A DNA stretch of 40,111 bases. It comes from Faecalicatena contorta. Its GTDB lineage: Bacteria > Bacillota > Clostridia > Lachnospirales > Lachnospiraceae. The position numbers and the translations under genes are program-made. Within the stretch, counting starts at the first letter, position 1. Every line of letters starts with the position of its first letter. Below the pieces are notes generated by a model. It ran no database searches, had not been told where the DNA came from, and saw only the letters and a list, made by a program, of their open reading frames with translations. The DNA is taken from contig NZ_JAFBIZ010000016.1 in NCBI RefSeq assembly GCF_021531995.1, forward strand, positions 1-40,111, in the 5' to 3' direction. This document shows, piece after piece, positions 1 to 40,111 of the stretch.

Positions 1-61
1 CTTATATACGTAAAAATGTAAGTTCACAGGTTAGTTTAAATATATTATTGAGGTGAGAAAT

Positions 62-3000
62 TTGGATAAATATGAATATCGGGTAAAAACAGAGCAAATG
101 TTGGAACATTTGGAGAAGAAGGAATATAAAAAAGCAATGGATATCGCGGATACAATAGACTGGAGAAGGGTCAAAAATGTATCCATGCTGAATACAGTCA
201 GTGAAATCTATGAATATAATGGGGAGCTTCAGAAAAGCAGGGATGTTCTTTTTATCGCGTTTGATCGTTCGCCGGGAAGCCGTAAGATTGTTTATCGCCT
301 GGGAATTCTCGCATTGAAGCTTAATGATATCAGTGAAGCTACGGACTGCTATGAAGAATTTGTAAAAATTGCGCCGAAGGATCCGAACCAGTATATTTTA
401 AAATATAAGATCTTAAGAGCGCAAGGGGCTCCGTTGACGGAACAGATTGCGGCAATGGAAGATTTTAAGAAATCAGAATATATAGAAAAATGGGCGTATG
501 AACTTGCTAAGTTATATCATGAAGCCGGAATGACAGCAGAATGTCTGGAAGAGTGTGATGATCTGATTCTCTGGTTCAGTGAAGGAAAGTATGTATATCT
601 GGCGATGGAGTTGAAGATGAAGTATAAACCGCTGACTCCGTTACAGCAGGAGAAGTATGACAGTCGTCCGGGAGCGATCAGAAGAAATAAAGAGGTAGAG
701 CCGGAACTGGAAGAGGAAATGGAAGAGGAAGCAGAAGAGGATCAGGAAGAAGAACTTTCCGGAGAAGAGAATGAGACAGCAGAGGTACCGGAAGAGGATC
801 AGGAAGAAGAGGATAAAAATGAGGAACCGGTTCAGCCGATAAAGGCCGGAGCGGAAGATATTCTGCGCGAACAGGAGGCCTGGGAAAGAGAGCAGGAAGA
901 AGAGGGGGAAATTGGAGAGTTTCCGGAAGATGAAAAACCATATTCTTCAATTACACAGATTGTAAAGGGTGCTACTCTGGAGGAAGCTCTTGCAAATGGA
1001 GTTAAGCTTGCAAGCGGCATTAATATTGAAGAGAAGGCTATGAAGGAGAAGGAAGATGAACTTCTGTTGGATGGTCAGATGCGTATCGATGATATTCTTC
1101 AGCAATGGGAAGAAAAACAGAAGGTAAACGCAGAAGCGATAGAAAAACAGAAAGAAAAAGATATGGAGCGGCTCCGTCGCGAAAAAGAAGAAGCACGGCT
1201 TCGTAAGGAAGAAGAGCGCCGGGAAGTAGAGAGAAGAGCGGCTGAAGCGGAAGCAGCGAGAAGGGCCGCAGAGGAAGCTGCAAGGAAAGCCGCAGAAGAG
1301 GAAGCTGCGAGAAAGGCCGCAGAGGAAGCAGCGAGAAAGGCCGCAGAGGAAGCTGCAAGAAAGGCGGCAGAAGAAGAGGCTGCAAGAAAGGCGGCAGAAG
1401 AAGAGGCGGCAAGAAAGGCAGCAGAAGAAGAGGCTGCAAGAAAGGCAGCAGAAGAAGAGGCTGCAAGAAAAGCGGCAGAAGAAGAGGCTGCGAGAAAGGC
1501 CGCAGAGGAAGCTGCAAGAAAGGCAGCAGAAGAAGAGGCTGCAAGGAAAGCGGCAGAAGAAGAGGCTGCAAGAAAGGCAGCAGAAGAAGAGGCTGCAAGA
1601 AAAGCGGCAGAAGAAGAGGCTGCAAGAAAGGCAGCAGAAGAAGAGGCTGCAAGAAAGGCGGCAGAAGAAAAAAGCCCGACGCCGACAAAAACACAGAGAA
1701 TTCCAGATGACATTATAAAACTTATGGAAGAAATGGAAGAAGATGATCCTGAGGAAGAGTATGAAGATACATTTACAGAAGATAGCATGGATGAACTGAG
1801 AGATGATAATCTGGAAGGAATAGAAGCGGAACTCGCAGATATTGACTTTGGCGATAATGATTTCTTTGAAGAAGATGCTTATGTCGAAAGCGAAGATTAC
1901 GACGAGGCTGAGGACTTTGGAGAGGAAGACTTCGGAGAAGAGGATTTTGAAGAGGAAGACTTTGAAGAAGAGGACTTTGAAGAAGAAGATTTCGAAGAAG
2001 AGGATTTCGAAGAAGAAGATTTCGAAGAAGAAGACTTCGAAGAAGAAGACTTTGAAGAAGAAGACTTCGAAGAGGAAGACTTCGAAGAGGAAGACCTCGA
2101 AGAAGAGGACTTTGAAGAAGAGGACTTCGAAGAGGAAGAGAATTTTGAGGCAGCATCGCCGGAGGAAGAACTGGAAATAGAAGAGCCTTCTGAAGAAGAG
2201 ATTCAGGCAAGAATCAAGAAATCAAAGGGCGGAGTTCCGTTTGATACAGGATTTGTTGTAACCGGTCGATATGACTTAAGTGCTACCAGTGAGATCGGAT
2301 TGAAGGCGGGACTTACAGAAGAACAAAAGAAACTATTTTCTTATTTTGTTCCGGTGAGAGGAATGAGTGAACAGATCGTGGAAGTACTTGATAATGACAG
2401 AAGAGCACAGCGTGAAGGTACTTCCAAAACGGGAAATCTTCTGGTAATTGGACGTAAGGGCTCTGGTAAGACGGTACTTGCTGTTGATATCGTTAAGGCA
2501 ATTCAGAAACAGAGAAACTTAAAGCAGGGGAAGGTTGCAATTGTGACCGGTGAATCTCTGAACAAAAAGGAGCTTACCAACATTATTCAGAAGCTTCGGG
2601 GCGGAGCAATTATTATTGAAAAAGCAGGAAAATTAAATTCCAGAACAATTAAGGAACTGAATTATCTGATGGAAAAGAAAACCGGAGAACTTCTGGTGGT
2701 TCTGGAAGATCAGAGAAAACCACTGGAGCGTCTTCTGACTGCTAATCCGGAATTTAAGAAGAAGTTTACTTCCAAACTGGAACTTCCGGTATTCATCAAT
2801 GATGAACTTGTTACTTTCGGACAGACATATGCAAAAGAAAATGGATATAAGCTGGATGAGATGGGAATTCTTGCACTCTACAGCCGTATTGATGTGATGC
2901 AGCGTGAAGACCACGCAGTGTCTGTTGCAGAAGTAAAGGAAATTATGGATGAGGCGATTGCTCATTCACAGAAGGCAAATGTAAAACATCTGGCAAGAAG

Positions 3001-3067
3001 AGTGTTTGGCAAGAGTACGGATGAGTCCGACAGAATTATCTTGAAAGAAGAAGATTTCAAGATATAA
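62..3067 (+). CDS. TPR / low-complexity repeat / P-loop ATPase-like protein
   Basis: About 1001 residues in four blocks. Residues 1-200 are helical and TPR-like. Residues about 220-400 are acidic and Glu-rich. Then come about 17 tandem copies of an 8-9 residue unit (AARKAAEEE), expected to form a long charged single helix or coiled coil. Next is an acidic block with about 15 copies of a pentapeptide (EEDFE). The C-terminal 280 residues carry a Walker A motif (GRKGSGKT, near residue 800) and resemble AAA-type domains next to SpoVK/CbbX; this likeness is inferred. A TTG start at 62 is preferred because AGGTGA (51-56) lies 5 bases before it; a GTG at 53 is in frame but overlaps that site. No signal peptide or membrane segment is seen. 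Function is unknown; a scaffold with a regulatory ATPase is possible. Confidence 0.8.
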
Positions 3068-3076
3068 GAAAATTTC

Positions 3077-3120
3077 AAAAGGGTTTTGACAAGTAATATT
3101 TGTCAAAACCCTTTTATTTT
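3077..3120 (+). terminator. Rho-independent terminator after the repeat protein
   Basis: A perfect 16-base stem (3077-3092 pairing with 3100-3115) with a 7-base loop is followed by a T-rich stretch. It begins 9 bases after the TAA of the upstream gene. The A-rich 5' side could also let it act on the other strand. Confidence 0.85.
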
Positions 3121-3121
3121 G

Positions 3122-3151
3122 TTAGACACTAAAGTATAATACAAATATATT
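3122..3151 (+). promoter_or_regulatory. possible glgB promoter
   Basis: TTAGAC (3122-3127) lies 18 bases before TATATT (3146-3151). A better -10 match, TATAAT at 3135-3140, has no good -35, since the expected place falls in the terminator T-tract. Either could drive glgB. Confidence 0.3.
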
Positions 3152-3177
3152 ATGAAAAAGAAATGCGAGGGGTGAAA

Positions 3178-5103
3178 ATGGCTGAAAAAAAGATAAAACC
3201 GTATGAGATCGGAGAGTTAGACCATTATCTTTTAGGACAAGGCACTCATTATGAGATCTACAAAAAGATGGGCGCACATCTGGCAAAAAAAGGCAAAAAA
3301 ACAGGTGTATATTTTGCTGTATGGGCGCCGCACGCACGTTCTGTATCTGTAGTGGGAAATTTTAATAACTGGGACAGGGAAGCGAATCCGATGAAACGAG
3401 AAGAACCGCTGGGAATATATACCTGCTTTATTCCTGGGGTAAAAGAGCTTGACCTGTATAAGTATTGCATCGAAACGTATAGCGGAGAATACGTTTTTAA
3501 GGCAGACCCGTATGCGAATTATGCGGAATTTCGTCCGGGAACGGCATCCAGAATTGTAGATATTACAGATCTGAAGTGGACGGATGCAGAGTGGCTGAAG
3601 AAAAGAGCGGAATGGGATTACACCAAATCCCCAATGTCTGTGTATGAGGTACATATCGGATCATGGAGAAGACATCCGAGAACAGAAGATCCGGAAACGG
3701 AAGATCCGGGATTTTACAACTATCGGGAATTCGCAAAAGAAGTCACGAAATACATAAAGAATATGGGATATACGCATGTGGAGCTGATGGGGATTGCAGA
3801 GCATCCATTTGATGGATCCTGGGGATATCAGGTGACCGGATATTTTGCACCGACATCCAGATACGGAACGCCGGAAGATTTCGCCTGGATGGTTAATTAT
3901 TTCCACCGGAATAAAATTGGTGTTATTCTGGACTGGGTACCGGCGCATTTTCCGAGGGATTCCCATGGGCTGGCTAATTTTGACGGAACACCGACTTATG
4001 AGTATGCGGATCCGAGAAAAGGAGAGCATCCTGACTGGGGAACCAAGATCTTTGACTTTGGCAAGAATGAAGTGCGGAACTTCCTGATCTCCAATGCGTT
4101 ATATTGGATCGAGCAGTTCCATGTCGACGGACTCCGGGTAGACGCTGTTGCTTCAATTCTTTATTTGGATTATGGAAAGAAAGACGGAGAATGGGTTGCG
4201 AATAAGTATGGGGAAAATAAGAACCTGGAAGCAATTGACTTCTTTAAACACCTGAATTCTGTTGTACTGGGACGTAATCCTGGAACACTTATGATTGCGG
4301 AAGAATCTACTGCATGGCCACAGGTTACCGGTAAGGTTGAAGATGGAGGTCTGGGATTCAGTCTGAAATGGAATATGGGATGGATGCATGATTTTACAGA
4401 ATATATGAAGCTCGATCCGTATTTCCGAAAAGACAACCATTACATGATGACGTTCGCTATGAGCTATGCATACAGCGAGAATTATATTCTGGTATTGTCT
4501 CACGATGAGGTCGTTCACCTGAAGTGTTCAATGCTGAACAAGATGCCGGGACTGGGATTTGATAAGTTTGCCAACCTGAAGGCTGGATATGCATTTATGA
4601 TGGGACATTCTGGTAAGAAGCTTCTCTTTATGGGGCAGGAGTTTGCACAGCTTCGTGAGTGGAGTGAGGAAAGAGAGCTCGACTGGTATCTTTTGAAAGA
4701 AGATCCACATATTCAGATCCAGAACTGGGTGAGAGATCTGCTGCATTTGTATAAGAGAAATAAAGCGCTGTATGAGATGGATCAGAGCTGGGAAGGATTT
4801 GAATGGATCAATGCGGATGATATATTCAGAAGTATATACAGCTTTGTGAGACATTCAAAAGATAGCAAACGAAATCTGCTGTTTGTGTGCAACTTTACGC
4901 CGGTAGCAAGAGATGATTACCGTGTAGGTGTACCAAGAAAGAAACAGTATAAATTAATCTTGAACAGTGACGATGTGAAATACGGAGGAACCGGAGAAGA
5001 AAGACCGGTTGTATATAAAGCAGAAAAGAAGGAATGCGACGGAAGGCCATATTCTTTTGCATATAAGCTGCCGCCGTATGGAGTTGCTGTATTCGAATTC
5101 TAA
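3178..5103 (+). CDS. glgB: 1,4-alpha-glucan branching enzyme
   Basis: GlgB cuts alpha-1,4 glucan chains and re-joins them in alpha-1,6 linkage during cytoplasmic glycogen synthesis. The 641-residue protein has the N-terminal carbohydrate-binding beta domain (VYFAVWAPHA, NFNNWDR), then the GH13 barrel with YEVHIGSW, the nucleophile Asp in GLRVDAVAS, the acid Glu in IAEEST and the SHDEV motif, and a C-terminal beta domain. The length fits the family. The start at 3178 is chosen because GAGGGGTGA sits just before it; an in-frame ATG at 3163 has no ribosome site. No other glg gene is adjacent, so it stands alone between two terminators. Confidence 0.95.
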   Translation: MAEKKIKPYEIGELDHYLLGQGTHYEIYKKMGAHLAKKGKKTGVYFAVWAPHARSVSVVGNFNNWDREANPMKREEPLGIYTCFIPGVKELDLYKYCIETYSGEYVFKADPYANYAEFRPGTASRIVDITDLKWTDAEWLKKRAEWDYTKSPMSVYEVHIGSWRRHPRTEDPETEDPGFYNYREFAKEVTKYIKNMGYTHVELMGIAEHPFDGSWGYQVTGYFAPTSRYGTPEDFAWMVNYFHRNKIGVILDWVPAHFPRDSHGLANFDGTPTYEYADPRKGEHPDWGTKIFDFGKNEVRNFLISNALYWIEQFHVDGLRVDAVASILYLDYGKKDGEWVANKYGENKNLEAIDFFKHLNSVVLGRNPGTLMIAEESTAWPQVTGKVEDGGLGFSLKWNMGWMHDFTEYMKLDPYFRKDNHYMMTFAMSYAYSENYILVLSHDEVVHLKCSMLNKMPGLGFDKFANLKAGYAFMMGHSGKKLLFMGQEFAQLREWSEERELDWYLLKEDPHIQIQNWVRDLLHLYKRNKALYEMDQSWEGFEWINADDIFRSIYSFVRHSKDSKRNLLFVCNFTPVARDDYRVGVPRKKQYKLILNSDDVKYGGTGEERPVVYKAEKKECDGRPYSFAYKLPPYGVAVFEF

Positions 5104-5137
5104 TATTATAATAGAAGTGTTTGATGTGAATGCTGAT

Positions 5138-5173
5138 AAAAAATGGACTGTCATATAGCGGCAGTCCATTTTT
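5138..5173. terminator. bidirectional terminator between convergent genes
   Basis: AAAAATGGACTG (5139-5150) pairs perfectly with CAGTCCATTTTT (5162-5173) around an 11-base loop. A and T tracts on both sides let it serve glgB on the plus strand and the DUF1002 gene on the minus strand. Confidence 0.85.
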
Positions 5174-5181
5174 AATGTAAT

Positions 5182-6414
5182 TTAATTCGCTGTATCGTCG
5201 GAATCGGCAGAGTCATTGTCGATTACCAGTCCGGAGTCTTCCTGAGAAGAGTCATCTGAACCATCGGTGTCTGCATCAGTGGTGTCGGTATCGTCAGCTC
5301 CGTCAATGTCCTGAGAGGCATCGGAGTCAACCGTGTCTGATTCGTCAATGCCTTCTGTTGCGGCTGCATCATCTTCAGAAGTGTCTTCGCTGTCATCAGC
5401 ATCATCGTTGCCGCCGAAAAGATCTTTGAAGAAATTGATAATTTTGCTCCAAAAGCCACCGTCATCGTTGCCGTCGGCAGCACTCTGAACAGCATCTAAT
5501 GTACTGTCTATCACAGCATTATCACCGAGCAGATCATCTTTTGTCTGGCTGATGATGCCTCCATCGCTGTCACCGCCTGTGAAGATTCCCTTAATGGATG
5601 ACCAGAGATTGGAGAAAAAGCCTTTGTCTTTGCCACTGAGATTATCCAGTGTATTTTTTAATGCTTTTACATCATAATCATACTGAGAGATAGATTCCAT
5701 CAGCGAGACAATCTTGTTCATCTGATCTTCGGTGAGTGTGATGTTGTAAGAATCAGCAGCATCCTGAACAACATCCTGAATCTCCTCCGGACTATTGATA
5801 TTATCTTCTATTACTTCTTCTTTGACCTTGCTCATAAGATCTGTTGCCTGTTCGCTGCCAATTGCATCTGCAAGTTCTCCGGTCGTAACCAGTTCCTGAG
5901 TAGCAGCTTCTTTCTGCCCCTCATCCAGTGTTTCGCCGCTGGCGGCTTCATAAGCCATCATGATTCCTGTCAGAGCTCCGGTTCCGGATACTTCGATCGG
6001 GGAAGCTGCAACAACATTACAGTTTTCTACACCGGAGGTCAGAAGTGTACTGGAGATCATGGCACTCGTTACGTAAGTGAGATTTGCCACTTTTACCTGT
6101 ACACCGCCGCTGCTGGTAGGTTCTACATATGAGCAGCTGTAAGTGCGGGTTCCGATCTGTGCTTCGGAAGCGATACCCTCCATGTATTTACGTTCGTCTG
6201 CGTTGGTAACTTCTATAGTTGCTACTTCGTCTGCTGAAGTTCCGAAATATTCATACATAGAAGTCTTTTGTTCTTCTGTTAAATCGGCGCCGAGAGTTAC
6301 GACTTTTGAGCTGTCTGCACAGACTGTCATAGGAATACTTCCGAATGTAAGTACAGCTGCCATCATAACCGGCAATACTTTTTTAAACTTTTTCATAATG
6401 CGTGGTGTAATCAC
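5182..6414 (-). CDS. exported DUF1002 family protein with acidic tail
   Basis: A 410-residue exported protein. It begins with a lysine-rich n-region and a hydrophobic stretch (VLPVMMAAVLTFG) ending in a signal-peptidase-like site, TVCA|D, near residue 33. The next 240 residues match DUF1002, a Firmicute family of unknown function, as recalled from the family's pattern (VTLGADLTEEQ near the N-terminus). Two amphipathic segments follow, GFFSNLWSSIKGIF and GFWSKIINFFKDLF, each ending in Gly-rich sequence, then about 75 residues of Asp/Ser/Glu/Thr-rich tail. The start is uncertain: AAGGAGG (6419-6425) lies 1 base before ATG 6417, 4 before GTG 6414 and 22 before ATG 6396. GTG 6414 has the most workable spacing. 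Monocistronic, with its own promoter and terminator. Confidence 0.85.
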   Translation of the reverse strand: MITPRIMKKFKKVLPVMMAAVLTFGSIPMTVCADSSKVVTLGADLTEEQKTSMYEYFGTSADEVATIEVTNADERKYMEGIASEAQIGTRTYSCSYVEPTSSGGVQVKVANLTYVTSAMISSTLLTSGVENCNVVAASPIEVSGTGALTGIMMAYEAASGETLDEGQKEAATQELVTTGELADAIGSEQATDLMSKVKEEVIEDNINSPEEIQDVVQDAADSYNITLTEDQMNKIVSLMESISQYDYDVKALKNTLDNLSGKDKGFFSNLWSSIKGIFTGGDSDGGIISQTKDDLLGDNAVIDSTLDAVQSAADGNDDGGFWSKIINFFKDLFGGNDDADDSEDTSEDDAAATEGIDESDTVDSDASQDIDGADDTDTTDADTDGSDDSSQEDSGLVIDNDSADSDDTAN

Positions 6415-6456
6415 CATGCCTCCTTTTCGTTCAATATTTTTCCTGGATACTACCTT

Positions 6457-6484
6457 AATATAGCATATACGGGTATATTTGCAA
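6457..6484 (-). promoter_or_regulatory. promoter of the DUF1002 gene
   Basis: On the minus strand TTGCAA (6479-6484) lies 16 bases before TATATT (6457-6462), which is preceded by TGC, an extended -10. The transcription start would fall about 30 bases before the ribosome site. Confidence 0.55.
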
Positions 6485-6496
6485 AGAAAATATGCC

Positions 6497-6820
6497 TTAA
6501 CTATTTCTAAAGATTTTCTGTAGGCGTCTCTCAAATTGTTCTTCGTCTATGACTCCCCTCATAACGGCGAGCAATTCGCGGTTATGAAAAAATACGAAGG
6601 TGGGGATGATATCAGCTTCGTATTCTGCTGCAAGGACAGCTGATTCTTCAATTTCAACTTCACAGAATTTGATTACGCCCCGATACTTTTCTTCCAGGTG
6701 TTCCATAACAGGTTTCATCATGGCGCATTTTCCGCACCAGATAGCATAGAATATGACCACTGTCGGCAGAGAGCTTTTTTTCACTTCTGTTTCAAAATTT
6801 CTGGCTGTTAAATGTAACAT
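6497..6820 (-). CDS. thioredoxin-like protein (WCGKC)
   Basis: A 107-residue single-domain thioredoxin fold. The redox site is WCGKC near residues 28-32 and the cis-proline loop is IIPTF. Lys replaces the usual Pro of WCGPC, which is expected to shift the redox potential, so substrate and partner cannot be assigned. No signal peptide, so cytoplasmic. AAGGATG upstream serves ATG 6820. It follows trmB on the same strand after a 200-base gap that contains a coding-like stretch overlapping its start. No thioredoxin reductase gene is nearby. Confidence 0.88.
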   Translation of the reverse strand: MLHLTARNFETEVKKSSLPTVVIFYAIWCGKCAMMKPVMEHLEEKYRGVIKFCEVEIEESAVLAAEYEADIIPTFVFFHNRELLAVMRGVIDEEQFERRLQKIFRNS

Positions 6821-6979
6821 GAGTCATTCATCCTTTCTTTATTGACATCCTGGATTAAGAAACCGCAGGACTTCATCCAGAGATTTACGCAGGCAGGAAC
6901 ATCGAGCGTTCTGACATTTCCTGCGATAAGAGAATTTACATAGCTTTTGGTGGAGACATTTTCTGGTTTTCAGGTTCAT
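6808..6979 (-). other. coding-like stretch between trmB and the thioredoxin gene
   Basis: Two overlapping minus-strand frames are open here. One is a 46-residue ORF from ATG 6979 to TAA 6839, Lys/Arg/Cys-rich with a weak GGAAG site, which looks like a shadow frame. The other is open from 6969 to TAA 6808, has a normal amino-acid balance (includes NSLIAGNVRTLDVPAC and WMKSCGFLIQD), and ends 13 bases inside the thioredoxin gene as coupled genes do. It has no start codon, and two TGA codons (6976-6978, 6970-6972) interrupt it upstream. It may be a decayed or frameshifted gene. I do not recognise it. Confidence 0.3.
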
Positions 6980-7020
6980 AAGGGTACTTCCAGACGTAGA
7001 GTTTTCTATATTAATATATG

Positions 7021-7674
7021 TTAAGATCGTCTGACTGCAACCAGTTTGAAGATAGGATTTCCCAGGGAAGAGAATTTCTCTTCATATTCGGTCATGATAT
7101 TTCCGGGATTCATTATATCATCGTGATGCAGATCATAAGTAATCTCAGAAATGCAAAACATTCGAGATGGGGTAAGCTGTTCGACAGAAAAGTCAAAAAG
7201 CTGGCGATTGTCAGTCTTGAACTCTACGGTGCCGTCCGGGGTCAGAACTTTGTCATACAGAGAGAAAAATTCTTCAGAGGTGAGACGGCGTCTTGCGTGT
7301 CTGGCCTTGGGCCATGGATCAGAAAAGTTCAGATAAATGCGTGATACCTCTCCGGGGGAAAATACTTCTGCAATCTCGTGTGCATCCATGCAGATGAAGC
7401 GGATGTTGGATGGCGTGTTTTCCATGGCCTGAAACTTTTCAACGGCACGAAGCAGAACGCTCGAATAACGTTCGATTCCTATGTAGTTGATCTGTGGATT
7501 CCTGGAAGCAAGGGTTAAAAGGAACTGACCTTTTCCCATGCCGATTTCAATGTGAATCGGATGGGTATTCTGAAAAACGTTATGCCAGACTCCTTTGTGG
7601 CTTTTTTCATCTTTAACAACTTCTTTACACTCGTTTAAAACACTTTCAGCACGAGGTATATTTCTAAGGCGCAT
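7021..7674 (-). CDS. trmB: tRNA (guanine-N7-)-methyltransferase
   Basis: TrmB uses S-adenosylmethionine to methylate N7 of G46 in the variable loop of tRNAs. The 217-residue length is typical. The SAM site is seen in HIEIGMGKGQFLL and YIGIERYSSV, and the family motif in LNFSDPWPKARHARRRL, followed by TEFKTDN-like FKTDNRQLFDF. GGGAGG lies 8 bases before ATG 7674. It has its own promoter and is divergent from the ATPase operon. Confidence 0.95.
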   Translation of the reverse strand: MRLRNIPRAESVLNECKEVVKDEKSHKGVWHNVFQNTHPIHIEIGMGKGQFLLTLASRNPQINYIGIERYSSVLLRAVEKFQAMENTPSNIRFICMDAHEIAEVFSPGEVSRIYLNFSDPWPKARHARRRLTSEEFFSLYDKVLTPDGTVEFKTDNRQLFDFSVEQLTPSRMFCISEITYDLHHDDIMNPGNIMTEYEEKFSSLGNPIFKLVAVRRS

Positions 7675-7715
7675 AAACGGAACCTCCCTGTTTTCAAGCT
7701 TTGCATGCTTTTTTC

Positions 7716-7744
7716 AGTGTATATCCTGATGGAGGAAAAGTCAA
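7716..7744 (-). promoter_or_regulatory. trmB promoter
   Basis: Minus-strand TTGACT (7739-7744) and TACACT (7716-7721) are separated by exactly 17 bases, about 40 bases before the trmB start. Confidence 0.6.
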
Positions 7745-7822
7745 CCGTTTCCGGGATTGTTGAAAATTGTCATATGTGTTTTTAGTAAAATTAACTATGG
7801 AATTTTGAAAAAATAAGAGTAT

Positions 7823-7828
7823 TATAAT
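7823..7828 (+). promoter_or_regulatory. -10 element of the V-type ATPase operon
   Basis: A perfect TATAAT lies about 58 bases before the first ATPase gene. No convincing -35 is found 16-18 bases upstream, so an activator or a weak -35 is possible. Confidence 0.45.
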
Positions 7829-7885
7829 ATCATGGGTAAAATGTTAGGGTTATGACCTGACAATAAGTTGAGCAGGAGGCGGCTT

Positions 7886-8197
7886 ATGAATTCTGTGATT
7901 GAAAGACTGGCAGATATTGAATCTACAGCGGAAGCGATTGTGGATCATGCGCAGGAGCAAAAGAAAGAGATTGAAAAAAAGATTCAGGTAAAACGAGACA
8001 GGTTTGATCAGGATCTTGAGGCAAAGACACAGGCCAGGGTGGATAAGATACGGGAAGAGTCAGAGCAGAGAGTAGACAAGATTCTGAAAGAGCAGAAGGA
8101 GAAGAATCAGGATACGATCGAGAATCTGAAAAAAGAATTTGAAGAAAATCACGATGTATATGTTCAGGAAATTATCAGACGTATCATAGAGGTGTAA
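7886..8197 (+). CDS. V-type ATP synthase peripheral-stalk subunit (G/H type)
   Basis: A 103-residue, almost wholly helical and charged protein with heptad-like spacing of hydrophobics (IVDHAQEQKKEIEKKIQ). This matches the small peripheral-stalk subunit that pairs with subunit E to hold the catalytic head still against the rotor. The sequence gives only coiled coil; the call leans on its position as first gene of the operon. The start at 7886 is chosen because AGGAGG (7874-7879) lies 6 bases before it; an in-frame TTG at 7868 lies upstream of that site. Confidence 0.75.
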   Translation: MNSVIERLADIESTAEAIVDHAQEQKKEIEKKIQVKRDRFDQDLEAKTQARVDKIREESEQRVDKILKEQKEKNQDTIENLKKEFEENHDVYVQEIIRRIIEV

Positions 8198-8201
8198 AAA
8201 C

Positions 8202-9251
8202 ATGGGAAATGTGATGGCGTACAGTGGAATTGCGACGAAAGTTCGGGCAATGTCCGCGAAGCTTCTTACCAGTCAGGATTTTGATTATATAGCGGGGCTT
8301 GGAAGTGTGCCGGAGGCAATTGAATATCTGAAAGCAAAACCGGCGTATGCAGAATATATTAATAGAATGGATATCTCATTGTATCACAGAAGGCATGTGG
8401 AAAAAGTATTGTACCAGTCGCTTTTTGATGATTATTCCAGAATTTTCCGATTTGCGGGAATGGAACAGAAGAAATTCCTTAAATTATACTGGAAGCGTTA
8501 TGAAGTGGATCTGATTAATTACTGCCTTCGTATTGTATTTAATCATTATGAAAAGCCATTCGATCTTGACTATAAGAAGGAATTTTTTGACAGATATTCT
8601 CAGATATCGATTGACCGGTTGATTACATCCAAGAATATTGAAGATCTTGTGGATAATTTGAAGGACACCGAATATTATGAGCCTCTGCACAGATTGCGGG
8701 AATCCGGAGCGGCAACGTTATTTGATTATGATCTGGCACTGGATTTGTATTATTTTTCTTCGACGTGGAAAAAAAGCAAGAACCTGTTGAAGAAAAACGA
8801 ATTGAAGCTATATATCAGAGATATCGGATCGAAGGTGGATCTTTTGAATGTTCAGTGGATTTACCGGGCAAAGAAGTACTATCATATGCTTCCGCCGGAT
8901 ATTTACTCCATGACAATACCGATTCATTACCGGATCAAAACGGAGGAGTTTAAGCAGTTGGTGGAAACTCCGAATCTGGAGCAGTTTGAGCGGGAACTGG
9001 AAAAGACGTATTATGCGAAAAAATTCCATTATCAGGATGTCAGCAAGACGCTGGAGCAGATGTATAAGGATTATCTGGAAAAATTATATATTGCAGACAG
9101 ACGCAAAGAGCCTTATTCGATCGCAACGATTAATACGTATCTGTTTCAGAAGGAAGAAGAAATATATAAACTAACAACGGCCCTTGAATGTATCCGCTAC
9201 GGTTTGTCGAAGGGTGAGACGTTAGGATACTTAGGAGGTGTGGTTCAATGA
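8202..9251 (+). CDS. ntpC: V-type ATP synthase subunit C
   Basis: A 349-residue helical protein of the AC39 (subunit C/d) family, the funnel that sits on the membrane c-ring and links it to the central stalk. The N-terminal pattern (YSGIATKVRAM) and repeated helical, tyrosine-rich segments ending in ECIRYGLSKGE fit the family. GAGGTG overlaps the previous stop and serves ATG 8202. Its TGA overlaps the ATG of subunit I (ATGA), so the two are probably translationally coupled. Confidence 0.9.
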   Translation: MGNVMAYSGIATKVRAMSAKLLTSQDFDYIAGLGSVPEAIEYLKAKPAYAEYINRMDISLYHRRHVEKVLYQSLFDDYSRIFRFAGMEQKKFLKLYWKRYEVDLINYCLRIVFNHYEKPFDLDYKKEFFDRYSQISIDRLITSKNIEDLVDNLKDTEYYEPLHRLRESGAATLFDYDLALDLYYFSSTWKKSKNLLKKNELKLYIRDIGSKVDLLNVQWIYRAKKYYHMLPPDIYSMTIPIHYRIKTEEFKQLVETPNLEQFERELEKTYYAKKFHYQDVSKTLEQMYKDYLEKLYIADRRKEPYSIATINTYLFQKEEEIYKLTTALECIRYGLSKGETLGYLGGVVQ

Positions 9252-11188
9252 TTGTAAAGATGAAGTTTTTAAGCATCAGCGGTCCGAAAAATGATATTGA
9301 CCGTGTGTGTGATCAGTATTTGTCCAAATATGAGATGCAGTTGGAAAATGCGATTGCCGAGCTTAAGACGACAGACAATCTGCAGCCATTTGTAGAGGTG
9401 AATCCATATAAGGAGCCGCTTGCAAAGGCTGAACAGTTTGCATCCCTTCTCGGAGACGACAATTGTAAGATTGATACATCTATGTCGAAAGAAGAGATGC
9501 TGGATATGATCCGGGATATTAATCATGATTATGTAAATATGCTGGAAAAGAAAGAGTTATTAAAGAAGCAGGCAGACGACCTGAGAGAGCGACTGAGTGT
9601 ACTGGAACCGTTTCGAACGCTGGAGCTGGATATGCACAAGTCCCTGCGGTATAAATACATGAGGGTTCGTTTTGGGCGGATAGGTGTTGATTATTATAAA
9701 CGACTGGAAAAGTATCTGTTTGATGATCTGAATGCAATTTTCGTACAGAGTACCAGGAATGAAAATTATGTTTACGGATGTTACTTTGTGGCAAATGTGG
9801 ATGCCAGTAAGGTGGATACGGTGTTCAATTCTCTTCATTTTGAGAAGATTGCTATACCGTCAGCATATATCGGAACTCCGGAGCAGGCATGTGAAGAACT
9901 GCAAAACAAGATTAATGATGTGCAGGAAGAGATAAAAGAACTGGATCAGACGATAGAGAAGCTGATGCAGAGTCATGCTCCGCAGCTGGTTGGTGCGCAG
10001 AAAAAGCTGGAATCCATGTCGAATAACTTTGATGTTCGAAAGCTTGCTGCCAGAATTGATCAGGGAGAAGACGAGGAGAAGGAAGAATATTATATTCTCT
10101 GTGGCTGGATGGGAGAAGATGATGTAAAGAAATTTATGAAAGAGATCGAACATGATAACCGGGTATTTGTTGTAGTGGAAGAGGATCGGGAGAAGTTCTT
10201 TGGCGAACCGCCGACTAAGCTCAAGAATCCAAAGTTTTTTAAGCCGTTTGAAATGTTTATCCGGATGTACGGACTTCCGGCATCAGATGAGATGGATCCG
10301 ACGATGTTTGTTGCATTGACGTATACATTTATCTTTGGTGCGATGTTCGGTGATGTCGGACAGGGATTGTGTCTGTTCGTGTTTGGAGGACTTTTGTATT
10401 TGATCAAAAAGATCAATCTGGCGGGAATCATATCGATCGCGGGTCTGTTCTCAACGTTTTTTGGTTTCATGTACGGAAGCGTATTTGGATTTGAAAATAT
10501 TTTGGAAGCGAGATGGTTGCGGCCGGTAGAGGCAATGACGAATCTGCCGTTTATCGGGCAGCTGAATACGGTGTTTGTTGTTGCGATTGCATTTGGTATG
10601 GCATTGAATATTCTGGTTATGATCTTCAATGTGATTAACGCGATGAAAAAGCATGACCTTGAAAATCTGTTTTTCTCACATAATGGACTGGCAGGTCTGG
10701 TCTTTTATGGATTTCTTGTATTGACAATTGTTCTTTATATGACCGGCCATAAAGTTCCCGGAAACGCGCTGATGGCGGTGTTCCTGGGCGTGCCGATTTT
10801 ATTTTTTGTGTTCAAAGAACCGCTGGGAAATCTGGTTGAAAAGAGACATAGGAAGATGAAAGAGGGAAAAGTGATGTTCTTCGTGCAGGCATTCTTTGAA
10901 CTGTTCGAAACGATACTGAGTTATTTTTCCAATACGATTTCATATGTGCGAATCGGTGCATTTGCGGTCAGCCATGCGGCGATGATGGAAGTTGTGCTGA
11001 TGCTGTCCGGTGCAACAGAAGGAAGTACGAACTGGATCGTGTTTGTACTGGGGAATATTCTGGTATCCGGTCTGGAGGGCCTGGTCGTGGGAATTCAGGT
11101 GCTTCGTCTGGAGTATTATGAGATGTTCAGTCGTTTTTACCGGGGAACAGGAAGAGAATTCAAGCCATTTAACAGAAAAGAACAATAA
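9248..11188 (+). CDS. ntpI: V-type ATP synthase subunit I (membrane stator)
   Basis: Subunit I is the membrane stator that forms the two half-channels through which ions reach the c-ring. The 646-residue protein has a cytoplasmic, coiled-coil-rich N-terminal part (to about residue 350) and a C-terminal part with about seven to eight membrane segments, starting at FVALTYTFIFGAMFGDVGQG. The essential channel arginine is in SYVRIGAFAVSHAAM. The length is normal. It starts inside the stop codon of subunit C. Confidence 0.95.
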   Translation: MIVKMKFLSISGPKNDIDRVCDQYLSKYEMQLENAIAELKTTDNLQPFVEVNPYKEPLAKAEQFASLLGDDNCKIDTSMSKEEMLDMIRDINHDYVNMLEKKELLKKQADDLRERLSVLEPFRTLELDMHKSLRYKYMRVRFGRIGVDYYKRLEKYLFDDLNAIFVQSTRNENYVYGCYFVANVDASKVDTVFNSLHFEKIAIPSAYIGTPEQACEELQNKINDVQEEIKELDQTIEKLMQSHAPQLVGAQKKLESMSNNFDVRKLAARIDQGEDEEKEEYYILCGWMGEDDVKKFMKEIEHDNRVFVVVEEDREKFFGEPPTKLKNPKFFKPFEMFIRMYGLPASDEMDPTMFVALTYTFIFGAMFGDVGQGLCLFVFGGLLYLIKKINLAGIISIAGLFSTFFGFMYGSVFGFENILEARWLRPVEAMTNLPFIGQLNTVFVVAIAFGMALNILVMIFNVINAMKKHDLENLFFSHNGLAGLVFYGFLVLTIVLYMTGHKVPGNALMAVFLGVPILFFVFKEPLGNLVEKRHRKMKEGKVMFFVQAFFELFETILSYFSNTISYVRIGAFAVSHAAMMEVVLMLSGATEGSTNWIVFVLGNILVSGLEGLVVGIQVLRLEYYEMFSRFYRGTGREFKPFNRKEQ

Positions 11189-11216
11189 AGACCCTATTAT
11201 AAGGAGGATATGAATT

Positions 11217-11648
11217 ATGAACACTACCGTAAAATTATTACTTATTGTAACCCTGATGCTCAGCATCATCATTCCATTTGGTTATTTCCTGATTGGGCAG
11301 AAGACGAAGAAACGCTATAAGAGAGCTGTAGGTACGAATGTCTTTTTCTTCTTCGGAGCATGTCTCGTTGCCGGCATCATGCTGTTCGGTGCAGATCCGG
11401 TACAGGCAGCAGGTGCAGCAGATGCAGCAGCGAATGCAACAGGATTTGGCTATCTTGCGGCAGCTCTTTCTACAGGACTTTCCTGCGTCGGCGGCGGAAT
11501 TGCCGTTGCAAGTGCGGCAAGTGCAGCACTTGGTGCAATCAGTGAAGATTCCAGCGCACTTGGTAAATCTCTGATCTTCGTAGGACTTGCGGAAGGTGTA
11601 TGTCTGTATGGACTGATCATCTCCTTCATGATCTTGGGTAAGTTGTAA
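11217..11648 (+). CDS. ntpK: V-type ATP synthase subunit K (proteolipid c-ring)
   Basis: A 143-residue proteolipid with four hydrophobic helices. The first two (residues about 5-25 and 40-58) carry no acidic residue. After an Ala-rich linker the second hairpin has the Gly/Ala-rich helix (GLSCVGGGIAV) and the ion-binding Glu in LAEGVCLYG. The shape resembles a duplicated proteolipid whose N-terminal hairpin lost its carboxylate. Tyr five residues after Glu is found in some Na+-binding rings, but H+ versus Na+ cannot be settled here. AAGGAGG lies 9 bases before ATG 11217. Confidence 0.93.
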   Translation: MNTTVKLLLIVTLMLSIIIPFGYFLIGQKTKKRYKRAVGTNVFFFFGACLVAGIMLFGADPVQAAGAADAAANATGFGYLAAALSTGLSCVGGGIAVASAASAALGAISEDSSALGKSLIFVGLAEGVCLYGLIISFMILGKL

Positions 11649-11649
11649 G

Positions 11650-11958
11650 ATGAAGATGTATCTGATCAGTGATAATATCGATACGCTGACAGGCATGCGG
11701 CTGGCGGGAGTAGATGGTATCGTGGTCCATGAAAGAGAGGAACTGCGTAAAGCAATCGAGACAGCTATGGAAGATTCAACAATCGGAATTATTCTTCTTA
11801 CAGAAAAATTCGGAAGAGAATTTCCGGATCTGATTGATGAAATTAAGCTGGAGCGAGATATGCCGCTGCTGATTGAGATTCCGGACAGGCATGGAACCGG
11901 GCGTAAGAAGGATTTTATCACGTCGTATGTAAATGAGGCAATTGGGCTGAAACTGTAA
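11650..11958 (+). CDS. V-type ATP synthase subunit F
   Basis: A 102-residue protein of the V/A-ATPase subunit F family, a small Rossmann-like protein bound to the central rotor with subunit D. The N-terminal pattern (MYLISDNIDTLTGMRLAGV) and the middle strand (GIILLTEKF) are typical. It starts 1 base after the stop of subunit K and has little ribosome site of its own, so coupling to K is likely. In Enterococcus nomenclature this is NtpG. Confidence 0.92.
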   Translation: MKMYLISDNIDTLTGMRLAGVDGIVVHEREELRKAIETAMEDSTIGIILLTEKFGREFPDLIDEIKLERDMPLLIEIPDRHGTGRKKDFITSYVNEAIGLKL

Positions 11959-12031
11959 GTGCGGCAGGAAAAGAGAGGGATCAGGAATTCCGGATTCTGT
12001 CAGTCTAATAATCAGGAAGAGGGTGACATAC

Positions 12032-12619
12032 TTGACAATAGAAGAAAAGATATCACATCTACAGGAAGCTGCGATGGAGGAAGCACGGGCAGAAGGAAAC
12101 CGTATTATGAAACAGCATGAGAACGTGCTGGAGAATATATTTGAGCAGCACCGTGCGGAGGCAATCCGACAGTCTGAGACCAGAGTGAAGGCAGAGGGAA
12201 TCAATGCAAAGCAGCAGCTGAATATGGTAATGTCCAAGGCTCAGCTGGAACTTAAACGTGATCTCAGCAAAACGCGGAAAGCACTGAAAAAAGAATTGTT
12301 TGTGGAAGTAAAAGAAAAACTGCAGGAATATATGCAGACAGAAGACTATAAACGTATGCTGGTACAATATATTGAAAAATCTGTAAAATATGCGAACGGG
12401 GAAGCTATGACGATCTATATCAACCCGTCTGATGCAGATAAAAAAGAATATCTGGAAGAACATACAGGAATGACGCTTACAGTCAGCAAGGAAGATTTTA
12501 TCGGCGGTGTAAGAGCTGTGATTCATGGAAGAAATATCCTGATTGATCACGCATACAAGGGTGCGCTGGAAAATGAGTACCATAACTTTATGTTCAGAGG
12601 AGGTGCAGGAGATGAGTAA
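12032..12619 (+). CDS. ntpE: V-type ATP synthase subunit E
   Basis: A 195-residue peripheral-stalk subunit with a long N-terminal helix (IEEKISHLQEAAMEEARAEG) and a mixed alpha/beta C-terminal domain that binds the catalytic head. The TTG at 12032 is preferred because GAGGGTGA (12019-12026) lies 5 bases before it; the in-frame GTG at 12023 is inside that site. It overlaps the start of subunit A by 8 bases. The 73-base gap before it shows no clear promoter or terminator. Confidence 0.88.
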   Translation: MTIEEKISHLQEAAMEEARAEGNRIMKQHENVLENIFEQHRAEAIRQSETRVKAEGINAKQQLNMVMSKAQLELKRDLSKTRKALKKELFVEVKEKLQEYMQTEDYKRMLVQYIEKSVKYANGEAMTIYINPSDADKKEYLEEHTGMTLTVSKEDFIGGVRAVIHGRNILIDHAYKGALENEYHNFMFRGGAGDE

Positions 12620-14384
12620 TCGGGTGACTGGAAAGATCTACGGTATCAATGGTCCTGTTATCTATCTGAAAGGAAAGCATGACTTTAAAATGTCAGAGAT
12701 GGTCTATGTCGGGAATGAAAAACTGGTAGGAGAAGTCATTTCCCTTGATAAGGATCGTACGACAATACAGGTATATGAAGAGACATCCGGATTAAAGCCG
12801 GGAGAGAGGGTAGAGGGAACAGACTCTGCTGTGTCTGTAACACTGGCTCCCGGTATCCTGGATAATATCTTTGATGGAATTGAGCGGCCGCTTGAGCGGA
12901 TTGCAGAAAAAGGCGGGGCATTTATTTCCCGCGGAGTCAGTGTAGATTCGCTGGATACCGTAAGACTGTGGGATACACATATTACGGTAGAGGAAGGAGA
13001 CCTGGTTCACGGAGGAACAGTGATTGCAGAAGTTCCGGAGACGCGCGCAATCGTGCATAAATGTATGGTTCCTCCGGATGTGGAAGGACGGATAGTGTCG
13101 GTTGTTCCGGATGGAAAGTATACGATACAGGATGTTCTGGTTAAAGTGGAGCTTATGGACGGAAATATCCGGGAACTTACGATGACACAGAAGTGGCCGA
13201 TCCGCGTACCAAGACCGGTAAGCAAGAGATTTCCGGCAAGTGTTCCGCTGGTAACCGGACAGCGTATTCTGGATACCATGTTTCCGATTGCAAAGGGAGG
13301 AACAGCTGCAATTCCGGGAGGATTTGGTACTGGTAAAACGATGACTCAGCACCAGATCGCAAAGTGGTCTGATGCTGACATTATTATCTATATCGGATGT
13401 GGCGAACGTGGAAATGAGATGACGCAGGTACTGGAAGAATTTTCTGAGCTGGTGGATCCAAAGTCAGGCAATCCGTTGATGGACAGAACCACATTGATCG
13501 CCAATACTTCCAATATGCCTGTGGCAGCACGTGAAGCATCCATTTATACAGGACTGACTCTGGCGGAATATTATCGTGATATGGGATATGATGTGGCGAT
13601 TATGGCGGATTCTACATCCCGGTGGGCAGAGGCACTCCGTGAATTGTCCGGACGTCTGGAAGAGATGCCTGCGGAAGAGGGATTCCCGGCATATCTGGCA
13701 TCCAGATTGTCTGCATTCTATGAAAGGGCCGGTATGATGCAGACACTGAACGGGATGACGGGATCCGTATCGATCATCGGAGCTGTTTCCCCGCAGGGCG
13801 GTGATTTTTCTGAACCGGTTACGCAGAATACAAAACGTTTTGTGCGCTGCTTCTGGGGATTGGACAAATCTCTGGCATATGCAAGACATTTCCCGGCAAT
13901 TCACTGGATGACCAGTTACAGTGAGTATCTGAATGACCTGAGCGGATGGTATTCTGATCATGTGTCTCCGAAATTCCTGGACTACCGGAATCGTATGATG
14001 ACACTGCTGAATCAGGAAAATAGTTTGATGGAGATCGTAAAACTGATCGGAGGAGATGTGCTTCCGGATGACCAGAAACTGATTCTGGAAATTGCAAGGG
14101 TGATTCGTCTGGGATTTTTGCAGCAGAATGCATTTCATAAGGATGATACCTGTGTGTCGCTGGAAAAACAGTTTAAGATGATGGATGTGATCCTGTATCT
14201 TTATAAAACCTGCCGCAAGCTGGTTGCAATGGGAATGCCGATGTCTGTGCTGAAGGCAGAAGGAATATTTGAAAAAGTGATTGCGATCAAATATGATGTT
14301 CCAAATGATAATCTGCAGCTTCTGGATATGTACAAGGTTGAGATTGATGAGTTTTATCACAGAGTTATGGAAAAGAATGCATAG
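12612..14384 (+). CDS. ntpA: V-type ATP synthase catalytic subunit A
   Basis: The catalytic subunit that hydrolyses or makes ATP. The 590-residue protein has the Walker A motif GGFGTGKTMTQH near residue 237, Walker-B-like VAIMADSTSRWAEALRE, and the long insert near residues 100-190 that separates A-type from F-type beta subunits. The ATG at 12612 is chosen because it gives the family's usual N-terminus (MSNRVTGKIYGI) and has AGGAGG at 12597-12602. It overlaps subunit E by 8 bases. Confidence 0.97.
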   Translation: MSNRVTGKIYGINGPVIYLKGKHDFKMSEMVYVGNEKLVGEVISLDKDRTTIQVYEETSGLKPGERVEGTDSAVSVTLAPGILDNIFDGIERPLERIAEKGGAFISRGVSVDSLDTVRLWDTHITVEEGDLVHGGTVIAEVPETRAIVHKCMVPPDVEGRIVSVVPDGKYTIQDVLVKVELMDGNIRELTMTQKWPIRVPRPVSKRFPASVPLVTGQRILDTMFPIAKGGTAAIPGGFGTGKTMTQHQIAKWSDADIIIYIGCGERGNEMTQVLEEFSELVDPKSGNPLMDRTTLIANTSNMPVAAREASIYTGLTLAEYYRDMGYDVAIMADSTSRWAEALRELSGRLEEMPAEEGFPAYLASRLSAFYERAGMMQTLNGMTGSVSIIGAVSPQGGDFSEPVTQNTKRFVRCFWGLDKSLAYARHFPAIHWMTSYSEYLNDLSGWYSDHVSPKFLDYRNRMMTLLNQENSLMEIVKLIGGDVLPDDQKLILEIARVIRLGFLQQNAFHKDDTCVSLEKQFKMMDVILYLYKTCRKLVAMGMPMSVLKAEGIFEKVIAIKYDVPNDNLQLLDMYKVEIDEFYHRVMEKNA

Positions 14385-14399
14385 AGGGGGAAGTAAGAG

Positions 14400-15782
14400 A
14401 TGGCAATAGAATATCTTGGATTAAGTAATATCAATGGACCTCTCGTCGTACTGGAAGGAGTACAGGATGCTTTCTTTGACGAGATCGTAGAATTTGTGGT
14501 GGACGGCAGAACCAGAAAGCTGGGGCGTATTGTAGAGGTAGATGAAGATAAGGCATTGATACAGGTGTTTGAGGGGACGGAGAATATGTCTCTTGGAAAT
14601 ACGCATACAAAGCTGACTGGGCATCCAATGGAAGTAAAAGTATCCGCAGATATGCTGGGCAGGACATTTAACGGAATTGGACAGCCGATTGATGGGCTGG
14701 GCCCTATTCGTTCGAATGATAAGCGGGATGTAAACGGCTTGCCGCTCAATCCGGTGCGCCGGGAGTATCCGAGAAACTATATTCGTACCGGAATCTCTGC
14801 GATTGATGGGCTTACTACACTGATCCGCGGACAGAAGCTCCCGATTTTTTCAGGAAACGGACTTCCGCATGACCAGCTTGCGGCACAGATTGTAAAGCAG
14901 GCATCTCTTGGAGATAATTCGGATGAAGAATTCGCGATTGTATTTGGTGCGATGGGCGTAAAGCATGACGTGGCAGAATTCTTTCGGAAGACATTTGAAG
15001 AAAGCGGTGTATCCGATCATGTGTGTATGTTCCTGAATCTTGCCAATGATCCGGTGGTGGAACGACTGATTACACCGAAGGTAGCGCTGACGGTGGCGGA
15101 ATATCTGGCATTTGAGTGTAATATGCATATCCTGGTGATTCTGACTGATATGACTTCTTTTGCGGAGGCGATGCGAGAAGTCTCATCTTCCAGAGGAGAG
15201 ATTCCGTCAAGAAAAGGATATCCGGGATATCTGTACAGTGAATTGGCAACGATCTATGAACGTGCAGGCATCGTAGAGGGAGCCAATGGTTCTGTGACGC
15301 AACTTCCGATCCTTACGATGCCGAATGATGATATTACACATCCGATTCCTGACCTGACAGGATACATTACGGAAGGACAGATCGTATTGGAGCGTAATCT
15401 GCATGGACAGAGTATCTATCCGCCGATCAGCATCCTGCCGTCACTGTCACGACTGATGAAGGATGGTATCGGAAAAGGTTATACACGAGAAGATCATCAG
15501 GCACTGGCGAACCAGCTGTTTTCATCCTATGCAAAAGTGGGTGAGGCAAGAAATCTGGCTTCCGTTATTGGTGAGGATGAATTGTCGAAGATTGATAAGC
15601 AATATCTGAAGTTCGGTGAGGAATTTGAGAAGCGCTATATCGGACAGGGACCGGCAGAAAACAGAACCATACAGGAGACACTGGATCTTGGATGGGAATT
15701 ACTGCGGTTACTCCCAAGAGAAGAATTAGACCGAATCGATACAAAACTGATAGAACAATACTATCCACGTGAAGCAGACTAG
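14400..15782 (+). CDS. ntpB: V-type ATP synthase subunit B
   Basis: The 460-residue regulatory subunit that alternates with A in the hexamer. The P-loop is degenerate ([15 protein letters not shown]) as expected for non-catalytic B subunits. Other family signatures are [20 protein letters not shown] and [29 protein letters not shown] lies just before ATG 14400. The gene is followed by an unusual 200-base insert before subunit D. Confidence 0.97.
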
Positions 15783-15783
15783 A

Positions 15784-15916
15784 CATAATGCGAATGGTAG
15801 AAGGATGCTTGCATACTTCTGGCGGGAGCATTATGGCTGGGAGCGACGTGACTGAGCGGCGGAAGGCGCGAGGTCTCAGTCGCAGACTGGTCGAGGTTCG
15901 GACTGCTTCGAAGCAG
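15784..15916. repeat. GC-rich triple-dyad element inside the ATPase operon
   Basis: Three dyads lie in series between subunits B and D: CATAATGC/GCATTATG arms (15784-15791, 15828-15835) enclosing an inner hairpin (15799-15820); GACTGAG/CTCAGTC (15850-15856, 15875-15881); and a perfect 14-base palindrome (15903-15916). The stretch 15820-15920 is clearly richer in G+C than the flanking genes. The other operon junctions are overlaps or short spacers. No intact gene is evident; a 38-codon ORF starts at 15833 but looks incidental. It resembles a MITE-like or structured-RNA insertion. Confidence 0.5.
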
Positions 15917-15984
15917 ACGGATGGAAGCTTTGGAAAGTCAGCAAAGTAGCAAATAATGGAAAAGTATAGAAAGGAAGGCATCTT

Positions 15985-16602
15985 ATGGATCCCAGAGAAT
16001 TTCCCACAAAAGGTAATTTGATGCTTGCAAAAAATTCTCTTGCACTGGCACATCAGGGATTTGACCTGATGGACAAAAAGAGAAATATCCTGTTAAAAGA
16101 GCTGATGAGCCTGATTGATGAGGCGAAAGATATACAGGAAGAGATTGATGCGACATTTACCAGAGCCTATGCGTGTCTGCAGCGCGCGAATATAGAACAC
16201 GGTATCAGTAAGGTGCAGGAACTTGCATTTACCGTTCCGATAGAGGAGTCTATTCGTATTCAGACCAGAAGTATTATGGGAACAGAGATTCCTCATATAA
16301 AATATGATGCCAGACAGAACGATCTGACATATTCATTCAGCACAACGCATGAGTCAATTGATATTGTTCGGGAAGCATTTCGAGAAGTAAAAGATCTGAC
16401 CATCAAACTGGCAGAAGTAGAAAACAGTGCATATCGGCTCGCAACTAATATAAAGAAGACACAGAAGAGAGCAAATGCGTTGAAAAATATTACCATCCCA
16501 ATGTATACCAATTTGGTGTATACCATTAATAATGCATTGGAAGAAAAAGAAAGAGAAGAATTCACTCGGTTGAAAGTCATAAAAAAAATGCAGGGGAAAT
16601 AA
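15985..16602 (+). CDS. ntpD: V-type ATP synthase subunit D (central rotor)
   Basis: A 205-residue subunit D, the coiled-coil rotor shaft that turns inside the A3B3 head. The N-terminal pattern (FPTKGNLMLAKNSLALAHQG) and the C-terminal helix (KKTQKRANALKNITIP) are diagnostic. AAGGAAGG lies upstream of ATG 15985. It is the last gene of the operon and is followed by a long palindrome and a terminator. Confidence 0.96.
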   Translation: MDPREFPTKGNLMLAKNSLALAHQGFDLMDKKRNILLKELMSLIDEAKDIQEEIDATFTRAYACLQRANIEHGISKVQELAFTVPIEESIRIQTRSIMGTEIPHIKYDARQNDLTYSFSTTHESIDIVREAFREVKDLTIKLAEVENSAYRLATNIKKTQKRANALKNITIPMYTNLVYTINNALEEKEREEFTRLKVIKKMQGK

Positions 16603-16609
16603 AAAAGTT

Positions 16610-16651
16610 ACATGGGGACGGAGGATTTTTAAAAATCCTCCGTCCCCATGT
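16610..16651. repeat. 42-base perfect palindrome, GGGGACGGAGG type
   Basis: The two 21-base halves are exact reverse complements with no loop. The core is CATGGGGACGGAGG followed by T5A5 and its complement. Related sequences lie at 17565-17596 and 37020-37071. It sits 8 bases after the subunit D stop. Confidence 0.8.
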
Positions 16652-16671
16652 TTAATGACTTATCCCCGTAA

Positions 16672-16713
16672 AAAAAGGAGTTATCCACGAAAATATGTGG
16701 ATAACTCCTTTTT
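16672..16713. terminator. bidirectional terminator between ntpD and proC
   Basis: A perfect 17-base stem (16672-16688 with 16697-16713) and an 8-base loop, with A5 and T5 ends on the two sides. It can end the ATPase operon and, in the other direction, the proC transcript. Confidence 0.88.
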
Positions 16714-16726
16714 GTCAGATTATATG

Positions 16727-17524
16727 TTAAAGCTGACGTGATTTTTCTGTTGCTACATTAATGCATTCGATAACGGTACCTCTCATGCCACCTTTTTCCA
16801 ATGCTTCGCATCCTTCGATGGTTGTTCCACCAGGAGAGGTTACCATATCTTTTAATTCTCCCGGGTGTATTCCCTTTTCCAGAATCATTTTTGCAGTTCC
16901 AAGACAGGTCTGAGCAGCCAGGCGGTATGCAGTAGCTCTGGGGAGTCCTTGCTTTACGCCGCCGTCAGCCATAGCTTCAATGAACATTGCAACATAAGCC
17001 GGACCACCTCCGCTTAAACCGCATGCAGCGTCAATCAGATGTTCAGGGACCATTTCTATGATACCAATCGCACTGCAGATTGCTTTGGATGTTTCTAATT
17101 CATCCTCGCTCAGATCGTTATCAGAGCAGAGGGCAAATGCACCTTCAAAGACCATAGCCGGAGTATTAGGGAGAATTCGAAGAATTCTTGGTGTACCATC
17201 AATCATGTTCCGGAGACGTTCTACAGTAATTCCTGCAACAATAGACATCATTGCTTTATCATCTAATGCCTTTTTACACTGAGAAAGAGCTTCCGCGGCA
17301 TTTTGCGGTTTTACAGCGAGAAGAATAATATCACTTTTTTTGCAGAGATCTTCATCGTCTGTTGCAAGATTGACACCCCATCCTTTTGCTTTTTCCATCA
17401 TTGCAGGATTGATGTCATAAACATAAGCGTTTTCTTTCGGGAGAACGCCGCTTTCCAGTGCTCCGTAAAGAATCGCACCCCCCATATTGCCGCAGCCGAT
17501 AATACCAATTTTTTTTGTAACCAT
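16727..17524 (-). CDS. proC: pyrroline-5-carboxylate reductase
   Basis: ProC reduces pyrroline-5-carboxylate to L-proline with NAD(P)H, the last step of proline synthesis. The 265-residue length is typical. The N-terminal Rossmann motif is IGIIGCGNMG, and the C-terminal dimer domain has SGGGPAYVAMFIEAMADGGV and the signature PGGTTIEG. AAGGAGG lies 9 bases before ATG 17524. No proA or proB is nearby. A degenerate palindrome lies between it and the gene upstream. Confidence 0.96.
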   Translation of the reverse strand: MVTKKIGIIGCGNMGGAILYGALESGVLPKENAYVYDINPAMMEKAKGWGVNLATDDEDLCKKSDIILLAVKPQNAAEALSQCKKALDDKAMMSIVAGITVERLRNMIDGTPRILRILPNTPAMVFEGAFALCSDNDLSEDELETSKAICSAIGIIEMVPEHLIDAACGLSGGGPAYVAMFIEAMADGGVKQGLPRATAYRLAAQTCLGTAKMILEKGIHPGELKDMVTSPGGTTIEGCEALEKGGMRGTVIECINVATEKSRQL

Positions 17525-17564
17525 AGTTATGAACCTCCTTTGTGGATAATGTGGATAAGTGGTG

Positions 17565-17596
17565 GGGACGGGGAATATTAAAAAATCCTCCGTCCC
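17565..17596. repeat. degenerate copy of the GGGACGG palindrome
   Basis: GGGACGGGGAATATTA faces AAAAATCCTCCGTCCC with four differences from perfect symmetry. It matches the family seen at 16610-16651 and 37020-37071, and lies 3 bases from the stop codon of the amidohydrolase gene. Confidence 0.6.
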
Positions 17597-17599
17597 AAA

Positions 17600-18877
17600 T
17601 TAAAAATGCCCTGTCCCTTTATGAAATGCCCAGGCTTTTTCTATGCTTCCGGGTGTCTCAAGTAATAATTTTGTTCCTTCTGCCATGCATCTTGCTACAT
17701 ACATCATACCCTTCTGACCAATGCTCATGCCTGCCTGTTTCGCAGCTGCCCAGTGATGCAGCGGAGTACCTTTGCACATGGTGGCAGCACTGAGTGTAAT
17801 AAGTGGAACGGTGTGACTGACCTCGGATGCGTCGGTGCCGATGGAGATGGGAACAGGTTCGGCTTCCAACGGTTCCAGTCCTTCGAAATAGTGCCCATTA
17901 TTCTGCAATCCGGCTTCTTCCGTGATCTTTGCTGCGAAGTCCAGTTCTTCCACAGTATATTCCGGAGTCGGAATACGGGTCATGGCATCGTAATAGAGTT
18001 CAGTGAGTACGCGATTGACTTTCATCTCTTTGCAGCTTTTGACTAATTCGATGTCTACAGAGGTATCAGTCATAAGTGCAGCTCCTTTTGCGCAGTTATC
18101 AACGCGCCGGCTCGCATCTTCTGTACGGGCGCGAAGACTGGAACGGATAAAGTAGTTGGTCATGGCGAAGTCGGGAACGACGTTAGCCGGCTGACCGTTA
18201 TCAATGTACGCGTAGTGCATCCGCACATCGGAAGGGACATGTTCACGCAGATAATTGACTCCGATGTTCATGAGTTCTGCAGCGTCCAGTGCACTTCGAC
18301 CATTTTCCGGTGCTTTGGATGCATGTGCGCTGACTCCGCGAAAACGATAATTTTTGATATCCTGCGACTGCCAGATATCATTGCTGATACGGTTTCGGTC
18401 GAACGGATGCCAGGTGACAGCGACGTCCAGGTCATCAAATACACCTTGGTTATTCATTACGATCTTTCCGGACATGATCTCCTCCGCAGGGCAGCCATAG
18501 ACACGTATGGTTCCCGGTGTATTATTTGCTGTCATATCTTCTTTTAACGCACAGGCAGCAGCAGCAACGGCAGTTCCAAGTAGATTATGTCCACAGGCAT
18601 GTCCGAGATTAGCAAGTGCGTCGTATTCGGCAAGAAATCCAAGTACAGGCTTTTTGTTTCCCCACTCCGCGGTAAATGCAGTATCAATACCGGCGGTTTT
18701 CCAGGTGATCCGGAAGCCCTGATGCTCCAGATAATCGGCAAGACATCTGGAAGAAAGTGTTTCTTTATAAGCAAGTTCCGGGTGAGCATATATGTAATCT
18801 GCAACATCAATCAGTTCAGGCTGATGTGCATCGAGCCATCCGGCAATTATGTTTTTGTCATCGTTATTCGTGTTCAC
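17600..18877 (-). CDS. M20 family amidohydrolase (AbgB-like)
   Basis: A 425-residue zinc-dependent amidohydrolase of the M20 group. Metal and catalytic motifs are AEYDALANLGHACGHN, the Glu pair in CPAEE, the dimer-domain His in GVSAHASKAPENG and the late His in TPLHHWAAAK. The sequence style is closest to p-aminobenzoyl-glutamate hydrolase subunit B (AbgB), but the true substrate is unknown. The next gene upstream on the same strand is an ATC-hydrolase family member 50 bases away, and some M20 enzymes hydrolyse N-carbamoyl-L-cysteine, the product of that reaction. No signal peptide. Confidence 0.88.
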   Translation of the reverse strand: MNTNNDDKNIIAGWLDAHQPELIDVADYIYAHPELAYKETLSSRCLADYLEHQGFRITWKTAGIDTAFTAEWGNKKPVLGFLAEYDALANLGHACGHNLLGTAVAAAACALKEDMTANNTPGTIRVYGCPAEEIMSGKIVMNNQGVFDDLDVAVTWHPFDRNRISNDIWQSQDIKNYRFRGVSAHASKAPENGRSALDAAELMNIGVNYLREHVPSDVRMHYAYIDNGQPANVVPDFAMTNYFIRSSLRARTEDASRRVDNCAKGAALMTDTSVDIELVKSCKEMKVNRVLTELYYDAMTRIPTPEYTVEELDFAAKITEEAGLQNNGHYFEGLEPLEAEPVPISIGTDASEVSHTVPLITLSAATMCKGTPLHHWAAAKQAGMSIGQKGMMYVARCMAEGTKLLLETPGSIEKAWAFHKGTGHF

Positions 18878-18927
18878 AGTACGAAGTACCTCCTGAAGTA
18901 ATCTGTAAATAACTTTAAATATACTGT

Positions 18928-19629
18928 CTAATCCGCAGGATACACACCGTCAAGAACATCCAGATACTCCCGGCCAAATGTGTGAACGTAATCGGTGAGA
19001 GCAAGATCTATGATCTCCTGACCTTTCTGACCAAAGGAGTCCAGTAATGTCTTGCAGATGGTGTGTTTCAAATGTGCAGTGTGATAGTTGAAATCTTTCA
19101 TGCAGGAAGTTCCAAGCTCTTTTTTCTTGGCAGCGAGAGCATCCACTTCTTCAGAAGACAGAGGGTGTCCCCAGTCAAATTCGCAGCGTTCTCCGCCCCA
19201 GCTTAATGAGGTGGATGTCGGAGTACAGACGAAATCCTTTCGAAATCCCTGATATACTGCGTTGTCAACATTTACGCAGTAGTATTTTCCATAGTCGGTA
19301 ATATCATGCTTCTTCCAGGCTTCACACCAGGCGCATCTGGAAATATAGGTCTGCAGAGTGGGTTCGGTTCTCAACATGCCGAATTCCATTTGTCCGTCAT
19401 AGTCCGGCTTCCATTCGCCATAGGCCTGATTGGTCATCGTATTCAGTTCATCTCCGTGTGCCAGAGCATTTGCAGCCATTCTGGCACCACGTTCATTTCC
19501 GTAAGTGGTCATGCCTGCAAGTATGGCATCCTTTCCTTTTTCTCCGCACTCTTCGATTGCATGTTTTGCAAGAAATGCAAACATCATGGCGTGATGTTCT
19601 ATTTTACAGATAACAGGTTCATGAGTCAT
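18928..19629 (-). CDS. L-2-amino-thiazoline-4-carboxylate hydrolase family protein
   Basis: A 233-residue protein that matches, from memory of the family, the ATC hydrolase family (ring opening of 2-aminothiazoline-4-carboxylate to N-carbamoyl-cysteine). Conserved-looking parts are the Cys-containing SRCAWCEAWKKH, the middle TSTSLSWGGERCEFDW, and the C-terminal LALTDYVHTFG. Many genomes carry this family without a proven substrate. The ATG at 19629 is chosen because GGAGGG lies 6 bases before it; a longer open frame to 19779 is upstream of the site. It is probably cotranscribed with the M20 gene. Confidence 0.75.
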   Translation of the reverse strand: MTHEPVICKIEHHAMMFAFLAKHAIEECGEKGKDAILAGMTTYGNERGARMAANALAHGDELNTMTNQAYGEWKPDYDGQMEFGMLRTEPTLQTYISRCAWCEAWKKHDITDYGKYYCVNVDNAVYQGFRKDFVCTPTSTSLSWGGERCEFDWGHPLSSEEVDALAAKKKELGTSCMKDFNYHTAHLKHTICKTLLDSFGQKGQEIIDLALTDYVHTFGREYLDVLDGVYPAD

Positions 19630-19708
19630 ATGAAACCCTCCTCTCTTAGTGTAACGCAATAAAGTTAAACTGATTATACTACACTTTGCGAAAAAAAACA
19701 CAAAGAAT

Positions 19709-20251
19709 TCAGAAGATTGGATAAAATAGAGGAAGATTGGGTGGATAGCAGGTGAAGATAAAGAAAAGCAGTATTGCAATCATCCACAGGATACACACAT
19801 TGCTGTAAGGCAGAGGAGAGATATGACGGGCGGCATGTTTTGAAGTCAGAAGAAGAACATAAAAATAAGAAGCATAAACATGACTGATCAGGATACTTAC
19901 AAAGAAGATCAGAATGTCTGCAACAAGAAAATGCATTCCGAGAATACCGGTGTATGTATAGAATGCTGCGATTATAAATCCCATTCCACAGAGTACTGCA
20001 AGAAAACGGGAATAAAAAAATGCAGAGAAAGACTTTCGCCTATGCGCATATCGCCAGACGGACAGAAAAAGGAAAGGAAAGAATAAAAGCTTCGTATGTT
20101 CCCAGACGGATTCATTGATTGGGCAGAACAGAGCTACAAGGGCAGAATGTCCTGACAGATGGTAAAGAAAATGATTCAGAGTACCGAGTGCTGCGGTGAC
20201 AGCTATATAAGGCAATTCTTTTTTGTTATAATATTTTCGTAAATGATTCAT
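19709..20251 (-). CDS. DUF6512 family membrane protein
   Basis: A 180-residue integral membrane protein with about five membrane helices and a short Lys/Arg-rich N-terminus. The segment GTLNHFLYHLSG and the motif PINESVWEHTKLLFFP match the pattern I recall for DUF6512. Its function is unknown; the conserved Glu and His next to the membrane suggest binding of a metal or small ligand, which is inference. GGGGGAGG lies 7 bases before ATG 20251; the longer open frame to 20323 lies upstream of it. Confidence 0.8.
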   Translation of the reverse strand: MNHLRKYYNKKELPYIAVTAALGTLNHFLYHLSGHSALVALFCPINESVWEHTKLLFFPFLFLSVWRYAHRRKSFSAFFYSRFLAVLCGMGFIIAAFYTYTGILGMHFLVADILIFFVSILISHVYASYFYVLLLTSKHAARHISPLPYSNVCILWMIAILLFFIFTCYPPNLPLFYPIF

Positions 20252-20317
20252 ATATGTACCTCCCCCTCTAAATATATGAAAGAGAAGAAAAAAATATGAA
20301 AATATAATAAAAAACAC

Positions 20318-20346
20318 TTGCATTTTTGAAATTCATATTATATAAT
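20318..20346 (+). promoter_or_regulatory. tRNA-Lys promoter
   Basis: TTGCAT (20318-20323), 17 bases, then TATAAT (20341-20346), ending 41 bases before the tRNA. Confidence 0.75.
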
Positions 20347-20387
20347 AACACTTGTCGTTACGGAGAATGTAACTGAAAAGGGAATAT

Positions 20388-20460
20388 GCGCGATTAGCTC
20401 AGTTGGTAGAGCACCTGACTCTTAATCAGGGTGTCCAGGGTTCGAGCCCCTGATCGCGCA
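20388..20460 (+). tRNA. tRNA-Lys (anticodon CTT)
   Basis: A complete 73-base cloverleaf. Acceptor arms GCGCGAT and ATCGCGC with discriminator A; D stem GCTC/GAGC; anticodon stem CCTGA/TCAGG around loop CTCTTAA with CTT at 20421-20423, reading AAG (Lys); T stem CAGGG/CCCTG around TTCGAGC. The CCA end is not encoded. A terminator follows at once. Confidence 0.97.
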
Positions 20461-20463
20461 CTT

Positions 20464-20517
20464 AGGAATCACTGTTTTTGAAGACTTAGAGCTTCGGGGG
20501 CGGTGATTCCTTTTTTT
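20464..20517 (+). terminator. terminator after tRNA-Lys, in the leader of the DUF6282 gene
   Basis: AGGAATCAC (20464-20472) pairs with GTGATTCCT (20503-20511), with a smaller GAAG/CTTC stem inside, followed by a T7 run. It ends only about 20 bases before the next gene, so expression of that gene may depend on readthrough. Confidence 0.75.
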
Positions 20518-20539
20518 GCATAGAATATGGAGGAAACTT

Positions 20540-21412
20540 ATGGATATAGGAAAAGCGTTGATTCAGGGTTCGATAGATCTTCATGTACATGCCGGGCCGG
20601 ATATCGTTATGAGAAAATATACGGATGTTCAGCTTGCCCGGCAGTATCAGCAAGCCGGAATGTGCGGATATGTCAGTAAATGCCATCATGGAGATACCAG
20701 TGCGCGGGCGGCGGTTGTGGCGGAAATGGTTCCTTCTGTAAAGGTATATGGTGGAATTGTATTGAATGATGCCGTGGGAGGCCTGAATGAGGCTGCCGTA
20801 TATGCCTGTGGGAAAATGGGAGGAAAGATTGTCTGGTTCCCTACGGTGGATGCTTTTGGTGATGCGGAATATAAAAAGGATCATTCGAATGAAAATCTGG
20901 GCGGGGGAAATGAACAGCCTGGACGAAGAAGAAAGATCCGTATCCTGGATGAGAACCAGAAGCTGATACCGGAGGTTTATCCTGTATTGAGGCAGATTCA
21001 GGAGCAGGATATGATCCTTGCAACCGGGCATCTGTCCCCGACTGAAAGTCTGGCGCTTCTTAAGACAGCAGCATCCATGGGAGTCCGAAGGATGATTGTA
21101 AGTCATGTATCTTTTCCGATTACAAATGCGGATCTGAGTCTTCAGCAGGAGTATCTTGCATGTGGAGCCATGCTGGAACACTGTTTTTATACATCTTATT
21201 ACGGGCTGTGTTCCTGGGAAGAGATTCTGAAAAGCATACAAAAGGCAGGCACGAACAGGATTCTTCTTTCTTCGGATCTGGGACAGATAAAAAGCCCGGA
21301 TCCGGCAGAAGGCATGAAAATGTATGCCAAAAAGCTGTATGAATCCGGTCTGTCTGAAAAAGAGATCCGGCAGATGATGGTGAAAAATCCAGCGGAACTG
21401 CTGGGAATATGA
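20540..21412 (+). CDS. DUF6282 family metal-hydrolase-like protein
   Basis: A 290-residue protein resembling the phosphotriesterase/amidohydrolase barrel. Likely metal ligands are in DLHVHAGPD near the N-terminus, KCHHGDT, ATGHLSP, VSHVSFP, and the late Asp in LSSDLGQ. I recall these motifs in DUF6282, whose substrate is unknown. ATG 20540 is chosen because GGAGG lies close upstream; an in-frame ATG at 20516 lies inside the terminator. No separate promoter is evident between the tRNA terminator and this start. Confidence 0.8.
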   Translation: MDIGKALIQGSIDLHVHAGPDIVMRKYTDVQLARQYQQAGMCGYVSKCHHGDTSARAAVVAEMVPSVKVYGGIVLNDAVGGLNEAAVYACGKMGGKIVWFPTVDAFGDAEYKKDHSNENLGGGNEQPGRRRKIRILDENQKLIPEVYPVLRQIQEQDMILATGHLSPTESLALLKTAASMGVRRMIVSHVSFPITNADLSLQQEYLACGAMLEHCFYTSYYGLCSWEEILKSIQKAGTNRILLSSDLGQIKSPDPAEGMKMYAKKLYESGLSEKEIRQMMVKNPAELLGI

Positions 21413-21436
21413 TTAAAACCGTGCAGGATTGCCACC

Positions 21437-21465
21437 TTGTAATTACAAATGGATGGTGATATACT
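21437..21465 (+). promoter_or_regulatory. promoter of the ROK regulator
   Basis: TTGTAA (21437-21442) and TATACT (21460-21465) are 17 bases apart, with TGA just before the -10 (extended type). Transcription should begin near 21472, at the edge of the palindrome at 21474-21488. Confidence 0.65.
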
Positions 21466-21473
21466 AAAAAAAA

Positions 21474-21488
21474 CACTTTAATAAAGTG
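21474..21488. promoter_or_regulatory. probable ROK operator, autoregulatory
   Basis: CACTTTA-A-TAAAGTG is a perfect 15-base dyad at the predicted transcription start of the ROK gene. Its core TTTAATAAA recurs twice at 22842-22865 before the dehydrogenase gene. Confidence 0.5.
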
Positions 21489-21503
21489 GTGTCCGGAAGG
21501 AGT

Positions 21504-22631
21504 ATGGCAAAAGTGAAGAATACAAATATGGAGGTAAAGAGGAAAAACCGAAATCGAATCTATCGTTATGTGCGTAAGTGTAAGGTGGTGTCGAATCCGG
21601 ATATTGCATATGAATTAAAACTGAGCCTCCCGACAGTAACTCAGAATACGAAAGAATTGATAGAAATGGGCTTGATTGTAGAGCGAGGAGAACTGGAATC
21701 TACCGGGGGAAGAAAGGCAAAGGCTCTGTCAATTGAGGAAAATTCCAGGCTTGCAGTCGGTCTTGATATTACCAGGAATCACATTGGATTATTGTTGACG
21801 AACCTTAAGGGGGAGATCCTGAATTATGAACGGATATATGATCCATTTGATAAAAGTGAAGCTTATTTTCACGGTGTAAATACACAATTAGAAGAATTTC
21901 TTGAGAAAAGCCGTGCGGAGAAGGAAAGAATACTGGGAATTGGTATTTCGTTCCCGGGAATTGTAGATCTGAGGAAGGAGGCAATCACCAATTCTCACGC
22001 ACTGGACGTGAAGACATTGTCGTTTCGGGAGGTGGAACGATATTTTCCATATCCGTGCTTCTTTTTGAATGATGCGAATGCCGGGGCATATGCGGAAGGG
22101 ATTCAGGCAGAAGAAAAGAGGTGTTTTTTCTATCTGTCCCTCAGCAATACGGTAGGAGGTGCATTGTACAGTGATGACCGTCTTGTCTACGGAGATGAGT
22201 TTCGCTGCGGTGAGGTTGGCCACATGACGATCGTTCCAGATGGAATTCCCTGCTACTGTGGGAAGGCGGGATGTCTGGATTCTTATTGTTCTGCAAAGAG
22301 GCTGAATGAAATTGCGGGAGAAAAGCTGGGAGATTTTTTTGTCGGTCTGGAGCAGGGCAGACAGGAATATATAGGTGTGTGGGAACGATATACCGATTAT
22401 CTGGCAATCGCAGTCAATAATCTTCATATGGTATTTGATTATGACATTGTTCTGGGGGGATATGTGGGAAGTTATCTGGAAGATCATATTCTGGAGATAC
22501 GAAAAAAGGTGGCAGACAGGAATACGTTTTCAGAGGATGGACGGTTTGTAAAAGTATGTAATTATAAAACAGGGGCGGCGGCACTTGGAGCTGCGTTGTA
22601 TGTAATAGAAACGTTTATTGAACAGATATAA
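21504..22631 (+). CDS. ROK family transcriptional repressor (NagC/XylR type)
   Basis: A 375-residue sugar-responsive regulator. Residues 10-75 form a winged helix-turn-helix (DIAYELKLSLPTVTQNTKEL); the rest is a ROK sugar-kinase-like fold with GIGISFPGIVD and the zinc motif GHM...CYCGKAGCLDSYC. It probably represses itself and the downstream dehydrogenase/symporter pair and is released by a sugar or polyol. The start is unsure: AAGGAG (21497-21502) is 1 base before ATG 21504 and 10 before GTG 21513. Its own promoter separates it from the DUF6282 gene. Confidence 0.9.
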   Translation: MAKVKNTNMEVKRKNRNRIYRYVRKCKVVSNPDIAYELKLSLPTVTQNTKELIEMGLIVERGELESTGGRKAKALSIEENSRLAVGLDITRNHIGLLLTNLKGEILNYERIYDPFDKSEAYFHGVNTQLEEFLEKSRAEKERILGIGISFPGIVDLRKEAITNSHALDVKTLSFREVERYFPYPCFFLNDANAGAYAEGIQAEEKRCFFYLSLSNTVGGALYSDDRLVYGDEFRCGEVGHMTIVPDGIPCYCGKAGCLDSYCSAKRLNEIAGEKLGDFFVGLEQGRQEYIGVWERYTDYLAIAVNNLHMVFDYDIVLGGYVGSYLEDHILEIRKKVADRNTFSEDGRFVKVCNYKTGAAALGAALYVIETFIEQI

Positions 22632-22648
22632 TGGAATATAGAATACAG

Positions 22649-22701
22649 AGACTGGAGTAAGACAGGGATGTATAATCCCGATCTTGTTCCAGTCTTTTTT
22701 T
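22649..22701 (+). terminator. terminator after the ROK gene
   Basis: A 20-base imperfect stem, AGACTGGA on the left and TCCAGTCT on the right, closes a loop near 22670 and is followed by T7. Confidence 0.82.
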
Positions 22702-22794
22702 ATTTCACGAAACTTGTTTTTGGTAAAATGCACAAAAACAGGGGGGATAAAATAGTGAGTATCGACAAAAAACAGAATGTAACAATACTTTTGG

Positions 22795-22823
22795 TTGACA
22801 AATGTTGATTCAAAAACTAATAT
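22795..22823 (+). promoter_or_regulatory. promoter of the dehydrogenase-symporter operon
   Basis: A perfect TTGACA (22795-22800), 17 bases, then TAATAT (22818-22823). The region 22709-22794 before it is AT-rich and shows no gene. Confidence 0.7.
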
Positions 22824-22841
22824 AAAGATACATAATAAAAC

Positions 22842-22865
22842 TATTTAATAAAGTATTTAATAAAA
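22842..22865 (+). promoter_or_regulatory. tandem TTTAATAAA operator for the ROK repressor
   Basis: Two direct 12-base copies, TATTTAATAAAG and TATTTAATAAAA, lie just downstream of the predicted transcription start and before the ribosome site. They share the TTTAATAAA core with the palindrome at the ROK promoter, so repressor binding here would block transcription. Confidence 0.5.
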
Positions 22866-22890
22866 AGAAAGGATACAGGAGGAAAGAAAA

Positions 22891-23940
22891 GTGGAAGGTA
22901 AGATGAAGGTTGCAGTTATGAACGGGATTGGAAAAATGGGATTTGAAGAAAGGGATATCCCGAAGCCGAAAGCAGATGAAGTGCTGGTAAAATTGGAATA
23001 TGTCGGTATCTGTGGTTCGGATCTGCATTATTACGAAACGGGAGCAATCGGAGATTATGTAGTAAAGCCACCGTTTGTGCTCGGACATGAACCGGGTGGG
23101 ACAGTCGTAGAAGTTGGAGAGAATGTCAGCCATCTGAAGATCGGAGACAGAGTTGCGCTGGAACCCGGAAAAACATGTGGTCACTGTGAATTCTGCAAAC
23201 AGGGAAAATACAATCTGTGTCCGGATGTTGTGTTCTTTGCAACACCTCCGGTAGATGGGGTGTTCCAGGAGTATGTAGCGCATGAGGCAGATCTTTGCTT
23301 TAAGCTGCCGGAAAATGTAAGCACGCTGGAAGGTGCACTGATTGAGCCGCTGGCAGTCGGTTTTCATGCGGCAATCCAGGGAGATGCCCATCTGGGACAG
23401 AAAGCTGTCGTAATGGGAGCCGGGTGTATCGGTCTGGTATCAATGATGGCTTTGAAGGCAAGAGGAGTATCGGAAGTTTATGTCGTTGATGTGATGCAGA
23501 AACGTCTGGAGAAAGCAATGGAGCTGGGAGCTTCCGGAGTGATCAATGGAGCAAAGGAAGATGTGCTTGAGCGAGTGCGCCGGTTGACAGACGGAAAAGG
23601 CATGGATCTTGTGATTGAGACGGCCGGCACGGAGATTACGACCAGACAGGCAATTCACATGGCAAAAAAGGGTTCCAATATTGTTCTGGTCGGGTACAGT
23701 AAATCAGGTGAAATGACACTTCCTATGAGTCTGGTGTTAGATAAAGAGCTTACATTTAAGACGGTATTCCGTTATCGCCATATTTATCCGATGGCGATCG
23801 ATGCGGTAGCATCCGGAAAAGTTAATTTAAAAGGGATCGTTACAGATATTTTCCCGTTGGATGAAGTACAGAAGGCGATGGATTACAGTGTGAATAATAA
23901 GGCAGATATTGTAAAAGCAGTGATTCAGATAGCAGAATAA
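22891..23940 (+). CDS. zinc-dependent polyol dehydrogenase (sorbitol/xylitol type)
   Basis: A 349-residue medium-chain dehydrogenase. The catalytic zinc Cys is in [11 protein letters not shown], with GHEPGG downstream; the structural zinc cysteines are in [16 protein letters not shown]; the cofactor fold is [14 protein letters not shown] followed by Asp in YVVDVM, which favours NAD+ over NADP+. The style is that of sorbitol/xylitol (L-iditol) dehydrogenases; the exact polyol is inferred. AGGAGG lies 8 bases before the GTG at 22891; an ATG at 22903 is an alternative. First gene of an operon with a GPH symporter. Confidence 0.9.
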
Positions 23941-23984
23941 AAAGATGGATTTTAAACAGTAATTACGATGGAGGCAGGGATGTC

Positions 23985-25352
23985 ATGGAGAATAAAGAGA
24001 CGAATATAAAAGTACCCTTGATCAGTAAGGTTGCATATGGTATGGGTGACGTGGGCTGTAATTTCAGCTGGATGTTTGTTGGAAACTTTTTGATGATTTT
24101 TTATACAGATGTATTTGGAATCAGTATGAGTGCGGTTGCGGCGCTGATGCTGTTCTCAAGATTCTGGGATGCCATTAATGATCCGGTGATCGGTGCATTG
24201 AGCGACAAGACGCATACCAGATGGGGACGATACCGGCCATGGCTTCTCATTGGGGCTCCTCTTACAGCTCTGGTTCTGATGCTGTCCTTCTGGGCACATC
24301 CGGAATGGTCATCCACTGCCAAGATTGTGTATATGGCAGTTACATATTGTATTCTGGTTCTGGGATATACCTGTGTCAATATTCCTTATGGAACCTTATG
24401 TGGAGCGATGACACAGAACATAGAAGAGCGTGCGAAGATCAATACATTTCGCTCCGTCAGTGCCATGATTGCAATCGGAATCATTAATATCGTTACAGTT
24501 CCTCTGATTGCGGCACTGGGAAATGGCAATGATAAAAGAGGGTATCTTCTGGTGGCGGTCATCTATGGATGTATCTTTGCGGCATGTCATATTTTCTGCT
24601 TTGCAAAAACAAAAGAGACGGTCGAGATACCGGAAAAACAGAAGATTTCCCTGAAAGTACAGCTGGCTGCAGTGATGAAGAACAGACCATATCTGATCGC
24701 TGTTGCAGGACAGTTCCTGTTTGGTGTGACTCTTTATGGAAGAAATGCAGATGCTCTGTATTATTTTACCTATGTGGAAGGCAGCAAAGCATTATTCAGT
24801 ACGTATTCACTGTGCATCATCATTCCTTCCATTATCGGAGCAGCGTGCTTTCCTCCGCTGTTTAAACTGACAAATAACAAAGGTCGTGCAGCGTCTGTAT
24901 TTGCCCTGTTGACCGGGATCAGTATGTTTATTATGTATTTCTTTAGTGCAGGAAGTTCGCCGATACCGTTTTATGTGTTCTCCTGTCTGGCGCAGTTTTT
25001 CTTTTCTGGATTTAATACGGCCATCTATGCGATCATTCCGGACTGTGTTGAATATGGTGAATGGAAAACCGGTCTGCGAAATGACGGATTTCAGTATGCA
25101 TTTATCTCCCTTGGAAATAAAGTGGGAATGGCAATAGGAACTTCCGTCCTGGCAGCAGCGCTTGGGGCATGTGGATATGTCGCTAATGTTCAGCAAAATG
25201 ATACGGTTCTGGCAGTTATGAAGCATTCTTTCACGACGATCCCGGGAATCCTGTGGATGTTCACCGCACTGGTGTTATTCTTCTATCGCCTGAACCGGAA
25301 GTCGTATAATAACATTGTCAAAGAAATTCAGGAGAGAAAGTCAGGGCATTAA
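23985..25352 (+). CDS. GPH family sugar:cation symporter
   Basis: A 455-residue protein with about 12 membrane helices of the glycoside-pentoside-hexuronide family (MelB/UidB relatives). Family features are the N-terminal YGMGDVGCNFSW, the loop RFWDAINDPVIGALSDKTHTRWGRYRPW and the late PDCVEYGEWKTG. It probably brings in the substrate of the dehydrogenase 44 bases upstream, which is inference from context. Its 3' end overlaps the convergent coiled-coil gene by 12 bases, and no terminator separates them. Confidence 0.93.
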   Translation: MENKETNIKVPLISKVAYGMGDVGCNFSWMFVGNFLMIFYTDVFGISMSAVAALMLFSRFWDAINDPVIGALSDKTHTRWGRYRPWLLIGAPLTALVLMLSFWAHPEWSSTAKIVYMAVTYCILVLGYTCVNIPYGTLCGAMTQNIEERAKINTFRSVSAMIAIGIINIVTVPLIAALGNGNDKRGYLLVAVIYGCIFAACHIFCFAKTKETVEIPEKQKISLKVQLAAVMKNRPYLIAVAGQFLFGVTLYGRNADALYYFTYVEGSKALFSTYSLCIIIPSIIGAACFPPLFKLTNNKGRAASVFALLTGISMFIMYFFSAGSSPIPFYVFSCLAQFFFSGFNTAIYAIIPDCVEYGEWKTGLRNDGFQYAFISLGNKVGMAIGTSVLAAALGACGYVANVQQNDTVLAVMKHSFTTIPGILWMFTALVLFFYRLNRKSYNNIVKEIQERKSGH

Positions 25353-25658
25353 AGCCTGCAGAGCGTGACTTTCAGTTTCTATCCGGGCCTTTAATTCAAA
25401 GATCAGGCGGCATTGCTGCCTGATGTCCAGGGCCCGTTCTTCACATTGCTTTCTAATGCGCTTCAGACGATCGGCATACAACATGACACTGCGGTCTTCC
25501 ATATCTTTTCCCTTCAGCATGGATTCTTCAAGAACAGCTTTCTGGTACATGTTTTCGACAGTTTCCAGCTGCTTCAGTAATTCCGGGATCTTTTTCAGAT
25601 ATTCATTATATATTTCAATGCGGTGAAGTTCTTCCTGTGTATTCAGCAATAAGTCCAT
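25341..25658 (-). CDS. small coiled-coil protein, unrecognised
   Basis: A 105-residue, mostly helical, charged protein with heptad-like hydrophobics (YLKKIPELLKQLETVENMY and IRKQCEERALDIRQQ). I do not recognise a family. GGAGG lies 5 bases before ATG 25658, and a minus-strand TATACT (25687-25692) could be its -10. It is divergent from the SOS-controlled polymerase and about 80 bases from the nearest LexA box, so damage control is possible but not shown. Translation runs 12 bases into the end of the convergent symporter gene. Confidence 0.7.
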   Translation of the reverse strand: MDLLLNTQEELHRIEIYNEYLKKIPELLKQLETVENMYQKAVLEESMLKGKDMEDRSVMLYADRLKRIRKQCEERALDIRQQCRLIFELKARIETESHALQALMP

Positions 25659-25739
25659 ATGATCCTCCATATTTTTTGTTTTTTTCAGTATAGCGCAAAA
25701 GCTGGTCTTATGTACAGAGATATTCCATATATTTTCCAC

Positions 25740-25794
25740 TTGAAAAACGAACATAAGTTCGATATAATTGAAATGAAAAACGAACATAAGTTCG
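25740..25794 (+). promoter_or_regulatory. SOS promoter with two LexA boxes
   Basis: TTGAAA (25740-25745), 17 bases, then TATAAT (25763-25768). A CGAACATAAGTTCG box fills the spacer (25748-25761) and an identical box lies at 25781-25794, 33 bases on. These fit the Gram-positive LexA (DinR) pattern CGAAC-N4-GTTCG. Each box is part of a 22-base direct repeat (25741-25762, 25774-25795). Confidence 0.85.
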
Positions 25795-25811
25795 AAAAAA
25801 GAAGGGGTATA

Positions 25812-27338
25812 ATGGAAACAAACAGGGTCTATATAGCGATTGATTTGAAATCTTTTTATGCGTCTGTGGAATGTGTAGAGCGAGGGCGTAATCCGTTGAC
25901 AACCCATCTTGTAGTGGCGGATAAGAGCCGCACAGAGAAAACGATCTGCCTTGCAGTATCCCCTTCTTTGAAAGCCTACGGGATTCCGGGAAGGGCAAGG
26001 CTGTTTGAAGTTGTACAGAAGGTAAAGGAGATCAATGCAAGACGAAGGTGCGGGATTTCAGGTGGAGTGTTTCAGGGAGTGTCGGATGATGTGCAGGAGT
26101 TGGAAACGTCACCGGCTCTTGCAGTGGATTATATTGTGGCTCCTCCGCAGATGGCACTTTATATGACATACAGTGCGCGTATTTACGATATTTATCTGAA
26201 ATATGTGGCGCCGGAGGATATTCATGTATATTCCATTGATGAGGTGTTCATGGATGTGACGAATTATCTGGGGACTTATCGGATGTCAGCCAGGGAGCTT
26301 GTGCAGAGGATCATACATGATATACTGGCGTCAACAGGGATTACAGCAACGGCAGGGATTGGAACGAATCTGTATCTGAGCAAGGTTGCCATGGATATTG
26401 TGGCGAAGCGTATTGAACCGGATCAGAATGGAGTGAGGATTGCGGAGCTGGATGAGATGTCATACAGGGAGCTTTTGTGGTCGCACAGGCCGCTTACGGA
26501 TTTCTGGAGAGTGGGGAAGGGATACGCAAAGAAGCTGGAAGAGCGTGGCCTGTATACGATGGGAGATGTAGCAAGATGTTCCATTGGCAGGCCATCGGAA
26601 TATTATAATGAAGATCTGTTATATCAGACCTTTGGTGTGAATGCGGAACTGTTGATTGATCATGCCTGGGGATGGGAACCCTGTACCATTGCGGACGTCA
26701 AGGCATACCAGCCGGAGAATAACAGTGTGGGATCCGGGCAGGTTCTGCAGCGGCCTTACGATTATGAGAAAGCTCGATTAATCGTGCGAGAGATGACAGA
26801 TCTGCTGGTGCTGGATCTGGTAGACAGGCGTCTGGTAACGGATCAGATTGTGTTGACAGTCGGATATGATATTGAGAATTTGAATACGGAAAAGAAGAAA
26901 AAAGCGTACCGGGGGAAGGTGAAGACGGATCATTACGGAAGAACGGTACCGAAGCATGCACATGGAACAGTGAATCTGGACAGTCATACTTCATCTACAA
27001 GAGTGATCATGGATGCAGTCATACCTCTGTATGAGAGAATTGTCGACAGGAAACTTCTGGTGAGAAGAATATATCTTACGGCGAATCATGTGATAGATGA
27101 AGCTCTTGCGGGTGAAAAAGAAACCTATGAGCAGTTGAATCTTTTTACAGATTATATGGGACAGCGGGAAAAAAGAGCGGAAGAGGAGAAAGCGCTTGAG
27201 AAAGAAAGGAAGATGCAGGAAACGGTGCTTTATATAAAAAAGCGATTCGGAAAGAATGCGATTCTGAAGGGAATGAACCTAGAAGAAGGCGCCATGACAA
27301 TTGAAAGAAATAACCAGATCGGCGGTCATAAAGCGTGA
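25812..27338 (+). CDS. Y-family translesion DNA polymerase (UmuC/UvrX type)
   Basis: A 508-residue Y-family polymerase that copies past damaged bases. Active-site acids are seen in AIDLKSFYASVE and YSIDEVFMDVT; the helix-hairpin-helix region is near DFWRVGKGYAKKLEERG; a clamp-binding motif QLNLF lies near residues 441-445. The order with a YolD-like gene next matches UvrX/YqjW-type SOS units in Firmicutes. ATG 25812 is chosen because GAAGGGG lies upstream and the longer open frame crosses the promoter and LexA boxes. It is probably cotranscribed with the YolD gene 18 bases on. Confidence 0.95.
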   Translation: METNRVYIAIDLKSFYASVECVERGRNPLTTHLVVADKSRTEKTICLAVSPSLKAYGIPGRARLFEVVQKVKEINARRRCGISGGVFQGVSDDVQELETSPALAVDYIVAPPQMALYMTYSARIYDIYLKYVAPEDIHVYSIDEVFMDVTNYLGTYRMSARELVQRIIHDILASTGITATAGIGTNLYLSKVAMDIVAKRIEPDQNGVRIAELDEMSYRELLWSHRPLTDFWRVGKGYAKKLEERGLYTMGDVARCSIGRPSEYYNEDLLYQTFGVNAELLIDHAWGWEPCTIADVKAYQPENNSVGSGQVLQRPYDYEKARLIVREMTDLLVLDLVDRRLVTDQIVLTVGYDIENLNTEKKKKAYRGKVKTDHYGRTVPKHAHGTVNLDSHTSSTRVIMDAVIPLYERIVDRKLLVRRIYLTANHVIDEALAGEKETYEQLNLFTDYMGQREKRAEEEKALEKERKMQETVLYIKKRFGKNAILKGMNLEEGAMTIERNNQIGGHKA

Positions 27339-27356
27339 TGACAGGAGAAAAAGGAT

Positions 27357-27776
27357 ATGCGCAGCGAAGAAAATGATTACAGGGATATTATTCATCAGAT
27401 CCATCATATATCGGATAGGCATCCGCAGATGCAGGTGGCTGCAAGAGCGGCACAGTTTGCACCGTTTCAGGCTTTGACAGGATATGGGGATGCAATACGG
27501 GAGACGGCCAGAGAGACGGCCAGCCGTGTAGATCTGGATGAATATGAAAAAGAACGGATTAATCAGAAGCTTTTACGGTTAAAAGGATGGATTCGGGAGC
27601 ACCCGGCAATTACAGTGACTTATTTTGTGCCGGATCAGAAAAAAGACGGAGGTGTGTATGTACGTGTTACAGGAAGAGTACAGAGGATGAAAGAATATGA
27701 ACATATTCTTGTGATGGAAGATGGTACCCGGATAACAATCGAGGAGATCCTGGAGATAGAGATGGGTGACGCCTGA
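27357..27776 (+). CDS. YolD-like protein
   Basis: A 139-residue YolD-like protein. The diagnostic segment RAAQFAPFQALTGYGDAI is followed by a helix and then a beta-rich C-terminal half (VTYFVPD, VRVTGRVQRM). Members commonly sit next to Y-family polymerases and are thought to modulate them, though the mechanism is not established. AGGAG and AAAGGAT lie before ATG 27357. A weak GACGC/GCGTC hairpin (27768-27786) spans its stop codon before the convergent gene. Confidence 0.88.
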   Translation: MRSEENDYRDIIHQIHHISDRHPQMQVAARAAQFAPFQALTGYGDAIRETARETASRVDLDEYEKERINQKLLRLKGWIREHPAITVTYFVPDQKKDGGVYVRVTGRVQRMKEYEHILVMEDGTRITIEEILEIEMGDA

Positions 27777-27792
27777 ATGCAGCGTCTTTCTG

Positions 27793-28098
27793 TTATCCTT
27801 TTTTCATTCGGATCCCCTCGGTTTCGAAATAGCTGAGCCAGGGATATTCCATGTAATTTACATGGATCTGACCGCATACCTCTATCCCTTCCGGCTTGTA
27901 ATATACCTTTCCGAGGATGCTGTTATCGAAGATATACCCCTGTTCTGTTAATTCCTGTTGACTTTTATTAGTAAAATCTACTAATATCTCCAGACGAGGA
28001 GGGGCGCATCAGCTGGATATTTCTTCAATATTGAGTACAATATCTTTAAAATTCAGACGCTTCATATAGTCAATCGCTTTGTCGTTTAACTCAACCAT
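27793..28098 (-). CDS. probable selenoprotein with in-frame TGA (CC/Se-motif type)
   Basis: A minus-strand frame of 102 codons from ATG 28098 to TAA 27793 has a single in-frame TGA at codon 30 (28009-28011), directly followed by a Cys codon. Read as selenocysteine (U), the local sequence is EISS-U-CAPPRLEILVDF, and the frame stays protein-like to the end (GYIFDNSILGKVYYKPEG, NYMEYPWLSYF). I recall a small NCBI family named CC/Se motif (seleno)protein with a Cys-Cys or Sec-Cys pair before a hydrophobic strand; membership is inferred. AAGGGG lies 10 bases before the start. A hairpin at a SECIS-like distance follows the TGA. It is divergent from mobA-mobB. The alternative is a nonsense-mutated pseudogene. 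Confidence 0.72.
27966..27986 (-). promoter_or_regulatory. candidate bacterial SECIS hairpin
   Basis: On the minus strand TATTAGTA and TACTAATA form an 8-base stem around the loop GATTT. The loop starts 30 bases after the in-frame TGA and its first base is G. Both points meet the usual bacterial SECIS criteria as I recall them (loop 16-37 bases from UGA, G in the first two loop bases). Confidence 0.5.
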
Positions 28099-28187
28099 AG
28101 TCTGTATTCCCCTTTCTGGTATCTATCATGGCACAGAGGAGGCGAAAAAACAAGGTTTTTTGAAATGGGCTGCTTTTATTTGTCTGG

Positions 28188-28216
28188 TTGACCTGTCTGA
28201 CAAAAAGCGATAAAAT
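28188..28216 (+). promoter_or_regulatory. mobA-mobB promoter
   Basis: TTGACC (28188-28193), 17 bases, then TAAAAT (28211-28216). The -35 lies within an inverted repeat TTTGTC (28179-28184) / GACAAA (28199-28204), a possible operator. Confidence 0.6.
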
Positions 28217-28238
28217 GGGTTACAGTTTGAGGTGTATT

Positions 28239-28805
28239 ATGGACGGATTAATATTGGCGGGCGGAAAGAGCACGCGTATGGGAGGAAAGCATAAAGGTTT
28301 TCTTCAGATGGAAGAGGAGACTTTTATGGATCGATTAACAAGAGAAATGAAGCCGCAGGCAGATCGACTGTGGATTTCGTATGGAAGGGATATCCATGCG
28401 AATTATGAGGAGTGTCGGGTGGTTATGGATGAATATCCGGGATGTGGTCCCATTGCCGGGATCCATGCGGGACTTTGTGCTTGTGAATCGGAGCTTTTGA
28501 TGGTGGCAGCGTGCGATATGCCGTTTTTAAAATCGGAATTGTATGTGCTGCTTGAAAAACATATAGCGGACCATGATGGAGCAGTGCCGCTGTGTAAAGG
28601 CAGAATACACCCACTGGCGGCAATCTACAGAAAACGTATCCTGACAGTTCTGGAAGAGCAGCTTGAGTCAGGAAACTATCGGTTGAGAGATGCGCTTGCA
28701 AAAATGGATATCGTGTATGTAGACGTATCCGGAAAGCCGGAGTATGAACAGATGATTCGAAATATCAATACAATAGAAGAATATCGGAAAATACGAATCC
28801 GGTGA
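28239..28805 (+). CDS. mobA: molybdenum cofactor guanylyltransferase-like protein
   Basis: MobA joins GMP to molybdopterin to form the dinucleotide cofactor used by oxidoreductases. The 188-residue protein has the nucleotide-binding signature LAGGKSTRMGGKHKGF at the N-terminus and the Asp motif AACDMPFL. ATG 28239 is chosen because GAGGTG lies before it and the protein then starts at the family's usual place. Relatives that use CTP or serve other Mo enzymes look alike, so GTP specificity is inferred. Its stop lies 14 bases before mobB. Confidence 0.88.
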   Translation: MDGLILAGGKSTRMGGKHKGFLQMEEETFMDRLTREMKPQADRLWISYGRDIHANYEECRVVMDEYPGCGPIAGIHAGLCACESELLMVAACDMPFLKSELYVLLEKHIADHDGAVPLCKGRIHPLAAIYRKRILTVLEEQLESGNYRLRDALAKMDIVYVDVSGKPEYEQMIRNINTIEEYRKIRIR

Positions 28806-28819
28806 AATCAGGAGAAGAG

Positions 28820-29338
28820 ATGGAAATAGAAAGAAAAAAACAGATGATTGCTGCGGTATGTGGTGTAAAAAATTCCGGAAAAACGACACTTCTTACCGGG
28901 CTGGTAAAAAATCTTACAGCCAGAGGTCTGAAAACGGCGGTGATCAAGCATGATGGTCATGATTTTGAATGTGATATAAAAGGTACGGACAGTTTCCAAA
29001 TGAAAGAAGCAGGGGCATACGGAACGGCTGTGTTTTCTGCACATCGGATTTTTGTGCATAAAACAGGAACCGGGGAAAAGCTGAAAGAGCTGATTCGTAT
29101 GTTTCCGGAGGCAGATGTGATTCTGATTGAGGGAATGAAAGAAAGCGAGCACTCCAAGATTGAAGTGATCAGAAAAGAAATATCAAAAATGCCGGTATCG
29201 AATCCAAAGGGGCGTTTTCTGATCGTGACGGACTGGGAAAGTGAGATATATGATGAACCGGTAATGAGATTTGATCAGATAGAAGAGATTGCAGACCGAT
29301 TGTTAGATCAATTACAGAATAGAAAAAAGAATTATTAG
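28820..29338 (+). CDS. mobB: molybdopterin-guanine dinucleotide biosynthesis protein MobB
   Basis: A 172-residue P-loop GTPase that assists MobA in cofactor dinucleotide formation. The Walker A motif is GVKNSGKTTLL, followed by AVIKHDGHDFECDIKGTDS, typical of MobB, and ILIEGMKES. AGGAG lies 5 bases before ATG 28820; an in-frame GTG at 28802 overlaps the mobA stop but has no site. No Mo-enzyme or moa/moe gene lies in the window. Confidence 0.9.
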   Translation: MEIERKKQMIAAVCGVKNSGKTTLLTGLVKNLTARGLKTAVIKHDGHDFECDIKGTDSFQMKEAGAYGTAVFSAHRIFVHKTGTGEKLKELIRMFPEADVILIEGMKESEHSKIEVIRKEISKMPVSNPKGRFLIVTDWESEIYDEPVMRFDQIEEIADRLLDQLQNRKKNY

Positions 29339-29413
29339 AATTGGATAAAAAATAGAATGCAAAATTGTGTTATATTACGAATATTTAATTTTGTTAAATT
29401 TCCTCTTTTATTT

Positions 29414-29442
29414 TTGATGATTATGGGGTATCATAGTATATG
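29414..29442 (+). promoter_or_regulatory. nrdD promoter
   Basis: TTGATG (29414-29419), 17 bases, then TATATG (29437-29442). The first NrdR box starts at the last base of the -10. The stretch 29339-29413 is AT-rich with no gene seen. Confidence 0.5.
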
Positions 29443-29489
29443 CACTAGATGTTGTGCGGAACTGATCGGTTGGAAACAATATTTGGTGG
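29442..29489. promoter_or_regulatory. pair of NrdR boxes
   Basis: GCACTAGATGTTGTGC (29442-29457) read on the minus strand matches the NrdR consensus ACACWATATCTWGTGT at 13 of 16 positions. AAACAATATTTGGTGG (29474-29489) matches on the plus strand at 12 of 16. The starts are 32 bases apart, the three-turn spacing usual for NrdR pairs. Confidence 0.7.
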
Positions 29490-29543
29490 TGTGAAAGGAA
29501 GAGCACCTATGATATTGTCAGCAGATATAAGTGAGGGACAGAT

Positions 29544-31733
29544 ATGAATATTGAGGTAAAAACGAATGTAATTAAGAGAAATGGCGAGGAAGTAAAGTTT
29601 GATCTGAATAAGATTATCAATGCAATCAAAGCCGCAAACGGTGAAGTGGATAAGCTTTATCAGATGAATGAATATCAGATCATGGCGGTTGCGGAGAATG
29701 TTGCACAGCAGATTCAGAGATCCACCCATGCAGTGAATGTGGAGGATATCCAGGATATGGTCGAGACCGGAATTATGGAGATGAGAGGCTATGAGGTCGC
29801 ACAGAAGTATGTACGTTATCGTTATAAACGTGAGCTGACCCGTAAGTCCAATACAACAGATAACGGGATCCTCTCTCTTCTGGAGCATATGAACGAAGAA
29901 GTGAATCAGGAAAATTCCAATAAAAATCCGGTCATCAATTCTACACAGCGGGATTACATGGCAGGTGAAGTGAGCAAAGACCTTTCCAGACGTGTGCTGC
30001 TCCCGGAGGAGATTGTACGTGCACACGAGGCAGGAATCATTCATTTTCATGATTCCGATTATTTTGCGCAGAAGGAGCACAACTGTGATCTGATCAATCT
30101 GGAGGATATGCTTCAGAACGGTACTGTGATCAGTGAGACTATGATCGAAAAACCACACAGCTTTTTTACAGCATGTAATGTAACGACACAGATCGTTGCT
30201 CAGGTCGCAAGTAACCAGTATGGTGGACAGTCTTTTACACTGGCACATCTCGCGCCGTTTGTTGATATCAGCCGTCAGAAGATCCGTAAAAATGTGATTA
30301 TTGAACGCGAAGAATGCGGTGAGAATCTGGATGAGAATATCATTAACAAAGTGACAGAGCGCAGATTGAAGGATGAGATTAAGAGCGGAATCCAGACGAT
30401 ACAGTATCAGCTGATCACATTGATGACCTGTAATGGACAGGCACCGTTTGTAACGATGTTTATGTATCTGGATGAAGTACCGGAAGGAAGAACCCGCGAT
30501 GATCTTGCAATGATCATTGAGGAAGTGATGCTTCAGAGAATGCAGGGCGTTAAGAATGAAAAAGGTGTATGGATTACACCGGCATTCCCGAAACTGATCT
30601 ATGTTCTGGATGAGGATAATATTACAGAGGATTCCAAGTACTGGTATCTGACAGAGCTTGCGGCAAAATGTACTGCAAAGCGTATGGTTCCGGATTACAT
30701 ATCTGCAAAGATCATGAAGGAACTGAAGCAGGGGGAAGTATATCCCTGTATGGGATGTCGTTCTTTCCTGACGGTAGAAGATACGCAGATGGATCCGAAC
30801 GGAGGTCATAAGTTCTACGGAAGATTCAATCAGGGAGTTGTTACGATCAATCTGGTGGATGTGGCGTGCTCCGCGGAAGGAGATATGGAGAAGTTCTGGG
30901 AGATTTTGGATGAGCGTCTGGAGCTGTGTCACCGCGCACTTCGCTGCAGACATGAGCGTCTGCTTGGAACAGTATCTGATGTGGCACCGATTTTGTGGCA
31001 GAATGGTGCATTGGCAAGGCTGAAAAAGGGTGAGAAGATAGATCGCCTTTTATACAATGGGTATTCTACGATTTCGCTGGGCTATGCAGGACTCTATGAG
31101 ATGTGTGTACGTATGCTTGGAAAATCTCATACAGATCCGGAAGCGAAACCATTTGCAATGCAGGTAATGCAGAGACTGAATGACAAGTGTAAAGAATGGA
31201 GAGAAGCCGAGAACATCAGTTATTCTGTATACGGAACCCCGATGGAATCTACGACATATAAATTTGCAAAGTGTCTGCAGAAGAGATTTGGAATCATTCC
31301 GGGTGTAACGGATAAAAATTATATTACCAACAGCTATCATGTACATGTGGCAGAACAGATTGATGCATTTAAGAAGCTGAAGTTTGAGGCCGACTTCCAG
31401 AAGCTGTCTCCGGGAGGCGCGATCAGCTATATTGAAGTGCCGAATATGCAGAATAACATACCGGCAGTATTGTCTGTAATGCAGTATATTTATAATAATA
31501 TTATGTATGCAGAACTGAATACGAAGAGCGATTACTGTGAATGCTGCGGTTATGACGGAGAGATCCTGATTAAAGAGGATGAATCCGGAAAACTGATCTG
31601 GGAATGCCCGAACTGTGGTAACCAGAATCAGGACAAGATGTTCGTTGCCCGCAGGACCTGTGGATATATTGGAACACAATTCTGGAATCAGGGACGTACG
31701 CAGGAGATCAAGGAGAGAGTGTTGCATCTGTAA
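29544..31733 (+). CDS. nrdD: anaerobic ribonucleoside-triphosphate reductase
   Basis: The class III, glycyl-radical enzyme that reduces NTPs to dNTPs without oxygen. The 729-residue protein has an N-terminal ATP-cone (residues about 3-95, KRNGEEVKFDLNKI) for allosteric control, a 10-strand barrel with active-site Cys in the middle, a C-terminal zinc site (YCECCGYDG and CPNCGN), and the radical Gly in RRTCGYIGTQFW. GAGGGA lies before ATG 29544. It is activated by NrdG, encoded 1.5 kb on, after a cysteine-desulfidase-type gene. The two NrdR boxes mark dNTP-responsive repression. Confidence 0.98.
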   Translation: MNIEVKTNVIKRNGEEVKFDLNKIINAIKAANGEVDKLYQMNEYQIMAVAENVAQQIQRSTHAVNVEDIQDMVETGIMEMRGYEVAQKYVRYRYKRELTRKSNTTDNGILSLLEHMNEEVNQENSNKNPVINSTQRDYMAGEVSKDLSRRVLLPEEIVRAHEAGIIHFHDSDYFAQKEHNCDLINLEDMLQNGTVISETMIEKPHSFFTACNVTTQIVAQVASNQYGGQSFTLAHLAPFVDISRQKIRKNVIIEREECGENLDENIINKVTERRLKDEIKSGIQTIQYQLITLMTCNGQAPFVTMFMYLDEVPEGRTRDDLAMIIEEVMLQRMQGVKNEKGVWITPAFPKLIYVLDEDNITEDSKYWYLTELAAKCTAKRMVPDYISAKIMKELKQGEVYPCMGCRSFLTVEDTQMDPNGGHKFYGRFNQGVVTINLVDVACSAEGDMEKFWEILDERLELCHRALRCRHERLLGTVSDVAPILWQNGALARLKKGEKIDRLLYNGYSTISLGYAGLYEMCVRMLGKSHTDPEAKPFAMQVMQRLNDKCKEWREAENISYSVYGTPMESTTYKFAKCLQKRFGIIPGVTDKNYITNSYHVHVAEQIDAFKKLKFEADFQKLSPGGAISYIEVPNMQNNIPAVLSVMQYIYNNIMYAELNTKSDYCECCGYDGEILIKEDESGKLIWECPNCGNQNQDKMFVARRTCGYIGTQFWNQGRTQEIKERVLHL

Positions 31734-31769
31734 AGCTGAAGCATAAAGGGATATAGAAACTTATATAGA

Positions 31770-31804
31770 AAGAGCTCATGCCATTGTTTATGGGATGGGC
31801 TCTT
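31770..31804 (+). terminator. hairpin after nrdD, probable terminator
   Basis: A 15-base stem (31770-31784 with 31790-31804) with one mismatch and one G-T pair closes a 5-base loop. The T-tract is short, so termination may be partial. Confidence 0.55.
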
Positions 31805-31826
31805 GTCGCATAAGAAAAAGTAACCC

Positions 31827-31855
31827 TTCCCCGTATCATGATTTCCAGTTATAAT
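31827..31855 (+). promoter_or_regulatory. promoter before the cysteine-desulfidase-type gene
   Basis: A perfect TATAAT (31850-31855) stands 17 bases after a weak TTCCCC (31827-31832). Confidence 0.45.
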
Positions 31856-31928
31856 AAAAGCAGATAAGAATGAATCACAGTCAGAGTGAATGAATTTCTT
31901 GTAATAATCTATGTCAAGGAGGATCAAA

Positions 31929-33209
31929 ATGAATCGAACGGATGAAAAATATCAGGCATATGTTCAGATATTGAAGGAGGAGCTGATTCCGGCAATGGGG
32001 TGCACGGAACCAATTGCGCTGGCTTATGCGGCAGCAAAGGCGAGAGAAGTATTAGGGGAAATACCGGATCGTATGTGGATAGGTGCCAGTGGAAGTATTA
32101 TAAAAAATGTAAAAAGTGTGATTGTGCCTAATACGAATCATCTGAAAGGGATACCGGCAGCAGCGGCAGCAGGAATTGTTGCAGGGGAGGCCGAAAAGGA
32201 GCTGGAAGTCATTTCTGAAGTAAGCGAAGAAAAAAGAAATCAGATTGCAGAGTTTTTGGGACAGACAGAGATTACAGTAGACTTTATCGACAACGGGATC
32301 GTATTTGATATTATAATAGAAGTGTATAAGGGAGCTTCCAGTGCGAAGGTGCGAATTGCTAATTATCATACGAATATTGTGCGCATCGAGAAGAATGGGG
32401 AAATCGTTCTCGATATTCCGGTAGAGGGAGAGTCTGAAGAAGGACTGACAGACAGAAGTCTTCTGGATGTAGAGACAATCTGGGATTTTATTAATACAGT
32501 AGATATAGAGGATATCCGGGAAGTCCTGAGCAGACAGATAGAGTATAATACGGCGATTGCAGAGGAAGGTCTGCGTGGGGATTACGGTGCGAATATCGGA
32601 AGTGTGCTCCTGTCTATGTACGGTGATGATGTAAGAAACCGGGCGAAGGCACGTGCGGCGGCAGGGTCTGATGCAAGGATGAACGGGTGCGAGCTTCCGG
32701 TCATTATCAATGCCGGAAGTGGCAATCAGGGAATGACCTGTTCTCTTCCGGTTCTGGAATATGCAAAAGAGTTGAATGCAGGAGAGGAAAAAACTTATCG
32801 TGCACTGGCACTTTCGAATCTGATTGCGATTCATCAGAAGACGGGAATTGGCAGACTGTCGGCATATTGTGGTGCAGTAAGTGCCGGAGCGGCGGCAGGA
32901 GCCGGAATTGCGTATCTGTGTGGAGGAGGCTATGAAGAGGTAATTCATACAGTGGTCAATGCTCTGGCAATCGTATCCGGTATGGTGTGTGATGGAGCGA
33001 AGGCATCCTGTGCAGCCAAGATTGCTGCATCGGTGGATGCGGGCATCCTGGGATATCACATGTTTCTTCAGGGACAGCAGTTCTATGCAGGAGACGGTAT
33101 CGTGACCAAAGGGGTAGAGGCAACGATACATAATATCGGGCGTCTCGGAAAAGATGGCATGAAAGAAACGAATGCAGAGATTATCCGGATGATGATTGGA
33201 GAAAATTAG
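31929..33209 (+). CDS. L-cysteine desulfidase / serine dehydratase alpha family protein
   Basis: A 426-residue protein of the family that includes CyuA (YhaM) L-cysteine desulfidase and the alpha domain of Fe-S L-serine dehydratase. It would turn L-cysteine into pyruvate, sulfide and ammonia. Likely cluster cysteines are in AMGCTEPIA near the N-terminus and in CDGAKASCAAK near the C-terminus; NAGSGNQGM is also typical. AAGGAGG lies before ATG 31929; a start at 31911 would be upstream of the site. Its position between nrdD and nrdG is unusual; a separate promoter is seen. Confidence 0.88.
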   Translation: MNRTDEKYQAYVQILKEELIPAMGCTEPIALAYAAAKAREVLGEIPDRMWIGASGSIIKNVKSVIVPNTNHLKGIPAAAAAGIVAGEAEKELEVISEVSEEKRNQIAEFLGQTEITVDFIDNGIVFDIIIEVYKGASSAKVRIANYHTNIVRIEKNGEIVLDIPVEGESEEGLTDRSLLDVETIWDFINTVDIEDIREVLSRQIEYNTAIAEEGLRGDYGANIGSVLLSMYGDDVRNRAKARAAAGSDARMNGCELPVIINAGSGNQGMTCSLPVLEYAKELNAGEEKTYRALALSNLIAIHQKTGIGRLSAYCGAVSAGAAAGAGIAYLCGGGYEEVIHTVVNALAIVSGMVCDGAKASCAAKIAASVDAGILGYHMFLQGQQFYAGDGIVTKGVEATIHNIGRLGKDGMKETNAEIIRMMIGEN

Positions 33210-33269
33210 TCTGTGTGACAAATGGTGACGGATAATGACAGGTTACAGAAATTGAAAAGGAGGGAGTCT

Positions 33270-33758
33270 ATGCATTACGGAAATATAAAAGAATGTGATA
33301 TTGCGGACGGACCGGGCGTACGTGTCAGTCTGTTTGTATCCGGATGCCGGCACCACTGTAAGGGATGCTTTAATTCGGAGACATGGGATTTTCAGTATGG
33401 TAACCCATATACAAAAGAAACGGAAGAAGAGATCATCCGTCTGCTGAAACCAGATTTTATACAGGGATTTACGCTTCTGGGAGGAGAACCTTTTGAGCCG
33501 GAGAATCAGGTGGAACTGGTGAAGCTATTAAAACGGATCCGTGAAACATATCCGAAGAAAGACATCTGGTGCTATAGTGGATATCTGTATGATGTAGATA
33601 TGATTCCGGGAGGAAAGGTCTATACAGAAGTAACGGAAGAAATGCTCTCTTATATTGATGTTTTGGTAGATGGTAAATTTGTAGAAGAACTAAAGGATAT
33701 AACGCTGGTGTTCCGCGGAAGCAGCAATCAGAGAATTCTTCATTTAAAAGAAAAATAG
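33270..33758 (+). CDS. nrdG: anaerobic ribonucleotide reductase activating protein
   Basis: A 162-residue radical SAM enzyme that uses its [4Fe-4S] cluster and SAM to install the glycyl radical on NrdD. The cluster motif is SGCRHHCKGCFN; the SAM region is TLLGGEPFEPEN. The length is normal. ATG 33270 is chosen for the AGGAGGGAG just before it; the longer frame from 33222 is not needed. It may be cotranscribed with the desulfidase-type gene, 60 bases upstream, and ends at a strong terminator. Confidence 0.95.
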   Translation: MHYGNIKECDIADGPGVRVSLFVSGCRHHCKGCFNSETWDFQYGNPYTKETEEEIIRLLKPDFIQGFTLLGGEPFEPENQVELVKLLKRIRETYPKKDIWCYSGYLYDVDMIPGGKVYTEVTEEMLSYIDVLVDGKFVEELKDITLVFRGSSNQRILHLKEK

Positions 33759-33776
33759 AGAATAAAGGAAAGAAAG

Positions 33777-33807
33777 ATCTGGCAGGAAGTTAATCTTCCT
33801 GCCAGAT
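33777..33807 (+). terminator. terminator after nrdG, overlapping the XRE gene end
   Basis: ATCTGGCAGGAAG (33777-33789) pairs perfectly with CTTCCTGCCAGAT (33795-33807) around TTAAT, followed by TCTTAG. The right arm also encodes the last residues of the convergent XRE gene and the loop holds its stop codon. Confidence 0.72.
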
Positions 33808-34131
33808 TCTTAGTGTTTTAATGATTTTTTCTTTCTCTTCTACAGAGAATCTGCGAAAAATGCTGAGGAGTTCATCATTCTGCTGCTGTTCTTTTTCGCT
33901 CAGAGGAGGAAGATCTCTGCCGGCGTCCAGAATCGTATCAACAGACACATTACAAAGCTTAGAGTAATAAAGCAGAACTCTAAGATTCAGCTTTGCGCGG
34001 TTATTTTCCACGTTGCTGACGAATGGAACAGTACATTCAAGATCTCTGGCAACCTGCTCCTGGGTGATGCCTCTCTCATTTCTTAGCTGTTTCATTTTTA
34101 ATCCTACTTTTGAGAAATCAATTTCGCTCAT
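33790..34131 (-). CDS. XRE family transcriptional regulator
   Basis: A 113-residue DNA-binding protein. Residues about 10-65 form a Cro/CI helix-turn-helix (MKQLRNERGITQEQVARDL, then VPFVSNVENNRAKLNL); the C-terminal 40 residues are helical. The target is unknown; autoregulation is common in this family, and the AT-rich region 34140-34200 upstream contains several short dyads. AAGGAG lies 7 bases before ATG 34131, so the longer open frame to 34155 is not preferred. Confidence 0.9.
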   Translation of the reverse strand: MSEIDFSKVGLKMKQLRNERGITQEQVARDLECTVPFVSNVENNRAKLNLRVLLYYSKLCNVSVDTILDAGRDLPPLSEKEQQQNDELLSIFRRFSVEEKEKIIKTLRIWQED

Positions 34132-34280
34132 GTCCAGACTCCTTGTATAAAACATTGATATATATAATATAAATCATGACTATATAATATTATAAAAAAG
34201 ACCAAGAATCAATATATGAATTCTAATATACTGCGTTAATATTCTGTCAAGTAAAAATATTCAACCAAATTAAAAAATAA

Positions 34281-34487
34281 AACTTTATAACAAAGGAAAG
34301 AAAAGCAACATGGCATATATGGCAGTATCGGGTCAATGAGATTGTAGAAGTCGTAAATGCAGTGCCCCAGGCAGATATTGACACCTTGGTGGAAGAATAT
34401 TATGATAAATATGAGATTCTTCCGGAAGGCAGAGATGAAAAAGAATTTCGTGAATATGTAGCTGTTCAAGCGGGAATTTTAGTGTGA
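34281..34487 (+). pseudogene. remnant of L-arabinose isomerase gene (araA)
   Basis: A frame open from 34281 to TGA 34485-34487 contains no start codon. Its last about 55 codons read WQYRVNEIVEVVNAVPQ, DIDTLVEEYYDKYEILPEG and [13 protein letters not shown] recognise this as an internal stretch (about residues 190-250) of clostridial L-arabinose isomerase, from memory of the family. Both ends of the gene (about 450 residues) are missing. The remnant touches the start region of araD, in the order expected for araA-araD. The rest of 34132-34300 is very AT-rich with no gene. Confidence 0.6.
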
Positions 34488-34504
34488 AGAAAGGGGCGGG
34501 AAAG

Positions 34505-35206
34505 ATGCTTGAAAAATTAAAACAGGAAGTATATGAAGCCAATATGCTTCTCCCGAAATATGGTCTGGTGACATTTACCTGGGGAAATGTAAGCGGGATT
34601 GACCGGGAATCCGGATTATTCGTCATCAAGCCAAGCGGAGTGGAATATGACAAATTGAAACCGGAAGATATGGTAGTTGTGGATCTGAATGGAAAGAGAG
34701 TGGAAGGTGATTATAATCCGTCTTCTGATACAGAAACCCATGTGGTACTTTACAATAGATTCCCGGACATCGGAGGGATTGTACATACACATTCTTCGTG
34801 GGCGACCAGCTGGGCGCAGGCGGGAAGAGGAATTCCGTGCTATGGTACGACGCATGCAGATTATCTGTATGGAGAGGTTCCATGTGTACGAAATCTTACA
34901 AGAGAAGAGATAGAAGAAGCATACGAGAAGAATACAGGTATTCTGATCGCAGACGAATTTGAACAGAAGGGGCTGGATTATATTGCAACTCCGGCAGTGC
35001 TTTGTAAGAATCATGGCCCGTTTACGTGGGGAAAAGATGCCCATGAGGCAGTGCATAATGCGGTCGTACTGGAAGAAGTTGCGAAGATGGCAGCGCGCTG
35101 TGAGATGATCAATCCACAGAACCAGCCGGCGCCGCAGGAACTGCAGGATAAGCATTATTATAGAAAACATGGCGCGAATGCCTATTATGGACAGCCAGGT
35201 AAATAA
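34505..35206 (+). CDS. araD: L-ribulose-5-phosphate 4-epimerase
   Basis: AraD converts L-ribulose-5-phosphate to D-xylulose-5-phosphate, the last step of arabinose entry into the pentose phosphate pathway. The 233-residue class II aldolase fold has [18 protein letters not shown], the zinc histidines in [15 protein letters not shown] and the late NHGPFTWG. The start at 34505 is chosen for the family's usual N-terminus; a GGGAAAG precedes it. An in-frame GTG at 34484 overlaps the araA remnant. It is followed 32 bases on by an FGGY kinase. Confidence 0.95.
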
Positions 35207-35238
35207 TTCATATCGGAGATAACAGGAGGAAAGCAGAT

Positions 35239-36831
35239 ATGAGCAATGTAAAAGAAGTGATTGAGAGCGGAAAAGCGTTTCTGGGAATTGAGTTGGGGTC
35301 TACCAGAATCAAGTCTGTGCTGATTGATGAAAACCATAATCCAATCGCATCCGGAAGCCACAGCTGGGAGAACCGGTTTGAAAATGGCATCTGGACGTAC
35401 ACACTGGATGATATCTGGATAGGAATCAGGGACAGTTACCGGGATCTTGCAAAGAATGTACAGGAGGAATATAAAGTTTCCATTAAAAAGCTGGGCGCAA
35501 TCGGATTCAGTGCTATGATGCACGGGTATATGGCATTTGACAAAGAGGACAATCTTCTTGCACCATTTGCTACGTGGAGAAACAGCAACACGGGGGCGGC
35601 AGCGGAAGTGCTGATTGATCTGTTCCAGTATAACATCCCGCTCAGATGGAGCATTGCGCACCTGTATCAGGCGATTCTGGATGAACAGGATCATGTAAAG
35701 GATATTGCATATATGACGACTCTTGCCGGATATATTCATTGGCAGATGACTGGCGAGAAGGTTCTGGGAGTCGGAGATGCGTCCGGCATGTTCCCGATTG
35801 ATATGGCCACAAAGGATTATGATGAAGAGATGGTTCAGAAGTTTGACAACCTGGTGGCGGATAAGATGTATTCATGGAAGTTACGAGACATTCTTCCACA
35901 AGTCAGAGTTGCAGGAGAGCCGGCGGGAGTACTGACAGAAAAGGGAGCCCGCATGTTGGATGAGTCCGGCAATCTGGAAGCGGGTACCCCGGTCTGTGCA
36001 CCAGAAGGGGATGCAGGAACCGGAATGGTGGCTACCAACAGTGTTGCTCAGCGTACCAGTAATATTTCCGCGGGAACTTCATTCTTCTCTATGGTAGTTC
36101 TGGAGAAGCCTCTGAAAAAGCTGCATACGGAGATTGATATGGTTACGACTCCGGACGGAAGCCTGGTTGCAATGGTTCATTCGAATAACGGCACAACAGA
36201 TCTGAATGCCTGGGTAGGTCTGTTTAAGGAGTTTGCGGATAGTATCGGTGCAGATGTGGATATAAATCAGATGTATGCAACGCTTTATAACAAAGCACTG
36301 GAAGGTGATGTTGATTGCGGCGGAATCCTTTCTTACGGCAACTATGCAGGAGAGCCGATCACAGGAGTGGAAAAAGGAAGACCGATGGTGATAAGAACAC
36401 CGGAAACAAAGTTCAATCTTGCGAACTTTATGCGTTCTCATCTGTATACTTCTCTGGGTGTCATCAAAGTGGGGATGGATATTCTTACAAAAGAAGAAGG
36501 CGTTGAGATTGATACCGTGCTGGGACACGGCGGACTTTTCAAGACCAGAGGTGTAGGCCAGAAAGTTCTGGCAGATGCGATTAATACCCCTGTTGTCGTT
36601 ATGGAAACGGCCGGAGAAGGCGGACCGTGGGGAATGGCAATCCTGGCAGCGTATATGGTGCGGAAGGAAGAGGGTGAGACACTGGGTGATTATCTGAACC
36701 AGAAAGTCTTCAGTACAGATGCCGGTACAAGAATTGACCCGGATCCGGAAAGCGTAGCAGGATACGAAGTGTTTATGGAAAGATACAAAAAAGGCCTGGA
36801 TGTAGAGCGCAGAGCATGCGAAGATCTGTAA
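35239..36831 (+). CDS. FGGY family carbohydrate kinase (probable L-ribulokinase)
   Basis: A 530-residue sugar kinase of the FGGY family with two actin-like domains. The phosphate-binding motif is [15 protein letters not shown], the catalytic-Asp loop is in [12 protein letters not shown], and the adenosine region is near [15 protein letters not shown]. Position after araD suggests L-ribulose as substrate, giving ribulose-5-phosphate, but xylulose cannot be ruled out. AGGAGG lies 9 bases before ATG 35239. No clear terminator follows; a GGACTGCA/TGCAGCCC hairpin (36851-36882) lacks a T-tract. Confidence 0.88.
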
Positions 36832-36882
36832 AATAATCAGAGCATTTAAAAAGGACTGCATTGTTTGGGAGGAGTGCAGCCC

Positions 36883-37019
36883 TGAGGAAAAAGTTATGAA
36901 AAAGATTTAATTTGTTCTTTCGAACAATTATAAGTATAAAGAACAATTGTGATGAAAGCATGATAAAAATGCGAACGATTTGTTAACAAATATTGAACGA
37001 GCGGTTTCACGCGTTAATG
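36883..37019. other. intergenic region with small dyads, no gene seen
   Basis: The stretch holds TTGTTC-TTTC-GAACAA (36912-36927), a further GAACAATT repeat near 36941, and a perfect 14-base palindrome ATTTGTTAACAAAT (about 36978-36991). No promoter pair or ORF stands out; the neighbouring genes converge on it. Confidence 0.4.
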
Positions 37020-37071
37020 CGATAAAAAAGGGACGGGGAATTTTTAAAAATTCCCCGTCCCTTTTTTATCG
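37020..37071. repeat. 52-base perfect palindrome, GGGACGGGG type
   Basis: Two exact 26-base halves, with the core GGGACGGGGAATTTTT and its complement, and no loop. It ends 1 base before the SDR stop codon. A6-7 and T6-7 flanks let it act as a terminator on either strand. It is related to the palindromes at 16610-16651 and 17565-17596. Confidence 0.8.
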
Positions 37072-37818
37072 TTATACAGTGGTAAAGAGATCGATGCACT
37101 GACCGGTCATGACATCCGGCGCATCACATAACAAGTATACAATAGCTTTTGCGACATCTGCAGAACTTCCCATCTGAGCGTCGTCCTGACCAACTGAATG
37201 ATTGTAAGTACGCTGTCCTGGTGTATCTACGATAGCCGGCGCAACAGCGTTAACCTGAATGCCGTATTCCTGGGTCTGAATCGCTGCAGTCTTGGTCATA
37301 GTCACGATAGCACCCTTAGCTACAGAATAAGCGCCCATCTGGGAAGCAATCCGGCCCATGCGGGAGGATACGCTGACTACTCGCCCGCTTTTTTGCGCGA
37401 TCATGGTAGGAAGGATGGTTTTAAAGCACAGGAATGGAATCTTTATGTTGGTCTTAATGATCTGATCCCATTGCTCTTCGGTCCAGTCCCAAAGCTTGAT
37501 CGCCTGATGTTTAATGTTTTTATAAATTTCTTTTGGATATCCACCGGCATTATTTACGAGAATGTCGATTTTACCGTATTTTTCAAGGACGGTATCTGCC
37601 ATGGCCTTTACTTCTTCTTCTATCGTGAGGTCGTGGGACAGAGAGATGGCATCTCCGCCGTTTTCCTTTATCATATTTACCGTTTCGTCCAGATCAGACT
37701 GTGTCCTTGCAACGGCAACAACGGTTGCTCCCTCAGCAGCGATGGCAAGTGCAGCATCTTTGCCGATTCCCTTTCCGGCGCCGGTTACGATTGCGATTTT
37801 TCCTTCTAATTTTTTCAT
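37072..37818 (-). CDS. SDR family NAD(P)-dependent oxidoreductase
   Basis: A 248-residue classical short-chain dehydrogenase. The cofactor motif is TGAGKGIGKDAAL, the NNAG motif is present, the catalytic Ser is in VSVSSRMGRI, and Tyr/Lys are in YSVAKGA. The substrate is unknown. It is the last gene after aroF and aroB but is not a shikimate dehydrogenase by sequence style. GGAGGAG lies 9 bases before ATG 37818; the frame to 37836 would start before that site. 27 bases separate it from aroB. Confidence 0.92.
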   Translation of the reverse strand: MKKLEGKIAIVTGAGKGIGKDAALAIAAEGATVVAVARTQSDLDETVNMIKENGGDAISLSHDLTIEEEVKAMADTVLEKYGKIDILVNNAGGYPKEIYKNIKHQAIKLWDWTEEQWDQIIKTNIKIPFLCFKTILPTMIAQKSGRVVSVSSRMGRIASQMGAYSVAKGAIVTMTKTAAIQTQEYGIQVNAVAPAIVDTPGQRTYNHSVGQDDAQMGSSADVAKAIVYLLCDAPDVMTGQCIDLFTTV

Positions 37819-37845
37819 AATAGATTGCTCCTCCAAATTGTGTTG

Positions 37846-38907
37846 TTATACCATACGTGTGTTGTCTGCAAAGAACTGGATGGAGGCAGGCTTGATGTAG
37901 CTGTCGCCGATCTCGTGCAGCAGTACAATGTTCAGGTGGTTGTTGAGATTCTTTTTATCCAGAGAGATTGCTTCTGTCAGGGTTTCAAGTGGAAGTCCAC
38001 ATTCATGAGGAAGCCCATAGCGTTCCAGAACATCGAGGATTTTTTCAGAAGTTCCGGCAGCAGTAAGTCCTTGCTCTTCCGCAAGACATGTGATCTGGTA
38101 CATTCCGATAGACACAGCCTCGCCGTGGCTTTCTCTCTGATATTGAAAGTGTTGTTCAATGGTGTGGGCAAGTGTATGTCCGAAATTCAACAGCATACGC
38201 TCACCGGTATCAAACTGATCGTGTTCAACTACGATACGCTTGATGTCTACGCAGCGGCAGATGATGGATGGCAATTTTTCCTTGAGATCTTCAAATGAAT
38301 TGTAAGAAGCCAGCGTATGGAATAATTCAGCATCCCAGATGCATCCGTATTTGATGACTTCTCCCATCCCGTCGTGAATAAAACGTTCCTCTAAGCTGTT
38401 TAAAACGAGCGGATCAATCAGAACCAGAGAAGGCTGGTAAAAAGCTCCGACCAGATTCTTGCCCTGCGGAAGGTCTACGGCAACTTTGCCGCCGACAGAG
38501 GAATCGACCTGTGCGAGCAGAGACGTCGGAATCTGTACAAGCTTTACACCGCGCAGATAAGTAGCTGCGGCAAACCCTGTCAGATCGCCGATTACACCGC
38601 CACCCAGTGCAATGATCAGATCACTTCTGGACAGTTTCGCATCCAGGAGTGCTTTGTACACGGTCGGAAGGGTCTGAAAGTCCTTGGTCGATTCTCCGTG
38701 AGGAAGAATCAGATGATGACATTCGTAGGTTCCTGACAGGTTGGAAACCAGCTGTTCTCCGTACAGAGGAAAGACATGATCGTCGGAGACGATCATGATC
38801 CTCTTTCCGGAAAATATTTGTGTAATGTAGGAAACTGTGCGATCCAGGATATGATTTTCAATATATATTGGATAACTGTCTTTTCCGAGATTGACTGTAA
38901 GTTTCAT
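37846..38907 (-). CDS. aroB: 3-dehydroquinate synthase
   Basis: AroB closes DAHP into 3-dehydroquinate, the second shikimate step, using NAD+ and a divalent metal. The 353-residue protein has ALGGGVIGDLTGFAAA, DSSVGGKVAVD, the metal Glu in GEVIKYG and His in LNFGHTLAHTIE and SHGEAVSIGM. The length is normal. It lies 16 bases after aroF on the same strand, in one operon. Confidence 0.96.
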   Translation of the reverse strand: MKLTVNLGKDSYPIYIENHILDRTVSYITQIFSGKRIMIVSDDHVFPLYGEQLVSNLSGTYECHHLILPHGESTKDFQTLPTVYKALLDAKLSRSDLIIALGGGVIGDLTGFAAATYLRGVKLVQIPTSLLAQVDSSVGGKVAVDLPQGKNLVGAFYQPSLVLIDPLVLNSLEERFIHDGMGEVIKYGCIWDAELFHTLASYNSFEDLKEKLPSIICRCVDIKRIVVEHDQFDTGERMLLNFGHTLAHTIEQHFQYQRESHGEAVSIGMYQITCLAEEQGLTAAGTSEKILDVLERYGLPHECGLPLETLTEAISLDKKNLNNHLNIVLLHEIGDSYIKPASIQFFADNTRMV

Positions 38908-38923
38908 AAGTTATGCCCGCTCT

Positions 38924-39937
38924 CTATAAGGATTTCCCGACTACCGTTGCAATCTGGGATATTTTCTTTACCAATTCATTGTATTTTTCAGGCTTCAGGG
39001 ACTGCGCTCCGTCGCAGAGTGCACATTCCGGATTGTTATGAACTTCAACCATAAGTCCGTCTGCACCTGCAGCAACAGCCGCCATAGCCATGGAATCTAC
39101 CAGCCACCACTTTCCGCCGGCATGGCTTGGATCTACGATGACAGGCAGGTGTGTAAGTCTCTTTAATACCGGAATACTCTGAAGATCCAATGTGTTTCGG
39201 GTATAAGATTCAAAGGTTCGGATACCGCGTTCACAGAGGATGACGTTTTCATTTCCGGAAGCCATGATATATTCGGCTGACATGATCCACTCTTCATAAG
39301 TAGCATTTAATCCCCTCTTTAAGAGAATCGGGCGATCTAACTGTCCTAACTGTTTTAACAGATCGAAGTTCTGCATATTACGTGCTCCAATCTGAATCAG
39401 GTCTACTTTTTCATTGAAAATATCCAGATAGTCCGGAGACATCAGTTCTGTAACGATTGGAAGTCCGACTTCTTTTCTGACTTCGCATAAGATATCAAGA
39501 CCATCAAGACCAAGTCCCTGGAAAGAGTAAGGGCTGGTTCTTGGCTTGAAAGCACCGCCTCTTAACAGGTTGGCACCGGCTGCCTTGGCTGCTTTTGCAA
39601 TCTCCATTACCTGATCCAAGGTCTCTACAGAACATGGACCGGCGATCATTGCGAGATTACCGCCTCCAATCTTTACTCCGGATACATCGATGATGGAATC
39701 TTCAGGGTGAAAAGCGCGGTTGGCAAGCTTATAAGGTTCCTGAACATGCATAACCTTATCTACGGAATGATCGACTTCGAATAACTTTGGGTCGATCTTG
39801 GATGTGTCTCCGATACAGCCGATAATAGTCATTTCCTGACCTTCTACAATATGGGTATCAAGTCCGCGTCTTTTGATCATGTTTTCGACACGAGAGATAT
39901 CTTCGTGGGTAGTGCGTGGTTTCAATACGATAATCAT
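38924..39937 (-). CDS. aroF: 3-deoxy-7-phosphoheptulonate synthase (DAHP synthase)
   Basis: DAHP synthase joins PEP and erythrose-4-phosphate, the first shikimate step. The 337-residue protein has an N-terminal ferredoxin-like regulatory domain (residues 1-70, MIIVLKPRTTHEDISRVENM), then the barrel with GPCSVE, RGGAFKPRTSPYSFQG, KRGLNATYEEW and VDPSHAGG. The N-terminal domain marks the type I-beta group, usually inhibited by aromatic amino acids. ATG 39937 is chosen for AAGGAGG 10 bases before it; a longer frame from TTG 39988 adds a Tyr-rich stretch. First gene of the aroF-aroB-SDR operon. Confidence 0.96.
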   Translation of the reverse strand: MIIVLKPRTTHEDISRVENMIKRRGLDTHIVEGQEMTIIGCIGDTSKIDPKLFEVDHSVDKVMHVQEPYKLANRAFHPEDSIIDVSGVKIGGGNLAMIAGPCSVETLDQVMEIAKAAKAAGANLLRGGAFKPRTSPYSFQGLGLDGLDILCEVRKEVGLPIVTELMSPDYLDIFNEKVDLIQIGARNMQNFDLLKQLGQLDRPILLKRGLNATYEEWIMSAEYIMASGNENVILCERGIRTFESYTRNTLDLQSIPVLKRLTHLPVIVDPSHAGGKWWLVDSMAMAAVAAGADGLMVEVHNNPECALCDGAQSLKPEKYNELVKKISQIATVVGKSL

Positions 39938-40048
39938 AACTGGTAATCCTCCTTGGAAATATGTATAATAATAATAGATTTCATTCAAACAGGTAATGAA
40001 ACTGTAAGATATTCACACTGTAGAACTTTAAAGTGCGAAACTAATGTT

Positions 40049-40077
40049 ATACTAACGCAATAAAAAATGGATGTCAA
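40049..40077 (-). promoter_or_regulatory. promoter of the aro operon
   Basis: On the minus strand TTGACA (40072-40077), 17 bases, then TAGTAT (40049-40054). The leader to aroF is about 105 bases and has a TTTCATT/AATGAAA dyad (about 39980-40002) but no T-box features. Confidence 0.6.
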
Positions 40078-40111
40078 CACTTTTTATAAAAAATTTGAGA
40101 ATGGTTATTGT

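Follow-up and report, generated by a model that had tools for sequence, protein, structure and literature searches.

A probable Sec-Cys selenoprotein with a predicted IscA-like fold, from a sister branch of the CC/Se family in Faecalicatena contorta

Three described groups of proteins are closest to the one reported here. The CC/Se family is known from a hypothetical protein with one Sec, predicted in Moorella thermoacetica (PMC13188914), and is represented by the model NF041239 (Moor_selen_rel, “CC/Se motif family (seleno)protein”), which has a curated cut-off of 40 bits; a related HesB-like selenoprotein, from Methanococcus maripaludis, lacks a clear function (PMC11097638); and the IscA-type carriers have three conserved Cys, two of them in a C-terminal Cys-x-Cys (PMC6006206). 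For the RNA element that goes with a Sec codon, the bSECIS model gives a loop of 3-9 nt, a stem of 4-16 bp, a G in the first two loop positions, a loop 16-37 nt from the UGA, and a free energy of -7.5 kcal/mol or lower (PMC13188914).

In a stretch of 40,111 nucleotides from Faecalicatena contorta (the window), we identified a gene whose closest known systems are these. Translation of the minus-strand frame at 28098-27793 gives 101 codons with a sole in-frame TGA at codon 30, TGC next to it, and TAA as the stop, bearing out the earlier note, which had pointed to a 101-codon frame with a single TGA at 28009-28011 beside a Cys codon. By the standard code the frame would end after 29 residues. Its product reads MVELNDKAIDYMKRLNFKDIVLNIEEISS-U-C-APPRLEILVDF...MKKG*, in full MVELNDKAIDYMKRLNFKDIVLNIEEISSUCAPPRLEILVDFTNKSQQELTEQGYIFDNSILGKVYYKPEGIEVCGQIHVNYMEYPWLSYFETEGIRMKKG, and contains, besides Sec30, only Cys31 and Cys75. 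On both strands of the window, it is the sole frame with TGA-TGY that has at least 20 ATG-started codons upstream of the TGA and at least 40 open codons downstream. The elements of the gene are as follows:

27793-28098, minus strand: predicted Sec-encoding gene for a 101-residue selenoprotein with a predicted HesB/IscA-like fold, CC/Se sister branch (translation, 28 distinct homologues, AlphaFold2 model)
28009-28011, minus strand: TGA codon 30, very probably read as selenocysteine (TGA in all 28 distinct homologues, a sense codon in none)
28006-28008, minus strand: TGC for Cys31, vicinal partner of Sec30 (Cys, as TGC or TGT, in all 28)
28109-28116, minus strand: putative ribosome-binding site GAAAGGGG, upstream of the gene (from the sequence)

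A promoter scan upstream of the gene returned no strong minus-strand promoter.

The TGA is conserved wherever the branch was found. We searched 397 whole genomes of the same family with stops read through, and obtained 15 matches at E 1e-16 or better (window gene included), each with exactly one TGA, and three weak matches likewise with one TGA; a TGA-containing match occurs in only 17 of the 397 genomes. When 84,980 species genomes were scanned, 21 loci emerged, including ones from Dorea, Faecalicatena, Claveliimonas, Extibacter, Merdimonas, Mordavella, and Mogibacterium kristiansenii. The merged set holds 28 distinct sequences (27 in the aligned region); the earlier note had proposed to look among such homologues for Cys or TGA at codon 30, and what is found there is TGA followed by a Cys codon (TGC or TGT) in 28 of 28, with no sense codon at position 30 in any. 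The homologues are 47-59% identical to the window protein at the protein level, with an identity of about 50% before as well as after the Sec, and the invariant residues flank the Sec on both sides, including Y11, M12, S29, C31, A32, P34, E37, S60, G63, P86, W87, F91, and G95; conservation does not end at the TGA. In the wider family, Cys does occur at the Sec site (CC in 12 NF041239 matches; for example, L062 has CC where L063 has UC), but it occurs in no member of the window branch. No homologue was found on a plasmid. Two weak matches without a stop (L033 and L034) seemed unrelated on inspection. One genome has a second, truncated copy of the gene, at L035:1501-1722 (G323:C1:1833744-1833965); it is homologous up to about residue 69 and continues in unrelated sequence thereafter.

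Profile searches do not place the window protein in a named family. The Pfam search gave no match, PF01521 included, and the NCBIfam search no meaningful one, with nothing to NF041239 at E <= 1, whose cut-off the protein does not reach, and nothing to TIGR01911; nor does NF041239 match anything in the host genome. Since every profile test failed, the protein should not be filed under NF041239, TIGR01911, or PF01521. The lead of the earlier note toward the CC/Se family holds for the branch, through profile-profile comparison, and fails as a direct assignment of the protein itself. Among 18 aligned relatives, four match NF041239 weakly (best E 1.2e-5), and hhalign aligns the window branch with the NF041239 set at 92% probability and E 6e-7 over 92 columns, with Sec30 opposite the first Cys of the pair. 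The NF041239 set is in turn linked to the TIGR01911 HesB-like set at 95% probability (profile-profile), four of its 16 matches also match PF01521, and the HesB-like set matches IscA with a solved structure. When the window branch was compared directly with the HesB-like selenoproteins, the result was negative (1.6%, hhalign), so that relation rests on the predicted fold and the intermediate family. Judged from sequence comparison, the window protein is a Sec-only sister branch of the CC/Se family, not an above-cut-off member of NF041239. It resembles NF041239 in its length of about 95 residues, in the adjacent Cys/Sec pair after strand 2, and in overall profile, but differs in its motif S-U-C-A-P-P-x-x-E, in a longer middle part, and in that all members found contain Sec; it resembles the TIGR01911 proteins in predicted fold type and in the Sec in the loop after strand 2, but has S-U-C-A-P-P where they have G-U-x-G-P, and lacks the C-terminal Cys tail. 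A PDB sequence search also suggested DUF4465 (best E 5.5e-5), which we rejected as chance because in a cleaner alignment the match fell into two stretches of about 10 bits each, with i-E 5.9-11.

The fold of the protein is probably IscA-like (HesB/IscA), as indicated by the top matches of its AlphaFold2 model and by the profile chain through the NF041239 and HesB-like sets. The model has a mean pLDDT of 93.6, and the top nine Foldseek matches are all IscA, SufA, or HesB-type proteins (best probability 1.00); VIA gives a Z of 8.1 to IscA over 85 residues, a structural match that is moderate in degree (VIA Z near 8, TM near 0.56). In the model secondary structure, Sec30-Cys31 falls between the strands 19-29 and 32-43, that is, in the loop joining strands 2 and 3, at most one residue from the position of the first Cys ligand of the IscA type; alignments differ by one residue on which of the two, Sec30 or Cys31, is the counterpart of that Cys. 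The predicted fold and a reactive residue near the first Cys ligand are shared with IscA/SufA/ErpA (PF01521), but no Pfam model matches the window protein, which lacks the C-terminal Cys-x-Cys and has a vicinal Sec-Cys pair.

It could be argued from this fold that the product is a Sec-containing iron-sulphur or iron carrier working like IscA, and perhaps the only A-type carrier of the organism, since a canonical PF01521 protein was not found in the host genome or in 20 relatives (it was found in 9 of 14 control genomes). We consider this unlikely. The missing C-terminal Cys-x-Cys removes cluster ligands, which makes a canonical iron-sulphur cluster carrier improbable; the presence of a TGA-containing match in only 17 of the 397 family genomes argues against a general replacement for the A-type carrier; and a mutant of the related archaeal HesB-like selenoprotein was unimpaired in nitrogen fixation (PMC11097638).

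We also checked the RNA downstream of the TGA, where the earlier note had described an 8-base hairpin with the loop GATTT, 30 bases past the TGA. That hairpin is present, and a second one, absent from the earlier note, lies between it and the TGA:

27966-27986, minus strand: apical SECIS-type hairpin, 8 bp, loop GATTT (folding, covariation, loop G in 28 of 28)
27988-28001, minus strand: proximal hairpin CTCC-N6-GGAG, 7 nt past the TGA, with no sequence variation (all 4 pairs constant in 27 sequences; codons CCT and GAG fixed)

The stem of the apical hairpin starts 22 nt, and its loop 30 nt, downstream of the TGA. Across both hairpins 94.9% of cells in the homologue alignment are paired, and 16 cells carry changes on both sides (compensatory); none of 500 shuffles matched the observed values for pairing percentage, compensatory cell count, or covariation score, and when the partner was slid by 1-3 columns the paired cells went down to 29-51%. 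The covariation lies in the apical hairpin (27986-27966); the proximal one, all four of whose pairs are invariant, is uninformative by this measure, but two of its codons are fixed though synonyms are free (Pro33 is CCT in 26 of 26, and Glu37 is GAG in 27 of 27). Against a synonymous-codon-shuffle null over 27 homologues, the observed energy of -15.3 kcal/mol compares with a mean of -9.1 (z = -12, 0 of 300), and for the window sequence alone 0.65% of such shuffles are equally stable. The element is similar to the bSECIS model in being a stem-loop directly downstream with a loop of five, with G within the first two loop positions (28 of 28 sequences), and 30 nt from the UGA, and the apical hairpin agrees with the rules for loop, stem, loop G, and distance; it differs in the sequence-invariant hairpin in front and in that the window's own copy is weak alone (-5.3 kcal/mol, against -11.3 for both hairpins and a homologue mean of -7.5 for the apical one) and by itself does not clearly reach the energy limit of the model. 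Rfam had no match at the site.

The host has the machinery that the gene would need. One contig of its genome carries in a row yedF (a TIGR03527 match), selD, selA (TIGR00474, 621 bits, cut-off 268), selB (TIGR00475, 373 bits, cut-off 242), and a selenium-metabolism LysR regulator (NF040786, 433 bits, cut-off 250). The selD gene (L036:3338-4378, G000:C296) is itself a Sec gene, with TAGUAAKI and an in-frame TGA, and so serves as an internal control for the use of Sec by this organism; in a simple listing of ORFs its start is put too far downstream, at the GTG at L036:3500. Of selC only the 3′ half was found, at the end of contig 43, and a complete selC was not seen in the assembly; since this contig breaks off just 3′ of the anticodon loop, an initial search for tRNA-Sec returned other tRNAs only, and the remnant was located with the selC of a congener as query. 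The half gene and its downstream neighbour match the selC locus of this genus-mate, where ARAGORN calls tRNA-SeC. Looking for selA, selB, selC, and selD in the genome, a check that the earlier note had named, thus gives selA, selB, and selD intact and selC in part.

The machinery also co-occurs with the gene. selB is present in 15 of the 17 TGA-carrying genomes and in 47 of the 380 other family genomes (Fisher p = 1.8e-11), and tRNA-Sec was found above the cut-off in 14 of 16 genomes with a homologue. Two carriers are the exceptions for selB: G231 (82% complete) gave no selA, selB, or selC match, and the near-complete G104 (L030, L037) has tRNA-Sec and a one-TGA relative of the family, but neither a selA match nor, above the limit used, a selB. 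Sequence comparison by itself does not identify the residue that is inserted, and the TGA might be read as Trp, Cys, or Arg, through near-cognate decoding or an altered code, rather than as Sec. We regard this as very unlikely: TGA and Cys replace each other at this position in the wider family, as Sec and Cys do in other such pairs, selB is found in the carriers, the RNA element agrees with SECIS rules, and the host's selD is also a Sec gene.

The neighbourhood of the gene was considered next to the suggestion, made in the earlier note, that it is linked to selenium-dependent molybdenum enzymes through the genes from which it diverges. That it is divergent from mobA-mobB is correct, both genes being confirmed by profile:

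28239-28805, plus strand: mobA (TIGR02665 match), divergent neighbour, probably no component of the system, absent beside homologues
28802-29338, plus strand: mobB (TIGR00176 above cut-off), neighbour, absent beside homologues

This adjacency, in one genome, would be the ground for a selenoprotein that serves molybdenum-cofactor enzymes, which is most improbable, since neither mobA nor mobB was matched in 38 homologue loci (some of them duplicates, with flanks of 1.5-4 kb where contigs allow), and neighbours recur only in close relatives. The host's formate-dehydrogenase-like gene has no in-frame stop, and formate dehydrogenase was accordingly rejected as a selenium partner; the molybdenum link is not supported. 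On the other side of the gene, the window encodes at 27357-27776 (plus strand) a 139-residue protein with no NCBIfam match, which converges on the selenoprotein gene and closely follows a DNA polymerase IV-like gene (25806-27338).

That the locus is a pseudogene or two short frames, with the TGA as an ordinary stop, as the standard code would have it after 29 residues, is very unlikely: 28 distinct homologues share this one TGA at an identical codon position, their frames are intact and conserved beyond it, the RNA that follows is structured, and Sec machinery is present and co-occurs. The proposal of a missed selenoprotein gene is thus supported, none of the contrary outcomes that had been named beforehand having arisen.

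We conclude from this comparative evidence that the TGA at codon 30 is very probably decoded as Sec and that the gene encodes a small selenoprotein. In the mechanism that we propose, SelB-bound Sec-tRNA would decode codon 30 (UGA) under the direction of the hairpin that lies 22-43 nt downstream, and the 101-residue product would fold like the A-type iron-sulphur carriers IscA, SufA, and HesB. The adjacent selenol and thiol would then act jointly, cycling between the reduced pair and a strained selenenylsulphide, or might alternatively be used for gripping a soft metal or chalcogen. No functional partner or neighbour pointing to the function was found; with somewhat less than even confidence, we infer that Sec30-Cys31 may be a vicinal redox or soft-ligand site.

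The same pair of positions varies across the wider family. Among the matches that were read out, 12 have Cys-Cys, nine Sec-Cys, two Cys-Sec (L078 and L079, match from base 1501, with PCUTG and TCUAG), and nine a lone Sec. Nine further CC/Se family matches, in eight Clostridia-class genomes, have adjacent Sec-Sec, written as a conserved tandem TGA-TGA on the matched strand: L136, L137, L139, L140, L141, L142, L143, and L144 share GUU-x-x-[FY]-x-x-PS, and L138 has TUUFK. Two of the five Sec-Sec members tested pass the NF041239 cut-off of 40 (42.1 and 41.7 bits). Eight of the nine have in common a SECIS-like hairpin about 20 nt past the second TGA, which is beyond a synonymous-codon null (z = -5, 0 of 1000) for a stretch chosen after the folds had been seen; over a longer stretch of 54 nt in all nine, the fold is not beyond the null (z = -1.3). 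The table of a 2026 selenoprotein review has no adjacent Sec-Sec motif (PMC13188914), and our literature search, with most subscription papers outside its scope, found no report of one in prokaryotes. A tentative reading, which we hold to be possible and rather less than probable, is that these small proteins of IscA fold, the window gene's product among them, form a superfamily organised around a single vicinal chalcogen pair, with all four pairings used by evolution at the same two positions. If true, the CC/UC/CU/UU set would provide a natural series representing a new type of vicinal selenol/thiol site, one that would perhaps carry or sense selenium or a soft metal.

The gene is invisible to callers that treat TGA as a stop only, and the curated model of the nearest family also misses the window protein, so that selenoprotein counts in gut Lachnospiraceae are probably too low. 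The predicted fold places a family so far described only as hypothetical beside the iron-sulphur carriers. This is a little-studied family with a selenium/sulphur swap at two neighbouring positions, and with its series of Cys-Cys, Sec-Cys, Cys-Sec, and Sec-Sec one can test why a cell pays for selenium at one or both of them.
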